From contig JAJUJI010000001.1 in NCBI GenBank assembly GCA_029265405.1, forward strand, positions 186,001 to 250,000: 64,000 nucleotides of DNA, written 5' to 3'. Both the position numbers and the translations under genes were made by a program. Under the pieces are notes generated by a model. It had not been told where the DNA came from. It saw nothing but the letters and a program-made list of their open reading frames with translations, and ran no database searches. Within the stretch, counting starts at the first letter, position 1, and each line of letters opens with the position of its first letter. This document shows positions 1 to 64,000 of this stretch, one piece after another. This DNA comes from Clostridiales bacterium. Lineage in GTDB: Bacteria; Bacillota; Clostridia; Oscillospirales; Oscillospiraceae.

Positions 1-2
1 CT

Positions 3-1322
3 CCGGCCGTCAAAAAGGGAACGGCGATTACATATCTGGTTTATAAGGACAACGCGTATCTGGACAGGACCGCCGAAACGTCCTACATCGTTACGGGCCT
101 TTCCCCCAACACCGTCTATACCTTTTATGTAAAAGCCCAGGATTCCGGAGGCAATTTGTCGGCGCCAAGCAACATATTCGCGGCGCTTACCTTGGCCGAG
201 CCCGCGCCGGTTCCGAGCGCCGCCCCGCCCTCCGCTTTGCCGCCCGAAACGGAAAGTCAGGACGGCGCAGAAAAAATAATCGCCGGCTATTACGCGAGCT
301 GGGCGGCGTACGGAGGCTATGGGCCGGACGATATAGCCGCTCAAGCCCTGACCCATATCAACTATGCCTTTGCCGCAATAGGCGAGGATCTTAAAATAGC
401 CATGGGAGATCCATACATAGATCCAAAAAACTTCGAGGCCATTAAGTCGCTGAAAGCAGGGCATCCGGGCCTTAAGATACTCATTTCCGTTGGCGGCTGG
501 AACGGCTCGGCGAGATTTTCGGATGTCGCGGCCAGCGACGCTTCCCGTACCGCATTTGCCGACAGCGCGGTTGATTTTATCGTGCGCTACGGCTTTGACG
601 GCATCGATTTGGATTGGGAATATCCTGTGTCGGGCGGAAAGGCCGGCAACGCCGCACGGAACGAGGACAGGACGAATTTTACCCTGCTGCTTGCCAGGCT
701 GCGCGAAAGGCTCGACGCCAGAGGCGAAGCGGACGGGAAACGGTATTTGCTCTCCTTTGCGGGCGGAGCGGGGAGCTGGTACCTGAACAATATAGAGCCG
801 GACAAAGCCTCCGCTTATGCCGACTATGCCATTATAATGGCTTACGACATACACGGGCCCTGGGACTGCCATGCGGATTTGAACGCGCCGCTTTACGCTC
901 CGCCGGAGAGCTCGCCGCAGTACAAGTGGAGCGTGGATAAGGCTGTCGAGGCCTGGAAGGCGAAGGGCTTTCCGGCGGGGAAGCTGGTCGTCGGAGTTCC
1001 CTTTTACGGCTACAGATATGCCGGCGTTGCGGGCGGCTCGGCCGGGCTGTACGGGACCTTCGCTTCAGCCTCGGCGCTGACCTATGATAAAATATTGTCT
1101 TCTTATCTTTCAAATCCCGCATTTGCCAAATACGTTCACGCCGACGCCATGGTCCCCTGGCTGTTCGACGGCTCGACGTTCATATCATATGACGACGAGG
1201 CTTCCTTGTCGGCGAAGGCGGTATACGTCGCCGAAAAGGGGCTGGCGGGCGTTTCGGTGTGGGAGCTGTCGCAAAACAAGGACGGCCGGCTTTTGGCTGC
1301 GCTGGCCGAAGGGCTGAAATAG
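3..1322 (+). CDS. GH18 chitinase-like glycoside hydrolase, 5' end outside window
   Basis: The reading frame is open from the first bases of the window, so the start lies upstream. The first ~55 visible residues (strands with YLVYKD, TGLSPNTVYTFYVKAQD) are the C-terminal half of a fibronectin type III domain. A Pro/Ala-rich linker follows, then a GH18 TIM barrel beginning near KIIAGYYASW. The GH18 signature DGIDLDWEYP is intact; the catalytic Glu codon is at 618-620. The SVGGW strand and a late Trp-containing strand (VSVWEL) also match the family. GH18 enzymes cleave beta-1,4-GlcNAc polymers by substrate-assisted catalysis. With an Fn3 module this is probably exported and acts on chitin, peptidoglycan or a spore/cell-wall glycan; the substrate cannot be read from sequence. 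An internal TTG at 156 is not the real start because the Fn3 homology runs through it. Confidence 0.9.
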   Translation, partial: PAVKKGTAITYLVYKDNAYLDRTAETSYIVTGLSPNTVYTFYVKAQDSGGNLSAPSNIFAALTLAEPAPVPSAAPPSALPPETESQDGAEKIIAGYYASWAAYGGYGPDDIAAQALTHINYAFAAIGEDLKIAMGDPYIDPKNFEAIKSLKAGHPGLKILISVGGWNGSARFSDVAASDASRTAFADSAVDFIVRYGFDGIDLDWEYPVSGGKAGNAARNEDRTNFTLLLARLRERLDARGEADGKRYLLSFAGGAGSWYLNNIEPDKASAYADYAIIMAYDIHGPWDCHADLNAPLYAPPESSPQYKWSVDKAVEAWKAKGFPAGKLVVGVPFYGYRYAGVAGGSAGLYGTFASASALTYDKILSSYLSNPAFAKYVHADAMVPWLFDGSTFISYDDEASLSAKAVYVAEKGLAGVSVWELSQNKDGRLLAALAEGLK

Positions 1323-1348
1323 GCGCCTGGAAAGCGCGGCTAAGTGAA

Positions 1349-1383
1349 AAACCGCTCCGGGGCGAAAGACTCCGGAGCGGTTT
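1349..1383. terminator. Bidirectional rho-independent terminator
   Basis: A perfect 12-bp stem (1349-1360 with 1372-1383, arms AAACCGCTCCGG / CCGGAGCGGTTT) with an 11-nt loop lies between the convergent chitinase and citrate synthase-like genes. A-rich flank on the left and T-rich flank on the right let it serve both strands. Confidence 0.85.
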
Positions 1384-1404
1384 GATTTATCACGGCGCAA
1401 GGCG

Positions 1405-2775
1405 TCAGACGAATCTGCCGGGCTCAAGCATGTCGATGCAGGCAAGCATTTCCTCGTCGCTTATGGAGGTTACCCGCCCAAACTCATATTCCTCATCCAC
1501 CCATTTTTTCAGCTTGACGACCAGAGGATCGGTCTTGCTTACGGCCTTCTCCTTCGGCAGCCGGAAGCGGTGATTTATCCAGTAGGCGATGCCCGAGGCG
1601 CCCGACACATTCGTGACCGCTACGCTTACCTCCTTGTTGAGGATTTTCTGCGTATCGAATATGTTGTATATTTCCTTGTCCTTAAGCAGGCCGTCGGCGT
1701 GTATGCCGGCCCGGGTCGCGTTGAAATCGCGCCCCACAAAGGGGGTCATGGGCGGCACCCTGTAATCCAGCTCCTCCTCGTAGTAGGAGGCTATCTCCGA
1801 AATAACGCTGAGATCCATTCCGCAGTCGCTTCCGCGGAAGGAAGCGAGCTGCATTGCCATTATTTCAAGCGGCACGTTGCCGGTGCGCTCCCCTATTCCT
1901 AGCAGGGAGCAGTTGACCGCGCCGGAGCCGTAAAGCCACGCGGTGCAGGCGTTGGCCACGCCCAGCCCGAAATCGTTGTGCCCGTGCCATTCCAGCAGCT
2001 CGGAAGGCACCTGCGCGTAAACGCGCAGACCGTATACTATGCCGGGCACGGAGCGGGGCAGGGCCGCTCCGGGGAAGGGTATGCCGAGCCCCAGAGTGTC
2101 GCAGGCGCGGATTTTTATCGGCATCCCCGCCTCCTTGCCCAGCTCGTTGAGGGCGTACACGAGGGGGACGACAAAGCCGTATATGTCGGCGCGGGTTATG
2201 TCCTCGAGGTGGCAGCGGGGGCGCAGCCCCGCTGCGATGGCCTCCCTGGCGACCTCCAAATACTGCTCCATTGCCTGGGCCCTGGTCAGGTTCATTTTTT
2301 TGAAAATATGATAGTCCGAGCAGCTCATCAGTATGCCCGTTTCCTTTATTCCGAGATCCCTCACCAGCATGAAGTCCTTCATGCTGGCCCGTATCCAGGT
2401 GGTTATCTCGGGAAAACTGTAGCCCTTTTCCATGCACAGCTCCAGGGCCTTTCGGTCTTTTTTGCTGTAGACGAAAAATTCGGTCTGGCGTATCAGCCCG
2501 TTCGGCCCGCCGAGGCGGTGCATGAAATCGAACAGGGCGGCTATCTGCTCGGGCGTGTAGGGCGAGCGCGACTGCTGGCCGTCCCTGAAGGTGGTGTCGG
2601 TTATAAAAATATCCTGAGGCATGTCTATAGGGACGTGCCTGTGGTTGAAGGTTATTTTCGGCACCTCGGAGAAGGGAAAAATATCCCGGTAGAGGTTCGG
2701 CTCAGGCACGTTTTGCAGCTCGTAATGGTATGTGTCCTGCTCGAGCAGGTTGCTTTTGCTGCTGAGACTGATCAT
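1405..2775 (-). CDS. Re-type citrate synthase-like / homocitrate-isopropylmalate synthase family enzyme
   Basis: This is a 456-residue DRE-TIM metallolyase. The signature loop DTTFRDGQQ is near residue 60, the metal-ligand HGHND motif lies mid-protein, and GxGERTGN follows. Family enzymes condense acetyl-CoA with a 2-oxoacid. The N-terminal NVPEPNLYRDIFPFSEVPKI stretch and the length resemble the Re-citrate synthase of Clostridium kluyveri as I remember it, rather than LeuA, which is longer and has a C-terminal regulatory domain; no such domain is present. I infer oxaloacetate as acceptor, giving citrate for glutamate synthesis; homocitrate or isopropylmalate synthase is the alternative. The ATG at 2775 is preferred over the upstream one at 2832 because AAGGAGG lies 9 nt before it. 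A strong promoter and a palindrome lie just upstream. It is monocistronic and ends at a shared terminator. Confidence 0.75.
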   Translation of the reverse strand: MISLSSKSNLLEQDTYHYELQNVPEPNLYRDIFPFSEVPKITFNHRHVPIDMPQDIFITDTTFRDGQQSRSPYTPEQIAALFDFMHRLGGPNGLIRQTEFFVYSKKDRKALELCMEKGYSFPEITTWIRASMKDFMLVRDLGIKETGILMSCSDYHIFKKMNLTRAQAMEQYLEVAREAIAAGLRPRCHLEDITRADIYGFVVPLVYALNELGKEAGMPIKIRACDTLGLGIPFPGAALPRSVPGIVYGLRVYAQVPSELLEWHGHNDFGLGVANACTAWLYGSGAVNCSLLGIGERTGNVPLEIMAMQLASFRGSDCGMDLSVISEIASYYEEELDYRVPPMTPFVGRDFNATRAGIHADGLLKDKEIYNIFDTQKILNKEVSVAVTNVSGASGIAYWINHRFRLPKEKAVSKTDPLVVKLKKWVDEEYEFGRVTSISDEEMLACIDMLEPGRFV

Positions 2776-2807
2776 ATGGCGCGTCCTCCTTGCGGCGGGC
2801 AATAATC

Positions 2808-2825
2808 CGCTTGCGTCAGCAAGCG
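2808..2825. promoter_or_regulatory. Perfect inverted repeat in the citrate synthase-like leader
   Basis: Arms CGCTTGC (2808-2814) and GCAAGCG (2819-2825) flank a 4-nt spacer. The repeat begins just downstream of the -10 element on the minus strand, so it overlaps the expected transcription start. It could be a repressor operator or a 5' mRNA hairpin. The regulator is unknown. Confidence 0.45.
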
Positions 2826-2831
2826 TATACA

Positions 2832-2859
2832 ATTATACAGATATGCAGCCGAGTGTCAA
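2832..2859 (-). promoter_or_regulatory. Sigma-A-type promoter of the citrate synthase-like gene
   Basis: On the minus strand TTGACA (2854-2859) and TATAAT (2832-2837) match consensus in all twelve positions, with a 16-bp spacer. It lies about 57 bp before the chosen start codon. Confidence 0.8.
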
Positions 2860-3014
2860 GAGATGTTTCAAATAAAAACGCATAGGCACATGCAAAATAT
2901 AAATTTAAAATAATATTGCTAATAATAAAAACACGTAACGCAAACATATGCAGGAACTGTCTAAACGCTGTTGCAAAAGCCCCGCCTAACAAGGCGTAAG
3001 GCGAAGGAACGGGT

Positions 3015-4628
3015 TTAAAGGCCCGCGTCCCCGTCGTCAAAGCCATGCATTTGGAGCATGGAATATGAAAGCAGGATGAGCTGCCGTATCTCGGGGCGGT
3101 TCAGTTCGATTCCCAGCATATCCTGTATGCGGCCTATATGGTATATGACGTTGTTCCGGTGCATGCTGAGGGCCGCGCCGGTGTCGGTTGCGCTGCGCTC
3201 CGTAATCAGATAGACATAGAGCATGTAAAAAAGGCTGCTTTTGTGGGCCTTGTCATATTCGTACAGGTTTTTCAGCATTGTATAGAACTTTGTATGCCTC
3301 CAGATGGCGACATTTTCGCGGCCCTCGCCCAGCAGGCAAAAATCGATATAGCGGCTGAAGTAGTAGATTTTCGATTTTTGCTTCGGCATTTTCAAAAGCG
3401 CCCTGACATGCTCCCGTTCCCTCATGGCTTCGCCGTATTTGATTGCCAAAGACGATTGCCTGAAAACGTGATGAAGCTCGTCTATCGAATCAAAATCAAG
3501 GCTTACGCCGCACAGAGCGTTATGCTTTTCCAAAAAAGCCTCGAGGCGGCCGCAAAAATCACGGAACTGATTTTCCGCCTCGTCGGAGGCGTATTGGTAA
3601 AGCGCGACTATCTCCTGCTGGTGCTGAACGAATTTCACCTTCGGAAAAAGCTCCGTAAATTCCGTCAGCATTTTTCCTATCGATACGTTCGCCGAATCCA
3701 CAGGTATTATTTTGAAAAGGCAAAAACGCCCGGAGTAAGGGAGTCCCACATGCTGGGCCCTTTCCTTTATCTGGCCTTTAACTTGGATGCTGCCCTGAAT
3801 AAGGTCGGTAAGCAGGGTATCGTATATATGTATGTGGTTGCCTCTTGCGTTCCACTCGCGCTCCATGTAAACCGCCAGCACATCCACAAACATTTGAAAC
3901 AGATCCTTGAGGCAGTCGGTAAGGGGATGGCGGTTGCAGGTCATGACGACGTGAGCGAAATACGCGCTGCCAAATTTGAATATTTTATGGTGGGCCGTAT
4001 ACTTGGCGACTTTGCATGAGTAATCGGTGAATATGCCGGACTGCTTTTCCCAATAGCTGAAAAGATCGTTGTCCTTGAACATTTTCATCGTCGCCTCGGA
4101 ATGGTAGCCCAGCCTTACCAGATCTACGCAAATAGGGCAATCGCAGTCTATGTGCCGGGTATAAGCCAAGCGTATGAAGGAGGAGTCGGTGATACCTATA
4201 AAATTGTCCAGTATGGGCTCGGCTATATCCACGAGATCCTGCATGGCGCCGCCGCGTATCACCGCCTGCGTCAGGTCCTGCACCCAGTTCATAAGCTCAT
4301 AAAAACGCTGCTGAAGGCGGGTTATTATAACGGTGGGATTTATGTTCTCGTTGACTATGATGAGGCCGCTGAGCATTTCGGGGGTTTCCGCGGAATCGCA
4401 GATGCGGTCCCGCCAGCAAACACAGTAAATGCCGCTTAGCTTTCTCGCGCTCCTTAAGGCAAGAAAGGCCGACAGCCCCATATAATACAGGCATTCGGAG
4501 TCGGGACGGCTCACCGCTTCCGATAGGGGCAGGCATTTATTGAAGCCCTTCGGCTCCGGGCCGTCGACATGCGTTTCTAAGCAGAAGGGGCTTAGCGCTT
4601 CTAAAACGATGTTGAGGGATATGTTCAT
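3015..4628 (-). CDS. PucR/CdaR-type transcriptional regulator
   Basis: This 537-residue protein has a C-terminal PucR-type helix-turn-helix: a tail with LITERSATDTGAALSMHRNNVIYHI, in which the TGAALSMHRNNVIYHI stretch (about residues 479-494) is the recognition region. The central part (about residues 300-420) resembles the GGDEF-like domain of CdaR/PucR proteins. The N-terminal ~250 residues are a Cys-containing sensory region (HIDCDCPIC and several isolated Cys) that I cannot assign. It is divergent from the Liv-type transporter operon across a 632-bp gap, and I infer that it controls that operon, perhaps together with the neighbouring citrate synthase-like gene. Such regulators usually activate catabolic or transport genes in response to a small molecule; the effector cannot be read here. 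Confidence 0.75.
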   Translation of the reverse strand: MNISLNIVLEALSPFCLETHVDGPEPKGFNKCLPLSEAVSRPDSECLYYMGLSAFLALRSARKLSGIYCVCWRDRICDSAETPEMLSGLIIVNENINPTVIITRLQQRFYELMNWVQDLTQAVIRGGAMQDLVDIAEPILDNFIGITDSSFIRLAYTRHIDCDCPICVDLVRLGYHSEATMKMFKDNDLFSYWEKQSGIFTDYSCKVAKYTAHHKIFKFGSAYFAHVVMTCNRHPLTDCLKDLFQMFVDVLAVYMEREWNARGNHIHIYDTLLTDLIQGSIQVKGQIKERAQHVGLPYSGRFCLFKIIPVDSANVSIGKMLTEFTELFPKVKFVQHQQEIVALYQYASDEAENQFRDFCGRLEAFLEKHNALCGVSLDFDSIDELHHVFRQSSLAIKYGEAMREREHVRALLKMPKQKSKIYYFSRYIDFCLLGEGRENVAIWRHTKFYTMLKNLYEYDKAHKSSLFYMLYVYLITERSATDTGAALSMHRNNVIYHIGRIQDMLGIELNRPEIRQLILLSYSMLQMHGFDDGDAGL

Positions 4629-5260
4629 CTTATTTTCACCGCCTGTACTGCCTCACTTAAGGCGTTTTGCATATAAATTTCATGGAAAGCACGAAAAATA
4701 CAGCCGTAAAAAACTCCGAAGCTTAAAAGGAGCTTTGTGCTTTTCTACAACATTATTGCAATTGCGAGGCGGCCTGTCAATGTCGTTATGCAAGTCAAGC
4801 GAACACGGCGGCGATATTTTTGCAATTATATATAAATATAGCAAGAAAGCCTCGAAATTGAATCATACGAATATACAAAGGATGCTATGTTCAAACGCTG
4901 AATTGGCGTGCCAAGCCGCGCGCAAAAGCATTGTGCATAAATACAAAAGCAAGGCCGTATATTTGTAGTTAAGCAAAGGCTGCGGAATAAAATCGGCTTG
5001 CTATTAATTAAACGATTATTAGAAATATAATAAATTATAATTACTCAAATCAACGGAACATTTAAATTGTTATACATGCCAATGACATATACGCAAAAAC
5101 AGAGTATTCTAATAATGTTAATACGCACAAAAACCGCTATGGGAATTGTCCGGCATTGTTTATTGTGACTAAGCCGGAAGGGCGCGCGAGCGCGTTGCCG
5201 ATGCGGCCGGATGCCAAGTGAAATCCATAATAATTAATTATTGACATAAGGAGAGTTGGT
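4629..5260. other. Long AT-rich intergenic region between regulator and transporter operon
   Basis: These 632 bp separate the divergent PucR-type regulator from the Liv-type operon. The stretch from about 4790 to 5120 is strongly AT-rich compared with flanking genes. One open frame (4540-4968, +) is mostly antisense to the regulator and has no coding character. Several TATAAT-like hexamers exist but none pairs with a convincing -35 at proper spacing, so I do not name a promoter. The size and composition suit binding sites for the divergent regulator. Confidence 0.5.
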
Positions 5261-6520
5261 ATGAAAAGAAGGTCAATACTAGCGCTGGCTTTGGCGGTTC
5301 TCTGCGTATTCGCCTTATTTTGCGGCTGCTCGGGAGGCGGCGGCAAAAGCGGATACAAGATCGACAAAAACAAGGACAAGATAGTATTCGGAGGGGCAAG
5401 ATCCCAGTCCGGGGTTTACGCGTTCTTCGATCAGGCGGCTTTCGGACCCATTTACAGGATGTGGGCCGAGGAGGTCAACGCGGACGGGGGCATCTATGTC
5501 AAGGAATACGGCAAAAAGCTTCCCGTAGAGCTGAAGGTCTATGACGACACCTCGGATCTGGCCACGATGACGAGGCTTTATGAAAAGCTGATACTTGAGG
5601 ACAAGGTGGATTTCCTGCTTGCTCCGGTAAGCACCGCGTTTCTTTATGCGGTCGCGCCGATAGCCAACAAAAACGGCTACATACTTATGGGCGCGGAGGG
5701 CGGCAGCACTACGCTGAAGGAATCCATAGCCCAGTACCCCTATTTCTTCTCCACGCTGAACTTCTCCGATACCCAGGTTCCGGCTTTGGTGGATATTTTG
5801 ACGGCCAATAAGGTGAAATCGGCCTACATAGTGTTCATAGAGGATTTGCACGGTACGGAGTATTCCGGCGCCGCGGTTCCGGCTTTTGCCAAGGCGGGGA
5901 TAGACGTGAAAGGCGTCAAGAGCGTTCCGGCCGACATCCAGGATATGACCGCCATAATCAACGACGCGCAGGCTTCGGGCGCGCAGGCCTTCCTGGTGTT
6001 CGCGTATCCCGACCAGGGCTTCCTGGCGATAGGACAGGCCATGGCCATGAACTATAATCCGGACGTGTTCCTCATAGGCCCGGGAGGCAGCTTTGACTCA
6101 ATAAAGGCGGTGTTTGGCGAGGACGCTATTGAAGGGCTGATGTCCTGGGGCGCGTGGAACGGCAAGAGCTCAGAGGCGGCCAAGGACTTCCTCGAAAGGT
6201 TCCAGGCCAGATATGCAGACGATCCGAACGTGTGCGTAGACTGGTGGGGGCACCTGCCCTACTACGCCGGCCTGCAGATCATGCAGCAGGCTATAGAGGC
6301 CTGCGGCACGCTGGATCAGTCCGTGCTGAGAGACTATATCGCCACCAATAAGTTCAACACCGTTTTGGGAGAAACTTACTTTGAAAACAACCTGCTGGCG
6401 GCGGATTGCTATCTCGGGAACGTGGGCCAGTGGCAGAAGGGCCAATTCGAGGTCATAGATATAGGCGAGAAAAACACGGCGCCGGCTATAGTTCCCAAGC
6501 CTGAGTGGCCTAAAAGCTGA
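5261..6520 (+). CDS. livK: Liv-type ABC transporter substrate-binding lipoprotein
   Basis: The 419-residue protein begins with a lipoprotein signal (basic MKRR, hydrophobic core, FCGC ending at Cys23), followed by a Gly-rich tether. The rest is a type I periplasmic-binding fold of the branched-chain amino acid/amide family: SGVYAFFDQAAFGPIYRMWAEEVNADGG resembles the usual N-terminal ligand-binding lobe, and later comes the FLIGPGGSFD strand. In Gram-positive cells it would be membrane-tethered outside. GGAGAG lies before the ATG. It is the first gene of a five-gene transporter operon. The family also binds amides, urea and aromatic compounds, so the ligand is uncertain despite the Liv name. 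Confidence 0.88.
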   Translation: MKRRSILALALAVLCVFALFCGCSGGGGKSGYKIDKNKDKIVFGGARSQSGVYAFFDQAAFGPIYRMWAEEVNADGGIYVKEYGKKLPVELKVYDDTSDLATMTRLYEKLILEDKVDFLLAPVSTAFLYAVAPIANKNGYILMGAEGGSTTLKESIAQYPYFFSTLNFSDTQVPALVDILTANKVKSAYIVFIEDLHGTEYSGAAVPAFAKAGIDVKGVKSVPADIQDMTAIINDAQASGAQAFLVFAYPDQGFLAIGQAMAMNYNPDVFLIGPGGSFDSIKAVFGEDAIEGLMSWGAWNGKSSEAAKDFLERFQARYADDPNVCVDWWGHLPYYAGLQIMQQAIEACGTLDQSVLRDYIATNKFNTVLGETYFENNLLAADCYLGNVGQWQKGQFEVIDIGEKNTAPAIVPKPEWPKS

Positions 6521-6535
6521 TATGGCCGCTGACAC

Positions 6536-6555
6536 CGGCGAGCCTCGGCTTGCCG
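6536..6555 (+). promoter_or_regulatory. Intercistronic hairpin after the binding-protein gene
   Basis: Arms 6536-6543 and 6548-6555 form an 8-bp stem (one G-U pair) with loop CTCG in the 126-bp gap between the binding protein and first permease. There is no T-run. Such hairpins often stabilise the upstream binding-protein transcript; that role is inferred. Confidence 0.4.
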
Positions 6556-6646
6556 TCCGGAAATAACGACTTGACTGGGGTGTTCCGGGTCGTTTGCGTC
6601 GGGCCCGGGACATCCCTGTTGTATAAATAACGCGGGGAGCATAATT

Positions 6647-7516
6647 ATGTTGGTGACGATTCTGAATGTCCTGAGCGGAAGCCTTATAATGGGCGGCGTG
6701 TACGCTCTGATATCCATGGGGCTGAGCATGCAGTACGGCGTCGCGCGCATTTTGAACGTATCGCACGGCGAGTTCATAATGGCCGGAGCCTTTCTGACAT
6801 ATACCTTTGTGACGAAGCTCGGGCTAAACCCCCTTATATCGATGCTCATGTGCGTTCCGCTGCTTTTTTTGCTGGGCTTCGCGCTGCATAGGACTATATA
6901 TAAGAAGCTGGGCGACGTGTCCGGCTCTCCGGGAATATTCGAGGCCAATTCCATGCTCGTTTCATTCGGCCTTATGTTTATATTGCAGAGCGTAGCGCAG
7001 CAAATATGGGGAAACCAGCAGAAGGGCTATACCTTTCTGGCAAGCTCGGTGAAAGTCCTCGGGGCGACGATAGCGCTGAACCGTCTGCTGGTGCTTTTTT
7101 TCGCGGTGGCAATCAGCCTGGCCTTTTATGTTTTCCTTGAAAAATCCAGGCTGGGGAAGGCCATACGTGCGGTATCGCAGGACGCTTCGGCAGCCTCGCT
7201 CATGGGCGTCAGGCCGACAAGGATTTCGGCCGTTTGCTTCGGAATAGGCGCGCTCCTGGCCGGCTGCGCGGGCTCGCTCATCAGCGTGATAAACCAGATA
7301 AATACCACCATGGGCATGGGCTATACGATAATAGCCATTATAGTTGTGGTTCTGGGCGGTATGGGCAGCATACCGGGCAGCCTGCTCGGCGGCTTCATAC
7401 TCGGCTTTATAGGGACCCTGGTCAGCTATATAGATCCGAGCCTCTCGCTTGTGGCGTATTACGTCATAATAATGGCGCTGCTTTTGTTCAGGCCCAAGGG
7501 CATACTGGGGAGATGA
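6647..7516 (+). CDS. livH: Branched-chain amino acid-type ABC transporter permease LivH
   Basis: This 289-residue integral membrane protein has about eight hydrophobic segments. It shows the LivH landmarks: N-terminal GGVYALISMGLSMQYGVARI, then NVSHGEF, and the cytoplasmic coupling region AVSQDASAASLMGV followed by a Gly-rich VVLGGMGSIPGSLLGG stretch. It pairs with LivM to form the translocation channel, with LivG and LivF as ATPases. GGGGAG precedes the ATG. The next gene starts 4 nt after its stop, indicating co-transcription. Confidence 0.92.
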   Translation: MLVTILNVLSGSLIMGGVYALISMGLSMQYGVARILNVSHGEFIMAGAFLTYTFVTKLGLNPLISMLMCVPLLFLLGFALHRTIYKKLGDVSGSPGIFEANSMLVSFGLMFILQSVAQQIWGNQQKGYTFLASSVKVLGATIALNRLLVLFFAVAISLAFYVFLEKSRLGKAIRAVSQDASAASLMGVRPTRISAVCFGIGALLAGCAGSLISVINQINTTMGMGYTIIAIIVVVLGGMGSIPGSLLGGFILGFIGTLVSYIDPSLSLVAYYVIIMALLLFRPKGILGR

Positions 7517-7520
7517 AGAT

Positions 7521-8495
7521 ATGAAGCTTATAAATGAAATTAAAGGCAGGCCCAAAGCGCTGATTGCGCCGGGCGCCGTCGCGGCGCTGCTTATAGTCCT
7601 AGGCGTATCGCCGGCCCTGACCTCCTCCTACACTACCATAATGATAAGCAGCATAATCATGTATATAATCATGTCCCTGAGCTGGAGCATGTTTTCCGGC
7701 GCCACGGGTTATATATCTCTGGCTTCCGCCGCCTTCTTCGGCATAGGCGTATATGTGTCGGCTTTTCTTGGAAGGCAGCTGCCGGTTCCGCTCCTCATGC
7801 TTATAGGCGGCGCGGGCTCCTTTGCCGTCGCGGTGCTGATAGGCGCGGTAACTCTCAGGCTGAGAGGCGTATACTTCACCATATTTACTCTGGGCCTCGT
7901 GGAGCTTATGAAGCATCTTATGCTCTATATCGAGATAACGGTGTTCGGGATCCGGGGCCGCTTTGTAGTGGCCTGCTCGCCCGTAAGCATTTTCTACTAC
8001 CTTTTTATCCTGCTTCTGCTGGTGCTGGCGGCTTCCGTCCTGATCAAGAGGTCCAGGTTCGGCATGGCGCTGGTCTGCATAGCGGAAGGCGAGGACGCCG
8101 CCATGCACATAGGCATAAACGCTACGGGCGTAAAGATACTGGCCTTCGGGATCAGCTCCTTTGCCATGGGCGCGGCGGGGGCCGCCATGGCGACGCGCTG
8201 GTCCTATATAGACCCGTACATAGCCTTCGGAACCACCATGTCCTTTATGCCCGTGCTCATGGTCATTTTCGGAGGGAAGCAGAACATACTCGGCCCGCTG
8301 GTAGGAGCCGCCGTCTTTGCCTACCTTCAGGAGCTGCTCATAACCAAGATTCCCTATATCTACATGATAGCCTTTGGGCTTATAATGATAGCCGCGATAC
8401 TGTTCATGCCGCGGGGGATAGTCGGCGTCGTTCAAAGCATTGCGGGGAGAAGAAAAGGAAGGGAGGGCAAAAAGCATGCGGATCTTGCAGGGTGA
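7521..8495 (+). CDS. livM: Branched-chain amino acid-type ABC transporter permease LivM
   Basis: This 324-residue polytopic membrane protein is of the LivM type. Landmarks are SLSWSMFSGATGYISLASAA near residue 55 (the N-F-x-G-G-x-S-L-G motif region), the coupling segment IAEGEDAAMHIGINATGVKI, and a C-terminal PRGIVGV after the last helix. The basic cytoplasmic tail overlaps the start of the ATPase gene by 20 nt, so translation is probably coupled. It is the second half of the heterodimeric channel made with LivH. Confidence 0.92.
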   Translation: MKLINEIKGRPKALIAPGAVAALLIVLGVSPALTSSYTTIMISSIIMYIIMSLSWSMFSGATGYISLASAAFFGIGVYVSAFLGRQLPVPLLMLIGGAGSFAVAVLIGAVTLRLRGVYFTIFTLGLVELMKHLMLYIEITVFGIRGRFVVACSPVSIFYYLFILLLLVLAASVLIKRSRFGMALVCIAEGEDAAMHIGINATGVKILAFGISSFAMGAAGAAMATRWSYIDPYIAFGTTMSFMPVLMVIFGGKQNILGPLVGAAVFAYLQELLITKIPYIYMIAFGLIMIAAILFMPRGIVGVVQSIAGRRKGREGKKHADLAG

Positions 8496-9195
8496 GGGCC
8501 TTGTGAAAGCCTTCGGCGGGCGCAGGGCTGTAGACAATGTGAGCTTTCATGTGGCGCAGGGCGAGATACTGGGGCTGATCGGCCCCAACGGCGCGGGGAA
8601 AACCACCCTTTTCAACCTTATTTCCGGCGCTCTCGAAGCCGACGGCGGCGTCATTACTTACAAGGGCAAAAAAATAAGCGGCATGAAGCCGTACAGGATC
8701 TGCCGCATGGGGCTTGCCAGGACCTTTCAGAAGGCCAAAAATTTTCCCGGCATGAACGTTTACCAAAATGTCCTCATGGGCGCCATGTACGGAAAGCCCG
8801 GACAGTCCGCCGAGGCGGCTGCCAGGGATACCGAGGAGGTGCTCGCCTTTGTCGGGCTTACCGGCATGCGCGGCAGGGCCCTGCAGGACATCCCTCTGGC
8901 GCTGCAAAAAAGGGTGGAGGTTGCGCGCGCCCTGGCGACAAAGCCCGACGTTTTAATGCTGGACGAGGTGATGGCCGGGCTTAACCCGGCGGAGGTGTCG
9001 GAAGCTATGGCTCTGATTGAAAGCATAAGGGCCAAGGGCGTTACGATCGTAATGATAGAACATGTTATGAAGGCTATCATGTCCATGTGCGACCGGATAG
9101 ACGTCCTTCACCACGGCCAACTGATCGCCGAGGGCACTCCGCAGGAGATATCCTCCAGCAGGACGGTTATCGAAGTGTATTTGGGGGAATGCTGA
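8476..9195 (+). CDS. livG: ABC transporter ATP-binding protein LivG
   Basis: This 239-residue ATPase carries Walker A GPNGAGKTT, a Q-loop region at LARTFQKAKNF, and Walker B VLMLDEVMAGL. The ABC signature is reduced to the LALQKRVEVARAL region, where LSxGQ is replaced; this relaxed signature is seen in LivG relatives. The terminal IEHVMKAIM segment holds the switch His. It energises uptake together with LivF. I chose ATG 8476, preceded by GGGAGG at 8 to 9 nt, over an upstream in-frame ATG at 8440 that lies deep inside livM and has no homology support. Confidence 0.88.
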   Translation: MRILQGEGLVKAFGGRRAVDNVSFHVAQGEILGLIGPNGAGKTTLFNLISGALEADGGVITYKGKKISGMKPYRICRMGLARTFQKAKNFPGMNVYQNVLMGAMYGKPGQSAEAAARDTEEVLAFVGLTGMRGRALQDIPLALQKRVEVARALATKPDVLMLDEVMAGLNPAEVSEAMALIESIRAKGVTIVMIEHVMKAIMSMCDRIDVLHHGQLIAEGTPQEISSSRTVIEVYLGEC

Positions 9196-9196
9196 T

Positions 9197-9907
9197 ATGG
9201 CCTTTCTTGAGATAAATAACCTCAACTGCTTTTACGGGAACGTGCAGGCCCTGTGGGACGTTTCCATGAGCATAGAGCGGGGCGAGATAGTGGCCCTGCT
9301 CGGGGCCAACGGCGCGGGAAAAACCACCCTCCTTAACGCCATAACGGGCCTTGTCCGGCCGGCCTCCGGCAGCATAACCTTCATGGGGGAAGCTCTCATA
9401 GGGCTGCCCGGCTATGCGATGCTGGAAAAGGGCATCTCTTATCTGCCGGAGAACGGCGGCCTCTTTCCGGATATGAGCGTGCGGGAAAACCTTGAAATGG
9501 GGGCCTATCCGCGCAGCATGTGGAAGGACAGGAAGGAGAAGCTGGCGCAGGTTTTCGAGCTGTTTCCGAAGCTGAAGGAGCGGCAAAAGCAGCTTGCCTG
9601 CACCTTGAGCGGAGGCGAGCGGCAAATGCTGGCCATGGGCCGCGCCATCATGTCCGGGCCAAAGCTGTGCCTGTTTGACGAGCTTTCCTACGGGCTTGCG
9701 CCTATTATGGTTGCGGAGGCCTTCAATATGGTCAGGAGGCTGCGGGACGGGGGAATAACGGTTCTCCTTGTCGAGCAGAATGTCAAGCAGACCCTGGAAA
9801 TTGCCGACAGGGCTTATGTCCTGGAAAACGGGCGCGTGGAGCTGGAGGGGAAATGCCGCGAGCTTATAGAGGATGAATATATAAAAAAGGCTTATCTCGG
9901 ACTTTAA
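9197..9907 (+). CDS. livF: ABC transporter ATP-binding protein LivF
   Basis: This 236-residue protein shows Walker A GANGAGKTTLL, Q-loop region ISYLPENGGLFPDMSVREN, ABC signature LSGGERQMLAMGRA, Walker B LCLFDELSYGLAP and switch-region VEQNVKQTL. The Walker B acidic residue is followed by LSYGLAP, typical of LivF (LSLGLAP). It starts one base after the livG stop and ends the transporter operon. It forms the ATPase pair with LivG at the cytoplasmic face. Confidence 0.93.
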   Translation: MAFLEINNLNCFYGNVQALWDVSMSIERGEIVALLGANGAGKTTLLNAITGLVRPASGSITFMGEALIGLPGYAMLEKGISYLPENGGLFPDMSVRENLEMGAYPRSMWKDRKEKLAQVFELFPKLKERQKQLACTLSGGERQMLAMGRAIMSGPKLCLFDELSYGLAPIMVAEAFNMVRRLRDGGITVLLVEQNVKQTLEIADRAYVLENGRVELEGKCRELIEDEYIKKAYLGL

Positions 9908-9928
9908 CGCGAAATTCAGCGGTTTTTA

Positions 9929-9956
9929 TTTACAAGCATATGTCAGGTAGTATATT
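9929..9956 (+). promoter_or_regulatory. Predicted promoter for the URO-D-like gene
   Basis: TTTACA (9929-9934) and TATATT (9951-9956) are separated by 16 bp, just after livF. This would allow the URO-D-like gene to be transcribed separately from the transporter. Confidence 0.5.
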
Positions 9957-9979
9957 ATGTCCGTATGTTCCGCTTATGA

Positions 9980-10011
9980 GCGCCGATTTGCCGCTGCGCA
10001 AGCATCGGCGC
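9980..10011 (+). promoter_or_regulatory. Stem-loop in the leader of the URO-D-like gene
   Basis: GCGCCGAT (9980-9987) pairs with ATCGGCGC (10004-10011), with an inner TTGC/GCAA helix. It lies 34 nt before the start codon. No T-run follows, so it is a leader structure or weak attenuator rather than a clear terminator. Confidence 0.4.
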
Positions 10012-10044
10012 GGCATTATATAAAAATGTTGAGGAGGATTTAGC

Positions 10045-11028
10045 GTGTTATCTTTAAAAGAGAATGTGTTCGAAACAATGAGGCACGGCAAGCCGGACGC
10101 GTTTGTGAATGAGTGGGAGCCGTTTCCTCAGGTTTGGGACCCGGTTTTCTTTTACCTTTTTCCCGTCGCCAGAGGCGGCACGGCCGTCAACCCATGGGGA
10201 GTGACCATACACTGGGGCGAGAACGAGCCGGGCATAATGCCCATAGTGAACGAAAAGACCAAGGTTTGCCCCGATGTCACACAGTGGCGCAAATATGTAA
10301 AGGCGCCCGATCTGACTAAGATTGATTTTGACTGGACGCAGGCCAAGGCCGACTCGGAAAGGATCAGAGCCGAGGGCAAATTTACGATGGTTTGGGTTCC
10401 GACCGGCGTTTTCGAGCAGCTCCACTTCCTTATGGGCTTTGAGGATACCCTCTGCAATTTCCTTGAGGAGCCGGAAGCAATGCACGAGCTTATCGACTAT
10501 ATCAAGGAAGCCAAGATGCAGCAGGTCAAGCTGCTTATAGACAACCTGCACCCGGACGTCATCATGTTCCACGACGACTGGGGCTCCAAGTATTCCATGT
10601 TCATGAACCCCTCCGTTTGGCGCGAGTTCCTCAAGGAGCCGTACAGGGAAATATACGGGCTCATGAAAAAGCACGGCGTAATAACCATGCACCATGCCGA
10701 CAGCTACTGCCAGCCCATAGCCAAGGACATGGTCGAAGTGGGAATAGACATCTGGGAGGGCATACTTCCCTCAAACGATATCCAGCAGATCAAGAAGGAT
10801 ACCGACTATAAGCTGACGCTCATGGGCGGCATAGACGCCTCGGTTGTGGACCGCAGCGATTGGACGGAGGAGTCCGTACGCGCGGAGGTGGCGCGCGCCT
10901 GCCGCGAGTATCACGAGGGCGGAATGTTCATCCCCTGCCTGACCTACGGCGGAGAGGGCAGCATATACCCCGGCGTCAACGACTGCATCATGGACGAGAT
11001 AAGAAAGCAGAACAAGCTCTATTTCTGA
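10045..11028 (+). CDS. URO-D/MtaA-like superfamily protein (putative corrinoid-linked methyltransferase)
   Basis: This 327-residue protein belongs to the uroporphyrinogen decarboxylase superfamily, which includes true HemE and the zinc methyltransferases MtaA/MtbA/CmuA. Features are VWVPTGVFEQLHFLMGFEDTL, the FHDDWGSKYSMFMNP segment and MHHADSYCQP. At the position where MtaA-type proteins carry H-x-C zinc ligands this one has H-A-D. A later Cys (IPCLTYGGEGS) could be another ligand. It lacks surrounding heme genes, so methyl transfer is likelier than heme synthesis, but no corrinoid protein is adjacent. The GTG start is supported by GAGGAGG 8 nt upstream. Position after the Liv-type operon suggests it acts on the imported compound. 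Confidence 0.72.
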   Translation: MLSLKENVFETMRHGKPDAFVNEWEPFPQVWDPVFFYLFPVARGGTAVNPWGVTIHWGENEPGIMPIVNEKTKVCPDVTQWRKYVKAPDLTKIDFDWTQAKADSERIRAEGKFTMVWVPTGVFEQLHFLMGFEDTLCNFLEEPEAMHELIDYIKEAKMQQVKLLIDNLHPDVIMFHDDWGSKYSMFMNPSVWREFLKEPYREIYGLMKKHGVITMHHADSYCQPIAKDMVEVGIDIWEGILPSNDIQQIKKDTDYKLTLMGGIDASVVDRSDWTEESVRAEVARACREYHEGGMFIPCLTYGGEGSIYPGVNDCIMDEIRKQNKLYF

Positions 11029-11052
11029 AACTATGTTCGCGAGGAATTAAAA

Positions 11053-11089
11053 GGGGAGCCCGGCATGACGCGGGCTCCCCTCCTTTTTT
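11053..11089 (+). terminator. Rho-independent terminator after the URO-D-like gene
   Basis: A perfect 10-bp stem (11053-11062 with 11071-11080, GGGGAGCCCG / CGGGCTCCCC) with an 8-nt loop is followed by TCCTTTTTT. Confidence 0.9.
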
Positions 11090-11206
11090 GCCTGGAGGGT
11101 AAAGCGAAAACTGATAATGACGATAAATTAATCGAGAGCTTTCCGCGGATTTTTCCGCTTGTTCATATGAACCGCACTGAGAACGAGGCTACATGGGGAT
11201 AAGCAG

Positions 11207-13915
11207 ATGAGTACAGCCTTGAAACGCAAGCTCGCAAGGGCCGCCGCCTTGCTGATGCCGCTTATGATTATTCTTCCGGGACCGTATGCCGCGCGGGCGG
11301 GGGACGGCCTGCGCAACAGCAGGCCCGTGATTTCGGTCAACAAGGGCCTTACGGTGGACGAGGACTCTCCCGAGATTGCAATCAGAAGCTCGGAGCTTAA
11401 AAGCGTCGATGAGGATTCGGACAGGCTCATATACACCCTGACCTCCGCGCCCGCAAAGGGCGTTCTCTACAGGAGCAGAAAGGTCATGAACGCGGTGACC
11501 AACAGCAGGTTTACCCAGGAGGACATAGACGCGGGCCTGCTGACGTACATGCCTCTTGAGGGGGCCGAAGGGCAGGACAGCTTTGCCTTCACGGTTTCCG
11601 ACAGCGCCGAAACCGTTGCGGGCGTTTTTAAAATATATATAACGCCGAAAAACCATCCGCCCGTTTTGGCCGCCAATAAGGGCGCTGCCGTGGACGAGGG
11701 CGGCGGCGTCACGCTGTCCAAAGCGCTTCTTGAGGCTGCCGACAAGGATCAGTCCCCTTCCCAATTGATATTCACGCTTACGGCCGCCCCGTCTCACGGC
11801 AAGCTTTACGCAAATAAAGCGGAGCTGGATGTAAAAAACAACAGCTCGTTTACGCAGGAGGACATAAACGGCGGGGCCCTGTCATACGTCAACGACGGAA
11901 GCGACAACACCGAGGACAGCTTCGCTTTTACAGTATCCGACCGGGCGGGCGGAGCCATAGGGGAGACGGTGTTCAGCATTAGGGTAAGGATAATAAACGA
12001 CGCTCCCGTTATAGGCGCCTGCGGCCCGTTGACCGTGACCGAAAACTCGGCGGCCGTACCGATAAAAATAAGCTCGTCGGACGACGAAAAGGAGACTCTT
12101 TCATACACGCTTGCCGAGGCGCCCGCAAAGGGAAGCCTGAAGAACAAAAAGACAGGCGCCGAACTGTCAAAGGGCAAGTCCTTTACCCAAGCGGAGCTGG
12201 ATCAGGGCTATATTGTATACACGCCCGCAAGGGGCTTCATCGGCAGCGACAAATTTTCCTTTGAGGTATCCGACGGACATAACCGCACGAGCGGGTCCTT
12301 TGCCATAACGATAACGCCGCTCAACCGCGCGCCGGAAATAACCTCGGCGAAAAACGTATTCTGCCTGAGCGGGGCCGGCGGAACTGCATATGCCGCCAAG
12401 GCCTCGGACATCAACGGGGATAAAATAACCTGGAGCATAAGCGGGAAGGACAGCGGCCTGCTTGATATAGACTCCGTAACCGGCGAGGTTAGCTTCCTCG
12501 AGCCCCCGTTATATTTCAGGCCCCTGGACAGCGACAAGAACAATGTTTACGAAGTCACGATAACGGCCTCCGACGGAAAGCTGAAGTCCGAGCAGGCGGT
12601 AAAAATAACGGTTGAGCAATACCTGCCGGCTTCGCAGGGTACGACGAACGGCGTCTCCGGCAGCGGAGGCGAGGCCTGCGTCATTGTAAACGGAAGTCCG
12701 CTTTTCGCCGGAGTCCTGGATTACAAGACCGGCGGCGAGGGCGGCGGCGCGGCCGCCGTATCGCTTGACTCGGAAACGCTGCTGAAAGCCCTTGCCGCGC
12801 AGCCTGCCGGCGCGGAGCTGGTCGTTCCGATATCCGGAGAGCCGGAGGCCGCGTCGGTGGTCATAGCGGGCGACGCGGTAAAGGGCATGGCGGCCAGAGA
12901 AACAGTTCTGGTGGTGGATGCTGGCATAGCGGTCTACACCGTTCCAGCCGCGAAAATAGATATCGGCGCGGCCGCAGCCAGGCTTGGCGCTGAGCCGGAG
13001 GATATCTCGGTAACGGTCGGCATATCGCGCGCCGGCGGCGATACGGAAGCTCTTATTGAAAGCGCCGCCAAGGAAGGAGGTTTCAAGATAGCCGCTCCGG
13101 CTGTCGAATTCTCAATAGAATGCGCAGGAGGCGGGCATAAATACGAGGTAGAAAGCTTCGGCGGTTTTGTCGAAAGGCTGATAGCCGTTCCGGACGGAGT
13201 AGACCCGCGCAATATAACTGCGGGAATCACGATCAAGACCGACGGTGCATCCTGCCCCGTTCCGGCTCAGCTTGTGTCCATAGGCGGCAGGGATTACGTT
13301 AAGCTGAGCAGCTTTACCAACAGCGCCTATGCGCTTGTGTCCCGCAAGGCGGAGTTTAAGGATATGGGCGGGCATTGGGCCAAGGACGCCGTGAACGATC
13401 TGGGCTCGAGAATGGTTGTCGGCGGCGGGGAGGACGGCCGCTTCAGGCCGGACGAGCATATGACCCGCGCGGAGCTCGCGGCCGTGCTGGTAAGGGCCAT
13501 GGGCCTTGCCCCCAAGCCGGGAAAGAGCAGCTTCACCGACGTTTCGGCCGGGGATTGGTACTGCGGCTATTTGGAAACGGCCGCCGACTGCGGCTTGATT
13601 TACGGCTACGGGGACGGCAGCATCGGGGCCGGCGAAGCCGTCACCCGCGAGCAGGCCATGACGATGATGGCCAGGGCCATGAAGCTTGCCGGTCTTTACG
13701 TAAAGCTTGACGGCAACGGCATCAGCCAGCTCATGACCTTGTACAAGGACGGCTTTTCCACCTCTCGCTACGCGGGAGAAAGCGCGGCCCTGTGTCTGTA
13801 TTTCGGCGTGGTGACAGGCGACGACGGCGGAATGCTCCGGCCTAAGGCTTTGATAACAAGAGCCGAGGCTGCCGTCATGATCAGGCGCCTGCTGCTTAAG
13901 GCCGACCTGATATGA
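11207..13915 (+). CDS. SLH-anchored surface protein with CSPG/cadherin-like repeats
   Basis: This 902-residue exported protein has a Sec signal peptide (basic start, hydrophobic core, cleavage near AARAGDG). Residues ~35-395 hold three CSPG-type repeats, each with a YTLTxAPxxGxL strand, an FTQxxxDxGxLxY turn and a DSFxFxVSD end. A cadherin-like module follows (DINGDKITW, VTITASDGKL). The middle (~480-690) is Gly/Ala-rich and unassigned. The last ~180 residues contain three SLH domains (FKDMGGHWAKDAV; FTDVSAGDWYCGYLETA; a degenerate third), which bind secondary cell-wall polymer. It is therefore probably displayed in the S-layer and may mediate adhesion or matrix contact; the partner is unknown. 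It appears monocistronic. Confidence 0.88.
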   Translation: MSTALKRKLARAAALLMPLMIILPGPYAARAGDGLRNSRPVISVNKGLTVDEDSPEIAIRSSELKSVDEDSDRLIYTLTSAPAKGVLYRSRKVMNAVTNSRFTQEDIDAGLLTYMPLEGAEGQDSFAFTVSDSAETVAGVFKIYITPKNHPPVLAANKGAAVDEGGGVTLSKALLEAADKDQSPSQLIFTLTAAPSHGKLYANKAELDVKNNSSFTQEDINGGALSYVNDGSDNTEDSFAFTVSDRAGGAIGETVFSIRVRIINDAPVIGACGPLTVTENSAAVPIKISSSDDEKETLSYTLAEAPAKGSLKNKKTGAELSKGKSFTQAELDQGYIVYTPARGFIGSDKFSFEVSDGHNRTSGSFAITITPLNRAPEITSAKNVFCLSGAGGTAYAAKASDINGDKITWSISGKDSGLLDIDSVTGEVSFLEPPLYFRPLDSDKNNVYEVTITASDGKLKSEQAVKITVEQYLPASQGTTNGVSGSGGEACVIVNGSPLFAGVLDYKTGGEGGGAAAVSLDSETLLKALAAQPAGAELVVPISGEPEAASVVIAGDAVKGMAARETVLVVDAGIAVYTVPAAKIDIGAAAARLGAEPEDISVTVGISRAGGDTEALIESAAKEGGFKIAAPAVEFSIECAGGGHKYEVESFGGFVERLIAVPDGVDPRNITAGITIKTDGASCPVPAQLVSIGGRDYVKLSSFTNSAYALVSRKAEFKDMGGHWAKDAVNDLGSRMVVGGGEDGRFRPDEHMTRAELAAVLVRAMGLAPKPGKSSFTDVSAGDWYCGYLETAADCGLIYGYGDGSIGAGEAVTREQAMTMMARAMKLAGLYVKLDGNGISQLMTLYKDGFSTSRYAGESAALCLYFGVVTGDDGGMLRPKALITRAEAAVMIRRLLLKADLI

Positions 13916-13945
13916 AGGCTGGGGCGGCGTGCGCCGTCCCAGCCT
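13916..13945. terminator. Hairpin between convergent SLH-protein and hcp genes
   Basis: A 14-bp stem (13916-13929 with 13932-13945, one G-U pair; terminal pairs open to make the loop) starts directly after the SLH-protein stop. A good T-run is lacking on the plus side, so terminator strength is uncertain. Confidence 0.55.
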
Positions 13946-13992
13946 GAAAGCTCGGGCTTTTCCCGCTCCGCCTGCGCGCAAGCCGGCGGTCA

Positions 13993-15621
13993 TTATGAAA
14001 CGAGCAGCTTTATGTCATCCTCCGCCGTTCCGATTCCGGCGATGCCGAAGGTATCCACCAGAACCTTGGCCACGTTGGGGGAAAGGAAGGCGGGAAGCGT
14101 CGGACCCAGGTGTATGTTTTTTACTCCGAGATAAAGCAGGGCAAGAAGCACTATGCAGGCCTTCTGCTCGTACCAGGCTATGTTGTAGACTATTGGCAGC
14201 TTGTTCACGTCGTCCAGGCCGAAGGCCTCCTTCAGCTTGAGGGCGATGACGGCCAGAGAATAGGAATCGTTGCATTGGCCGGCATCCAGCACCCTGGGTA
14301 TGCCCCCGATGTCTCCGAGGTTCAGCTTGTTGTAGCGGTATTTAGCGCAGCCTGCTGTCAGGATAACGGTATCTGCGGGAAGCTTTTCGGCAAACTCGGT
14401 ATAATATTCCCTCGACTTCATCCTTCCGTCGCAGCCGGCCATCACCACGAACTTTCTGATCGCCCCGGATTTGACCGCCTCCGCCACCTTGCCGGCAAGG
14501 GCCAGCACCTGATTGTGGGCAAAGCCGCCCGTTATGCTGCCGCTTTCTATTTCTTCAGGAGCGGGAAGGGTCTTGGCAAGACTTATTATTTCGCCGAAAT
14601 CCTTTTTTCCGTCGGGCCCGGGCAGTATATGCCTGCAGCTGGGATAGCCCGCGGAGCCGGTGGTGAATATCCTGCTTCTGACCTCCTCGCTTCTGGGGGG
14701 AACGATGCAATTGGTGGTGAACAAAATGGGGCCGCGGAAGGACTCGAATTCGGTAAGCTGCTTCCACCAGGCGTTTCCGTAGTTGCCGGCAAAGTTATCG
14801 TACTTTTTAAAGGCGGGATAGTAGTGGGCGGGCAGCATTTCCCCGTGGGTATAAACGTCTACCCCGGCGCCCTTGGTTTGCTCAAGAAGCTGCTCAAGAT
14901 CCTTGAGATCATGGCCGGAAACCAATATGGCGGGGTTTTTGCGCACGCCTATATCGACGCGGGTTATTTCCGGATTACCGTAGCGGGAGGTGTTGGCTTC
15001 GTCCAGCAGGGCCATTACCCTTACGCCGTACTCGCCGGTTTTCAGGGTCAGGGCCACAAGCCGCTCGGCGCTCAGAGCGTCGTCCAGCGTGGAGGCAAGC
15101 GCCTCGTAAATGAAGGCGGTTATTTCCGGATCCTCCTTGCCAAGATTTGCGGCATGCTCGGCGTAAGCGGCCATGCCCTTTACTCCGCAGGTTATAAGTT
15201 CCCTCAGGGAGCGTACGTCCTCGTTTTCGGTGGCGAGGACTCCCACCGAGGCGGCCTTTTCCAGCATAGCCTCCCTGCCGGCCACGCTGAAAACGGCGGC
15301 GTCGCCGAGGCCGGGCGCTTTTACCTCTTTGCCAAGCTCGTCTCTCAGCGCCAGCATTTTGCGTATTTGAGCGTCTATGGCGTCCGCGTCGAAATTGACG
15401 TTGGTTATGGTCATGAAAAGGCTGCTTAACACCTCTCGGTTGAGCTTGCCGAGCTTCGATACGTCCGCACCGCCCTTGACGACCAATTCGGCTGTGCCCT
15501 TGACCGTGTACAGCAATAGGTCCTGAAGCTTTGCGACTTCTTCGGTTTTGCCGCAAACTCCGCGGCTGGTGCAGGCCTTCCCGCCCGCAGTCTCCTGACA
15601 CTGGTAGCAGAACATGCTCAT
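13993..15621 (-). CDS. hcp: Hybrid cluster protein (hydroxylamine reductase-like), class I
   Basis: The 542-residue protein starts [20 protein letters not shown]; the CX2CX8CX5C pattern near the N-terminus is the class I [4Fe-4S] site found in anaerobes. Residues for the hybrid 4Fe-2O-2S cluster are visible in later segments ([12 protein letters not shown], [33 protein letters not shown]). Family members reduce hydroxylamine in vitro and are now mostly linked to NO reduction/S-nitrosylation. The ATG at 15621 is chosen because GGGAGG lies 7 nt upstream; the upstream ATG at 15636 overlaps that site. It is last in a ferredoxin-cupin-hcp operon. Confidence 0.93.
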
Positions 15622-15655
15622 AGTATTGCCTCCCATAATATAGTTGTAATAGTTT

Positions 15656-15964
15656 TTAAGGCGCCGGAGCCTTGACTATAATCAGCTCAAGGGGTTCATT
15701 GCGAAGGTTTTTAACGTTCATTTTAGTTCCTACGGGTATTTTCAGCAGCGTTCCGGAGCCGTATTCGCGCGTTTCCTGACTGCCGAGGGCGATTGACAGC
15801 GTTCCTCTCAGGATAGTCATGTATACGTTGGAGTTTGAGTCGTGCTCGGGAAGGCCCTCGCCTTTGTTGAAAACCGCATGGATGTAATTCAGGTTTTCGT
15901 CAAAAACTACCTTCTCAACGGTCTTGTCGTTTCCCTGATAAAGCTTGAAAACAGTTTCTATCAT
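15656..15964 (-). CDS. Small cupin-domain protein
   Basis: This 102-residue protein is a single beta-barrel cupin: the [21 protein letters not shown] strand pair corresponds to cupin motif 1 and the [14 protein letters not shown] segment to motif 2. The usual paired His ligands are incomplete (one His in motif 1, none evident in motif 2), so metal binding is doubtful. It overlaps the end of the ferredoxin gene by 4 nt (ATGA) and precedes hcp, so it belongs to the same nitrosative-stress-type operon. The molecular role is unknown. Confidence 0.8.
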
Positions 15965-16695
15965 TCCTCGGCCTCCTTTTCTTCAACTATTTCGCCCTCG
16001 GGAGAAACCACCGCTATCCGGCAGGGAATGCTTTTTCCGCTCTCCCTGAGCGCCTTTTTCACGGCGTATTCTAGCCCGCCGCAGCAGGGGACGGTCATTC
16101 TTGCTACCGTTACGCTTTTGATTTCGTTGCTTTTAAAAATCTCGCCCAGCTTTATGCCGTAATCCTCATTGTCCAGCTTCGGGCAGCCTATAAGGGCTAT
16201 CCTGTCCTTAATAAAAACGTTATGGAAATCGCCGAAGGCGTAAGCGGTACAGTCGGCGGCTATCAGCAGGTCCGCGCCGGAAAGAAACCTTGAATTGGGC
16301 GCGACCAGCTTGATTTGAACCGGCCATTGGGAAAGGCGGCTTTTGCTCCCCGATGGGGGCCCGCCCGGTACGCCGGCGGAGGGCTCGCGGCAGATTGCCT
16401 TCGGAGCGGTTCCGGGGCATCGGCATGGGGAAGCCTCCGGCGCCCTACTTTTCAGGCCGCTTCGAGCCGCGGAGTCGGGGTCGTAGGGGGCGGCTTCGCG
16501 GCTTTCAAAGCTTATGGCCCCGGCGGGGCAGGCCGGAAGGCAGTCGCCCAGCCCGTCGCAGTGATCCTCCCTTAGCAGCCGAGCCTTTCCGTCGATCAGG
16601 CCTATGGCGCCCTCATGGCAGGCCCTGACGCACAGTCCGCAGCCGTCGCATTTGTCGCGATCTATTTTAACTATTTTTCTTATCACGCTTTTCAC
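15961..16695 (-). CDS. Ferredoxin-type iron-sulfur protein of the hcp operon
   Basis: The protein carries two N-terminal ferredoxin motifs. The first is complete (CDGCGLCVRAC). The second, CDGLGDCLPACP, has Leu in place of the second Cys, a variant common in this family. A Pro/Ser-rich linker follows and the C-terminal domain ends with a PCCGGLEYAV motif. It probably passes electrons to Hcp; this is inferred from the operon. The open frame reaches an ATG at 16770, but that lies upstream of the predicted promoter and inside the palindrome, so I place the start at one of two GTG codons (16695 or 16686). Neither has a strong Shine-Dalgarno, so the exact start is open. Confidence 0.8.
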   Translation of the reverse strand: MKSVIRKIVKIDRDKCDGCGLCVRACHEGAIGLIDGKARLLREDHCDGLGDCLPACPAGAISFESREAAPYDPDSAARSGLKSRAPEASPCRCPGTAPKAICREPSAGVPGGPPSGSKSRLSQWPVQIKLVAPNSRFLSGADLLIAADCTAYAFGDFHNVFIKDRIALIGCPKLDNEDYGIKLGEIFKSNEIKSVTVARMTVPCCGGLEYAVKKALRESGKSIPCRIAVVSPEGEIVEEKEAEE

Positions 16696-16734
16696 CGACT
16701 TTTCTATGCATTCTTGCTTTTGCGCTTTTAGTTT

Positions 16735-16764
16735 AATATACTTATGCCGCAAATTGCGTTGCAA
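16735..16764 (-). promoter_or_regulatory. Predicted promoter of the ferredoxin-cupin-hcp operon
   Basis: On the minus strand TTGCAA (16759-16764) and TATATT (16735-16740) have an 18-bp spacer. The -35 lies inside the palindrome at 16757-16772, as expected for control by a Crp/Fnr protein. Confidence 0.5.
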
Positions 16765-16772
16765 ATACAACG
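16757..16772. promoter_or_regulatory. Crp/Fnr-type palindrome between hcp operon and its regulator
   Basis: CGTTG (16757-16761) and CAACG (16768-16772) flank CAAATA, a TTG-N6-CAA half-site arrangement like Fnr/HcpR boxes. It is the only clear palindrome in the divergent gap and lies 16 bp before the regulator start, suggesting control of the hcp operon and autoregulation. Confidence 0.55.
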
Positions 16773-16788
16773 AAAGCGAAGAAAAATT

Positions 16789-17460
16789 ATGAAAAAATAC
16801 CTTGATGTCTTAAAAAAAGCCGAACTCTTTCAGGGGATAAGGGAAACGGATCTGATGCCTCTGCTGTCGTGCCTGTCGGCTAAACTGAGGCACTATGACA
16901 AGGGAGAGTATCTGCTGGCCGGGGGCGAGAAGACAAGCAGCTTCGGGCTTGTCCTGTCGGGGCGCGTCCAGGTAGCCGTTGACGATTTTTACGGAAACAG
17001 GACGATACTTGCCCAGGAGGAAACCGGAGGCCTGTTCGGCGAGTCTCACGCCTGCGCCGGCGCAAGCTCGCCAAACGACGGTTTTCCGTTCAACGTATCG
17101 GCGGCCGAGGACAGCGACATCATGTTCATAGACTGCTGCAAGCTGTCCTCGCCTTGCACAAACGCCTGCGGCTTTCACAAGCAGCTCATACAGAATCTGC
17201 TCGGCATAGTGGCGAGGAAAAATATCGCTCTGACCCAAAAAATAGAGTTTACCTCAAAGCGAACGACGAGAGAAAAGCTCTTGGCCTATCTTTCGGCCCA
17301 GGCGCAGAAGGCCGGCAACAGCCGCTTCGCCATACCTTTCAACCGCCAGGAGCTGGCCGATTACCTTTCGGTGGACCGCAGCGCCATGTCCGCGGAGCTT
17401 AGCCGAATGAGAAGCGACGGGCTACTTGTATACAATAAAAACCAGTTTGAGCTTTTGTGA
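16789..17460 (+). CDS. Crp/Fnr-family regulator, HcpR-like
   Basis: This 223-residue protein has an N-terminal cyclic-nucleotide-binding-type barrel (residues ~15-120, with GEYLLAGGEKTSSFGLVLSGRVQV) and a C-terminal winged helix (FNRQELADYLSVDRSAMSAELSRMRSDGLLVY). FNR-type N-terminal Cys ligands are absent. A cluster of Cys occurs in the hinge region (DCCKLSSPCTNACGF), as in several clostridial relatives, and could bind metal or react with NO. It is divergent from the ferredoxin-cupin-hcp operon, so it is probably its NO-responsive regulator. The ATG at 16789 is preferred because the upstream in-frame ATG at 16744 would place coding sequence across the operator. No strong Shine-Dalgarno is visible. 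Confidence 0.82.
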   Translation: MKKYLDVLKKAELFQGIRETDLMPLLSCLSAKLRHYDKGEYLLAGGEKTSSFGLVLSGRVQVAVDDFYGNRTILAQEETGGLFGESHACAGASSPNDGFPFNVSAAEDSDIMFIDCCKLSSPCTNACGFHKQLIQNLLGIVARKNIALTQKIEFTSKRTTREKLLAYLSAQAQKAGNSRFAIPFNRQELADYLSVDRSAMSAELSRMRSDGLLVYNKNQFELL

Positions 17461-17472
17461 TTCGGCTTTGCC

Positions 17473-17502
17473 AAAAAAGGGGGCGGGCCGAAGCCCGCCC
17501 CC
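17473..17502. terminator. Terminator between convergent regulator and membrane-protein genes
   Basis: A perfect 10-bp GC stem (17479-17488 with 17493-17502, loop CGAA) is preceded by six A, which gives a U-run for minus-strand transcripts; it probably also slows plus-strand transcription. Confidence 0.8.
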
Positions 17503-17512
17503 TTACGAAAGC

Positions 17513-17953
17513 TCAATCATTTGTTTTGTATAATGCGAACGTAAGCTTTACCCCGGCTATGCAGTCGGCCAGCAGCAGCAGCGTATATGCGGCGATGAGC
17601 GCTGCGACCAGATTGAAAACGGCCCCTTCCGCGGCGATTTTGCCTGAAGCCAGACCGGTCAAAACCGCCGTGAGCTGCCCGGCCACGAGAAAGACGGCCA
17701 TAAGCAGCGAGACCAAGCATATGAATTTGCAGAACCTTCGCGAGATATACGCGCCGATTATCAGCATTATCGCCCCCAGGACGGCGGCGGGGAACAGCTC
17801 CGCCGGCAGCAGCCAGTCGAACAAAAGGCGCTTTTCCGCGGCGGAGCCGATTACCGCCGCAGCAGCGGCAAACAGAAGCGGAAACCAAAGAATTACGGCG
17901 CCAAGCAAGGCAAAGAGCTTTGCCAGCTTGAGTTTCGCGGCTGCGTTTTTCAT
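17513..17953 (-). CDS. Small four-helix membrane protein, function unknown
   Basis: This 146-residue protein is very hydrophobic and Ala/Leu-rich, with four predicted transmembrane helices (about residues 12-36, 48-68, 75-98 and 110-135) and a basic N-terminus. I do not recognise a family. The start is supported by GGAAGGGACGG upstream. The plus-strand open frame covering the same DNA (17457-18119) is Ser/Ala-rich and lacks a ribosome-binding site, so I consider it a shadow. It stands alone between terminator and divergent flavodoxin-like gene. Confidence 0.65.
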   Translation of the reverse strand: MKNAAAKLKLAKLFALLGAVILWFPLLFAAAAAVIGSAAEKRLLFDWLLPAELFPAAVLGAIMLIIGAYISRRFCKFICLVSLLMAVFLVAGQLTAVLTGLASGKIAAEGAVFNLVAALIAAYTLLLLADCIAGVKLTFALYKTND

Positions 17954-18136
17954 TTCCGTCCCTTCCTTCCGGCCGAAATTACCGTCATTAATTTATAATT
18001 GCCGTATAATTACATTATCATATTTTTCTAATAAAGCAATAATCAAACCGGATTATTTTGTGCTCATACAGGCCCCCATATTAAATGGAAACGCGGCGGG
18101 GCGGTATGAACAGCAATAAAGCAAGGGGAGGCTCTT

Positions 18137-18643
18137 ATGAAGGCTATAGTATATACGTCCAATACGGGCTTTACAAAGCGATATGCCGAGCTGCTTTCAA
18201 AGGAAACGGGACTGGACGCCTATGAGCTTGAGGAGGCGTCAAAAAAGCTTGACGCGGGCGCGGAGGTCATTTATATGGGCTGGCTTATGGCCGGCTCCAT
18301 TAAGGGCTACAAAAAGGCGGCTAGGCGTTACAGGATCAAGGCGGTCTGCGCCGTGGGAATGGCCAGCCCCAAGGATAGCCTGGCGGCGGAAATAAAAGCC
18401 CGAAACAAAATAATCGGCGCGGAGGTCTTTTATCTTCAGGGCGGCTTTGACATGGACAGGCTGCGCGGCGTCTATAAGCTTATGATGAAGGTTATGATAA
18501 GCGCGGTCGGAAAGGAGCTGGCGGCCAAGGCCGAAAAAAGCGATGAGGACAGGGAGCTGCTCGAAATGACTAAAGCGCGGGTTGACAAGGTCGGGGCCGA
18601 AAACCTGGCGGACATCGTCGGCTGGTATAAAAGGGGAGCATGA
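18137..18643 (+). CDS. Flavodoxin-domain protein
   Basis: The 168-residue protein opens with MKAIVYTSNTGFTKRYAELL, the strand-loop-helix of flavodoxins in which TSNTGFTK is the FMN phosphate-binding loop. The IYMGWLMAGSIKGYKKA segment corresponds to the second FMN-contact loop. A C-terminal helical extension (~115-168) is typical of short flavodoxin-domain proteins related to protoporphyrinogen oxidase HemG. It is a cytoplasmic electron carrier or FMN-binding reductase; the partner is not evident. AGGGGAG precedes the ATG. Confidence 0.8.
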   Translation: MKAIVYTSNTGFTKRYAELLSKETGLDAYELEEASKKLDAGAEVIYMGWLMAGSIKGYKKAARRYRIKAVCAVGMASPKDSLAAEIKARNKIIGAEVFYLQGGFDMDRLRGVYKLMMKVMISAVGKELAAKAEKSDEDRELLEMTKARVDKVGAENLADIVGWYKRGA

Positions 18644-18673
18644 CCGGACTCCGGTTGGGCGCTGCAAAACCGG

Positions 18674-18707
18674 CAAAAAAAGAAGGAGGGCGCTCGCCCT
18701 CCTTCTT
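18674..18707. terminator. Bidirectional terminator between flavodoxin and NifX-like genes
   Basis: A perfect 12-bp stem (18680-18691 with 18696-18707, AAGAAGGAGGGC / GCCCTCCTTCTT, loop GCTC). The A-run at 18674-18680 supplies a U-run on the minus strand. Confidence 0.85.
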
Positions 18708-18720
18708 GGCGGATTGCCGC

Positions 18721-19077
18721 TCAGTGTCCGCATTCATGGCTGTGCTCGTGCTGATGGCAAATTGAGCCGGAGGACTTCAATTCGCCCCTGAGGTATTTTT
18801 CAACAGCTTCCTTTGCGTTTCCCGAAGCGCCGGTTATGACCTCGACATTTCTCTCGTTGAACATTTCCACCGCTCCGCCGCCCATGCCGCCGCTGATAAT
18901 TACGCCGACTCCCCTGTCGGCTAAGAAATTGGGAAGAAAACCGGGCCTGTGCCCCGGGTTGTCTACGGACTCCGAGGCAATAATCTTGCCGTTTTCGACA
19001 TCGTAAATGTTGAAGTTTGCGCAATGTCCGAAATGTTCGGCTGCGTCTGCGCCCTGGCTGGCCACCGCGATCCTCAT
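18721..19077 (-). CDS. NifX/NifB-like dinitrogenase iron-molybdenum cofactor domain protein
   Basis: This 118-residue protein has the NifX fold: MRIAVASQG start, DAAEHFGHCANFNIYD with the conserved HFGH-C motif, and an IISGGMGGGA strand. These bind Fe-S or Fe-Mo cluster precursors. The C-terminus is a His/Cys-rich tail (CHQHEHSHECGH) that could bind metal. No nitrogenase genes are in the window, so a general Fe-S or metal-trafficking role beside Mrp is more likely. Its start overlaps the Mrp gene stop by 4 nt (ATGA), indicating translational coupling. Confidence 0.88.
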   Translation of the reverse strand: MRIAVASQGADAAEHFGHCANFNIYDVENGKIIASESVDNPGHRPGFLPNFLADRGVGVIISGGMGGGAVEMFNERNVEVITGASGNAKEAVEKYLRGELKSSGSICHQHEHSHECGH

Positions 19078-19922
19078 TTGACAGCTTCCTCCTTTTTGGT
19101 CAGTATTTTATCGATATCGTCGAACCAGCAGCCTTCGAAAAGCTCTATCGCGCCCTTGTCGCAGGCGGCTGATATTTTGGGGTCTATGGGCAGCCTGGCC
19201 AGCACCGGCAGGTTATGGCTTTTCGCAATCTCGTCAATGTGGCTATCGCCGAAGACCTTGTAGTCCCTGCCGTTGTCCGGGCATCTGAAGTACGACAGGT
19301 TTTCAACCAGGCCAAGGACGGGGATGTCCATCATTTCGGCCATCTTGACCGCCTTAGAGACTATCATGGAAACAAGCTCCTGGGGAGAGGTCACGATGAT
19401 CAGGCCGTCAATGGGCAGTGACTGGAAGACCGTGAGGGGTACGTCGCCTGTGCCGGGCGGCATGTCCACAAACATGAAATCCACCTCCCCCCAGACTACG
19501 TCTGTCCAGAACTGCTTTACGGTGTTTCCGAGTATGGGGCCCCTCCAAATAACAGGGTCGGTTTCGTTTTCGAGCAGCAGGTTGACGGACATTATCTTTA
19601 TCCCGGTGGCGCTCTCCACAGGATAAAAGCCTACGGAATCGGCGGAGGCCCTCATGTTGTTTACGCCGAAGGCCTTCGGGATGGAAGGCCCGGTTATGTC
19701 CGCGTCCAGCACGGCCACGCTGTAGCCCGCTCTTTGCATGGTTACGGCCAGCATGGCGGTTACGGAAGATTTGCCCACTCCGCCCTTGCCGCTTACTACT
19801 CCTATCACCCTGCCTATGCTGCTGAGCTCGTGGGGCTTTTCCCGGAAATCCGTTTGCTCGGCCCTCCTGTCGGAGCAGCTTTCCCCGCAGCTTTCGCAGG
19901 CCTGGTTGCACTTTTCGCTCAT
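19074..19922 (-). CDS. mrp: Mrp/NBP35-family P-loop ATPase, iron-sulfur carrier
   Basis: This 282-residue protein has a deviant Walker A GKGGVGKSS near residues 45-53, the ADITGPSIPKAFG switch region and a DMPPGTGD Walker B-type motif. The N-terminus holds a Cys cluster (CNQACESCGESC), as in NBP35-like members, and a later ENLSYFRCPD supplies another Cys; the usual second Cys of the CxxC pair is not evident. Family members assemble and deliver [4Fe-4S] clusters. The ATG at 19922 has AAGGAG upstream; the longer open frame to 20033 runs into the MBL gene and lacks support. The order is MBL, Mrp, NifX-like on one transcript. Confidence 0.9.
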   Translation of the reverse strand: MSEKCNQACESCGESCSDRRAEQTDFREKPHELSSIGRVIGVVSGKGGVGKSSVTAMLAVTMQRAGYSVAVLDADITGPSIPKAFGVNNMRASADSVGFYPVESATGIKIMSVNLLLENETDPVIWRGPILGNTVKQFWTDVVWGEVDFMFVDMPPGTGDVPLTVFQSLPIDGLIIVTSPQELVSMIVSKAVKMAEMMDIPVLGLVENLSYFRCPDNGRDYKVFGDSHIDEIAKSHNLPVLARLPIDPKISAACDKGAIELFEGCWFDDIDKILTKKEEAVK

Positions 19923-19933
19923 ACTAATCTCCT

Positions 19934-20767
19934 TCAAAATAGTGTTACAATATCGCCGGTCGATATATAGCTTATCCTGCCGCCCATAACCGCTTTCAAG
20001 CGCCTGTAGGCCTCCGTACCGGTGCAGTGGCAAGTATAATACCTCGTTTCCTCGGAAAGCTCTGAAAGCAGCCTTCCCGTTTCATCGACTGTTTCGGCCG
20101 CCTCGCTCTCTCCCGCGCTTTTGCTGTACATGTGGAAGCCGGCTACGACGCAGTCCGGATAGCGCCCCTTCAGTTCCCTGAAACGCGCCAGTATATTCAG
20201 TATGCCCCTATGGGAGCAGCCGGCAAGCAGGCAATATTTCTCGCCGAGACAGACAATCAGGCTCTGCTCATGGCCAAAATCGTCCGGTTCAAAGACTCCG
20301 TTTTTAAACGACAGAAGCCCGGCATTGCCGGACGGAAGACGCATGGCGCCGCCCGGGGCGGTGAACAGCTCGAGCTCATCGTCGATGCTCAGGCCGTCCC
20401 CGCAGAATATGAGCCGCTCGCTTGCGGCAAGTTCGGGGTCAAGGCCGATATAGGCCTTTCCGCCTTCCGCCCTTTCGGCGTAGTGGCCGCCGAAGGCTTT
20501 TTCATGAATATATATATCGGCTTTTGAGTTTATCCGAAGGAAGGCGCGTATGCCTCCGCCGTGGTCGTAGTGTCCGTGGGATATGACCGCGACGTCCGCC
20601 TCGGTCAGGTCTGCGCCCATTTGCCGGGCGTTTTCAATAAAAACGCCGCCCGCTCCCGTGTCGAACAATAGCTTGTGCTTTTTCGTTTCAATATACAGGC
20701 TGAGCCCGTGCTCGGCCCTGAAGCCGTCCGCTGCGGCGGTGTTTTCAGCCAATACCTTTACGAGCAT
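19934..20767 (-). CDS. Metallo-beta-lactamase-fold hydrolase
   Basis: The 277-residue protein carries the SHGHYDHGGG metal motif (H-x-H-x-D-H) after LLFDTGAGG, plus downstream His residues (AGCSHRG, GFHMYS, CHCTG). The pattern and length match the MBL subgroup often annotated as dihydropterin-aminobenzene phosphate synthase-like. Zn- or Fe-dependent hydrolase chemistry is expected; the substrate is unknown. It is first in the MBL-Mrp-NifX operon and is preceded by a near-consensus promoter. Confidence 0.85.
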   Translation of the reverse strand: MLVKVLAENTAAADGFRAEHGLSLYIETKKHKLLFDTGAGGVFIENARQMGADLTEADVAVISHGHYDHGGGIRAFLRINSKADIYIHEKAFGGHYAERAEGGKAYIGLDPELAASERLIFCGDGLSIDDELELFTAPGGAMRLPSGNAGLLSFKNGVFEPDDFGHEQSLIVCLGEKYCLLAGCSHRGILNILARFRELKGRYPDCVVAGFHMYSKSAGESEAAETVDETGRLLSELSEETRYYTCHCTGTEAYRRLKAVMGGRISYISTGDIVTLF

Positions 20768-20809
20768 TAGACCGCCTCGCTGTTTTTGACATATGCCATT
20801 AATATCTTT

Positions 20810-20837
20810 ATTATACAGCTTTGCTGGCTTATGTCAA
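20810..20837 (-). promoter_or_regulatory. Promoter of the MBL-Mrp-NifX operon
   Basis: On the minus strand TTGACA (20832-20837) and TATAAT (20810-20815) are both perfect, with a 16-bp spacer, 43 bp before the MBL start codon. Confidence 0.8.
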
Positions 20838-20864
20838 TAACGAAGGCATAAAATTCTGGCGTTC

Positions 20865-20893
20865 TTTACATCTGCCGCTTATGAGGCTATAAT
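20865..20893 (+). promoter_or_regulatory. Promoter of the acyltransferase gene
   Basis: TTTACA (20865-20870) and TATAAT (20888-20893) with a 17-bp spacer, 43 bp before the start codon at 20937. It is divergent from the MBL promoter. Confidence 0.75.
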
Positions 20894-20936
20894 CGATGTG
20901 CGATAACGTGTGCCGTATCTGCGCGGGGAGCTGCCG

Positions 20937-22454
20937 ATGAAAAAAACCGAATCCGATTTCAAAAATTATGCGGAAGCCTTGCCGGAGAAAGAAAAAACGC
21001 TTCTTGCGGAGTATTTGTCGCGCCTGTCTCAGCATATATGCCTGCCTAAAAAGCAGAAGAGGGACATGCTGGAGGACTTTGAAAAGGCGCTGCTTTATTA
21101 CCGAAGCGCGGGACTGCCTCTCAGTGAGGCGCTGAAAAGGCTCGATTCCCTGAACCTGGGCGGCTTTTATGCCAGGCCGCCCATATTATGGTGTCCTCTG
21201 GACGACGCAGCAAAAATATATCCTATGTCGATGAAGCGGCATCAGATGGCCGTGTTCAGGCTGTCGGTATATCTGAAGGAGGATATAGTGCCCGAGCTGC
21301 TTCAAATCGCGCTGACATTTACAATAAAAAGATTCCCGAGCTTTGCCATGACGGTAAAGAACGGCTTTTTTTGGCACTATATGGACGCGGCGAAGCGCCG
21401 CTACGCAGTTTTGCCGGAAACCGAGATACCCTGCAGCCCCTTGAAGGTCTACGCCTCGGGCTCCACGGCCTTCAGGGTCGTATATTTTAAAAACCGCATC
21501 AGCGCCGAATTCTTTCATGTCCTCACCGACGGGACGGGCGGCATGGTTTTCCTGAAGACTCTGGCCGCCGAGTATCTCAGGCTGCGCGGGTATGAAGTGG
21601 AATGCGGAAGCGGAGCGCTGGACATTAACGAAGCGCCCTCGGCGGGCGAAACCGCCAACGAGTTTATCAAAACGGAAAAAAACGAAAGGACGGCGGAGGC
21701 CGGGCCGGAGCAAAAGGCCGGCTTCCGGGATGAAAGAGCGATTCCCATGAGCGGCAAGCTTGCCTATCACAGGCCCTGCCAGGTCATACACTTCGAGCTG
21801 GACAGCTTTGCCCTGAAGGCGGCCGCAAAGGCAAAGAACGCCACCGTGACGGAGTATATGCTGGCCCTGATGTTCATTGCCGGGAAGTTTGCCACCGAGG
21901 AAATGAAAGGCAAGATACAGATACAGGTTCCCGTAAATATGCGCAAGTACTACCCCTCGGATACCCTGCGCAACTTTACGCTTTACTGCAATATAAAAAT
22001 ACCCATAGTCGATATCGGAAACATAGACGGGCTCCTGCCAGAAATCAGGCGGCAGATGCAGGCAAAGGCTTCCAGGGAATCCATGAGCGAGATGATGAAC
22101 TCCGCCGTCAGGCTGGTTAAGACGCTCAGGCTCGTACCGTTGTTTATTAAAAGGCCGGTCGCGCAGCTCATATACGGCTTTTTGGGAGATAAGGTTTTCA
22201 GCAACACCCTTTCAAATCTGGGGCAGATATCGGTACCTCCGGGTATGGAGAAGTACGTGGAAAAATTTGACTTCGTGCTGGGGACCGCCGTTACAAACAG
22301 GGCGGCGTGCTCCATGGTCACCTTCGGCCGGATTGCTGTCTTAGCGGTTTCAAAGCTGACGCCCGACCCGTCCTTTGAGGAAAAAATGTATATGCTGCTG
22401 AAGGAAGGCGGTCTTGACCCGCAGGTCAAGGGAAGCGAGCTGTATGGATATTGA
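20937..22454 (+). CDS. CoA-dependent acyltransferase/condensation-fold protein
   Basis: The 505-residue protein has the chloramphenicol-acetyltransferase/condensation fold. The active-site motif is FHVLTDGTGG near residue 205, corresponding to HHxxxDG with the first His replaced by Phe and the catalytic second His kept. A second family motif, the DFGW-type channel strand, is seen only loosely at FDFVLGTA. The N-terminal ~70 residues form a helical extension (DUF-like, with KKQKRDMLEDFEKAL). It resembles bacterial alcohol acetyltransferase homologues, which transfer acyl groups to alcohols or glycolipids. The ATG at 20937 has GGGGAG 7 nt upstream. The following membrane-protein gene overlaps its end by 11 nt. 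Confidence 0.75.
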   Translation: MKKTESDFKNYAEALPEKEKTLLAEYLSRLSQHICLPKKQKRDMLEDFEKALLYYRSAGLPLSEALKRLDSLNLGGFYARPPILWCPLDDAAKIYPMSMKRHQMAVFRLSVYLKEDIVPELLQIALTFTIKRFPSFAMTVKNGFFWHYMDAAKRRYAVLPETEIPCSPLKVYASGSTAFRVVYFKNRISAEFFHVLTDGTGGMVFLKTLAAEYLRLRGYEVECGSGALDINEAPSAGETANEFIKTEKNERTAEAGPEQKAGFRDERAIPMSGKLAYHRPCQVIHFELDSFALKAAAKAKNATVTEYMLALMFIAGKFATEEMKGKIQIQVPVNMRKYYPSDTLRNFTLYCNIKIPIVDIGNIDGLLPEIRRQMQAKASRESMSEMMNSAVRLVKTLRLVPLFIKRPVAQLIYGFLGDKVFSNTLSNLGQISVPPGMEKYVEKFDFVLGTAVTNRAACSMVTFGRIAVLAVSKLTPDPSFEEKMYMLLKEGGLDPQVKGSELYGY

Positions 22455-23013
22455 GTATATCTATCCGCAAATAAAAAAAAGAAAGCGATTTTGGGACAGG
22501 TTCAGATATGTAACGCGCCTGTGCTTCATAGGCGCGGCTTACGCCGCGCCCATAGTCAATATAAGCGTTGGCGGCAGGCCCTGGAGCCTCATAGTCCTGT
22601 GGAGCTTATGGCTGGCGTGGTGGCTCATATCGCCGCCTCTGGTGGAGTACAACCGCATCAGCCAGACGGCAAGGACGCTGTTCAACGTTTGCGTGCTTCT
22701 GATAATCATAGATACCGTCTACGCCTTCGGCTGGGGCAGCTTCGTGATACCTATAGTATGCTTCGGCACCCTTGTGCTGATAGGGGTTTTGTTTCTTTCG
22801 GATTTGACCAAGCAAAGGCAGAACATTATGCCCATGGTTTGGCTTATTATAGCGTCCATACTCGGTATAATATCCTCGCTGATAGGCTGGCCGAAAATGA
22901 ACTGGCCCATGATAGCGCTGGGGTCCACGGCCTTCGCGCTTTTGATTGTATGCGTCGGCATCCTGCGCAAGGATATGCTGACCGAGCTGAAAAAGAGGTT
23001 CCATATCAAATGA
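22444..23013 (+). CDS. DUF6320-type multi-helix membrane protein
   Basis: This 189-residue protein begins MDIEYIYPQIKKRKRFWDRF and then has about six hydrophobic helices with a positively charged end. It overlaps the acyltransferase gene by 11 nt, so the two are translated together. I recall this family (DUF6320) as a frequent downstream partner of alcohol acetyltransferase-like proteins in Firmicutes; the function is unknown. A membrane anchor or acceptor-lipid handling role is a reasonable inference. Confidence 0.72.
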   Translation: MDIEYIYPQIKKRKRFWDRFRYVTRLCFIGAAYAAPIVNISVGGRPWSLIVLWSLWLAWWLISPPLVEYNRISQTARTLFNVCVLLIIIDTVYAFGWGSFVIPIVCFGTLVLIGVLFLSDLTKQRQNIMPMVWLIIASILGIISSLIGWPKMNWPMIALGSTAFALLIVCVGILRKDMLTELKKRFHIK

Positions 23014-23472
23014 GGCGGTTACGGAAGGCTTGTTTCTTTTAGGGCGGCGGCCTGCGCCGCGTGATGAAATTCGACCTGCCGCACGGCGGCGTGACTTGAT
23101 TGTTTGCGGAAAGTTTACCATTTGCTCCTTTACAAAATACGGCATGGGCGCTATAATGCCGACAAAGATTCACAAAAATTTGCATAAGAAACATCGGCGT
23201 CAAGCGTTAGGCAGCCGCACTATATTTGAGACGCGCCGCCCCGAGCTTGAAGCAGGCGGCGATATCCGGCCGCGCGGAGAGCCGCGATTTTAATCCGATT
23301 TTAAGGCTTTTGCCGTTGGTTCCTAATGCGCCGTGTTTTATAATAAATAAGCGACACGGCGGCGGAACGGAGCGGTACGGAAAGCGTCCGGCTGCGCGCG
23401 AGTGATTGGCACAGGCCGAACGGAGCATAATAAAGCATATAAATATTAAATGGCGCCGGTGGATTCAGCTTG
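23014..23472 (+). promoter_or_regulatory. Non-coding gap with two promoter-like elements
   Basis: These 459 bp lack a credible gene; the open frame 23030-23293 has no ribosome-binding site or recognisable product. TTGGTT-17 bp-TATAAT lies at 23316-23344 and TTGGCA-16 bp-TAATAA at 23406-23433. Either could drive the TVP38-GT2 pair that follows. Confidence 0.55.
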
Positions 23473-24183
23473 ATGAAAAAAGATAAAGCGCGGGAAGAAA
23501 AGAATAAAACACAAAAAGCGCTGAGCATATTTGTTCTGACTCTGTTTGGAATTTTTGTACTGGCGGTTTCATGGTTTGCCGGCAGGCCGCTGGTGAGGTT
23601 CGTATCGGCTCCGGAGGCCTTCCGCGCGTGGGTGGACGCCAGCGGGGTCTGGGGCAGGCTGGCCTTTGTCGGAATGGTCGTGCTTCAGATAATTATTGCC
23701 ATAATACCGGGCGAGCCGCTCGAAATAGGCGCGGGCTACGCCTTCGGCATGCTTGAGGGCACGCTCCTGTGCATGGCCGGGGCGGCCCTGGGCAGCGCGG
23801 CGGTCTTTTTGCTGGTAAGGCGTTTTGGCGTCAGGCTTGTTGAGGTGCTGTATTCCCGCGAGAGGATCATGTCTTTGCGCTTTTTGAGGGACAGGAAGAG
23901 GATGAAGGTATTGGCCTTCCTTATCATGCTGATACCGGGCACGCCGAAGGACCTGCTGTCGTATTTCATGGGGCTTACGGATATAAAGCTCTCATCCTGG
24001 CTACTGATTGCTACGGCGGCACGAATCCCGTCGATAGTTACTTCCACAATGGGCGGGGGCGCGCTTGGAATGAAAAACTATCAATTCGCCGCCCTGGTTT
24101 TTGCCGCAACCGTGGTTCTCAGCGGAGCAGGCTTTTTTGTTTACAAAAGGATAGCAAACGTTCGAAGGGGGGACCGCCGATAG
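23473..24183 (+). CDS. TVP38/TMEM64 (VTT domain) membrane protein
   Basis: The 236-residue protein has a charged N-terminus, a first helix near residues 18-38, and the VTT/SNARE-associated core: IPGEPLEIGAGYAFG followed by GAALGSAAVFLLVRRFG and the LIPGTPKDLLSYFMGLT motif. These paired re-entrant Pro/Gly motifs are diagnostic for the DedA/TVP38 superfamily, some of which act as lipid flippases or scramblases. It abuts the GT2 gene with no gap, suggesting a role in glycolipid or envelope polymer handling. ATG 23473 is chosen over the adjoining TTG. Confidence 0.85.
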   Translation: MKKDKAREEKNKTQKALSIFVLTLFGIFVLAVSWFAGRPLVRFVSAPEAFRAWVDASGVWGRLAFVGMVVLQIIIAIIPGEPLEIGAGYAFGMLEGTLLCMAGAALGSAAVFLLVRRFGVRLVEVLYSRERIMSLRFLRDRKRMKVLAFLIMLIPGTPKDLLSYFMGLTDIKLSSWLLIATAARIPSIVTSTMGGGALGMKNYQFAALVFAATVVLSGAGFFVYKRIANVRRGDRR

Positions 24184-25428
24184 ATGGAAACGCTTAAGTT
24201 CCTGAATTTTTTGATAGCCTCAATATTTTTTGCGTGCTATTTTTACCAGATATGCTATATTCCCATACCTTTTATCGTAAGGGAAAAGCCTCATAAAAGG
24301 GCGGGAAAGCACAGGTATGCCGTCCTTATTTCCGCCAGAAACGAGGAAAGGGTCATAGCCCAGCTTATCGAGAGCATAAAGGGGCAGACCTACCCCAAGG
24401 AGCTGGTGACCGTTTTTGTAATGGCCGACAATTGCACCGACCATACGGCCGAGCTTGCCAGAAGGGCGGGCGCGGTGGTCTATGAGCGCTTTAACGAGGC
24501 GCACAAAGGCAAGGGCTACGCCCTTGACTGCCTGCTCGAGCAGATAATGAGCGACTACGGAAAAGAACGTTTCGACGCCTACTTTGTATTCGATGCTGAC
24601 AACTTGCTTGACAAGAATTACATATCGGAAATGAACAAGGTTTTTTCCGACGGATATCAGATAGTAACGAGCTACAGGAATTCGAAAAACTACGGGGACA
24701 ACTGGATCTCGGCCGGCTACGCGCTTTGGTTTCTGCGGGAGTCGGAGTATTTGAACCACGCCCGGATGCTGCTGGGAGCAAGCTGCGCCGTATCCGGAAC
24801 GGGCTTTATGTTCGGCAGGGATATCCTTGAAAAAAGCGGGGGCTGGAAGTATTATCTGCTGACGGAGGATATAGAATTCACGGTACATAACGTTGTGGAG
24901 GGCATAAAAATAGGCTATTGCAAGGACGCGATCGTTTATGACGAGCAGCCGACGAAATTCGGAGCATCATGGAGGCAGAGGATGCGCTGGTCCAGGGGAT
25001 ACCTCCAGGTATTCCGGAAGTACGGGCGCAAGCTTATCGGCGGAGTTTTAAAAGGCGATTTTTCCTGCTTCGATATGAGCATGGCCATCATGCCGGCCAT
25101 TGTCCTCTCGGTTTTGAGCATTATCATAAATATAACGGCATCGATTATCGGCGCTATTGCCGGCGACAACGTCATGATAGCGGTGCTTTCCGTTTTGGAG
25201 ATGCTCAGAAACGCATATTTGCTGGTATTCACGCTGGGCGCCATAACGACGATTTCCGAATGGAAAAAAATAAGAACGAGCGCCGCCAAAAAAATATTAT
25301 ATATGTTTACCTTCCCCCTGTTCATGTTTACTTATATCCCGCTGTCCTTTGCGGCGCTGTTTAAAAGAATCGAGTGGACGCCCATAGAGCACACGAGGGG
25401 CATATCGATAAAAGAGCTGCAAGGCTGA
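24184..25428 (+). CDS. Membrane-bound GT2 family glycosyltransferase
   Basis: The 414-residue protein has an N-terminal membrane helix, a GT-A catalytic domain and three C-terminal helices. Catalytic landmarks are ISARNEERVI, MADNCTD, FDADN (the DxD metal site), LTEDIEF (general-base TED) and QRMRWSRG (QxxRW). This set defines processive or semi-processive GT2 enzymes such as cellulose, hyaluronan and poly-GlcNAc synthases. The product is unknown; a UDP-GlcNAc 2-epimerase gene follows, which would fit a HexNAc-containing polymer. It starts immediately after the TVP38-family gene. Confidence 0.9.
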   Translation: METLKFLNFLIASIFFACYFYQICYIPIPFIVREKPHKRAGKHRYAVLISARNEERVIAQLIESIKGQTYPKELVTVFVMADNCTDHTAELARRAGAVVYERFNEAHKGKGYALDCLLEQIMSDYGKERFDAYFVFDADNLLDKNYISEMNKVFSDGYQIVTSYRNSKNYGDNWISAGYALWFLRESEYLNHARMLLGASCAVSGTGFMFGRDILEKSGGWKYYLLTEDIEFTVHNVVEGIKIGYCKDAIVYDEQPTKFGASWRQRMRWSRGYLQVFRKYGRKLIGGVLKGDFSCFDMSMAIMPAIVLSVLSIIINITASIIGAIAGDNVMIAVLSVLEMLRNAYLLVFTLGAITTISEWKKIRTSAAKKILYMFTFPLFMFTYIPLSFAALFKRIEWTPIEHTRGISIKELQG

Positions 25429-25438
25429 AAAAGAAAAA

Positions 25439-25462
25439 ACCCGCTGCACCGCGGGTCTTTTT
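25439..25462 (+). terminator. Rho-independent terminator after GT2 gene
   Basis: ACCCGC (25439-25444) pairs with GCGGGT (25451-25456), extended by flanking A/T runs, and is followed by CTTTTT. Confidence 0.8.
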
Positions 25463-25475
25463 CATTTTGGCGTCC

Positions 25476-25504
25476 TTTACATAACCGGCTTTTTGAATTA
25501 TACT
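25476..25504 (+). promoter_or_regulatory. Promoter of the UDP-GlcNAc 2-epimerase gene
   Basis: TTTACA (25476-25481) and TATACT (25499-25504) with a 17-bp spacer, directly after the GT2 terminator. Confidence 0.7.
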
Positions 25505-25578
25505 ACACGCGAACACCGCGCGCATGCCGCGAGGCAAAGGCTGCGGGCAAGCGGGCTTTGCCTCGGAGAGGAACGGAA

Positions 25579-26733
25579 ATGGACGATAAAAAAAAGATAA
25601 TGATAGTTGTGGGGACCAGACCCGAGATTACCAAAATGTATCCCGTAATAAGGGAGCTGAAAGAAAACGCGGACAAGTTTGACACGAGGCTTGTGGTTAC
25701 TGGACAGCACAGGGAACAGCTCAGGCAGATGCTGGACTGCTTTGGCCTGTCCCCCGACATAAATATGGATATAATGAAGCCGAACCAGTCTCTTTCGTAC
25801 ATTACCTCGGCGACCGTCTCCGGACTGGACGAAATATTCTCAAAGGAGCGGCCGGATTTGGTGCTTGTGCACGGGGATACGGCCGCGACTCTAAGCGCCT
25901 CCCTGGCGGCCTTCTACCATAGGATTCCGGTTGGGCACGTCGAGGCGGGGCTCCGCTCCCACAACAAGCTTTCCCCCTGGCCTGAAGAGGTCAACAGAAG
26001 GGCTACGGACGTAATAGCCGACCTGCTGTTTGCTCCGACGCGGGTGGGCCGCGAAAACCTGCTCAGGGAAGGCTGCGACCCGGAGCGCATATTTGTGACG
26101 GGCCAGACCGCCGTCGATACGGCCATGCTCCCGCAGCACGACACGCATAGGTTTAAGGATGAGGCTCTAAAAAGGCTTGAGGAGCATAAGGGAAGGATAA
26201 TAGCGGTGACCGCCCATAGGCGGGAAAACTACGGGCGGCCGTTTGAAAACATGTTTTCGGCTATACGCCGTCTGGCGGACGAGTTTTCCGATGTGCTGGT
26301 GGTTTATCCGGTGCATCTAAGCCCCGTTGTGAGGGAAGCGGCAAGCCGCGTGCTCGGGGGGCATGAGCGCATCCTGCTGCTGGAGCCCGCCGATTATATG
26401 GATATGATAAGGCTGCTGCGCCTATCCTACATGGTAATGAGCGATTCGGGCGGCTTGCAGGAGGAGACGGCCGTCTTTGGAAAGCCCATGGTGCTCATGC
26501 GGGATACGACGGAGCGTCCGGAGGGCGTTGAGGCGGGCTCGGTTTATCTGTCCGGCGTTGAGGAAGAGGATATCTACAGCATAGGCAGACGCCTGCTGAC
26601 AGATAAGGAATATTATCGCAAAATGGCCTCGGCCAGGAACCCCTTCGGCGACGGGCAGGCCTCGCGCCGCATAGTGCGCGTTATCATGAGGTATTTCGGT
26701 ATGGCTGAAGCCCTGCCAGACGAGTTTTGCTGA
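25579..26733 (+). CDS. wecB: UDP-N-acetylglucosamine 2-epimerase (non-hydrolysing)
   Basis: The 384-residue enzyme interconverts UDP-GlcNAc and UDP-ManNAc for cell-wall teichoic acid or capsule precursors. Signatures: MIVVGTRPEITKMYPVI, VTGQHREQL, VHGDTAATLSASLAAFY, GHVEAGLRS, PEEVNRRATD, VTAHRRENYG, and SDSGGLQEETAVFGKPMVLMRDTTERPEG. All are in the family order. The ATG at 25579 has GGAGAGG upstream; the alternative at 25558 lies before that site. It probably shares a transcript with the following methyltransferase gene. Confidence 0.95.
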   Translation: MDDKKKIMIVVGTRPEITKMYPVIRELKENADKFDTRLVVTGQHREQLRQMLDCFGLSPDINMDIMKPNQSLSYITSATVSGLDEIFSKERPDLVLVHGDTAATLSASLAAFYHRIPVGHVEAGLRSHNKLSPWPEEVNRRATDVIADLLFAPTRVGRENLLREGCDPERIFVTGQTAVDTAMLPQHDTHRFKDEALKRLEEHKGRIIAVTAHRRENYGRPFENMFSAIRRLADEFSDVLVVYPVHLSPVVREAASRVLGGHERILLLEPADYMDMIRLLRLSYMVMSDSGGLQEETAVFGKPMVLMRDTTERPEGVEAGSVYLSGVEEEDIYSIGRRLLTDKEYYRKMASARNPFGDGQASRRIVRVIMRYFGMAEALPDEFC

Positions 26734-26757
26734 AAAAATTGCGATAGAGGGTTTTAT

Positions 26758-27639
26758 ATGAGCGATGTCTTCGACAAGCGGCTGTTTGAACGGCTTTGGA
26801 ACGGCAAATTTGAGGAGGGAAGGAGCACCCGCCGGGCCACCTGGGACGAAAGGGCCGACGAATGGGACAGGAAGTACCGGGAGGAAAACAACGGCAGCGC
26901 TCCCCGCGAGCTGAGGATGAAGGATACCGCCGAGTATCTGCGCTCAAGGGGTCTGCTGGGCCCCGATTGCGACGTGGCGGACGTGGGCTGCGGTCCGGGC
27001 CGCTTCGCCGCCGAGTTTGCCAAAACAGCCAGGTATGTATTGGGCATAGACATATCGCCGAAGATGGCCGATTACGGAGCGAAATATTGCCGGGAGCAGG
27101 GCTTGGAAAATACCGAATTCAAGGCCCTGGATTTTCAGGAGGCGGATATCGCGGCCCTCGGCTGGGAAGGGCGCTTCGACCTGGTGTTTACGTCCATAAC
27201 GCCGGCGATAAGGGGGAGCGGCCTTGACAAGATAATAGCCATGAGCCGCGGCTGGTGCTACAACTCCTGCTTTGTCTACAACCGCAACGAGCTTCATGAC
27301 AGAATACTCAGGGAGCTTTTCGGGCGGGAGCCGAAGCGGGAAAAAACCACCCATTCCTCATGGTTTTACGAGCTTTTCAATGTGCTTTGGTTCAGGGGCT
27401 ATTACCCTGAGACTCGCTATTACAAGCAGCGCAGGGAAATGCCCGTTTGCGCGGACCGAGCTTCGGCGGCGAGACTGGCCGACTACCTGCTGGAGGACGG
27501 CGAGCAAACCGAGGAAAACGTCGGCAGGATACAACGCTTCCTTGAAATAAACGCAGGCCCGGACGGCACGGTTGCCGAACGCAGCGATTGCTGGTACGGC
27601 TGGCTTTTGTGGGATGTCAGGGACAGGCACGACAGATAA
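26758..27639 (+). CDS. Class I SAM-dependent methyltransferase
   Basis: This 293-residue protein has a helical N-terminal cap with WDERADEWDRKYREE, then motif I VADVGCGPGRFAAEFA, motif II GIDISPKMADYG and a post-I acidic loop (ALDFQEAD). The C-terminal part is rich in aromatic residues (SSWFYELFNVLWFRGYYPETRYY) and unlike small-molecule methyltransferases I know well. The substrate is unknown. It follows the epimerase by 24 nt and precedes the moeA leader. Confidence 0.85.
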   Translation: MSDVFDKRLFERLWNGKFEEGRSTRRATWDERADEWDRKYREENNGSAPRELRMKDTAEYLRSRGLLGPDCDVADVGCGPGRFAAEFAKTARYVLGIDISPKMADYGAKYCREQGLENTEFKALDFQEADIAALGWEGRFDLVFTSITPAIRGSGLDKIIAMSRGWCYNSCFVYNRNELHDRILRELFGREPKREKTTHSSWFYELFNVLWFRGYYPETRYYKQRREMPVCADRASAARLADYLLEDGEQTEENVGRIQRFLEINAGPDGTVAERSDCWYGWLLWDVRDRHDR

Positions 27640-27677
27640 AAGCGTATGCGTATAGAAGTAAAAATAGAAAAAAACTA

Positions 27678-27706
27678 TTTACTTATTGCATATTGAAAGG
27701 TATAAT
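27678..27706 (+). promoter_or_regulatory. Promoter upstream of the moeA leader
   Basis: TTTACT (27678-27683) and TATAAT (27701-27706) with a 17-bp spacer. The next gene start is 432 bp away, implying a long untranslated leader or an independent RNA. Confidence 0.65.
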
Positions 27707-27712
27707 GGAATA

Positions 27713-28138
27713 AAATTGAACAGACTGTTTCCGTGCCGAGCGGTCTAAGGGCTTGCTTGAAAGCCTATGGGTGTTCGGCCTGAGGGAGGGCTTATTTGCC
27801 TTCGGCCTCGCGGGGCAGCGGGAGGAAACTCCCCCGCCTTCACTTTTTGAGAAGGAGACAAAACGGCGCGCCGTACCTTCGGAGCGTTTGCGCTTGAATT
27901 TGAGCTTTGCTTGGCAGGCTGTTTTGTATCCGCAGAACAGTCTGCCAATTTGTTGTCGCGCACAGGCCCCGCCGCAGTCGGGGCCTGTGCGCTGCGGCCG
28001 GCGCGGCGGCAAGACGCTGCGGCCGGGGGCGGACGGCGGGCGCCAAACGCCGTCCGCCCGCTCCTCCGATTTCTTGCTTATGGGCAAGTTTTGTGATAAT
28101 ATTGACGCTGACATCAATTATCAAATATGAGGTGCAAA
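27713..28138 (+). ncRNA. Putative structured leader RNA of the moeA operon
   Basis: Between a good promoter and moeA lie about 425 nt without a credible gene. Three strong consecutive hairpins are visible: 27911-27923 with 27936-27948 (13 bp, one G-U), 27958-27970 with 27980-27992 (13 bp, perfect) and 28027-28038 with 28048-28059 (12 bp, perfect). A GGGAG-GAAA-CTCCC tetraloop hairpin lies further upstream. The repeat GCTGCGGCCGG occurs twice between hairpins two and three. The stretch TGATA-AT-ATTGA ... TCAATTATCA just before moeA is another imperfect repeat. Since the operon makes molybdenum cofactor, a Moco-type riboswitch is possible, but I cannot match its conserved core by eye. Terminators followed by T-runs are not evident. 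Confidence 0.4.
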
Positions 28139-29347
28139 ATGCAGATAATGCCGGAAGCGGCCCGAGATATGCTGCTTGAACTGCCGGTCGCGCTTGAAGC
28201 GGAGACGTCGAGACTGCTCCCGTCTCTGGGAAGGGTGCTGGCGGAGGACATACATGCCCTGTTCGATGTTCCGCCCTTTGACCGCAGCCCATTTGACGGG
28301 TGGGCCTTGAGAGGGGAGGACACAAGCGAGGCTTCAAGAGAGAAGCCGGTCAGGCTCAGGATAACGGAGGAAATACCCGCCGGCGGCGTGCCGGCTCTGG
28401 AAGTCGTTCAAGGTACGGCGGCTAAAATTCTGACGGGCGCCCCTATTCCCAAGGGCGCCAACGCCACAGTGAAATACGAGGAAACCTCCTGGGAGGACGG
28501 TTTTGCCGTATTTGCAAGGCCTGTGCGGCCAAATTCCAACATAATCCCTGCCGGGGAGGACATACGCAAAGGCGCCAGGGTGATTGAAAGGGGCATCAGG
28601 ATAACTCCGGCCGTTCTGGGGGCGGCCGCCAGCTTGGGGTACGGTGAAATAAGGACGTATAAAAAGCCAAGAGTCGCCGTTTTCAGCACGGGCTCGGAGC
28701 TTCTGATGCCGGGGGAGGCGCTTGAGCCGGGCAAGATATACAACAGCAATAATTTCACAATCTGCGGCGCCCTGCGCAATTTGGGAATTGAGGCCGAGTC
28801 GATGGGTATAATACCCGACGACCTGGACCGGATATCGGGAAAGCTTGCGGAGGCGATGAAGGGCTATGACGCCGTTGTGACAACGGGAGGAGCGTCTACC
28901 GGCGATTACGATTATGCCGTGCGTTCGGCCGAGACGATAGGCGCCAGGCTGCTTTTCCATAAGGTGAATATGAAGCCAGGCGGCTCCATGATGGCTGCGG
29001 AAAAGGACGGAAAGCTTTATCTCGGCCTGTCGGGGAGCCCCGCGGCGGCGCTTCTTGGCCTGTATTATATAGCGCTGCCGTACTTTAAAAAGCTCTGCGG
29101 CTTGAAGGCTGTAATGCCTAAGACGGTCTATGTTCATCTTAAAAACGCGCTCGTAAAGGAGAGCCCTAAGCTTCGCATCCTGCGGGGCAAGCTGGTCGTG
29201 GAAAACGGCAGGGCCATGTTTGAGGAGGATGAGAGCCGCGGCAACATAGCCGTTTCATCCTTCCTGGAAAGCGACATGCTCGCGGAGGTGCCGGCGGGCA
29301 GCGGCAAGCTGCCGGCCGGGACGCTGCTGCGCGGCTTCATGATTTGA
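28139..29347 (+). CDS. moeA: Molybdopterin molybdenumtransferase MoeA
   Basis: The 402-residue enzyme inserts molybdate (or tungstate) into adenylylated molybdopterin. The MoeA domains are in order: N-terminal LGRVLAEDIHALFDVPPFDRSPFDGWAL; the substrate-binding TGAPIPKGANATVKYE; the MogA-like domain with VFSTGSELLMPGE, IYNSNNFTICGAL, TTGGASTGDYD and LSGSPAAAL; and domain IV. GAGGTG just before ATG 28139 supports this start over 28127. It is first in moeA-mogA-mobB-moaA-moaC, with short gaps or overlaps throughout. Confidence 0.95.
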   Translation: MQIMPEAARDMLLELPVALEAETSRLLPSLGRVLAEDIHALFDVPPFDRSPFDGWALRGEDTSEASREKPVRLRITEEIPAGGVPALEVVQGTAAKILTGAPIPKGANATVKYEETSWEDGFAVFARPVRPNSNIIPAGEDIRKGARVIERGIRITPAVLGAAASLGYGEIRTYKKPRVAVFSTGSELLMPGEALEPGKIYNSNNFTICGALRNLGIEAESMGIIPDDLDRISGKLAEAMKGYDAVVTTGGASTGDYDYAVRSAETIGARLLFHKVNMKPGGSMMAAEKDGKLYLGLSGSPAAALLGLYYIALPYFKKLCGLKAVMPKTVYVHLKNALVKESPKLRILRGKLVVENGRAMFEEDESRGNIAVSSFLESDMLAEVPAGSGKLPAGTLLRGFMI

Positions 29348-29362
29348 AAAGGAGGGTATGCC

Positions 29363-29860
29363 ATGAGCTGGAAGGCAGCCGTCATTACGGTGAGCGACAA
29401 GGGGTATGCCGGTAAGCGCGAGGACACCGGAGGGCCGCTGGTCGCCGAAATGCTGAGGCAGGCCGGATACGAGATCGCCTATGCCTCGATTGTTCCCGAC
29501 GAAAGGGAGATGATAGAAAGGGAGCTGATAAAAACGGCGGACGAGCTGGACATCGCCCTTACCGTCACCACGGGCGGAACGGGCTTTTCGCCGCGCGACG
29601 TGACCCCGGAAGCCACCGTAGCCGTATGCCAGAGGCTTGCCCCGGGCATAGGAGAGGCAATGAGATATGAAAGCCTGAAGGTTACAAACCGCGCCATGCT
29701 GTCGCGCGCTGCGGCGGGCATCAGGGGCTCGACGCTGATAGTCAACCTGCCCGGCAGCCCCAAGGCTATCAGGGAGAATCTGGCGGCGGTGCTCCCGGCG
29801 CTTGACCACGGGCTGGAAATGCTGAGAAAAGAGCAGAGGGACCATGCCGAAAACGGCTGA
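29363..29860 (+). CDS. mogA: Molybdopterin adenylyltransferase MogA/MoaB
   Basis: This 165-residue MPT-binding protein shows VITVSDKGYAGKREDTGGPL, the active-site region TTGGTGFSPRDVTPEAT and LPGSPKAIRENL. It adenylylates molybdopterin before metal insertion by MoeA. GGAGGG precedes the ATG 15 nt after moeA, and its end overlaps mobB by 17 nt, so the genes are co-translated. Confidence 0.93.
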   Translation: MSWKAAVITVSDKGYAGKREDTGGPLVAEMLRQAGYEIAYASIVPDEREMIERELIKTADELDIALTVTTGGTGFSPRDVTPEATVAVCQRLAPGIGEAMRYESLKVTNRAMLSRAAAGIRGSTLIVNLPGSPKAIRENLAAVLPALDHGLEMLRKEQRDHAENG

Positions 29861-30350
29861 AATACCCGTGTTTTCCGTAGTGGCCTGGTCGGGCTCGGGC
29901 AAAACCACCTTCCTTGAAAAGCTGATACCGGAGCTGAAAAAGCGCGGCCTTCGCGTAGCGGCCGTCAAGCATGACGCCCACGGCTTCGATATAGACCGGG
30001 AGGATAAGGATACCGGCAGGCTTACGAAGGCTGGAGCGGACGTCACCGCCATATTCTGCGGCGATAGGGCGGCCGTGATGGAAAACAGGCCGCTGACGGC
30101 CGAAGAGGTAGTCGGGCGCATTACGGATGTGGACGTAATAATAACCGAGGGCTGCAAGACCGGTCCGTGGCGGAAAATAGCGCTTATGCGGGCCGCCTCC
30201 GGCAAGCCCCTGCCGGCGCCGGTGGAGGAATGCCTTGCCATCGTCACCGACTGCGAGATTAAGACGGACAAGCCTCTGTTCGGGCTTGACGATGCGGCGG
30301 GAGTGGCGAATCTGATAATAAGAAGCATGGATTGGGACAATGAACGATAA
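29844..30350 (+). CDS. mobB: Molybdopterin-guanine dinucleotide biosynthesis accessory protein MobB
   Basis: The 168-residue P-loop GTPase has Walker A WSGSGKTTFLE near residue 16 and the MobB motif VAAVKHDAHGFDIDREDKDTGRLTKAGAD, and later IITEGCK. MobB assists nucleotide attachment to Moco and molybdoenzyme loading. It overlaps mogA upstream and moaA downstream (11 nt). No separate mobA is present in this operon. Confidence 0.93.
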   Translation: MPKTAEIPVFSVVAWSGSGKTTFLEKLIPELKKRGLRVAAVKHDAHGFDIDREDKDTGRLTKAGADVTAIFCGDRAAVMENRPLTAEEVVGRITDVDVIITEGCKTGPWRKIALMRAASGKPLPAPVEECLAIVTDCEIKTDKPLFGLDDAAGVANLIIRSMDWDNER

Positions 30351-31284
30351 TTGCGGGAGAAATATTAGATACCTGCGGCTTTCGGTGACGGATTTGTGCA
30401 ACCTGAGATGCGCCTACTGCATGCCGGCGGAGGGCGTAGAAAAGCTTTCCCACGGCGAAATCCTGTCCGTTGAGGAGATAGGGGAGATAGTCGCGGCGGC
30501 GGCCGAATGCGGCATTGAAAAGGTACGCATAACCGGCGGCGAGCCGCTGGTCCGCCGCGGCATAATGGAGATCTGCCGCCTGTGCGCGTCTACGCGCGGC
30601 ATTAAGGAGGTCGTTTTGACGACCAACGGAGTGCGGCTCGCCGAATGGGCCGGCCAGCTCCGGGAAGCCGGCGTAAGCAGGGTGAACATATCCCTGGATA
30701 CGCTCAAGGCCGGCAAATACAAGGAGATTACCAGACTCGGCAGCATAGACGACGTTTTCAGGGGCATGGACGCGGCCAAGGCGGCCGGCTTTGAAAAGCT
30801 AAAGCTCAACGCGGTGCTCATCGGCGGCTTCAACGACGACGAAATACCCGACTTCGTGGCCCTTACCAGAGACGAGGACATAGAGGTCCGATTTATTGAG
30901 CTTATGCCCATAGGCGAGTGCGCCGGCTGGGACAAAAGCCGCTTCATAGCCAGCGACGCGGTGCTGAAGGCTGTCCCTGAGCTGGAGCCGGCGGGCGCGT
31001 CCGGAGTGGCGAGGCTTTACAAGGTCAGGGGCCATAAGGGCAGCGTGGGCCTGATAAGCCCTATAAGCTCCCATTTTTGCTCCGTTTGCGACAGGATCAG
31101 AGTCACGGCCGACGGCAGGCTCAAGCCCTGCCTGCATTCGGCGGAAGAGATCAAGCTTAAGGGCCTGCACGGGGAGGAGCTTAAGGCGGCGGTGGAGGCG
31201 GCGATAAAAAGCAAGCCCAAAGGGCATAGGCTGAACCAGGCAGCCAGCGAAAGCGCCAGAAGCATGTTCAGGATAGGGGGTTGA
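30340..31284 (+). CDS. moaA: GTP 3',8-cyclase MoaA
   Basis: This 314-residue radical-SAM enzyme performs the first step of Moco synthesis, converting GTP to 3',8-cyclo-7,8-dihydro-GTP. The N-terminal cluster motif is CNLRCAYCMP, followed by GGEPLVRRG and the TTNG strand. The C-terminal substrate cluster Cys residues appear in FCSVCDRIRVTADGRLKPCL. It lacks the canonical C-terminal GG tail context in part but does end with IGG, as MoaA proteins normally do. It overlaps mobB and is followed after 3 nt by moaC. Confidence 0.95.
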   Translation: MNDNCGRNIRYLRLSVTDLCNLRCAYCMPAEGVEKLSHGEILSVEEIGEIVAAAAECGIEKVRITGGEPLVRRGIMEICRLCASTRGIKEVVLTTNGVRLAEWAGQLREAGVSRVNISLDTLKAGKYKEITRLGSIDDVFRGMDAAKAAGFEKLKLNAVLIGGFNDDEIPDFVALTRDEDIEVRFIELMPIGECAGWDKSRFIASDAVLKAVPELEPAGASGVARLYKVRGHKGSVGLISPISSHFCSVCDRIRVTADGRLKPCLHSAEEIKLKGLHGEELKAAVEAAIKSKPKGHRLNQAASESARSMFRIGG

Positions 31285-31287
31285 AAC

Positions 31288-31761
31288 ATGGAGCTGACCC
31301 ATTTCGGCCAGGGAGGAAGGGCCAGGATGGTGGATGTGAGCGAGAAGGACAAGACCGTGCGAATTGCCAGGGCGGTAGGAAAGGTAAGGCTCAATCCGCA
31401 AACCTTTGCGCTTGTCATGGAAGGCAGGATGAAGAAGGGGGATGTGCTGGCGGTGGCACAGGTTGCCGGGATCATGGCGGCCAAGCAGTGCTCGTCGCTT
31501 ATACCCATGTGCCATCCCGTGGCGATAACCGGGGCGGACATAGATTTTGCCCCCGACGGCGACAGCGGCGTCATTGGCATAACGGCCGAGGTGCGCTGCA
31601 AGGGCGAAACGGGAGTGGAAATGGAGGCCCTGACGGCGGTTGCGGCGGCTGCGCTCACCATATACGACATGTGCAAGGCCGTTCAGCGCGATATTGAAAT
31701 AACGGATATCAAGCTTGCCTATAAAAGCGGAGGCAAGAGCGGAGAATTTGTAAACGTATAG
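31288..31761 (+). CDS. moaC: Cyclic pyranopterin monophosphate synthase MoaC
   Basis: The 157-residue protein matches MoaC throughout: RMVDVSEKDKTVRIARA, KKGDVLAVAQVAGIMAAKQ, LIPMCHPVAITGADIDF, EVRCKGETGVEMEALTAV and TIYDMCKAV. It converts the MoaA product to cyclic pyranopterin monophosphate. All catalytic-loop residues visible in the family (K, H, E) are kept. It starts 3 nt after the moaA stop. Confidence 0.96.
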   Translation: MELTHFGQGGRARMVDVSEKDKTVRIARAVGKVRLNPQTFALVMEGRMKKGDVLAVAQVAGIMAAKQCSSLIPMCHPVAITGADIDFAPDGDSGVIGITAEVRCKGETGVEMEALTAVAAAALTIYDMCKAVQRDIEITDIKLAYKSGGKSGEFVNV

Positions 31762-31805
31762 CGAATGAGCGTAAAAATGCGCTGGGAATAGAAGGAGCTG
31801 CAGGT

Positions 31806-32243
31806 ATGGCAAAGGTGCTCGCTGTTTGCGTAAGCGAAAAAAAGGGAACAAAAAAGCATGCGGTTGCCGAGGCGGAGCTTAAGCTCAACCACGGCATCGT
31901 CGGGGACGCCCACGCGGGGGACTGGCACAGGCAGGTCAGCCTGCTGGGGAACGAAAGCGTAGACAAGGTTAGGCGGCGGCTGCCGGAAGGGAGAAAGATC
32001 GAGGCCGGGGCGTTTGCCGAAAATATACTTACGGAAGGCATAGAATTGTACAAGCTTCCTATAGGGACACGGCTTAGGGTGGGCAAGGCCCTGCTTGAGG
32101 TCACCCAGATAGGAAAGGAGTGCCACGAGGCCTGCGAAATAAGGAGGCTTACCGGAGACTGCGTTATGCCCAGAGAGGGGATATTCGCCATAGTACTGGA
32201 GGAGGGTACCGTAAAGGCGGGAGACGCCGTTGAGCTGGCGTAA
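31806..32243 (+). CDS. MOSC-domain protein
   Basis: This 145-residue protein is a stand-alone MOSC (Moco sulfurase C-terminal) domain: KLNHGIVGDAHAGDWHRQVSLL, AGAFAENILTEGIELYKLPIGTRLRVG, LEVTQIGKECHEAC (conserved Cys) and REGIFAIVLEEG. MOSC proteins deliver or carry sulfur for metal-sulfur clusters such as sulfurated Moco. AAGGAG precedes the ATG. It follows moaC by 45 nt and probably ends the Moco operon. Confidence 0.92.
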   Translation: MAKVLAVCVSEKKGTKKHAVAEAELKLNHGIVGDAHAGDWHRQVSLLGNESVDKVRRRLPEGRKIEAGAFAENILTEGIELYKLPIGTRLRVGKALLEVTQIGKECHEACEIRRLTGDCVMPREGIFAIVLEEGTVKAGDAVELA

Positions 32244-32593
32244 GCCTGCCAAACGGCAAATGGAGTCGGATGTAATTTCGCAACCGCTCTGCTCCGCGCG
32301 CCGGACGGCATAAGGGAGTGTATTTTTGCGGCCGAAGCTGCAAAAAAACGCCGAAAAGAGCGTTCATGCTTCGCTCGGCGGCAGCTTGCCTATCAGTTCG
32401 CGCTTGAAAACAAGCATGTACTGATGCTTTATTTGCGATTGCCGGCCTGACTTTCGTTCCGGCGGCGTTATGGCATAATGCTTTCTGCGGCGGGAGCTTG
32501 GCAGGCCAAACAGGGGCCCGCCTCGCGCTTCAACAGCCGTCAGACGGGCGTTGCCTATATGGATGAGATGATTGGGGAGGGAGGAATTTTCCT
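32244..32593 (+). other. 350-bp non-coding gap after the MOSC gene
   Basis: No credible gene is visible. A hairpin at 32323-32346 (TTTTTGCGGC, loop CGAA, GCTGCAAAAA, one G-U pair) may terminate transcription although no T-run follows it. A GGCATAATGC -10-like element lies near 32472-32481, without a clear -35. The gap separates the Moco operon from the MoeA-like gene. Confidence 0.5.
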
Positions 32594-33616
32594 ATGCGAA
32601 AGATTCCAGTTGAGCAGGCCGTAGGCCACACGCTGTGCCATGATATGACAGCCATCCTTGACTCGGGCTTCAAGGGAGTTAAATTCAAAAGGGGGCACGT
32701 CATAACCGAGGCCGACATACCGGAGCTGCTGAATATAGGCAAGAGCCATATATTCGTCTGGGAGCCCGGCGCAGACGAGGTCCATGAGGACGACGCGGCC
32801 ATAGCCGTGGCCGACGCTATGTGCGGGCCGGGGCTATCGCGCTCCGAGCCCTCCGAGGGCAAGGTCACCATTACGGCATCGGCAAGAGGCCTGTTTTGCA
32901 TCAATTCCGAGGCGCTTAAAAAAATCAACCTTGTCGAGGACTACACCGTCGCCACAAGGCCGGGCCTGCTTCCGGTCGAAACGGGCGAAAAGGTCTGCGG
33001 AGCGAGGATAATCCCGCTGGTTACAAAAAGGGCCAACGTGGAAAAAGCGGTTGAGCTTGCCAGAGAAGGCTATCCCGTGCTGTCCGTTCTTCCGTACAAG
33101 CCCCTGAGGGCCGGCGTTATAGTTACCGGCAGCGAGGTGTATTACGGGCGGATTGAAGATAAATTCATACCCATTATGTCAAAAAAGCTGGCCTATTACG
33201 GCGCCGAGCAGCTGGGGAGCGTCAAGTGCCCGGACGAGCTTCCGACGATATCCGCCGCAATCGACGGCTTTTTGAGGCGGGGGGCGGAGCTGATACTGCT
33301 GACCGGAGGCATGTCCGTCGACCCGGACGACCTTACGCCGACGGCGATAAGAAATACCGGGGCGCGGGTGGTGGCCCAGGGCGTTCCGATGCAGCCGGGC
33401 AACATGCTTATGCTCGCCTATCTCGGCCAGACCCTGCTGGTGGGCGTGCCCGGCGCTTCCATGCATTCTAAAACCACAGCTCTGGACTATTTCCTGCCCC
33501 GGATCTTTGCGGGGCTTGAAATCAGGAAGGAGGACATTGCCGGTCTGGGAGAGGGGGGCCTCTGCGCAGTCTGCTCCGAATGCGCCTTTCCAAACTGCAC
33601 CTTCGGCAGAAGCTGA
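32594..33616 (+). CDS. MoeA-like molybdopterin-binding protein with C-terminal Cys motif
   Basis: The 340-residue protein resembles MoeA only in its MPT-binding domain: VIVTGSEVYYGRIEDKF, LTGGMSVDPDDLTPTAIRNTGA, VPMQPGNMLMLAYLGQTLLVGVPGA. The N-terminal part (VEQAVGHTLCHDMTAI, FKRGHVI) matches molybdopterin-binding proteins found beside molybdenum hydroxylase genes. The tail has CAVCSECAFPNCTFGR, four closely spaced Cys that could bind a metal or cluster. It probably has a Moco maturation or trafficking role; its exact function is unknown. GGGAGGAGG-like sites precede the ATG. Confidence 0.85.
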   Translation: MRKIPVEQAVGHTLCHDMTAILDSGFKGVKFKRGHVITEADIPELLNIGKSHIFVWEPGADEVHEDDAAIAVADAMCGPGLSRSEPSEGKVTITASARGLFCINSEALKKINLVEDYTVATRPGLLPVETGEKVCGARIIPLVTKRANVEKAVELAREGYPVLSVLPYKPLRAGVIVTGSEVYYGRIEDKFIPIMSKKLAYYGAEQLGSVKCPDELPTISAAIDGFLRRGAELILLTGGMSVDPDDLTPTAIRNTGARVVAQGVPMQPGNMLMLAYLGQTLLVGVPGASMHSKTTALDYFLPRIFAGLEIRKEDIAGLGEGGLCAVCSECAFPNCTFGRS

Positions 33617-33641
33617 GGGCCCCTGGCCAGAGAGCTGAAGC

Positions 33642-33677
33642 GGGCCGAGCCGGAACGAAAGCGCTCCGGCTCGGCCC
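33642..33677. terminator. Hairpin between convergent MoeA-like and holin-like genes
   Basis: A perfect 12-bp stem (33642-33653 with 33666-33677, GGGCCGAGCCGG / CCGGCTCGGCCC) with a 12-nt loop. No T-run is seen, so termination is probable but not certain. Confidence 0.6.
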
Positions 33678-33720
33678 TTGACGCAGACCATGCATATGCA
33701 AAGCCATGAAGGCCCTTTCT

Positions 33721-34041
33721 TCATTTTTTCCTCTTGCTTTTGTCAGCTCCGCCGGCGGCGGCTTGAGCGCCGCTTTTAGGTTCCGGCGCAAGCTGCTTGA
33801 ATACCTGGTTGGCCCCGGTGGCCGCGAGGCCGCTGACTATGCCCACGGCTATGGCGGTTATTATATCGTCCGCCGGAAAGCCGGACATGACGCGCATGCT
33901 CAAAACGCCGAGCAGCCCGCCAAGAACGCCGCAGATTACGGGCAGCCACTTGTTGTCGATTGGGGTCAGCTTGATGACAAGCGCTGCGAGATAGCAGATG
34001 ACGGTTATCGATACTACGGACGTAATGCCCATGAAATCCAT
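33721..34041 (-). CDS. Holin-like small membrane protein
   Basis: The 106-residue protein has two or three transmembrane helices (about residues 4-24, 31-50 and 57-78) with IDNKWLPVICGVLGGLLG between them and a Lys-rich cytoplasmic tail. This layout resembles phage holins of Firmicutes prophages, which form membrane lesions at lysis. No endolysin, capsid or integrase gene is near, so it may be a domesticated or leftover gene. GGGGGAG precedes the ATG. Other small membrane proteins share such topology, so the call is tentative. Confidence 0.6.
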   Translation of the reverse strand: MDFMGITSVVSITVICYLAALVIKLTPIDNKWLPVICGVLGGLLGVLSMRVMSGFPADDIITAIAVGIVSGLAATGANQVFKQLAPEPKSGAQAAAGGADKSKRKK

Positions 34042-34153
34042 GCGATACTCCCCCTGTCATGGGAGTATATTCGCCTGCGGGCGATAATATAACCTGAAAG
34101 CTGAAGCCCGCGGGCAAGCCTGGACCTGCCGGCGGGCTTTAAGGCTTGCAGGC

Positions 34154-35593
34154 TCAGCCTATGCTATAGTCTATAGTGACCATTTTCAATTCGGTGAATT
34201 CGGCGAGGCCCAGCAGCCCCCCCTCCTTGCCCAGCCCGCTTTCCTTCACGCTGGTGCCCCAGGATTGCTCGTTGGTCAGGGTCTGGCAATTTATGAACAC
34301 AGAGCCTACGCGCAGGTCGCCGGCAAGGCGCAGGCAATTTTTGATGTCGCTGGACCACAGATGGGCGCAGAGCCCGTATTCGGAGTCGTTGGCAAGAGCG
34401 AGTATATCGTCGGCGTCGGTATACTTGATGACCACCGCCACGGGGCCGAAAACCTCCTCGCGCGCTATGGTCATGTCGTGGGTGCAGCCGCTGACTATGG
34501 TGGGCATTACGTAGCAGCCCTTTTTATGGAGCTCGGTCTTTTCCTGGGCATAGTAAATGCTCGCGCCTTCCCTGACGGCTCCGGAAATGTATTTTTCAAC
34601 CTTGCGCTGGTGGGCTTCACTGGCCGCCGGGCCCATAAAGGTATCCTTTTCGGTGGGGTCTCCTACCTTGATTTTCCGGGCAAAGTCGGCAAATTTCTCT
34701 AGGAAGGCGTCATGGACTCTTTCGTGCACATAGTATCTGCCCGGGCCTGAGCAGTGCTGCCCGCAGTTGTTGAACTGGCGGTTGGCAAGGACGGCTACGG
34801 CCGCGTCAAGATTCGCGTCGGGGAATATTACGACGGGATTGTTGCCCCCAAGCTCCATTACGCATTTTTTTACGGTATTGGCAGCGTAGGCCAGCACGTT
34901 CTTGCCCGTTTCGCTGCTGCCGGTAAAGCCGATAATGTCCACTCCGGGATGGCTGCAAAGCTCCCTGCCCACATCCTCGCCTCCGCCGGTGACGACGTTG
35001 AAAACCCCGTCCGGGACGCCGGCGCTCTGGATGATCTCGGCCATTTTAAGGCAGGTCATGGAATTGGTGCTGGGGGGCTTTATTACGCAGGTGTTGCCGA
35101 CGGCTATCACGGCGGACATCTTTACGGCCATCATTATGACCGGAAGGTTCCACGGTATGATCAGCGCGGCCACCCCGAAGGGCTCGCGCCTGAAATAAGA
35201 GAGCTTGCCCTCCTCCATAGGTATATGCGTGCCCATAAGCGCCTGCGCTATGGAGGCGTTGTATTCAAACTTGTCGGCGGCGCCCATGCAGACGCCTATG
35301 GCGTCCTTATAGGGAGTTCCGTGCTCCATGACGTCGCACATGGCCAGCTCCTCGGCCCGCTCTCTTATTTTGGCGGCTATGCCCTTCAGCACCGCGCTGC
35401 GCTGGGCCTGAGTTTTCTTCGACCAGGCCGGAAAGGCCGCCCTTGCGGCCGAGACAGCCTTGTCCACGTCGCTTTTGCCCGCCCTGGGGACTTTGGACAG
35501 CTTTTCCATGGTGGCCGGGTTTACAGTTTCAAAGGTCTTGCCGCCGTCGGCGTCCACCCACTTGCCGCCGATAAGCATTTTGCATTCGTACAT
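34154..35593 (-). CDS. NAD(P)-dependent aldehyde dehydrogenase
   Basis: This 479-residue ALDH superfamily enzyme oxidises an aldehyde to an acid. Family motifs: PWNLPVIMMAVKM, GNTCVIKPPSTNS, GFTGSSETGKNV (nucleotide binding), MELGGNNPVVI with the general-base Glu, and NCGQHCSGPGR with the catalytic Cys. EEVFGPV is also present. The substrate cannot be told from sequence. It is 18 nt downstream of a second, divergent-sequence ALDH in the same operon. GGAGG lies 12 nt before the ATG, rather far. Confidence 0.9.
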   Translation of the reverse strand: MYECKMLIGGKWVDADGGKTFETVNPATMEKLSKVPRAGKSDVDKAVSAARAAFPAWSKKTQAQRSAVLKGIAAKIRERAEELAMCDVMEHGTPYKDAIGVCMGAADKFEYNASIAQALMGTHIPMEEGKLSYFRREPFGVAALIIPWNLPVIMMAVKMSAVIAVGNTCVIKPPSTNSMTCLKMAEIIQSAGVPDGVFNVVTGGGEDVGRELCSHPGVDIIGFTGSSETGKNVLAYAANTVKKCVMELGGNNPVVIFPDANLDAAVAVLANRQFNNCGQHCSGPGRYYVHERVHDAFLEKFADFARKIKVGDPTEKDTFMGPAASEAHQRKVEKYISGAVREGASIYYAQEKTELHKKGCYVMPTIVSGCTHDMTIAREEVFGPVAVVIKYTDADDILALANDSEYGLCAHLWSSDIKNCLRLAGDLRVGSVFINCQTLTNEQSWGTSVKESGLGKEGGLLGLAEFTELKMVTIDYSIG

Positions 35594-35611
35594 AAGCGCT
35601 TCTCGCCTCCG

Positions 35612-37090
35612 TCAAAGCTTAATCATGTTTTCCCAGAAGGTGTGGGGCTTTTCGTCAAGGTTGAGCCATATATGCTTGTGGAAGGTGTATTCGTCCAGCA
35701 CAAGCATGGAGTTCTCCTTAGTCCAGCCAGACTCCTTGCAGCCGCCCCAGGGCGTCTCGGGAACGATCTTCAAATGCTGGTTTATCCAGCAGGTGCCGGT
35801 CTGTATTTTGTCGATGAGCTTCAAGCCCAGTCTGAAGTCGCGCGTCCAGATTGAGGCGCAGAGCCCGTAGCGGCAATCGTTTATCAGCTCCACTCCCTCA
35901 TCGGCCGTTTTAACCTTCATAACGCCGACCACCGGAGCGAAAATTTCGTCCTGCATAAGCTCGTGTCTTGCGTCGGTGGCTTCAAAAATAGTCGGCATGA
36001 CGTAGGCCCCGTTTTTCAAAGCGGGAGAGGAGGGCCTCTCGCCTCCCAGCAGGCACTTGAAGCCGGCCTCCCTGGCGGAAGCTATATAGCGCTCGGCGGT
36101 GTCGCGGCAGGCGCTGTAGGCCAGAGGGCCCATCATTGTGGCCGGATCCATGGGATCGCCGACGGTGATTTTTGATGCGGCCGCCACGAAACGCTCTATG
36201 AACTTCGCGTATATGCCCTCATGAACGAAGAATCTGCTGGGGGAGCCGCAATTCTGCCCGGAATTGAAAAAGGCGCTGTATACGGCCGTTTCCACAACTG
36301 CGTCAAGCTCCGCGTCGTCCAGTATGAGCATGGCGTTTTTGCCGCCGAGCTCCGAGGCCACGGGCTTGACATAGGTGCTGGCAAGCTCCATTATCCTTTT
36401 TCCCACCCTGGAATCGCCCGTAAAGTTTATCTTGTTCACGCCGGGATGCCTTACGATGGCCTCGCCCACCTCTCCGCCGGGGCCGGTGAGTATGTTCACC
36501 ACGCCCGCCGGAAGGCCCGCCTCCACGCAGTATTCGCCGAGCTTCAGCACCGTCAGCGGCGCGCAGGAGGGGGGCTTGAGTATGCAGCAGTTGCCCGTAA
36601 TCAAGGCCGGAGCCAGCTTTGAAACCGCCGTTACAAGCGGGAAGTTCCAGGGAGTAATCAAGCCGACAACGCCGTAGGGCTCCCTGAGCGTCATTACCCG
36701 CGCGGAGGGGTCCGCGGTTATGGTAAGGCCGGTAAGGCTGCGCCCCAGACCGGCCATCAGCTCGAACTCCCCGATGGCGGCTGGAATGTCGAAATTGCTG
36801 GTCTTGCTCACGGGCCCGCCGTACTGCGCGGTTTCCAGCCTTATCAGCTCGCCGGCGTCCCTAGAAATCAGCTCCGCCAGCTTGAAAAGATATTTGGCCC
36901 TGTCGCCGACATAGGTGTTTTTCCAGGCGTGCTTGGCGCGGTTTGCCGCGGCCGCAGCCAAGTCCACATCCTCGGCCGTGCATCTCGGAACCGTCGCTAC
37001 GACGCTGCCGTCGGCGGGGTTTACCACATCCATCGTCCCTCCGCGGACAGGTTTAGTCAGCTTTCCGTCGATTAGTATTTTATAATCCAA
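35612..37090 (-). CDS. NAD(P)-dependent aldehyde dehydrogenase, TTG start
   Basis: The 492-residue enzyme shows PWNFPLVTAVSKLAPALITGN, KPPSCAPLT, INFTGDSRVGKRI, SELGGKNAML (general-base Glu) and NSGQNCGSPSR with the catalytic Cys. It starts with TTG, supported by AAGGAG about 11 nt upstream and by lack of a better start. Compared with its neighbour the active-site surroundings differ, so the two probably handle different aldehydes or form a heteromer. It is first in a two-gene operon behind a predicted promoter with an extended -10. Confidence 0.9.
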   Translation of the reverse strand: MDYKILIDGKLTKPVRGGTMDVVNPADGSVVATVPRCTAEDVDLAAAAANRAKHAWKNTYVGDRAKYLFKLAELISRDAGELIRLETAQYGGPVSKTSNFDIPAAIGEFELMAGLGRSLTGLTITADPSARVMTLREPYGVVGLITPWNFPLVTAVSKLAPALITGNCCILKPPSCAPLTVLKLGEYCVEAGLPAGVVNILTGPGGEVGEAIVRHPGVNKINFTGDSRVGKRIMELASTYVKPVASELGGKNAMLILDDAELDAVVETAVYSAFFNSGQNCGSPSRFFVHEGIYAKFIERFVAAASKITVGDPMDPATMMGPLAYSACRDTAERYIASAREAGFKCLLGGERPSSPALKNGAYVMPTIFEATDARHELMQDEIFAPVVGVMKVKTADEGVELINDCRYGLCASIWTRDFRLGLKLIDKIQTGTCWINQHLKIVPETPWGGCKESGWTKENSMLVLDEYTFHKHIWLNLDEKPHTFWENMIKL

Positions 37091-37141
37091 AATAAAGTCA
37101 TCTCCTTTATTCCTGTTGGACGAACTCGCTCATTTTTGCTC

Positions 37142-37171
37142 AGTATAGCATACGGCGATAATAAATAACAA
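37142..37171 (-). promoter_or_regulatory. Promoter of the aldehyde dehydrogenase pair
   Basis: On the minus strand TTGTTA (37166-37171) and TATACT (37142-37147) with an 18-bp spacer; TG lies one base before the -10 (extended -10). Confidence 0.65.
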
Positions 37172-37220
37172 GATATATAATTTTGCGGCAGGCCGCCGCC
37201 CGGGCAACATTATTCCCGGA

Positions 37221-37439
37221 TTAAAGGAATGCGGACAGGCTCCGAAGGCTTCCGGACAAAGCAAAGGGCCCGCGCTTGGAATCCTCCTTCCAGCGACGGG
37301 CCTTTTTGCGGTTGTAAGCCTTGGGATTGTCAGGTCTGCGGGTCACCGGATTTATGGCGCCCCAGGAGCCGCGTTTTTGCGTGTTGATCTGCTTCCGCTT
37401 TCTTTTAGACAGCTTTTCAAAGGGTATGAATCTTTCCAT
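37221..37439 (-). CDS. Small conserved basic protein
   Basis: This 72-residue protein starts MERFIPFEKLSKRKRKQ and contains RGSWGAINPVTRRPDNPKAYNRKKARRW. About a third of residues are Lys/Arg. I remember near-identical short proteins widely annotated as hypothetical in Firmicutes, so it is a real, conserved gene. AAGGAGG lies directly before the ATG at 37439; the upstream in-frame start at 37499 lacks such a site. The charge suggests binding to RNA, ribosome or DNA; no function is known to me. Confidence 0.82.
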   Translation of the reverse strand: MERFIPFEKLSKRKRKQINTQKRGSWGAINPVTRRPDNPKAYNRKKARRWKEDSKRGPFALSGSLRSLSAFL

Positions 37440-37526
37440 GCTTCCCCTCCTTGAACGTTTACATAATATTATACCACGCCGGGCTTGCCGCGTCCACATG
37501 AAACCGGCGGCAAGCGCCGCTTTTTA

Positions 37527-37555
37527 TTGACATATGCCGGAAAAACATGTAGACT
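37527..37555 (+). promoter_or_regulatory. Promoter of the DUF4213/DUF364-DUF169 pair
   Basis: TTGACA (37527-37532) and TAGACT (37550-37555) with a 17-bp spacer, 28 bp before the start codon. Confidence 0.65.
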
Positions 37556-37583
37556 GGGTGCAAAAACGAAGGATTTTGGCTAA

Positions 37584-38348
37584 ATGATAATTCAGCAGCT
37601 TATTTCGGCCGCGCTGGAGAAGGCCGGCGGCAGAAGGATAAGGGACGCGCGCGTGGGGATAGAATATGCCTGCGTTTTGCTGGAGGACGGCTCCTGCGGT
37701 CTGGCCTACACCTTCCGGGACGAGAGGGACTGCGGCGCGGTGCTGGATTCCGCACCCGGGCTTGCGGGGCAGCGCGCCGAGGAGCTCATTTGCTGGGCGG
37801 CGGACGCCAACAGGTACAAGGCCGCTTTAGGGCTTGCGGCGATAAACGCGGTTTTGAACTCGGACGGCAAATGCGAAAGGGAGGAGGGCAATATCATAGA
37901 CGCGCTGTCGCCCGCCGAAAGCGAGGTTTTCGGAATAGTGGGGGAATTTCAGCCCGTTTTGAGGAAGATAGCGCCCATGACGAAAAACGTCCATGTGTTT
38001 GAGCTGAACCCGGCAAGGGACAGCGGCTTTTTGGCGCCCGATGACATGCCGCTCTATTTGCCTAAATGCGATTACGTGCTTATAACCGCCTCGGCGATAA
38101 TAAACCATACGATAGACGGCGTTCTGGCCCTTTGCGGAGGCGAAAGCGTCCGCAAGGTGTATCTTATGGGACCCTCGGCGCCTCTGTGCCCGGAGGTGCT
38201 CGGGAAGCATAACGTGACGGTCATAGCCGGGTGCGAGGCCGTAAAGCCGGAGCTGCTTATGGAAATCATAAGCCTCTGCGGGGGTACAAAGCATATGAAG
38301 CCTGCCGTCAAGCAGGTTATTGTAAAAACAAAGAGCTTGGAGGAATAA
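37584..38348 (+). CDS. DUF4213/DUF364 putative heavy-metal-chelation protein
   Basis: The 254-residue protein has an N-terminal enolase-like DUF4213 part (VGIEYACVLLEDGSCGLAYTF) and a C-terminal Rossmann-like DUF364 part (VFGIVGEFQPVLRKI, VFELNP, DYVLITASAIINHTIDGVL, VYLMGPSAPLCPEVL). The fold is described for a structural-genomics protein proposed to chelate heavy metals; the biological role is not settled. It is followed after 3 nt by a DUF169 gene, so the two form an operon. GGAGG near its end serves the next gene. Confidence 0.85.
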   Translation: MIIQQLISAALEKAGGRRIRDARVGIEYACVLLEDGSCGLAYTFRDERDCGAVLDSAPGLAGQRAEELICWAADANRYKAALGLAAINAVLNSDGKCEREEGNIIDALSPAESEVFGIVGEFQPVLRKIAPMTKNVHVFELNPARDSGFLAPDDMPLYLPKCDYVLITASAIINHTIDGVLALCGGESVRKVYLMGPSAPLCPEVLGKHNVTVIAGCEAVKPELLMEIISLCGGTKHMKPAVKQVIVKTKSLEE

Positions 38349-38351
38349 AAA

Positions 38352-39176
38352 ATGCCGACCATTGAAGAATTCAACGCGCTGGGAAGGGAGCTGGAGGAAA
38401 ATTTGCTGCTCAGGTTTTCTCCGATCGCCCTGAAGCTTATAGGCGAGGGCGAGATCCCGGAAGGCTGCATCCGGCCGCGAAGGGATAGGGGAGTGCATTA
38501 CGCCCTGTGCCAGGCCTTTGCCGCCGTGCGGCGCGAGAAAAAGGCCATCGCCCTGTTCAAGGAGGATCACTGGTGCGTCTGGCCCGTGGTAAGCCTCAGG
38601 CTGACGCCCAAGGCCGAGGGCGACGACGAGTATCTCGGCTCCAAGGAATTTTTGAAGGATCCGCAAAAGGGAATACGGCATTTCAAGGAGCATTTCCCTT
38701 ACATAGCAGAGGACAGGCGAAAGGAGGGGCTTGCTTTGGCTCCGCTTTCAAAATGCAATTTCGAGCCGGATATAGTATGCGTATACTGCATCCCGTCCCA
38801 GCTCAGGCAGCTTCTCATGGCGGCAAAGTACAATACCGCCGAGCTGATCCCGTCTGCGCTTGAAACCTATAACTCCTGCGGCAACGCAATAATACCGGTG
38901 CTCAACGGAGAAAGGCCGTTCAACGTAACGATTCCGGATGCCGGGGAATATGACCGCAGCCTTGCAGATGAAAGCGAGATGGTGCTCACAATGAGCGCCG
39001 CCAGGCTGAAAGAGGTCGTGGATTCCTTAAAGATTCTGTCCGGCATGGGCTTCGGCTATAAGCAGCTTGCCTTTGACATGAACCTGGACTATCCGAGGGC
39101 TGAATTTTACAATGTGATGTTCGAAAAATGGGGCCTCGACACCGGCAGGCAGTGGAAGCCGGGCGACAGAAGCTGA
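38352..39176 (+). CDS. DUF169-family protein
   Basis: This 274-residue protein matches DUF169: an early RFSPIALKLIGEGEIPEGC, a Cys-containing ALCQAFAAVRREKKAIALFKEDHWCVWP, FKEHFPYIAE, and a late CGNAIIPVLNGERPFNVTIPD. The spacing of Cys residues suggests metal or cofactor contact. The family is common in anaerobes, often beside corrinoid, formate or metal-metabolism genes; the function is unknown. It is co-transcribed with the DUF364 gene upstream. Confidence 0.85.
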   Translation: MPTIEEFNALGRELEENLLLRFSPIALKLIGEGEIPEGCIRPRRDRGVHYALCQAFAAVRREKKAIALFKEDHWCVWPVVSLRLTPKAEGDDEYLGSKEFLKDPQKGIRHFKEHFPYIAEDRRKEGLALAPLSKCNFEPDIVCVYCIPSQLRQLLMAAKYNTAELIPSALETYNSCGNAIIPVLNGERPFNVTIPDAGEYDRSLADESEMVLTMSAARLKEVVDSLKILSGMGFGYKQLAFDMNLDYPRAEFYNVMFEKWGLDTGRQWKPGDRS

Positions 39177-39202
39177 TTGCCAAGAAAAATGAAAGAGACG
39201 GC

Positions 39203-39814
39203 TTAAAAGAAAATCACTCTTCCGCTGCGCAGGCTGTATTTGGCTCCGACGACCCTGAGCCCGCCTTCGACGATGAGCCTGCCGACAGCGGGGTTGGCGC
39301 TGATTTCCGCGACCGTGGTTCTTATATTTTCGTTTGCGCATTCCTCATAAACATCGGCGGGGCTCGAGAGCCTGTCCAGCGACCGCTTTATTTTGTCCAC
39401 TACGGCTTTAACCGCGCCACTGGCCTGGCCGTTTTCCACTGCCGCCTTTACGGCTCCGCAATTTTCATGCCCGAGAACCACTATAAGCGGGATATGCAGG
39501 TGCTCCGCCCCGTACTCGACGCTGCCGAGGCCCGCCTCATCCAGCGTGTGGCCCGCCGTCCTGACGACAAAGAGCCTGCCGAAGCCCTGGTCAAAGATCA
39601 GCTCGGGCGGCACGCGGGAATCGGAGCAGCAGACCACCGTCGCAAAAGGACGCTGTCCTTTTGCGGCAAGCTCTTCAAGCTCCCTCATGTCTATTTTCCT
39701 ATGGAGGGAGCCCCCCGAGACAAAGCGTTCGTTCCCCTCCTTCAATTCCAGCAGAGCCTTGTCTGCTTCAAAAAGACCCATCTTAAGCATGCCTCCGACT
39801 GTATTATTATTCAT
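39203..39814 (-). CDS. Beta-class carbonic anhydrase
   Basis: The 203-residue enzyme interconverts CO2 and bicarbonate. Zinc-site motifs are CSDSRVPPE (Cys and Asp ligands/dyad) and HENCGAV (His and Cys ligands). VRTAGHTLDEAGLGSVEYGAEHL also matches. It starts 7 nt after the stop of the LysR gene, so the two are one operon. Bicarbonate supply for carboxylation or CO2 hydration during fermentation is the likely purpose. Confidence 0.95.
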   Translation of the reverse strand: MNNNTVGGMLKMGLFEADKALLELKEGNERFVSGGSLHRKIDMRELEELAAKGQRPFATVVCCSDSRVPPELIFDQGFGRLFVVRTAGHTLDEAGLGSVEYGAEHLHIPLIVVLGHENCGAVKAAVENGQASGAVKAVVDKIKRSLDRLSSPADVYEECANENIRTTVAEISANPAVGRLIVEGGLRVVGAKYSLRSGRVIFF

Positions 39815-39821
39815 ATAACGC

Positions 39822-40715
39822 CTACGCCTGCTTATCGTACATCTCGCGAACGACTTCCAGAAAGAGCTTGGCTGCCGGACTGGTCATATTCTTGTGCCAG
39901 GCAACGACATAGGTCCGTATGGCGTCCGCCTCCGGTATGCGGGTAAAGCTTATGTTTTCGGAATAGAACACCCGGCTCAGCGCTTCCGGAATTATGGATA
40001 TGCCCACGCCCGCGCCGACCGAAAGCAGCACTGCCTCCGCCCTGTCGTATTGGCAGACTACGTTGGGGGTATAATCCCTGGCGGCGCAAACCTTCATTAT
40101 TTGGTTGTAAAGCGTCGGCCCGTCCGTTTCGGACACCCCTATGAAGCGCTCGTTCTTAAGCTTGGAGAAATCCAGGGGCTTGCCGGCCAGCGGATGGTCG
40201 GCCGGAAAGGCCACGCACAGATGATCCGTGTGCGACACTATGCAGTCGTAGCTGTCGCCCTCCGGCACCATTTCCTGGCCCGCAAAATGGAAGTCGTATT
40301 TTTTCTCGTTCATCGCTATAACCTGGCTGCGCCCGGAGGTAAAGGTTATATCAGTCATTATGTTCGGCCATCTCTTTGAAAACACGGCCAAACACCTTGA
40401 CAGCGCCGAGCTTGAGGTAGTCAGCGCCGATATGGATATGCTCCCGCAGTGGCCGCTTTCCATCTGCTTTATTCTGAAGGCCGTTTTTTCGGCTATGTCA
40501 ACCATTTCTATGGCGCTTGGCAGCAGCTCCCTGCCGGCGTCGGTAATCATTACGTTCCTTTTCGAGCGGATGAAAAGCTGGGCTCCGAGCTGCTTTTCAA
40601 GCTCGCTTATGCTGTGGCTTATGGAAGGCTGGGATATCCCGCAGCGCCTGGCCGCCTCGGAAAAATTCAGGGTCTGCGCTACGGCTATAAAATACTGAAG
40701 CTGATTTATGTCCAT
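39822..40715 (-). CDS. LysR-family transcriptional regulator
   Basis: This 297-residue protein has the LysR N-terminal helix-turn-helix (LQYFIAVAQTLNFSEAARRCGISQPSISHSISELEKQLG) and a periplasmic-binding-like effector domain from about residue 90. ATG 40715 has AGGAG 8 nt upstream; the open frame extends to 40733. It is transcribed with, not divergent from, the carbonic anhydrase gene, an unusual arrangement for LysR proteins. The target may be this operon or another; the ligand is unknown. Confidence 0.92.
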   Translation of the reverse strand: MDINQLQYFIAVAQTLNFSEAARRCGISQPSISHSISELEKQLGAQLFIRSKRNVMITDAGRELLPSAIEMVDIAEKTAFRIKQMESGHCGSISISALTTSSSALSRCLAVFSKRWPNIMTDITFTSGRSQVIAMNEKKYDFHFAGQEMVPEGDSYDCIVSHTDHLCVAFPADHPLAGKPLDFSKLKNERFIGVSETDGPTLYNQIMKVCAARDYTPNVVCQYDRAEAVLLSVGAGVGISIIPEALSRVFYSENISFTRIPEADAIRTYVVAWHKNMTSPAAKLFLEVVREMYDKQA

Positions 40716-40982
40716 TATCGGTACTCCTCTCAACCATAGATTATGCTTTAATTTTAAGGCCGCGTCAATAAGTATTGCTTTAAAATCCGCTTTAATTATA
40801 GCTTTTATCTATTACTGCCGCAACCGTTTGAGGATAAAAAAGCGCCGCCGCATACGGCCCGGTTTGAACGGCTCACGGCGCCCGGCATTGAGCTTAGCGC
40901 CAGCGGCTAAGCGATGCTTGGGCTTAACCATAAGCTGTCCGCCATTATGCGGCAGTGCGCTTATTGCTTATATCTTGGCTTA

Positions 40983-42737
40983 TTACATGGCCTCGACCGT
41001 TTCTATGCCCAGAACGTCCATATGCAGGATCAGCAGCGACCTTACAAACCTGCATAGATTGAGCCACGAGGCCCTTTTATTTATATCCGCTTCGCTGAGT
41101 ATATGGTTGTCGTGGTAGAACATGGAAAACGCCGCGGCTATTTGGTAGGCGTTTTCGCAGACATAGTTCATGGCCTTGTCCCTGGCGGCCGCCCAGAAGG
41201 CGTCCGCCGTCTGGATAAGCCTAAGCATCAGGCTCCTTTCGGCCTGGCTGTAAATGCCTGCGACTAGCTTGCCGGAGACGCTGTCCTCGGCCTTCTTCAG
41301 TATCGAATTTATCCGTGTTATCGTATACAGGATATATGTGCCTGTTTTCCCCTCGAAGGAAAGGAATTTATCCAGATCGAACACGTAGTCCTTTGACATC
41401 TGGTTTATCATGTCGCCGAACTTTATGGCCGCAACGCCTATTTTTTCGGCGGCTTTCTTTATGTCGCCCTCCGCCGCGTAGTCGGAATCCTTCATTTTTT
41501 CCATGGCCGCCGAAGCCGCGTTGTCCAGCAGCTCCGACAGGCGCATGACCCCGCCCTCTCTGGTTTTATACGGCTTGCCGTCGGCCCCGTTCATGGTGCC
41601 GAAGCTCAGGTGCGCCAGCTCGGTTTTCTCCTCGGCTATCCCGGCCTTCTTCGAGACCCGGAAAACCTGCGTAAAGTGCAGCTCCTGCCGCTTGTCGACG
41701 ACATACCAAATCTTGTCCGGCGAAAAGTCAAGCTTTCGCTGAAGTATTGTGGCTATATCGGTGGTCTGGTAATTTATGGCGCCATCGGATTTTATAATGA
41801 TGGCCGGAGGTATCTGCGCCTTATCCCCTTCCTCCGACACGCTGACTATTTGAGCGCCGCCGTCCTCGCAAAGCAGACCCTTCTCTCTTAGGATCGAGAT
41901 CGCCTCTCCGACATACCTGTCGGCGTCGCTTTCGCCGTACCACAGGTCAAAATCCACGTTGAGCCGCCTATAGCTTTCCTTGAAGTCGTTGACGGATACG
42001 CGCCTTATCAGCTTCCAGACTGCGACGTACCCCGCCTTGCCCTGCTGAAGCTCGAAGGTTATCCTGTGGGCCTTTTCGTTGAAGGCCGGATCCGTCTTGC
42101 TCTTTTGGCTGGCGTAGGGATATATTTCATTGAGGGCTTCCGCGGTTATCTCCGGAAGCGCGTCCCCTTCCCTGTAGCCGTCAGAAAAGCAGGAATATTC
42201 CGGGTATCTCTCGGAAAGCTCGGCTATTACGAGGCCCATCTGCAGGCCCCAATCGCCCAAATGAACGTCGCCTATCACGTTGTAGCCCAGCAGCCGCATA
42301 AGCCTTTTCAGGGCCTCGCCGATTATGTGGGGCCTGAGGTGCCCGACATGAAGGGGCTTGGCGATATTCGCCCCGCCGTAATCGATAATTACGGTTTCCT
42401 TTTTTTCGGCTTTAGGTATGCCCGCATTCTCTGCGCTGATCATCTCGTTTATATAAGCCGTTATTTTTTCATCCGATAAAGTCAGGTTTATAAAGCCGGG
42501 AGCGGCCGCGGCCGCTTCGGCAAAGACGGGATTGCCCTTCAAAAGCTCCGCGACCTCCGAAGCGATAGCCAGAGGCGCTTTCCCGTATGCTTTTGCTCCC
42601 CTGAAGGCCCCGTCGCACTGATAGTGGCAAAGATCCGGCCTGTTGGAAACTATAACGCTCCCCAGGCTTCTGTCGTAGCCGCACCTCTCGAACGCGTCGG
42701 ATACAACGGCGGACAATTCTTTTATGACAGTCTCCAT
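40983..42737 (-). CDS. argS: Arginyl-tRNA synthetase
   Basis: This 584-residue class I synthetase charges tRNA-Arg. It has the Arg-tRNA N-terminal domain (residues 1-90), the HIGH-type motif HVGHLR with GGANIAKPLHVGHLRPH around it, GDWGLQMGLVI, the catalytic-core QTTDIATI region and a C-terminal DALR anticodon-binding domain (YTITRINSILKKA onward). The KMSKS loop is replaced by a GGVMRLSEL-like segment, common in ArgS. A perfect -10 promoter lies just upstream; it is divergent from ruvX. Confidence 0.95.
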   Translation of the reverse strand: METVIKELSAVVSDAFERCGYDRSLGSVIVSNRPDLCHYQCDGAFRGAKAYGKAPLAIASEVAELLKGNPVFAEAAAAAPGFINLTLSDEKITAYINEMISAENAGIPKAEKKETVIIDYGGANIAKPLHVGHLRPHIIGEALKRLMRLLGYNVIGDVHLGDWGLQMGLVIAELSERYPEYSCFSDGYREGDALPEITAEALNEIYPYASQKSKTDPAFNEKAHRITFELQQGKAGYVAVWKLIRRVSVNDFKESYRRLNVDFDLWYGESDADRYVGEAISILREKGLLCEDGGAQIVSVSEEGDKAQIPPAIIIKSDGAINYQTTDIATILQRKLDFSPDKIWYVVDKRQELHFTQVFRVSKKAGIAEEKTELAHLSFGTMNGADGKPYKTREGGVMRLSELLDNAASAAMEKMKDSDYAAEGDIKKAAEKIGVAAIKFGDMINQMSKDYVFDLDKFLSFEGKTGTYILYTITRINSILKKAEDSVSGKLVAGIYSQAERSLMLRLIQTADAFWAAARDKAMNYVCENAYQIAAAFSMFYHDNHILSEADINKRASWLNLCRFVRSLLILHMDVLGIETVEAM

Positions 42738-42766
42738 GTGATTAGTCCTTTCATGTCGTTCAGGCC

Positions 42767-42795
42767 ATTATAGCAATAAAGGCGCCGCAATTCAA
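42767..42795 (-). promoter_or_regulatory. Promoter of argS
   Basis: On the minus strand TTGAAT (42790-42795) and TATAAT (42767-42772) with a 17-bp spacer, 30 bp before the start codon. Confidence 0.75.
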
Positions 42796-42952
42796 CATTT
42801 CGGTTTTGGGCCGGCGGGGTCTTGTGCGCCGTAATATAAGAGGCTCCGCTTCGGCGTCCGGCGGCTATTAAAGCCGGCCGTCTCTCGCAAGCTCGGGAGT
42901 TTGGCATGCCCATTTTCCTTATCGTTTGCTTTTCCGCTCTTGTTTTGCGTGC

Positions 42953-42958
42953 TATAAT
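42953..42958 (+). promoter_or_regulatory. Extended -10 element before ruvX
   Basis: TGC-TATAAT with the hexamer at 42953-42958 lies 21 bp before the ruvX start; no good -35 is present. The start codon would lie in a very short leader. Confidence 0.5.
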
Positions 42959-42979
42959 GCCGTACGAGGGGGAAATAAA

Positions 42980-43390
42980 ATGAAAATCATGGCCATAGAT
43001 TATGGCGACGCGAGGACCGGCGTCGCTCTTTCGGATATCGGCGGCTCCATAGTCGGCGAAACGCTGGTCGTGGAGTCGTGGAATTATGAAAGGCTGCTGG
43101 AGCGGCTTTGCGGCATAGCTTCTGAAAAAGGGGCCGGGCTGCTAGTGGTGGGGCTGCCTCTGAACATGGACGGCAGCGAGGGGCCTAGAGCCGAGAAAAG
43201 CCGCGCGCTCGCCGCAGACCTGGCCGCGAAATGCGGTCTTGAGGCGGTTTTGCAGGATGAGCGCCGCACGACGGTGGACGCCAACCGCATCCTCTCCGAG
43301 GCGGGAAGGCGCGGCAAAAAGCGCAGGGAAACCGTAGACGCCGTAGCCGCCTCGCTGATTTTGGAAACCTACCTTAACCGGCGTCGCTGA
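42980..43390 (+). CDS. ruvX: RuvX/YqgF Holliday-junction resolvase-like nuclease
   Basis: The 136-residue protein has an RNase H-like fold: MAIDYGDARTGVALSD (first catalytic Asp), LLVVGLPLNMDGSEG, DERRTTVDA and a final VDAVAASLILETYL (last catalytic Asp). YqgF family members process rRNA precursors and may act on DNA junctions. ATG 42980 follows GAGGGGG and starts the conserved motif; the frame opens at 42926 but the extra residues lie over the promoter. It is divergent from argS. Confidence 0.93.
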   Translation: MKIMAIDYGDARTGVALSDIGGSIVGETLVVESWNYERLLERLCGIASEKGAGLLVVGLPLNMDGSEGPRAEKSRALAADLAAKCGLEAVLQDERRTTVDANRILSEAGRRGKKRRETVDAVAASLILETYLNRRR

Positions 43391-43525
43391 ATATATACCG
43401 ATGCCCGCCGGAAAGCTCGGAAGCAGGCGCCTGCTGGCCCGGCCGGATAAGCCGGTTGTTGGCACGCCTTTGTCATAGGGCCTGAAAGGCGCCGCGGCGC
43501 TTTTTCTCTTATGCCAAATATATCC

Positions 43526-43553
43526 TTGACTTTTTTTAACGGCATAATATAAT
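43526..43553 (+). promoter_or_regulatory. Promoter of the tandem esterase genes
   Basis: TTGACT (43526-43531) and TATAAT (43548-43553) with a 16-bp spacer, 32 bp before the first start codon. Confidence 0.8.
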
Positions 43554-43585
43554 GTTTGCAATGAAATATGAAAGGAAGTTAGCAC

Positions 43586-44464
43586 ATGGCTTGGTTACAG
43601 GTCGACTTTTTTTCCTCCAGCCTCAGCCGCCAGGTTCCCGTCAACGTGCTGATGCCTCAGCCCATGCAGTTTCCGGGAGCGCCGAAAAGGGAGCCGGAGC
43701 CTTTTAAGACCCTCTATCTGCTCCACGGCTACATGGGCAACCATACGGACTGGCTCCTGAACACCCAGATCACAGAGATGTCCCAGCAATTCAACATCGC
43801 AGTGGTTATGCCCTCCGGCGACAACGGCTTTTATGTGGATCAGGTCAAAAACGGCTTGCTTTACAGCCGCTACATAAGCCGGGAGCTCGTGGATTTCACC
43901 CGCAGGCTTCTGCCCCTGTCGCCAAGGCGCGAGGATACCTTTATCGGGGGTCTGAGCATGGGCGGCTACGGCGCGCTGTACAACGGGCTGAAGAATCCCG
44001 AGGTATTCGGCGCGATAATTGCCCTTTCCTCAGCCATTCTGCCTCCCATAGTAAAAACTGCCACCGACGAGCCCAACATGATGGGCATAACGAAGAGCTA
44101 TTTCCGCTCGCTGCTGGGCGACGACTGCTTTGAAAGGGATCTGGACGCCAGCGAGTACAACCCCTCGGTTTTGGCGAAAAGCATAATCGCCGAGAAAAAG
44201 CCGCTGCCAAACCTCTACTTTGCCTGCGGATACAACGACTTTTTGTGCCACGGAAGCCGCGCCCTGCACAACGACCTTGTCGGAATGGGCTTCGAGCATT
44301 GCTATGAGGAAGGCCCGGGCACCCACGAATGGGCCTTCTGGAACCGCCATCTGCGCCGCGGTCTTTCGCGCCTGATAAAGCTTCCTGAAATGCCGGCCGG
44401 CTTTGCCAACCCGTTCCAGGCTGATTTCAGGGACGAGCGCTACATACCCGACGATTTGAAGTGA
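43586..44464 (+). CDS. Alpha/beta-hydrolase esterase (esterase D-like), first of a tandem pair
   Basis: This 292-residue serine hydrolase has the oxyanion HGYMGN loop, the nucleophile elbow GGLSMGGYGAL and a late catalytic His in EGPGTHEWAFW. It belongs to the putative-esterase family that includes tributyrin esterase, S-formylglutathione hydrolase and acetyl-xylan esterase-like proteins. No signal peptide is present, so it acts in the cytoplasm. A paralogous gene follows after 19 nt. GGAAGTT before the ATG is a moderate ribosome-binding site. The ester substrate is unknown. Confidence 0.9.
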   Translation: MAWLQVDFFSSSLSRQVPVNVLMPQPMQFPGAPKREPEPFKTLYLLHGYMGNHTDWLLNTQITEMSQQFNIAVVMPSGDNGFYVDQVKNGLLYSRYISRELVDFTRRLLPLSPRREDTFIGGLSMGGYGALYNGLKNPEVFGAIIALSSAILPPIVKTATDEPNMMGITKSYFRSLLGDDCFERDLDASEYNPSVLAKSIIAEKKPLPNLYFACGYNDFLCHGSRALHNDLVGMGFEHCYEEGPGTHEWAFWNRHLRRGLSRLIKLPEMPAGFANPFQADFRDERYIPDDLK

Positions 44465-44483
44465 GAGAGGAGGAGCGGACATT

Positions 44484-45323
44484 ATGGCATTAATACAGGC
44501 TAATTTCACCTCAAGCTGCCTGAAGCGCCCCGTGCGCTTCAACGCGGTCATTCCGGCAGACTCCATGTTCGGCCCGCCCGGAGCCGCTCAGGAGCAAAAG
44601 CCGCTGAAAACCGTCTACCTGCTGCACGGCTATTCGGGAAGCTGCTCCTACTGGTTCACCGACTCCGTATTGAGCGCCATAGCCCAGCGTACGGGCCTTG
44701 CCATAATCATGGCCAACGATGAAAACCACTTCTATGTGGACGATATGCGCAGGCTGGACCTGTACGGCGAGCATATAGGCCGCGAGCTGGTGGAGTACAC
44801 CCGCTCCATCTTCCCGCTTTCAAGCAAGCGTGAGGATACTATTATCGCCGGAGTTTCAATGGGCGGCTACGGCGCTATACGCAACGGCCTTAAATACAAC
44901 GACACCTTCGGCCACATCGTTGGCATAAGCCCCGCCCTCGTGTACGACGGGGCCGGCGCAGCGCCCGAGGGCTCGGGCAGCGGGATACATAGGGGTTATT
45001 TTGAAATGGTCTTCGGCGATTTGAGCAAGGTCATGGAATCCGACATGAACCCCGCTGTTCTTGCCAAAAAAATTCTTGACACGGGCGGTCCCGTTCCGAA
45101 TCTGTACTTTGCCACCGGCTTCAACGACATGCTGGTGTTCACGGCAAGAAAGCTGCATAAGGAGCTTGAGGCTATCGGCTTCCCGCATTTTTACGAGGAA
45201 GGCCCCGGCTCCCACGAAGGCGCGTTTTTCGAGCCCCACATGCTGGCCGGCCTCGAGCGGTGCGGGCTGGAAAAAAGGCCCGAGTTCCGCAATCCGTTCT
45301 GGGTGGACGCGCAGGAAAAATAG
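44484..45323 (+). CDS. Alpha/beta-hydrolase esterase, second of a tandem pair
   Basis: The 279-residue enzyme is a clear paralogue of the preceding one: HGYSGS oxyanion loop, AGVSMGGYGAI nucleophile elbow, GRELVEYTR helix and EGPGSHEGAFF with the catalytic His. It diverges most in the lid region (~140-175) and in residues around the binding pocket, which suggests different ester preferences after duplication. GAGAGGAGG precedes the ATG. It ends at a terminator shared with the convergent sugar kinase. Confidence 0.9.
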   Translation: MALIQANFTSSCLKRPVRFNAVIPADSMFGPPGAAQEQKPLKTVYLLHGYSGSCSYWFTDSVLSAIAQRTGLAIIMANDENHFYVDDMRRLDLYGEHIGRELVEYTRSIFPLSSKREDTIIAGVSMGGYGAIRNGLKYNDTFGHIVGISPALVYDGAGAAPEGSGSGIHRGYFEMVFGDLSKVMESDMNPAVLAKKILDTGGPVPNLYFATGFNDMLVFTARKLHKELEAIGFPHFYEEGPGSHEGAFFEPHMLAGLERCGLEKRPEFRNPFWVDAQEK

Positions 45324-45335
45324 CGCCTGACGAGA

Positions 45336-45373
45336 GCGCGGACCGAAGGCTGAAAGCCCGGTCCGCGCCTTTT
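45336..45373 (+). terminator. Rho-independent terminator after the esterase pair
   Basis: GCGCGGACC (45336-45344) pairs with GGTCCGCGC (45360-45368), followed by CTTTTC. Confidence 0.75.
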
Positions 45374-46314
45374 CATTTCGCCGCTTCGAGCCTTGCCGAT
45401 ACCTCCGCCAAAGTGGGCAGGGCTGGAATGGCGCCCCTTCGCTCCACGCAAACAGAGGCCGCAGCGCAGCCCAGTCGGACGCATTCGGGCCCCGCCCGTC
45501 CGTTCTTTAAATAGCCGTATAAAAAGGCGCCCCAGAAGCAGTCCCCGGCTCCGGTTGCGTCCACGGCCTGCGCGGGACAGGCCGGAGCGTAAAAACCGCC
45601 TTCCTGCGTCATCAGATAGGCTCCCTTTTCGCCGAGAGTAACCGCAACAGCCTTCAGCCTGTAAGCCCTCATCAGCTTTTCGGCGGCGGTCTCATAATCC
45701 GCCGAGCCTGCCAGAAGCTCCGCCTCCTCCTCAGACGCCTTCAGCAGCTCTGCGTAAGGCAGCAGAGTTTCCGCCGCCGAAACGAAGCTCCCCCTGCTTT
45801 CCCAGAGAGCCGGCCTCCAATTGACGTCGCAGGATACCGCTGTTCCCGCCTCCTTAGCCGCCCTGAGCGCGAAAAAGGTCGCGCTGCGGGCGGGCTCGTC
45901 CGTCAGCGACAGCGTCCCCACGTGCAGGACCCGCGCCGAACGTATCAGGTCCAAATCCACCTCCTCGGGCGACAGGCGAGTGTCCGCGCAGCCCTTGCGC
46001 ACGAAAGCAAAGTCCCTTTCCCCGTTTTCCTTCAGCTCAACGAAGGCCAGCGTCGTGGGGCAGGCCGCGTCCAGGCGCAGGGCGCGCGCGTCCACTCCCT
46101 CGGCCTCCAGCACGCGCTTTAAAAAACGCCCGTGCATATCGTCGCCCGCCTTCCCGATAAAGGCGGACCTGAGCCCCAGCCTTGAAGCCGCGACCGCCAC
46201 GTTTGCTGGCGCGCCGCCGGGGTTGCGCTCGTAGAGCGCCATGCCCGCCTTAGAAACGCCGGCGGGGGTAAAGTCGATCAATATTTCGCCCAGAGCGGCA
46301 ACGTCCGTTCTCAT
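45373..46314 (-). CDS. PfkB-family sugar kinase, fructokinase-like
   Basis: This 313-residue kinase shows ALGEILIDFTP, the NPGGAPANVAVAASRLG motif typical of fructokinases, and the C-terminal anion-hole and catalytic motif DATGAGDCFWGAFLYG (catalytic Asp). SCDVNWRPALW is the usual ribokinase-family strand. It would phosphorylate fructose or a similar ketose. ATG 46314 is part of ATGA overlapping the stop of the upstream D-lyxose isomerase remnant, so translation may be coupled to that fragment. GAGGG precedes the ATG. Confidence 0.9.
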   Translation of the reverse strand: MRTDVAALGEILIDFTPAGVSKAGMALYERNPGGAPANVAVAASRLGLRSAFIGKAGDDMHGRFLKRVLEAEGVDARALRLDAACPTTLAFVELKENGERDFAFVRKGCADTRLSPEEVDLDLIRSARVLHVGTLSLTDEPARSATFFALRAAKEAGTAVSCDVNWRPALWESRGSFVSAAETLLPYAELLKASEEEAELLAGSADYETAAEKLMRAYRLKAVAVTLGEKGAYLMTQEGGFYAPACPAQAVDATGAGDCFWGAFLYGYLKNGRAGPECVRLGCAAASVCVERRGAIPALPTLAEVSARLEAAK

Positions 46315-46490
46315 AGATTTGCCCTCGGATACTCGAAGCATAAAAGATAAAGCGGGGCCTCGTCCCACTCATGGCCGAGGCTTTTCCGCCTTTCCTGCGA
46401 AAAATAGGCGAAGGGCGGCAGAAAAAAGCCTCTTTCTTTTATAAAGGCATCCGACCGTCTCAATATTGCGTTGATTTCCGAGCGCTTCAT
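46311..46490 (-). pseudogene. N-terminal remnant of a D-lyxose ketol-isomerase
   Basis: A 59-codon frame begins MKRSEINAILRRSDAFIKE and continues FFLPPFAYFSQERR and GHEWDEAP. This matches the N-terminus of D-lyxose isomerases (MKRSEIN..., LPPFAYW..., W near the EWDE element) as I know them; the full enzymes have roughly 170-230 residues with a cupin metal site, which is absent here. After EWDEAP the sequence departs (LYLLCFEYPRANL) and stops in ATGA overlapping the sugar kinase start. I read it as a deletion remnant fused to a short tail; expression as a leader peptide for the kinase is possible. A GGAGGGAG ribosome-binding site exists but is about 13 nt from the ATG. Confidence 0.7.
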
Positions 46491-46523
46491 ATTCGATATT
46501 GCTCTCCCTCCATGGACAAGCCG

Positions 46524-47543
46524 CTATTGCACATAGTCCTTCAGCACGTTTGAGGCGCATTCGGCAAACAGCCTCGCGCCTTCCAGCGCCTCTTTAAGCG
46601 TGTTGAGATTGGTCCCCACCTCGAGGAGCATGTAGCCCGGCGCCGCCTGCTCGTTGTAGCGCTCCTTTGAAAGGCAGAGGGGCCTTGCAAAACCGTCATA
46701 ACGCTGCTCCATTTCCATCTGTATTTCAAGCGCCAGCTTCAGGTTTTCCTTCCAGCTTGGGTGATGCAGGCCGGCCTCCCCCGTGGTGATGAGCAGCATC
46801 ACCTGAGCCGCGTCGGCCCCGCCGCCGGAATAGCAGGTTTTGCCGCCGCTTTCCAGAGCGTCCCTGTGCAGGTCTATAACCACCTTTATGGACGGGTATT
46901 TCTCAAGCCAGGACTCCACGGCAGCCAGCGAGCGCGTATAGGAGCCGCTGTAGCCGGGATAATCGTAGTATTCCCGGTCGTGGACGACGATAAAGCCCCT
47001 GTCCTCAAAGGCCCGGGCAAGCTCGTCTCCCACGCGTATCACGCTCCGGCTTTTGTCCAGCGTCCTGTACGGATCGCTTTCCTCGTATGCGTCGTCGCCG
47101 GAGGGGGTATAGGCCTCGCAGCTGTGGGTATGTATTATCAGTATCTGAGGCTGATCCTTCTTTAAGACCGAGGACCATCTTTCCCTAAACAGGGCGCTCC
47201 AGTCCGGCTGATACGACGTATAGTTGTTGATCTCGGGCAGTATCCCCTTCAGGCTTATTATAAGTCCCCCATGCTGGCCGCCGGTTTCCTCTTCATCCTC
47301 GGGCGTTCCCGAGGCGGCCTTCGTTTCCGGCAGGCTCAGCAGGCTCCCGGGAACCGAGCTTTCGCCGGCAAGCCAGGCTTCCTCCTTATCCGTGCCGTAC
47401 GGCATCGCAAAACTCATGAGAAGGGAGCTGTTGGCCAGCCTTTTCAGCGCCTCCGATATTCCAATATCCGCAAGCAGCTTCGCGAGCAGACAAAGAGCCA
47501 GCAGCACCGCGCCGCTTTTCCACCACAGCGACTGGTATCTCAT
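46524..47543 (-). CDS. spoIIP: Stage II sporulation protein P
   Basis: The 339-residue protein has an N-terminal membrane anchor (about residues 10-26) and a C-terminal amidase/endopeptidase domain: ILIIHTHSCEAYTP (metal His), HDREYYDYPGYSGSYTRSL, KVVIDLHRDA, and LLEVGTNLNTLKEA. SpoIIP degrades septal peptidoglycan during engulfment with SpoIID and SpoIIM. This is direct evidence that the lineage makes endospores. ATG 47543 follows GGGAGG; the upstream ATG at 47561 is not needed. It lies outside its usual gpr-spoIIP context, and the isomerase remnant and sugar kinase follow on the same strand. Confidence 0.93.
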   Translation of the reverse strand: MRYQSLWWKSGAVLLALCLLAKLLADIGISEALKRLANSSLLMSFAMPYGTDKEEAWLAGESSVPGSLLSLPETKAASGTPEDEEETGGQHGGLIISLKGILPEINNYTSYQPDWSALFRERWSSVLKKDQPQILIIHTHSCEAYTPSGDDAYEESDPYRTLDKSRSVIRVGDELARAFEDRGFIVVHDREYYDYPGYSGSYTRSLAAVESWLEKYPSIKVVIDLHRDALESGGKTCYSGGGADAAQVMLLITTGEAGLHHPSWKENLKLALEIQMEMEQRYDGFARPLCLSKERYNEQAAPGYMLLEVGTNLNTLKEALEGARLFAECASNVLKDYVQ

Positions 47544-47556
47544 CGGCGCACCTCCC

Positions 47557-47574
47557 CTCATATATAAATATGAG
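47557..47574 (-). promoter_or_regulatory. Inverted repeat before spoIIP
   Basis: CTCATAT (47557-47563) and ATATGAG (47568-47574) flank ATAA, just upstream of the spoIIP ribosome-binding site. It may be an operator or 5' hairpin. I cannot assign a sigma-E promoter with confidence. Confidence 0.4.
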
Positions 47575-47596
47575 GATGAGGGACCTGTAAGAACTC

Positions 47597-47625
47597 TTGC
47601 GGGGAGCCCGGCCCCGTGCTATACT
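47597..47625 (+). promoter_or_regulatory. Promoter of the TSCPD gene
   Basis: TTGCGG (47597-47602) and TATACT (47620-47625) with a 17-bp spacer and TG one base before the -10. Confidence 0.6.
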
Positions 47626-47668
47626 TGGGCGGCTGAATACCGCATAAATCACTGAAGAAGGGCTAGGC

Positions 47669-47935
47669 ATGAAATACGTATATGAAACGCAGGGCACCTG
47701 CGCCCGCCGCATTATACTGGAAATCGAAGCGGACAAGCTTGCCAAGGTTGAGTTCGTCAGCGGCTGTCCCGGAAACACTCAGGGAGTGGCGAGGCTTGCC
47801 GAAAACAGGAACGTGGACGAGGTCATCGGCCTTCTTGAAGGGATACGCTGCGGCTACAGGCCGACCTCCTGCCCGGACCAGCTTGCCCGGGCCCTGAAGG
47901 AGATCAAGCAAGGCTGCCTTAAGCGGCAATCATGA
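47669..47935 (+). CDS. TSCPD-domain protein (TIGR03905-like)
   Basis: The 88-residue protein contains C-x-R near the N-terminus (GTCARRI), SGCPGNTQGVARL and the name-giving TSCPDQLARAL. These Cys positions are conserved in the family, which is related to a domain of vitamin B12-dependent ribonucleotide reductases; the stand-alone proteins have no established function. Its stop codon overlaps that of the convergent fusion gene: the palindrome TCATGA at 47930-47935 serves as TGA on both strands. Confidence 0.88.
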   Translation: MKYVYETQGTCARRIILEIEADKLAKVEFVSGCPGNTQGVARLAENRNVDEVIGLLEGIRCGYRPTSCPDQLARALKEIKQGCLKRQS

Positions 47936-49132
47936 CATTCCGTTGCCGCTTGCGCCGAGTTCTACTATAATATAGTCCCCTTTTTTCGGGTTGCAGCTTG
48001 AAAAGGCCCACTCAATATCGCGCCCGTGCAGGCTGGCGTACAGGCACTTTATTACGCCTAAATGGCTGACTATTATCATGTCCCTGCTTTTGTCCAGCGC
48101 CAGCATATCCCAAAGGCACCGCTCGACCCGGCGCTGCAGGTCGTAAAAGCTTTCGGCTTCGGCGTCGATTTTATAAGAGAGTATGTTTTCGCCCCGCCTT
48201 TTGTATTCGTCGGGGCATTCCCTTTTGATATCCTCAATAAGCCTTCCTTCCCAGGAGCCCAGCGATATTTCGTCCAGGCAGGGCATGACGCGCAGGGGCA
48301 GGCGAAGCGCTTCGGCTATTATCTGCGCCGAGGCCCTTGCCCTTTTCAGACTGCCGCAGTAGACCGCCTCGGCCGACGGCTCCGGCTTTAAGGCGGCAAG
48401 CTCGCCGGCGGCAAGGCGCGCCTGCTCCAGGCCTCTTTCGGACAATTGCGCGTCGTAGCGGCCGATGTAGATTTTGCCGGAATGCAGCTCCGTTTCCCCG
48501 TGCCGCAGAAGTATGAAGCGGCGCCCGGAGGCCGCTTCGGCAAGGCTCTTGCTTTCAAGCCGGAGCATGCTTTGATAATCCTCCGGCTCGTCCATGTCCA
48601 GCACAACGCCCTCATAGGGCACCTCGACGCGCAGGATTTCGGCCTCATAGCGCCCGGTCACACCCTTGAGCCCCATGTCCCCGGTGTATGCGAGTATTTC
48701 CCTAAAAAAGCGTGAGGGTATCCACAAAGGGTGCCCTTTTTTGCCGCGGAAGGCCGGAACGGCAAAATGCTCGCCGTCCGCCGCAGCCAGCAGCTCCCTG
48801 ACGGCTGCCGCAGGAACCAGCGGGCAATCGGCGGGCAGCAGCAGCGCCCCGCGCGCCCCCTTCTCGCTGAAGCGCCTCACCCCCGCCCGGACGGAGGTAA
48901 ACATGCCGCCGCCGTAATCGGGGTTGCATATCTCCTCGGCCCCCTCGGAGGCTATAAGCTCCCTGAGCAGCTCCCCGTTGTACCCGGTCACTACGCCCAC
49001 CTCGTCCGCGCCGCCGGCCTTCAGGCTGCGTATAGCCAGGGCCAGGGCCGGGACGCCTCCCAGCTTTAACAGAGGCTTAAAGGCCCCCATCCTCGAGGAA
49101 TATCCGGCCGCAAGCACTATCGCCCCCGTCAT
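47930..49132 (-). CDS. MocA/MobA-like nucleotidyltransferase fused to histidine phosphatase
   Basis: This 400-residue protein has two domains. Residues 1-195 are an NTP_transf_3 domain of the molybdenum cofactor cytidylyl/guanylyl-transferase type: IVLAAGYSSRMGAFKPLLKLGG, LLLPADCPLV and GHPLWIPSRFF. Residues ~205-400 are a phosphoglycerate-mutase-like phosphatase: FILLRHGETELHSGKIYIG, YCGSLKRARASAQI, DEISLGSWEG and VSHLGVIKCL; this domain resembles CobC alpha-ribazole phosphatase. The N-terminal domain could attach a nucleotide to Moco made by the moe/moa operon; the phosphatase substrate is unclear. No broken reading frame or linker Gly stretch is seen. Confidence 0.9.
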   Translation of the reverse strand: MTGAIVLAAGYSSRMGAFKPLLKLGGVPALALAIRSLKAGGADEVGVVTGYNGELLRELIASEGAEEICNPDYGGGMFTSVRAGVRRFSEKGARGALLLPADCPLVPAAAVRELLAAADGEHFAVPAFRGKKGHPLWIPSRFFREILAYTGDMGLKGVTGRYEAEILRVEVPYEGVVLDMDEPEDYQSMLRLESKSLAEAASGRRFILLRHGETELHSGKIYIGRYDAQLSERGLEQARLAAGELAALKPEPSAEAVYCGSLKRARASAQIIAEALRLPLRVMPCLDEISLGSWEGRLIEDIKRECPDEYKRRGENILSYKIDAEAESFYDLQRRVERCLWDMLALDKSRDMIIVSHLGVIKCLYASLHGRDIEWAFSSCNPKKGDYIIVELGASGNGMS

Positions 49133-49310
49133 CTCAACACCCCTCCTGCCGCGGCCGTAAAACGGAAAATTTGCCGGCTTCCTTTCGCCGTCTTGCCGGC
49201 AAAGAAAATCGCTCCGCAGGCAATATCCATAATACTTTCACCCAAATTGCCAATAATAAAACAAGCGTGCCGGCCGAAGGGCGCGGATATGGCAATCCAA
49301 ATGAAATTCA

Positions 49311-50843
49311 TCAAGCCGGCCCGTCTTCCCAGCCAATGTTGCGGTATTGCAGGGCTTCCGCCAGATGGGCGGGCTTGATGCTCTCGCTTTCCGCCAGGTC
49401 CGCGATGGTGCGCGCGACCCGCAGCGTCTTGTCATAGGAGCGGGCGGTGAGGCCGAGGCTGGCAAAGGCCGCCTTCATCAGCTTTTCAGATTCCTTATCC
49501 AGCGCGCAGGCTTCGGCCAGCAGCTTCCCCGACATATGCGCGTTGTCAAATGTGCCCGAAGCGCCGAAGCGTTTCTTTTGCATGACGCGCGCCGCGTCCA
49601 CCCTCTTTTTAATCTCCGCCGAGCTCTCGCCGGCGGGCCTTTCCTTCAGCTCGTCGTATTCCAGCGACCTGACCTTTACGAAAATATCTATCCTGTCCAG
49701 CAAGGGGCCGGATATGCGCTGCCTGTAGGCGAGGATCGAGCTCTCGCTGCAGCGGCACTTGCCCGAGGGATGTCCGTACCAGCCGCAGCGGCAGGGATTC
49801 ATGGCGCACACCAGCATAAAGCGGCTGGGAAAGGTGACCGCTCCCGCCGCTCGGGATATGGTCACGGCGCCCGTTTCCAGCGGCTGCCTAAGCGCCTCCA
49901 ATGAGCTCCTGTCGAACTCCGGCAGCTCGTCAAGAAACAATACCCCGTTGTGGGCAAGGGAAATCTCGCCCGGATGGGGTATCGTTCCTCCTCCGCTCAT
50001 GCCGACGGCCGAAATGGTATGGTGGGGGGAGCGGAAGGGCCTGCGCACGATTACGGGCATGTCCCTGCCCGTCAGCCCCGCTATGGAGTGAATCTCTGTG
50101 GTTTCAAGCGCCTCCTCCCGGGTCATATCCGGAAATATGGACGGAAGGCGGCTGGCGAGCATGCTCTTGCCGGCGCCCGGAGGGCCTGTCATCAAAACGT
50201 TGTGGCCTCCCGCGACGGCTACCGCGAGGGCGCGCTTTACGTTTTCCTGTCCCTTTACGTCGCCGAAGTCAGCCCCGCCGCCGTATTCCAGCCTGAACTC
50301 CGGCACGGCCTTAGGCTCCAGCTCCCTCTCGCCGCGCAGATGCTCTATCAGCTCGCTTATGTGGCCGATCCCGTAGACCCGCACCCTTTCGGCGAAGGCC
50401 GCTTCGGCCGCGTTTTCCTCCGGAACATATATGGCCCTCAGGCCCTCCCTTTCCGCGGCCAGCGCCATGGGCAGCGCCCCGGCCACGCCTCTCAAATCGC
50501 CGGCAAGCGACAGCTCGCCGAAGAAGGCGCAGTCCTCCGGAAGCGGGCCGAGCTGCTCCGTCGCGGCAAGAACGCCCAGCAGTATCGGAAGGTCGTACAG
50601 CGTTCCGCCTTTTTTCGTATCGGCGGGGGCAAGATTCACCGTTACCCTTCCGCCCGGAAACCTGAAGCCCTGGTTGCGCAGCGCGGCCCGCACCCGCTCT
50701 CGCGCCTCCTTAACCGAGGCGTCGGGCAGGCCCACAATATCAAAAATGCTGTTGAGCCCGCCGGACGCGAAGCATTCCACCGTCACAGTGTAGCCTCTTA
50801 TGCCGTAAACGCCGGTCGTTCTTACCTTCTGTGTTCCAGCCAT
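49311..50843 (-). CDS. yifB: YifB/ComM-family AAA ATPase
   Basis: The 510-residue protein has the N-terminal ChlI-like (Lon-protease-fold) domain with PDASVKEARERVRAAL and VNLAPADTKK, a Walker A GPPGAGKSMLASRLP, Walker B GVLFLDELPEF, and a C-terminal Mg-chelatase domain with LTARSYDKTLRVARTIADL. Relatives are ComM, a helicase that promotes branch migration in transformation. GGAGA lies before the ATG. The TSCPD and fusion genes are further downstream. Confidence 0.95.
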   Translation of the reverse strand: MAGTQKVRTTGVYGIRGYTVTVECFASGGLNSIFDIVGLPDASVKEARERVRAALRNQGFRFPGGRVTVNLAPADTKKGGTLYDLPILLGVLAATEQLGPLPEDCAFFGELSLAGDLRGVAGALPMALAAEREGLRAIYVPEENAAEAAFAERVRVYGIGHISELIEHLRGERELEPKAVPEFRLEYGGGADFGDVKGQENVKRALAVAVAGGHNVLMTGPPGAGKSMLASRLPSIFPDMTREEALETTEIHSIAGLTGRDMPVIVRRPFRSPHHTISAVGMSGGGTIPHPGEISLAHNGVLFLDELPEFDRSSLEALRQPLETGAVTISRAAGAVTFPSRFMLVCAMNPCRCGWYGHPSGKCRCSESSILAYRQRISGPLLDRIDIFVKVRSLEYDELKERPAGESSAEIKKRVDAARVMQKKRFGASGTFDNAHMSGKLLAEACALDKESEKLMKAAFASLGLTARSYDKTLRVARTIADLAESESIKPAHLAEALQYRNIGWEDGPA

Positions 50844-51048
50844 GCCCGCTCTCCTTAAAGGACGTAAATAATCGAGGCCGTAAAAATGCAGGAAATGATG
50901 AAGTAAAAATCAGATGCATATATTTGTTAACCTTTTATGGCGTCCGCCAAAGTTAAAATTGCATAAACAGGCTTCATTTTTGCTCTAAGTTTAACTTATT
51001 GCCCTATTATTTGCAAGCGTGAACGTAAATTTGATGCGATATTGATAA

Positions 51049-51077
51049 TTTACAGCTTGCGTGGGACATGGTAAAAT
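51049..51077 (+). promoter_or_regulatory. Promoter of nifJ
   Basis: TTTACA (51049-51054) and TAAAAT (51072-51077) with a 17-bp spacer, 45 bp before the start codon. Confidence 0.7.
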
Positions 51078-51122
51078 CGGTTAGCTGGTTTTTGTGCCCA
51101 TAAACCAACAGGAGGTAAACAA

Positions 51123-54100
51123 ATGGCAAGAAAGTATAAAACTATGGACGGCAACACCGCCGCGGCTCATGTAGCGTACGCTTTTACAGAGGTTGCGGCG
51201 ATTTATCCCATTACACCCTCTTCGGTTATGGCCGAGCTGGTGGACAGCTGGTCTGCCGAGAGCAGGCTGAACGTATTCGGGCAGCAGGTGAAGGTCATAG
51301 AGATGCAGTCCGAAGGCGGAGCGGCCGGCGCGGTGCACGGCTCCATCACCAGCGGAGCCCTGACCACGACATTTACGGCCTCGCAGGGCCTGCTTCTCAT
51401 GATACCCAACATGTACAAGATAGCCGGAGAGCTGATGCCCGGCGTCATCCATGTTTCGGCCCGAGCCCTGGCGACACATGCGCTTTCAATATTCGGCGAC
51501 CACAGCGACGTAATGTCCTGCCGCAGCACCGGATATGCCATGCTTGCCTCCTGCAATCCCCAGGAGGTCATGGATCTCGGCGCCGTGGCCCATCTGGCGT
51601 CCGTCAAGGGCAGCCTGCCCTTCCTTCACTTCTTCGACGGGTTCCGCACCTCCCACGAGCTGCAAAAGATACAGGTTTGGGATTATGACGAGCTGAAGGA
51701 CATGCTCGACATGGACGCCGTGGCCGCCTTCCGCGCCCGCGCGAACATGCCCAGCCATCCCATGCTCAAGGGTTCTGCGCAGAATCCAGACATCTTCTTC
51801 CAAAATCGCGAGGCCTGCAACACCGTCTTCGACGCGCTCCCCGATATTGTGGAAGCCTATATGAACGAGGTCAACCGCCGCACCGGCGGCGACTACCGTC
51901 TATTCAACTACTACGGCGCGAAGGACGCCGAGCATGTAATGATCGCTATGGGCAGCGTGTGCAACACTGCCGAGGAGGTCGTCGATTATCTCAACGGCCG
52001 CGGGGAAAAGGTCGGTCTTATCAAGGTCCGCCTTTACAGGCCCTTCAGCAAAAAGCATCTGCTGGCCGCCCTGCCGGAAACCGTAAAAAAGATCACCGTG
52101 CTTGACCGCACGAAGGAGCCCGGCGCTTTGGGCGAGCCGCTGTACCTGGACGTCGTTACGGCCCTCAAGGGAACGGCCTTTGCCGGCGTTCCGGTCTATG
52201 GAGGCCGCTACGGGCTCGGCTCAAAGGACACGACTCCCGGCGCGGTCATTTCGGCCTTTGCAAACCTCAAGAGCGCCGAGCCAAAGCACAGCTTCACAAT
52301 CGGCATTGAGGACGACGTTACCAACCGCTCGCTTCCCATTGCCGAGGAGCCGGACACAACGCCCAAGGACATCAAATCCCTTAAATTCTGGGGCCTCGGT
52401 TCCGATGGCACTGTGGGCGCCAACAAGAACAGCATCAAGATAATAGGCGACCATACGGATCTTAAGGTTCAGGCCTATTTCCAGTACGACTCCAAAAAGT
52501 CCGGAGGCGTCACAATATCCCACCTGCGCTTCGGAACCTCCGAGATAAAGTCCTCCTACTACGTGTCCAAGGCCGACTTTGTAGCCTGCCACGCGCCTTC
52601 CTATATAGAAAAGTACGATATAGTGCAGGATATCAAGCCGGGCGGCTCCTTCCTGCTCAACTGCCCCTGGCCTTTCGAGGTTTTGGAAAAGAAGATCCCG
52701 GCGGCGGCCAAGAAATATATCGCCGAAAACAAGATAAGGTTCTACACCGTGGACGCGGTGCATATCGCCCAGGATTTGGGCTTGGGCGGCAGGACGAACA
52801 CTATACTCCAGTCGGCCTTCTTCAAGCTTGCCGATATAATTCCCATAGACGACGCCGTAAAATACATGAAGGAAGCCATAGTGGAGTCCTACGGCCATAA
52901 GGGCGAGAAGGTGCTGAACATGAACTTTGCCGCCGTGGACGCGGGGCTTGAGCACCTCAACGAGATCAGCGTTCCGGATTCCTGGCTCAACCCGGCGCCC
53001 GACGCGCCCGCAAAGCCCACCGAGGCCGCAAATCCGGCGCTTGCCGAATATATCGACAAGGTCATGATTCCCGCAAACGCCATGCGCGGCGACAAGCTGC
53101 CCGTTTCCGCCTTTATGAAAAACGCCGACGGCATGATACCCCAGGGAACCGCAGCCTATGAAAAGCGCGGCATAGCCGTTGACGTTCCCAGGTGGATACC
53201 CGAAAACTGCATCCAGTGCAACCAGTGCTCGTACGTATGTCCCCACGCCTCCATACGCCCCTTTGTCTACGACGCCGCAGAGCTCGACCGGGCTCCGGAC
53301 GGGACCGAAACCGTGAAAATGACCGGAAAGGGCTGCGAGGACTACCGCTTCGCCATCGTCGTGTCTCCGCTGGACTGCATGGGCTGCGGCTCCTGCGCCA
53401 ACATTTGCCCGGCAAAGAACAAGGCTCTTGTCATGGTGCCCGTTGAGGAGCAGGCCGGCAAGCAAGAGGTGTTCGACTACGCCTACAAGAATGTCTCCGA
53501 GAAGAAGCTCCCCTTCGACGAATCGACCGTAAAGGGCAGCCAGTTCAAAAAGCCGCTGCTGGAGTTCTCGGGAGCCTGCGCCGGCTGCGGCGAGACGCCC
53601 TACGCCAAGCTCATCACCCAGCTTTACGGCGACCGCATGTTTATTGCCAACGCCACCGGCTGCACCTCCATCTGGGGCGGCAGCGCTCCCAGCACCCCCT
53701 ACACCACCGACAAAAGAGGGCGCGGACCCGCCTGGGCCAACTCCCTGTTCGAGGACAACGCCGAGTACGGCTTCGGCATGCTCAACGGCGTCAAGCAGCG
53801 CCGCGCGAGGCTTGCCGAAACGGTAAGGAAGCTCATAGAGATAGAATACTGCTCCGACAGGCTAAAGGCCGCGGGCAGGGCCTGGCTGGATGCCATGAAC
53901 GACGCCGAGGCCAGCAAAACCGCGGCGGACGCCCTCGTCGAGGCCTGCAGGGACGGACTGGATGTGGACCTGACCGGCACAAAGTGGGAGGCCGAATGGC
54001 TGGCAAACGGCAAGGCCTGCAAATGCGAGGCCTGCAGCCTGGCCCGCGAGGTCCTGGCACAGAGCGATCTGCTCGTCAAGCCCTCCTTCTGGTGCTTCGG

Positions 54101-54740
54101 CGGAGACGGGTGGGCCTACGACATAGGCTACGGCGGCCTTGACCACGTTCTCGCCAGCGGCGAAAACATCAATATTTTCGTTTTCAACACCGAGGTTTAC
54201 TCCAATACGGGCGGCCAGGCCTCCAAGGCAACCCCGCTTGGCGCGGTGGCCCAATTCGCGGCGGCCGGCAAGTCCGTAAAGCAGAAGGATCTGGCGCAGA
54301 TAGCCTTTTCTTACGGCTATGTCTACGTGGCCCAGATATCCATGGGCGCCGACTACAACCAGACGCTGAAGGCCATACGCGAGGCCGAAAGCTACGACGG
54401 CCCCTCACTCATCATAGCCTACGCGCCCTGCATCAACCACGGCTCCAAGGCCGGCATGGGCAAGTCCATGTCCACCGCCAAGGCGGCCGTAAACGCGGGC
54501 TACTGGAACCTTTTCCGCTTCGACCCGCGCCTTGAGGCCGAGGGAAAGAACCCCCTTACCATAGACAGCAAGGAGCCCTCCGGAAGCTATCAGGACTTTT
54601 TGATGAGCGAGGTCCGCTACAGCTCGCTCGCGCTCTCCTTCCCCGAGAGGGCGGAGAAGCTGTTCAGGGAGGCTGCGGAAAACGCGCGCATCAGGTACAA
54701 GAAGCTCCTGCTCCAGAAGCAGATGTACGACCTTCAGTAG
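51123..54740 (+). CDS. nifJ: Pyruvate:ferredoxin (flavodoxin) oxidoreductase
   Basis: This 1205-residue single-chain PFOR decarboxylates pyruvate to acetyl-CoA and CO2 and reduces ferredoxin. Domains in order: pyrimidine-binding POR_N (with IYPITPSSVMAEL, residues ~1-250), CoA domain (~260-410), gamma domain (~420-640), two ferredoxin clusters CIQCNQCSYVCP and CMGCGSCANICP (~690-770), and the TPP domain with CAGCGETPYAKL, the GDGWAYDIGYGG and NTEVYSNTGGQ motifs. The fourth cluster Cys at the end (CINHGSK region) is present. AGGAGG lies 7 nt before the ATG. It is monocistronic and central to fermentation. Confidence 0.97.
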   Translation: MARKYKTMDGNTAAAHVAYAFTEVAAIYPITPSSVMAELVDSWSAESRLNVFGQQVKVIEMQSEGGAAGAVHGSITSGALTTTFTASQGLLLMIPNMYKIAGELMPGVIHVSARALATHALSIFGDHSDVMSCRSTGYAMLASCNPQEVMDLGAVAHLASVKGSLPFLHFFDGFRTSHELQKIQVWDYDELKDMLDMDAVAAFRARANMPSHPMLKGSAQNPDIFFQNREACNTVFDALPDIVEAYMNEVNRRTGGDYRLFNYYGAKDAEHVMIAMGSVCNTAEEVVDYLNGRGEKVGLIKVRLYRPFSKKHLLAALPETVKKITVLDRTKEPGALGEPLYLDVVTALKGTAFAGVPVYGGRYGLGSKDTTPGAVISAFANLKSAEPKHSFTIGIEDDVTNRSLPIAEEPDTTPKDIKSLKFWGLGSDGTVGANKNSIKIIGDHTDLKVQAYFQYDSKKSGGVTISHLRFGTSEIKSSYYVSKADFVACHAPSYIEKYDIVQDIKPGGSFLLNCPWPFEVLEKKIPAAAKKYIAENKIRFYTVDAVHIAQDLGLGGRTNTILQSAFFKLADIIPIDDAVKYMKEAIVESYGHKGEKVLNMNFAAVDAGLEHLNEISVPDSWLNPAPDAPAKPTEAANPALAEYIDKVMIPANAMRGDKLPVSAFMKNADGMIPQGTAAYEKRGIAVDVPRWIPENCIQCNQCSYVCPHASIRPFVYDAAELDRAPDGTETVKMTGKGCEDYRFAIVVSPLDCMGCGSCANICPAKNKALVMVPVEEQAGKQEVFDYAYKNVSEKKLPFDESTVKGSQFKKPLLEFSGACAGCGETPYAKLITQLYGDRMFIANATGCTSIWGGSAPSTPYTTDKRGRGPAWANSLFEDNAEYGFGMLNGVKQRRARLAETVRKLIEIEYCSDRLKAAGRAWLDAMNDAEASKTAADALVEACRDGLDVDLTGTKWEAEWLANGKACKCEACSLAREVLAQSDLLVKPSFWCFGGDGWAYDIGYGGLDHVLASGENINIFVFNTEVYSNTGGQASKATPLGAVAQFAAAGKSVKQKDLAQIAFSYGYVYVAQISMGADYNQTLKAIREAESYDGPSLIIAYAPCINHGSKAGMGKSMSTAKAAVNAGYWNLFRFDPRLEAEGKNPLTIDSKEPSGSYQDFLMSEVRYSSLALSFPERAEKLFREAAENARIRYKKLLLQKQMYDLQ

Positions 54741-54770
54741 CAATTTACAAACAATTAACCTTAAAACCTG

Positions 54771-54799
54771 TTTACAATAAGGCTTAGCGCTGGTAACAT
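54771..54799 (+). promoter_or_regulatory. Promoter of mnmE
   Basis: TTTACA (54771-54776) and TAACAT (54794-54799) with a 17-bp spacer, immediately after nifJ. Confidence 0.6.
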
Positions 54800-54803
54800 G
54801 TAT

Positions 54804-54848
54804 CCGAGGGCGGTTTTGCTTGGCAACCGCTCTCGGAGCTTATTTTGC
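54804..54848 (+). terminator. Hairpin between nifJ and mnmE
   Basis: CCGAGGGCGGTT (54804-54815) pairs with AACCGCTCTCGG (54825-54836) with one G-U, followed by a weak T-run (TTATTTTG). It could terminate nifJ readthrough or act as a leader structure, since the mnmE promoter lies just upstream. Confidence 0.55.
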
Positions 54849-54892
54849 ATAAATACAAATTGTTTGATACATATTATTCCGAGGTGCATTTT

Positions 54893-56287
54893 ATGTCGGA
54901 TACCATAGCCGCCGTAGCTACGGGAGGCGTTAAGGCAGCGCTCGGCGTCATACGCCTGAGCGGCGACGAAGCGATAGAAATCGCGGCCAAGGTCTTCCGC
55001 CCCTCAAGCGGCAAGGATTTTCGCCTTCTTCCCTCAAGAAAGCTCGCGCTCGGAAGCCTTTTGTCCGAAACGGGAGAGCTTCTAGACAACTGCCTTGCCA
55101 CGCTGTCGCGCGCGCCGAGCAGCTATACCGGCGAGGACACCGTGGAGTTTCACACCCACGGCTCGCCCGTGGTGCTTTCGGCGGCCCTGAAGGCCCTTTT
55201 CAGCCTGGGCGCAAGGCAGGCCGAGGCCGGGGAGTTTACAAAGCGCGCCTTTCTCAACGGCAGGCTTGATCTGACCCAGGCCGAGGCCGTCGTTGACCTG
55301 ATAGACGCCGAGACGGAGGCGGCCGCAAAAAACGCGGCCGCCCAGCTTAGCGGCGCGGTGTCGCGCAAGACGGATGCGGTCTACAATGAGCTGGCAAATG
55401 TTTCTGCCCATTTCCACGCCGTAGTGGATTATCCCGACGAAGAATTGGAGCCCTTCGAGCTGGACGAGGTAGTTAAAGCTATCGATTTTGCCGAGGCAAC
55501 GCTGAAATCCCTGTTGGACGGCTACGGACGGGGCATGGTCATGAAGGAAGGGATAAGGTGCGCCATAATAGGAAAGCCGAACGCCGGCAAGTCCTCCCTC
55601 CTCAACGCCCTGCTCGGCTACGACAGGGCCATAGTCACACCTAAGGCGGGCACCACCAGGGATACCATTGAGGAAAAGCTGGTGTTCGCAGGCGCGCTGC
55701 TGCGCCTTACGGATACCGCCGGCCTCAGGGAAAGCGCCGACGAGGCCGAGACGCTGGGAATCTCGCGCGCCAAAGCCGCAGCCGGCGAGGCCGAGCTTGT
55801 TTTCGCCGTATTCGACGGCTCTCGGCCTCTGGAGGAGGAGGACCGTGCGGTTATAGAGGTATCCATGCGGGCAAAAAAAGCGGTTGCAGTCATCAATAAA
55901 TGCGATTTGAATATGGTACTTGACGCCGATATGCTCAGGAAGTATTATAAGGACTTAGAATTTGTTTCCGCATTAACAGGAACTGGCATTGTAGAGCTTG
56001 AACAAAAAGTTAAGGCCATATTGAGCGATTTATATAGCGTACCGGGCGGCATTGCTTCCGCCGGCGCGGACGAGGCCCTTATTGCCAACGCCCGGCAGTA
56101 TGACGCCATATCCAGGGCATACGCCGCGGTGCTCCGGGCAAAAAGCGCGCTGCTTTCGGGCTTTACCCCGGACGCGGTTTTGACCGATACGGAGGAGGCC
56201 ATGTCGGCTCTTGGCGAGCTGAGCGGCAAAACCGTGCGGGAGGATATTATCCAGACAATATTTTCCAGATTTTGCGTAGGCAAATGA
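54893..56287 (+). CDS. mnmE: tRNA-modifying GTPase MnmE
   Basis: This 464-residue protein modifies wobble uridine of certain tRNAs together with MnmG. It has the N-terminal tetrahydrofolate-binding domain (SDTIAAVATGGVKAALGVIRLSG), a helical domain, the inserted G domain (GKPNAGKSSLLNALLG, TTRDTIEE, DTAGLRE, NKCD) and the C-terminal FCVGK with the catalytic Cys. ATG 54893 follows GAGGTG; the frame opens at 54845 without a site. mnmG is not adjacent, unlike the common rnpA-mnmE-mnmG cluster. Confidence 0.95.
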   Translation: MSDTIAAVATGGVKAALGVIRLSGDEAIEIAAKVFRPSSGKDFRLLPSRKLALGSLLSETGELLDNCLATLSRAPSSYTGEDTVEFHTHGSPVVLSAALKALFSLGARQAEAGEFTKRAFLNGRLDLTQAEAVVDLIDAETEAAAKNAAAQLSGAVSRKTDAVYNELANVSAHFHAVVDYPDEELEPFELDEVVKAIDFAEATLKSLLDGYGRGMVMKEGIRCAIIGKPNAGKSSLLNALLGYDRAIVTPKAGTTRDTIEEKLVFAGALLRLTDTAGLRESADEAETLGISRAKAAAGEAELVFAVFDGSRPLEEEDRAVIEVSMRAKKAVAVINKCDLNMVLDADMLRKYYKDLEFVSALTGTGIVELEQKVKAILSDLYSVPGGIASAGADEALIANARQYDAISRAYAAVLRAKSALLSGFTPDAVLTDTEEAMSALGELSGKTVREDIIQTIFSRFCVGK

Positions 56288-56359
56288 TTGCGCCGCTCGG
56301 AGAGCGCGCAATGATTACCTTCTCAAATATAAAATTATAACTTACGAAAGGATATATTT

Positions 56360-58990
56360 ATGGACAAGAAGTACATTTATCTCTTTTCCGAAGGCAACGG
56401 CTCAATGAGGGAGCTGCTTGGCGGAAAGGGTGCAAACCTGGCGGAAATGACTTTGCTGGGCATGCCCGTGCCGCAGGGCTTTACCATCACCACCGAGGCC
56501 TGCAACAAGTACTATGAGGACGGAGAAAAAATAAGCCCCGAGCTTGAGGCCGAGGTTTATAAATATATGGAGAAGCTGGAGCGGATAACCGGCAAGAAAT
56601 TCGGCGATCCTAAAAATCCTCTGCTCGTCTCCGTGCGCAGCGGCGCCCGCGCCTCCATGCCCGGCATGATGGACACCATATTGAATCTGGGCCTGAACGA
56701 GGAGGTCGTGGAGAGCTTTGCCAAGCTAACCGGCAATCCGCGCTTTGCCTACGACAGCTACCGCCGCTTCATTCAGATGTATTCCGACGTCGTAATGGAG
56801 GTCGGCAAGAAGTACTTCGAAGAGCTGATAGACAGGATGAAGGCCGAAAAGGGCGTGGTGTACGACACGGAGCTGGACGCCGACGACCTGAAAAAGCTTG
56901 CCGGCCAGTTCAAGGCCGAATATAAGGCTAAGATAGGCTCCGATTTTCCGATGGACGCCAAGGAGCAGCTTTTGGGGGCGATCAAGGCCGTTTTCCGCAG
57001 CTGGAACAACAACCGCGCGATAGTATACCGCCGCATGAACGACATACCCGGGGACTGGGGAACCGCCGTCAACGTGCAGTCCATGGTGTTCGGCAATATG
57101 GGCAACGACAGCGGCACCGGCGTCGCCTTTACGCGCGACCCCGCCACAGGCGAGAAGAAGCTTTACGGAGAATTTCTTATGAACGCCCAGGGCGAGGATG
57201 TCGTGGCCGGCATACGCACTCCCCAGACGATAGACCAGCTCGCTCAGGTCATGCCGGACGTGTACAGGCAGTTTGCCGAGATAGCCGAAAGGCTTGAAAA
57301 GCACTACCGCGACATGCAGGATATGGAGTTTACCATAGAACGCGGCAAGCTCTACATGCTCCAGACCAGAAACGGCAAGCGCACCTCCCAGGCGGCTCTG
57401 AAAATAGCCGTGGATCTTGTCAGGGAGGGCCTCTGCACCAAGGAGGAGGCTCTGCTGAAGATAGATCCCAAGAGCCTGGACAGCCTGCTGCACCCGCAGT
57501 TCGACGCGGCGGCCCTCAAAAAGGCAAAGCCCGTCGCAACCGGTCTTGCGGCTTCGCCCGGAGCGGCCTGCGGGGCCATCCATTTCACGGCCGAGGACGC
57601 CGTCAAATACTCCAAGAGCGGGCCGGTCCTTCTCGTAAGGCTTGAAACCTCACCCGAGGACATCGAGGGCATGAGCGCCGCCCAGGGAATACTCACCGTC
57701 CGCGGCGGCATGACCTCGCACGCAGCCGTCGTGGCAAGAGGCATGGGCACCTGCTGCGTGTCGGGCTGCGGCGCCATAACCATAAACGAGGAGGAGCATT
57801 ATCTCATCGTCGCCGGACAAAGGGTGAACGAGGGCGAGTTCATGAGCATAGACGGCTCGACCGGCAACGTTTATATAGGAAAGATTCCGACGGTCGAGGC
57901 TTCCGTCGGCGGTGATTTCGGCACGGTAATGGCCTGGGCCGACGAAATCAGGACCCTCAAGGTCAGAACCAACGCCGACACGCCGCACGACGCGGCCGTC
58001 GCAGTCAGGTTCGGGGCCGAGGGCATAGGTCTGACGCGCACCGAGCACATGTTCTTCGATTCTGACCGCATACCCGCCGTCCGCGAGATGATAGTATCCA
58101 AGACCACCGAGCAGCGCAGGGCCGCTTTGGCCAAGCTGCTGCCCATGCAGCGCGGCGACTTTGAGGGCATATTCAAGGCCATGGAGGGCCGCCCGGTCAC
58201 CATACGCCTGCTGGATCCCCCGCTCCATGAGTTCCTTCCCACCGAGGACGAGGATATCGCGGCCCTTGCCAAGGAAATGGGGCTCTCCTTTGAAGACCTG
58301 AAGGCCACGGTAATCGGCCTGCACGAGATCAACCCCATGATGGGGCACCGCGGCTGCCGCCTGCCGGTAACCTATCCCGAAATAGGCGAGATGCAGACCC
58401 GCGCGATAATCGAGGCCGCCATCAACGTAAAGAAGGAAACCGGCCTCAACATAGTTCCCGAAATAATGATTCCCCTCGTCTGCGAGCTTAAGGAGCTGAA
58501 GTTTGTCAAAAACATCATAGTGGAAACCGCCGAGAAGGTGATGGCCGAGCGCGGCGTCAGGGTGGAATACAAGGTCGGGACCATGATCGAGATACCCAGA
58601 GCCGCTCTGACGGCCGACGAGATAGCCACGGAGGCCGAGTTCTTCAGCTTCGGAACCAACGATCTTACACAGATGACCTTCGGCTTCAGCCGCGACGACG
58701 CGGGCAAGTTCCTCCCCGAGTACTACAATAAAAAAATATTCGAGTCCGACCCCTTCGCCCGTCTCGACCAGAACGGAGTGGGCAAGCTGATAAGGATGGC
58801 CGCCGACCTGGGCAAGGCCACCCGCCCCGACATCAAGCTGGGCATTTGCGGCGAGCACGGCGGAGACCCTTCAAGCGTCGAGTTCTGCCACAAGGTTGGC
58901 CTGTCCTATGTTTCGTGCTCTCCCTTCCGCGTGCCGATCGCCAGGCTTGCGGCGGCCCAGGCGGCGATAAAGAATCCGGCGGCCAAGTGA
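56360..58990 (+). CDS. ppdK: Pyruvate, phosphate dikinase
   Basis: The 876-residue enzyme interconverts pyruvate, ATP and phosphate with PEP, AMP and PPi. N-terminal ATP-grasp domain: GGKGANLAEMTLLGMPVPQGFTI, SVRSGARASMPGMMDT. Central phosphohistidine domain: GGMTSHAAVVARGMGTCCVSGC with the catalytic His. C-terminal TIM barrel: GIGLTRTEHMF, PVTIRLLDPPLHEFLP, and GICGEHGGDPSS with the active-site Cys. GAAAGGAT precedes the ATG. Beside PFOR it suggests PPi-linked glycolysis or gluconeogenesis. Confidence 0.97.
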   Translation: MDKKYIYLFSEGNGSMRELLGGKGANLAEMTLLGMPVPQGFTITTEACNKYYEDGEKISPELEAEVYKYMEKLERITGKKFGDPKNPLLVSVRSGARASMPGMMDTILNLGLNEEVVESFAKLTGNPRFAYDSYRRFIQMYSDVVMEVGKKYFEELIDRMKAEKGVVYDTELDADDLKKLAGQFKAEYKAKIGSDFPMDAKEQLLGAIKAVFRSWNNNRAIVYRRMNDIPGDWGTAVNVQSMVFGNMGNDSGTGVAFTRDPATGEKKLYGEFLMNAQGEDVVAGIRTPQTIDQLAQVMPDVYRQFAEIAERLEKHYRDMQDMEFTIERGKLYMLQTRNGKRTSQAALKIAVDLVREGLCTKEEALLKIDPKSLDSLLHPQFDAAALKKAKPVATGLAASPGAACGAIHFTAEDAVKYSKSGPVLLVRLETSPEDIEGMSAAQGILTVRGGMTSHAAVVARGMGTCCVSGCGAITINEEEHYLIVAGQRVNEGEFMSIDGSTGNVYIGKIPTVEASVGGDFGTVMAWADEIRTLKVRTNADTPHDAAVAVRFGAEGIGLTRTEHMFFDSDRIPAVREMIVSKTTEQRRAALAKLLPMQRGDFEGIFKAMEGRPVTIRLLDPPLHEFLPTEDEDIAALAKEMGLSFEDLKATVIGLHEINPMMGHRGCRLPVTYPEIGEMQTRAIIEAAINVKKETGLNIVPEIMIPLVCELKELKFVKNIIVETAEKVMAERGVRVEYKVGTMIEIPRAALTADEIATEAEFFSFGTNDLTQMTFGFSRDDAGKFLPEYYNKKIFESDPFARLDQNGVGKLIRMAADLGKATRPDIKLGICGEHGGDPSSVEFCHKVGLSYVSCSPFRVPIARLAAAQAAIKNPAAK

Positions 58991-58999
58991 TTTCATAGC

Positions 59000-59039
59000 A
59001 ATGCGGCGGCGCAGGGCATACGCTCCTGCGCCGCATTTT
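59000..59039 (+). terminator. Rho-independent terminator after ppdK
   Basis: AATGCGGC...GCAGG pairs with CCTGCGCCGCATT (left arm carries a 3-nt bulge), followed by TTTT. Confidence 0.75.
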
Positions 59040-59087
59040 GCCGGCATCGCCGCTTAATAAATACCGGGCGGGCTTGAAACATAGGCC

Positions 59088-59115
59088 TTGACAAGCCGCC
59101 TGATTGTGCTATTAT
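59088..59115 (+). promoter_or_regulatory. Promoter of the SAM operon
   Basis: TTGACA (59088-59093) and TATTAT (59110-59115) with a 16-bp spacer, about 20 bp before the riboswitch P1 helix. Confidence 0.75.
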
Positions 59116-59133
59116 AGATCTACAATATAATAA

Positions 59134-59229
59134 CCTTATCGAGAGTGGCGGAGGGATCGGCCCTGTGAAGCCACGGCAACCTGCCTGTTTAGGAAAGGTG
59201 CCAAGTCCGACGGTTACCGAGAGATGAGG
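59134..59229 (+). promoter_or_regulatory. SAM-I (S-box) riboswitch
   Basis: The sequence follows the S-box consensus: CCTTATC-GAGAGTGGCGGAGGGA at 59134, then CCCTGTGAAGCC-CGGCAACC, AAGGTGCCAAGTCC and a closing GAGAGATGAGG. P1 arms CCTTATC (59134-59140) and GATGAGG (59223-59229) pair with one G-U. When SAM is bound the following terminator forms and ahcY-metK-deaminase expression stops. Confidence 0.93.
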
Positions 59230-59252
59230 CTTAAGTCTTGAAATCTACGCGC

Positions 59253-59277
59253 GCTCCGTCGGCAGACGGAGCTTTTA
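59253..59277 (+). terminator. Riboswitch-controlled terminator
   Basis: GCTCCGTC (59253-59260) pairs with GACGGAGC (59265-59272) around GGCA, followed by TTTTATTTT. It is the expression platform of the SAM-I riboswitch. Confidence 0.88.
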
Positions 59278-59306
59278 TTTTGCTTATTGGAAGTGATGAA
59301 CAATAA

Positions 59307-60548
59307 ATGAGCATTGTTAAGGACATGTCGCTCGCCGAAGCCGGCCGTAAAAAGATCGAGTGGGTGCGCTCGTTCATGCCCGCCCTCGGCCAAATCGAGC
59401 GGCGCTTTGAAAGAGAGAAGCCCTTTGCCGGCCTGAGGATAGCCGTTTCCGTCCATCTTGAGGCGAAAACCGCAAATCTGGCCCTTGTCCTGTCCAGAGG
59501 CGGAGCCGAGGTGTTTCTGGCGGGCTCAAACCCGCTCTCCACACAGGACGATGTGGCGGCCGGCGCCGCCTCTTTGGGCATTGAAACCTTCGGTGTACGA
59601 GGTACGGACGAGGAGGGCTACAAAAGGCTGCTCGCCGAAACGCTCAAGTGCCGGCCCCATATCATCATAGACGACGGGGGAGACCTTGTGGAGCTTCTTT
59701 GCGGCGAGTGCGCCGGATACGCCGACCGTCTGATAGGCGGCTGCGAGGAAACCACAACCGGCATACTGCGCCTGAAGGCCCGCGAAAGGGAGGGCCTGCT
59801 GCCCTGTCCCATGGTCGCCGTCAACGACGCGAAGGCAAAGCACTATTACGACAACAAGTACGGCACGGGCCAGTCCGTCTGGGACGGACTCATGCACACG
59901 ACAAACCTTGTTGTCGCCGGGAAAACCGTAGTGGTGGCGGGCTACGGCTGGTGCGGCAAGGGGGTGGCCATGAGGGCGGCGGGCCTGGGCGCCTGCGTCA
60001 TAGTGACCGAGATAGACCCGTTCAAGGCTCTGGACGCGACGATGAACGGCTTTCGCGTGATGACCATGGACGAGGCGGCGCCGCACGGCGACATATTCGT
60101 CACCGTCACCGGCTGCAGGGACGTAATAACCGGCAGGCATTTCATGCTTATGAAGGACAACGCCGTCCTTGCCAACGCCGGCCACTTCAATGTGGAGATA
60201 AACGTCGCGGCTCTTGAAAAAATGGCGGTTAAAAGAACGCCGAGGAGAGAAAATATTGAAGGCTATACCCTGCCTGACGGCAGGACGCTCAATGTTGTGG
60301 CGGAGGGCAGGCTGGTGAACCTCGCTGCCGGAAACGGCCATCCGGCCGAGATAATGGACATGTCCTTCGCGGTGCAGGCCCTTACGGCCGAATGGCTGAC
60401 CAGGCAGACCGGCCTTGAAAAAAGGCTCTATCAGGTGCCCGCTTCGATAGACGGCGAGATAGGAAGGGCAAAGCTGCAAGCCATGGGCATAGCGATAGAC
60501 AAGCTGACACCAGAGCAGGAAAATTACCTGAACGGCTGGAAAATATGA
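59307..60548 (+). CDS. ahcY: S-adenosylhomocysteine hydrolase family protein
   Basis: The 413-residue NAD-dependent enzyme hydrolyses S-adenosylhomocysteine (or an analogue) to homocysteine. Motifs: AVSVHLEAKTANLAL, GGCEETTTGILRL, VNDAKAKHYYDNKYGTGQSVWDG, GYGWCGKGVAMRAAGLGA (NAD site) and NVEINV. It is of the shorter archaeal/Thermotoga-like type: it lacks the internal insertion and the C-terminal PxHYRY tail of longer AhcY, ending in EQENYLNGW. With an SAH deaminase in the same operon its true substrate might be S-inosylhomocysteine. It is first after the SAM riboswitch. Confidence 0.93.
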   Translation: MSIVKDMSLAEAGRKKIEWVRSFMPALGQIERRFEREKPFAGLRIAVSVHLEAKTANLALVLSRGGAEVFLAGSNPLSTQDDVAAGAASLGIETFGVRGTDEEGYKRLLAETLKCRPHIIIDDGGDLVELLCGECAGYADRLIGGCEETTTGILRLKAREREGLLPCPMVAVNDAKAKHYYDNKYGTGQSVWDGLMHTTNLVVAGKTVVVAGYGWCGKGVAMRAAGLGACVIVTEIDPFKALDATMNGFRVMTMDEAAPHGDIFVTVTGCRDVITGRHFMLMKDNAVLANAGHFNVEINVAALEKMAVKRTPRRENIEGYTLPDGRTLNVVAEGRLVNLAAGNGHPAEIMDMSFAVQALTAEWLTRQTGLEKRLYQVPASIDGEIGRAKLQAMGIAIDKLTPEQENYLNGWKI

Positions 60549-60572
60549 ATAGATACGCTAGGAGATTAGATG

Positions 60573-61760
60573 ATGGCAAAAAAACTTTTTACTTCCGAAT
60601 CGGTGACCGAGGGACACCCCGATAAAATATGCGACCAGGTGTCCGACGCGGTGCTGGACGCCATACTGGCGCGGGATCCCAAGGGGCGCGTAGCCTGCGA
60701 AACCACGGTCACTACCGGAATGGTCTACGTTATGGGCGAGATAACCACTAGCTGCTATGTGGACATACCCAAAATAGTCAGGGACGTTGTGCGCGACATA
60801 GGCTACGATAACGCGGCCTACGGCTTCGACTGCAACACCTGCGCCGTCCTGACCAGCATACACGAGCAGTCCCCCGACATAGCCCTGGGGGTGGACAAGT
60901 CCCTGGAAGCAAAAAGCGGCGCCTGCGCCGGGCTCGACAACGGCGCGGGAGACCAGGGCATGATGTTCGGCTACGCCTGCACAGAAACCCCCGAGCTCAT
61001 GCCCCTGCCCATTTCGCTGGCCCACAGGCTGGCCAAGCGGCTTGCGGAGGTCAGAAAAACCGGCCTGCTGGACTATTTGAGACCGGACGGGAAAACCCAG
61101 GTAACGATAGAATACGGGGAGGACAACAGGCCTATTAGGGCGGACGCCGTAGTGATTTCCACCCAGCACGCGGAGAGCGCGTCTCTTGAGCGCATCCGCA
61201 GAGACATGATAGAGCTCGTCGTCAAGCCCGTCATACCGGAGAAGCTGCTGGATGCCGATACCAAATATTTCGTTAACCCCACGGGCAGGTTTGTAATAGG
61301 CGGCCCCCACGGCGACAGCGGCCTTACCGGACGCAAAATTATAGTAGACACCTACGGCGGCTACGCTCCCCACGGCGGCGGAGCGTTTTCCGGAAAGGAC
61401 CCGACAAAGGTGGACCGCAGCGCGGCCTACGCGGCCCGCTACATAGCGAAAAATGTGGTGGCCGCAGGGCTGGCCGAGCGCTGCCAGGTGCAGCTTGCCT
61501 ATGCCATTGGCGTAGCCCATCCGGTCAGCGTGCTGCTGGAAACCTTCGGCACCGGCAAAATAAGCGACTTGAAGCTTGAGGAGGCCGTACTTGAGGTGTT
61601 CGACCTCCGCCCGGCCGCAATCATACGCGACCTTGACCTTCAAAAGCCGATATACAGAAGGCTTGCGGCCTACGGCCACATGGGCCGCACGGAGCTCGGC
61701 GTCCGCTGGGAGGACACGGACAGGACCGGGGCGCTTCTGGCCGCGGTAAAAAGGCTATGA
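60573..61760 (+). CDS. metK: S-adenosylmethionine synthetase
   Basis: The 395-residue enzyme makes SAM from methionine and ATP. N-terminal [25 protein letters not shown], the [12 protein letters not shown] catalytic loop, [24 protein letters not shown] and [16 protein letters not shown] are all as in MetK. Two ATG codons adjoin (60570, 60573); 60573 has the better distance from AGGAG and gives MAKKLF. Its stop overlaps the deaminase start in ATGA, so the operon is tightly coupled and SAM feeds back through the riboswitch. Confidence 0.97.
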
Positions 61761-63055
61761 GCGTTCTGTTCAAAGATATAAAGGCTCTGCTTCCCTCCGA
61801 GGACGGCGGCCTTGAAATCGGCGACTGCTCGGTTTTCGTGGACGGCGATTCAATAGCATCCACACGCGGCGTTCCCGAGGGGATGTCAGCCGATACGGTC
61901 ATCGACGGCAGGGGGAAGCTGCTCATTCCAGGGCTTGTCAACAGCCATACTCACGTGTACATGACCATGTTCAGAAACTGCGCCGACGATTTGGCCTTTA
62001 CGGACTGGCTTTTCGGCCACATCCTGCCCCTGGAGGACAAGATGACGGCCGAGGACTGCTACTGGGGCAGCCTGCTGGGCTATATGGAAATGATAGCCAC
62101 CGGCACCGCCACATCCCTGGATATGTTCGTATTCCCTGAAACCGCCGTGAGGGCGGCCTCGGAGGCTGGAGTGAGGGCCGTTTTGAGCAGGGGCCTGACA
62201 GGCGGGGAGGACGATAGGGCCGGCGGCGCGCGCCGGCTCAGGGAGGCGAGGACCGAAATAGAAAAATGGCGCGGCAAAAGCGGGCTGATAACCTACATGC
62301 TGGGCCCCCACGCGCCTTATACCTGCGACCCCGGTTATCTGAAGGAGGCGGCGGCGCTGGCCGACGAGCTTAAGCTCGGCATTAGCATACACCTGGCCGA
62401 AAGCCGCGACGAGATAAGGACCGTGCGCGAAAGATACGGCTGCACCCCGGCCGAGTATCTCGACAGGTGCGGCATTCTGCGCGAAACGACTGTAGCCGCC
62501 CACTGCGTCCATCTTACGGATAGCGACATAGCCCTGCTTGCCCGCCGGGGCGTCAGCGTTGCAACCAATCCCGTGAGCAATCTTAAGCTGGGCAACGGCG
62601 CAGCGCCCGTACCCAAAATGCTGAAGGCGGGGATTAACGTCTGCCTCGGCACCGACGGGGCCGCCAGCAACAATACGCTGAACATGTTCCGCGAATTGAG
62701 CTTCCTTTCCCTTATCCACAAGGGCGCGGCGGAGGACGCCAGGACCGTCAGCGCCGCCCAGGCTCTCAGGGCGGCTACCGCCGGCGGCGCGAAGGCGCTG
62801 GGCCTCGGCGGCATTACGGGTGAAATTAAGCCCGGCCTGAAGGCCGATTTGGCCGTTCTTGACCTTGAAGCCCCATGGATGAAGCCGCACAATAATATCC
62901 TGTCCTCGCTTGCTTACTCGGCAAACGGCTCGGAGGTGGAAACCGTCATGGTCGGCGGCAGGCTGCTTATGAAAAACCGCGAGTTTCTGACGATAGACAG
63001 GGAACGGGTGCTATACGAGGTCGATAAAACCTGCCGCCGTCTGGGCCTGCTTTGA
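61757..63055 (+). CDS. mtaD: S-adenosylhomocysteine/5'-methylthioadenosine deaminase family amidohydrolase
   Basis: This 432-residue metal-dependent amidohydrolase has NSHTHVYM, the HLAES, HCVHL and [10 protein letters not shown] ligands in order, as in MtaD/DadD deaminases. It deaminates the adenine of SAH, methylthioadenosine or related nucleosides to hypoxanthine. Co-transcription with ahcY and metK suggests that it recycles the SAM by-product. The related chlorohydrolase TrzA/AtzB-type function is a less likely alternative. It overlaps metK by 4 nt and ends at a long terminator. Confidence 0.92.
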
Positions 63056-63071
63056 GCCCGGCTGCCGGCGG

Positions 63072-63122
63072 GATCAAAAGGCTCCGGAGGAAGGCTCAGC
63101 CTTCCTCCGGAGCCTTTTGATC
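63072..63122 (+). terminator. Very long perfect hairpin terminator of the SAM operon
   Basis: The two 24-nt arms (63072-63095 and 63099-63122) are exactly complementary around TCA, with a T-run inside the right arm (CCTTTTGATC). It follows the deaminase stop by 16 nt. Confidence 0.85.
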
Positions 63123-63502
63123 GCCAAACAGGCAGGACGCCGCATGCCTCCGCGTTTTTAGGTCCAAAGGCCAGCCGACCCCGCTCCGGATTGATTTCGT
63201 TGTTACTATAGTCATATCAAATCAATTTATATATTATTAAAATAATATTAATTAAAGTCAGCATATTATCCAAATTGTGATTGACATACAGCACTATATT
63301 GGTTAATATAGTTATAAACGCATAATGGCTTGCGGATATATCAGCAGCACACTTTAATTAAATTAACGCAAAATTAAAATTAATTTAAAATGTTCATGTT
63401 GGTAAAACGGCATAACGCGTATTTTCATATCGTTTTCGCTAATTAATAGGCTTAAATACCTTCCGGTATTCAGCAATATATTATCTTATTAGGAGGAGCT
63501 TT
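63123..63502 (+). other. AT-rich gap before the last gene
   Basis: These 380 bp contain no credible gene. From about 63200 the DNA is strongly AT-rich, with repeated TTAATTAA-like words, unlike the flanking genes. A promoter lies at 63281-63309, which would give a leader of about 190 nt. Confidence 0.6.
63281..63309 (+). promoter_or_regulatory. Promoter of the secreted-protein gene
   Basis: TTGACA (63281-63286) and TAATAT (63304-63309) with a 17-bp spacer. Confidence 0.7.
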
Positions 63503-64000
63503 ATGAAAAAAATATTCGCGTTGGTTCTTGCCGTATTGCTGCTTGCGGCGCTGGCTCCCGCGGCCCTGTGTGCGGACAGCGCCACGGTCTATTTCAGCGT
63601 GAGCGTTGACGGAAAGCTGCAGGTGGCCGCCAAGCCCGTTACCGTCAGCACGCTGACGGTCGACGCCGTGCTGAAGGAAGCCCACAAAGCTTACTTCAAG
63701 GACGGCGAGAAGGGTTATGCCGCCGCAACCGACAAGACCTGGAACATGTATCTGATCAGCAAGGCCTGGGGCGTCGCCACAACCCCCTATGTGATAATCA
63801 ACAACGCTCCCCTGGGCGCCGATTCCTCGCAGCCCACCACAGTGGACAAATTCCCCGTAAAGACCGGCGACAATATTATAATGTGCATAATAACCGACCA
63901 GAAATCCACCGCCAAGCCCACCTCCATGACCGCCAAGGTGTCGGGCTCCAACGTCACCATTACGGCCACCGCGTGGACGCTTGATTTCTCCACCTTTACA
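63503..64000 (+). CDS. Secreted protein, 3' end outside window
   Basis: An open frame from ATG 63503 runs to the window end (166 codons). AGGAGGAG precedes it. It starts with a Sec signal peptide (MKKIFALVLAVLLLAALAPAALCADS, cleavage likely after ALCA). The mature part is beta-rich with a repeat-like pattern: VSVDGKLQVAAKPVTVSTLTVDAVL, KDGEKGYAA, VIINNAPLG and PVKTGDNIIMCII. It loosely resembles DUF4430/transcobalamin-C-like domains, in which a short VNG and GD pair occur, but I cannot confirm this. It is probably exported to the cell surface; no function is assigned. Confidence 0.75.
   Translation, partial: MKKIFALVLAVLLLAALAPAALCADSATVYFSVSVDGKLQVAAKPVTVSTLTVDAVLKEAHKAYFKDGEKGYAAATDKTWNMYLISKAWGVATTPYVIINNAPLGADSSQPTTVDKFPVKTGDNIIMCIITDQKSTAKPTSMTAKVSGSNVTITATAWTLDFSTFT

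Follow-up and report, generated by a model that had tools for sequence, protein, structure and literature searches.

Between a SpoIIP gene and a PfkB-family sugar kinase gene of this Clostridiales bacterium lies an open reading frame of 59 codons, which raises the question of whether it encodes a small protein, serves the kinase gene behind it or is what is left of a longer gene. The original prediction, made from the same 64,000-nucleotide stretch of DNA (referred to here as the window), took it for a truncated D-lyxose isomerase gene with a foreign tail. We found that the frame is real and that it runs on the minus strand from 46490 to 46311 (MKRSEINAILRRSDAFIKERGFFLPPFAYFSQERRKSLGHEWDEAPLYLLCFEYPRANL); the plus strand has stops in frame 1. 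It contains both of the motifs, MKRSEIN and LPPFAY, that had been read as the start of such isomerases. We conclude, with a probability of about 85%, that the frame is a remnant of lyxI, the D-lyxose (D-mannose) isomerase gene, produced by one in-frame internal deletion. The features of the locus are listed in Table 1.

Table 1. Position, strand and supporting evidence of the lyxI remnant, its parts and the neighbouring genes in the window
Feature	Position	Strand	Evidence
Probable lyxI (D-lyxose isomerase) remnant with internal in-frame deletion	46311..46490	-	PF07385, C-terminal identity to G079, C-terminal profile
Remnant N-terminal part, isomerase codons 1-42	46365..46490	-	26/42 residues identical to the intact syntenic G079 gene
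Inferred breakpoint sequence GACGAGG (Asp-Glu codons and one further base)	46358..46364	-	repeat comparison with G079
Remnant C-terminal part, Asp-Glu codons to stop	46311..46364	-	C-terminal profile
ATGA overlap of remnant stop and kinase start	46311..46314	-	sequence
PfkB sugar kinase, fructokinase-like, 313 aa, putative former partner gene	45373..46314	-	PF00294 1.8e-68
SpoIIP gene, conserved neighbour	46524..47561	-	PF07454 4.9e-53, synteny
RuvX, Holliday junction resolvase family	42980..43390	+	PF03652 1e-34, synteny
MobA-like NTP transferase and histidine phosphatase gene	47930..49132	-	PF12804, PF00300, synteny

The similarity to D-lyxose isomerases that had been predicted proved to be significant. 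Residues 1-44 of the frame, and these only, matched positions 1-44 of the 222-position Pfam model Lyx_isomer (PF07385) with 40 bits (E 3.2e-10; cut-off 20.8 bits), and the isomerase of PDB entry 3kmh was matched at E 0.0093. The tail consists of DEAPLYLLCFEYP plus four residues at the end. The isomerases of relatives close with the block DE...LLCxEYP, which is also present in the remnant. We scored all 127,924 six-frame 13-mers of the window against a profile of this C-terminal block built from 45 intact genes; DEAPLYLLCFEYP reached 38.5 bits and the runner-up 9.3 bits. Two of the 45 rows (L078 and L093) were anchored too early; we did not drop them from the counts, and no meaning attaches to how low they score at this block. 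The block shares 11 of 13 residues with the nearest intact gene, that of genome G079, and the tail is 65-71% identical to the gene ends of G054, G012, G034 and G010, each of these matches being weak on its own in a plain search (E 0.06-0.57). We therefore rejected a foreign tail on the strength of the C-terminal profile. The tail is the native isomerase C-terminus, and 'truncated' does not describe the gene either, as both native ends are retained and the middle is gone.

With 59 residues, compared with 224-233 in the 45 intact genes, the product falls far short of a full-length enzyme. It shares with the D-lyxose isomerase of PF07385 (PDB 3kmh) the N-terminal 44 residues and the DE...LLCxEYP block but is without about 166 central residues, including the metal-binding cupin motif. 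The G079 residues H102, H104, E109 and H170 all fall within the missing codons 43-208, and the cupin metal site of three His and one Glu is thus absent from the remnant. These residues fit the cupin motif GX5HXHX3,4EX6G; we take E109 to be the metal-binding Glu from this motif and from the E. coli enzyme. Judged by its residues, the remnant product should be without isomerase activity. PMC8378251 gives the same motif and a His spacing of 68 residues for an archaeal D-lyxose isomerase, and PMC6746899 likewise has a spacing of 68 residues. In these two enzymes, both smaller, the Glu follows 13 residues after the first His, whereas it follows 7 after in the G079 gene.

The junction was compared with the lyxI gene of G079 (locus L113), the closest intact counterpart in this position. 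In this gene, the Asp-Glu codons 43-44 and 209-210 both read GACGAGG and lie 498 bp apart. The remnant has a single GACGAGG, preceded by the same six bases (GAGTGG) as the first copy in G079 and followed by the same residues (Ala-Pro-Leu) as the second. Relative to G079, the deletion comprises 166 codons and is in frame. Because the junction falls on a repeat, a slippage-type mechanism is suggested. By itself, such a repeat would be weak evidence for a mechanism: the G079 gene contains 13 direct repeats that are 7 bp or longer and 60 bp or more apart, nine of them in frame, and the full 7 bp were present at both breakpoint places in 2 of 42 intact genes only (2-6 bp in the rest).

Bacterial gene remnants can arise by deletion between short direct repeats. 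The present case resembles such remnants in that the junction lies at a short repeat that is present at both ends in an intact relative; it differs in that the repeat is in frame, which leaves the stub as an uninterrupted frame reaching the start of the following gene. We hypothesize that the ancestral order was SpoIIP-lyxI-fructokinase, with lyxI and the kinase gene overlapping as ATGA. About 166 codons would then have been lost between the GACGAGG repeats in Asp-Glu codons near both gene ends, with replication slippage or single-strand annealing as the most likely mechanism. As the two repeats share the reading frame, the first 42 codons would have been fused to the last 17 without a frameshift. 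Ribosomes that initiate at lyxI could still have reached the ATGA, so that the kinase would not have been severed from translation but would have kept its link to it.

The intact arrangement from which the remnant would derive was found in relatives. G079 and G161, two genomes of one genus, carry the MobA-like/phosphatase gene, SpoIIP, lyxI, kinase and RuvX in that order, with an ATGA overlap between lyxI and kinase. The gene order and the overlap are those of the window; their lyxI is full-length, interrupted in G161 (L114) by an assembly gap of Ns, and there are no esterase genes between their kinase and RuvX. The split lyxI matches in G161 were initially a candidate for a second broken gene, which we rejected because of this gap. 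Two points count against the remnant reading here: G079 belongs to another genus (kinase identity 58%), and the genus of the window is sampled by one genome only.

A third state of the locus occurs in the genus designated g11. In G200 and G010 the kinase gene begins 12 and 10 bases after SpoIIP, respectively, with no lyxI between them, and in G358 about 1 kb separates the two genes with no lyxI match inside. In the stretch of G250 (g11) that was examined, the kinase had no SpoIIP match next to it. In a tree of 41 kinase rows, the window kinase fell into a supported group of nine (99/96), which also contains the kinases of G079 and G161 and six from g11 that lack a neighbouring lyxI; the tree gives no firm branching order within this group. 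Genes for lyxI are missing from the conserved locus in G200 (L124), G010 (L126) and G358 (L125) but are present on another contig of each.

The pairing of the two genes extends beyond this locus. Of 45 distinct intact lyxI genes, which are the best-scoring loci and not a random sample, at least 17 (G079 included) are followed on the same strand by a PfkB gene. The count is a minimum, since for the other 28 only 62 to 1,488 downstream bases could be inspected; the kinase of G030, for example, was missed owing to a short downstream stretch. Three of the 17 pairs (G079, G195 and G285) have a 4-nt overlap, one of the downstream kinases shares just 28% identity with that of the window, and one is separated from its lyxI by 887 bases. 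PF07385 was found in 107 of 400 genomes sampled from a larger group, this genome included. Here, in a genome rated 98.81% complete, no PF07385 match besides the remnant and hence no second isomerase copy was found. The predicted decay of an isomerase-kinase pair is supported by this negative result and by the intact pairs of relatives, of which two occupy the syntenic locus.

We also asked whether the retained codons have begun to drift. Over 55 residues, mean identity to the other 42 rows was 30.1 for the remnant, 29.3 for the G079 gene and 31.5 for the G161 gene. The divergence of the remnant is thus no greater than that of intact genes. This counts against the remnant reading and implies either a recent deletion or a stub that remains under constraint. 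Its leave-one-out score was sixth lowest of 43, low but within range, two of the lower rows being the mis-anchored ones. At position W35, Trp in all 42 intact rows, the remnant has Arg, and at P32, Pro in 37 of 42, it has Gln. These residues perhaps represent first signs of relaxed constraint, and the deletion is probably young relative to the split of the genera.

An assembly artefact would leave the real lyxI complete, the assembler having joined across the repeat or taken a minority variant. The assembly comprises 20 contigs and the inferred breakpoints do carry a 7-bp repeat, but such a repeat is far shorter than assembly k-mers, the middle of lyxI was found nowhere else in this genome, and the W35R exchange at an otherwise invariant position fits a loss of constraint. 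We consider an artefact improbable.

The open frame, its mostly ordinary isomerase residues and the lack of excess divergence would also suit a 59-residue protein that has taken on a new function, such as regulator or partner of the kinase. Such a protein should recur, yet neither the 106 other genomes with a match in the family search (400 genomes) nor the 61 others with a match in a search across the taxonomic order (394 genomes) listed the 59-codon form. Conservation of exactly this short length in many species, by which a genuine small protein had been expected to betray itself, was therefore not observed in either search, in which the genus is represented by one genome. This negative result rests on the match listings and on the inspection of some of the partial matches; others, such as G145:C201, G318:C10, G351:C20 and G132:C65, were taken as listed. 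Those shorter ones that we opened proved to be frames cut by a contig end, the gene with the N gap, a remnant of the C-terminus only and a likely chimera. Taken together, these findings make a functional small protein very improbable.

Among the candidates for a short form, G351:C138, G351:C69, G370:C112 and G314:C5 were rejected, since each runs to a contig end. G351:C166 (L127, 4128-4271) was likewise rejected: it has a lyxI start, an internal jump and then unrelated sequence near the contig end, and is probably a chimeric assembly. The two shortest other frames in the order search, 118 aa (G476:C123) and 157 aa (G674:C21), lie, by their listed positions, within 500 bases of a contig start. 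In a genome of another genus, G029:C70 (L130, around 3352-3507) has a C-terminal-only lyxI fragment, apparently an independent remnant, with no kinase match within the 8.7 kb examined.

As predicted, the TGA of the remnant overlaps the ATG of the PfkB gene as ATGA (46314-46311). The same overlap exists in G079 and G161 and is therefore very likely older than the deletion. The stub is presumably translated. Shine-Dalgarno pairing at its own start was calculated as -8.7 kcal/mol. Its C-terminal part contains GAGGG, the sole Shine-Dalgarno-like stretch ahead of the kinase start in the window. The pairing ahead of the kinase is -6.4 kcal/mol here, -11.5 in both G079 and G161, -7.6 in G200 and -9.3 in G010.

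It is possible, if tentative, that the stub has been kept as a translated leader, with translation starting at lyxI, ending at the ATGA and reinitiating on the kinase, and with selection holding the frame open; such a role can sit on top of an origin as a deletion remnant. The exact preservation of the ATGA, the 59 codons without frameshift, stop or excess divergence and the pairing ahead of the kinase, weaker than in G079 and G161, would all agree with it. Moreover, two E. coli gene pairs needed no more than the last 15 nt of the upstream gene for termination-reinitiation (PMC10666635). However, because intact relatives also have the ATGA, it does not point to new selection, and the kinase manages without lyxI in G200 and G010. 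Neither is a pairing of -6.4 kcal/mol unusual: the value for another gene in the window (start 42737) is -5.6, and 16% of 20-mers drawn at random pair as strongly as -6.4. The leader would, in addition, be drawn from one genome, the family and order searches having yielded no second genome with the short form. We regard it as rather unlikely that the deletion survived by removing an unneeded enzyme yet keeping a coupling on which the fructokinase depended, the 59-codon translated leader then being a regulatory shell. An ordinary gene remnant, and hence pseudogenisation, is our main reading.

The original prediction had named a fructokinase as a sensible former partner of the isomerase. This is plausible because D-lyxose isomerases are reported (PMC8378251) to convert mannose and fructose into each other, and likewise lyxose and xylulose, at least one of them being nearly lyxose-specific. 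Among the kinase profiles, the score was 227.5 bits with TIGR04382 (5-dehydro-2-deoxygluconokinase; cut-off 300) and, slightly lower, 213.5 bits with PRK09434 (fructokinase; cut-off 450), in both cases below the NCBIfam cut-off. The best PDB match was the fructokinase 5ey7 (3.6e-45), and the two nearest PDB sequences are both named fructokinase, which suggests that the kinase is a fructokinase. PfkB was matched strongly once in this genome, and three further, weak matches fell in two other frames. The genome yielded no type I mannose-6-phosphate isomerase domain (PF20511), no AGE-family epimerase (PF07221) and no bact-PGI_C domain (PF10432). In the open-access literature, we found no paper that joins D-lyxose isomerase, fructokinase and mannose, and none that joins D-mannose isomerase, fructokinase and operon.

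The mannose/lyxose step has presumably been lost in this organism, and we predict that it no longer turns mannose or lyxose into the ketose by the lyxI route. The locus offers a clean example of gene loss ahead of a coupled gene and is seen in three states: a whole lyxI, a lyxI that has lost its middle but kept its frame, and no lyxI. As a natural experiment, it may help to show whether coupling to a downstream gene restricts the deletions that persist.

The flanking genes are largely shared with the relatives. SpoIIP lies 33 bp upstream of the remnant on the same strand, and the Met codon of this gene at 47543 has a better Shine-Dalgarno sequence than the start at 47561. The MobA-like/phosphatase gene also neighbours the locus in G079, G161 and G010. 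RuvX is the convergent neighbour of the kinase in relatives, the two being directly adjacent in G079, G161, G200, G010 and G358. In the window, two tandem putative esterase genes (PF00756; 43586-44464 and 44484-45323, plus strand) separate the kinase from RuvX.
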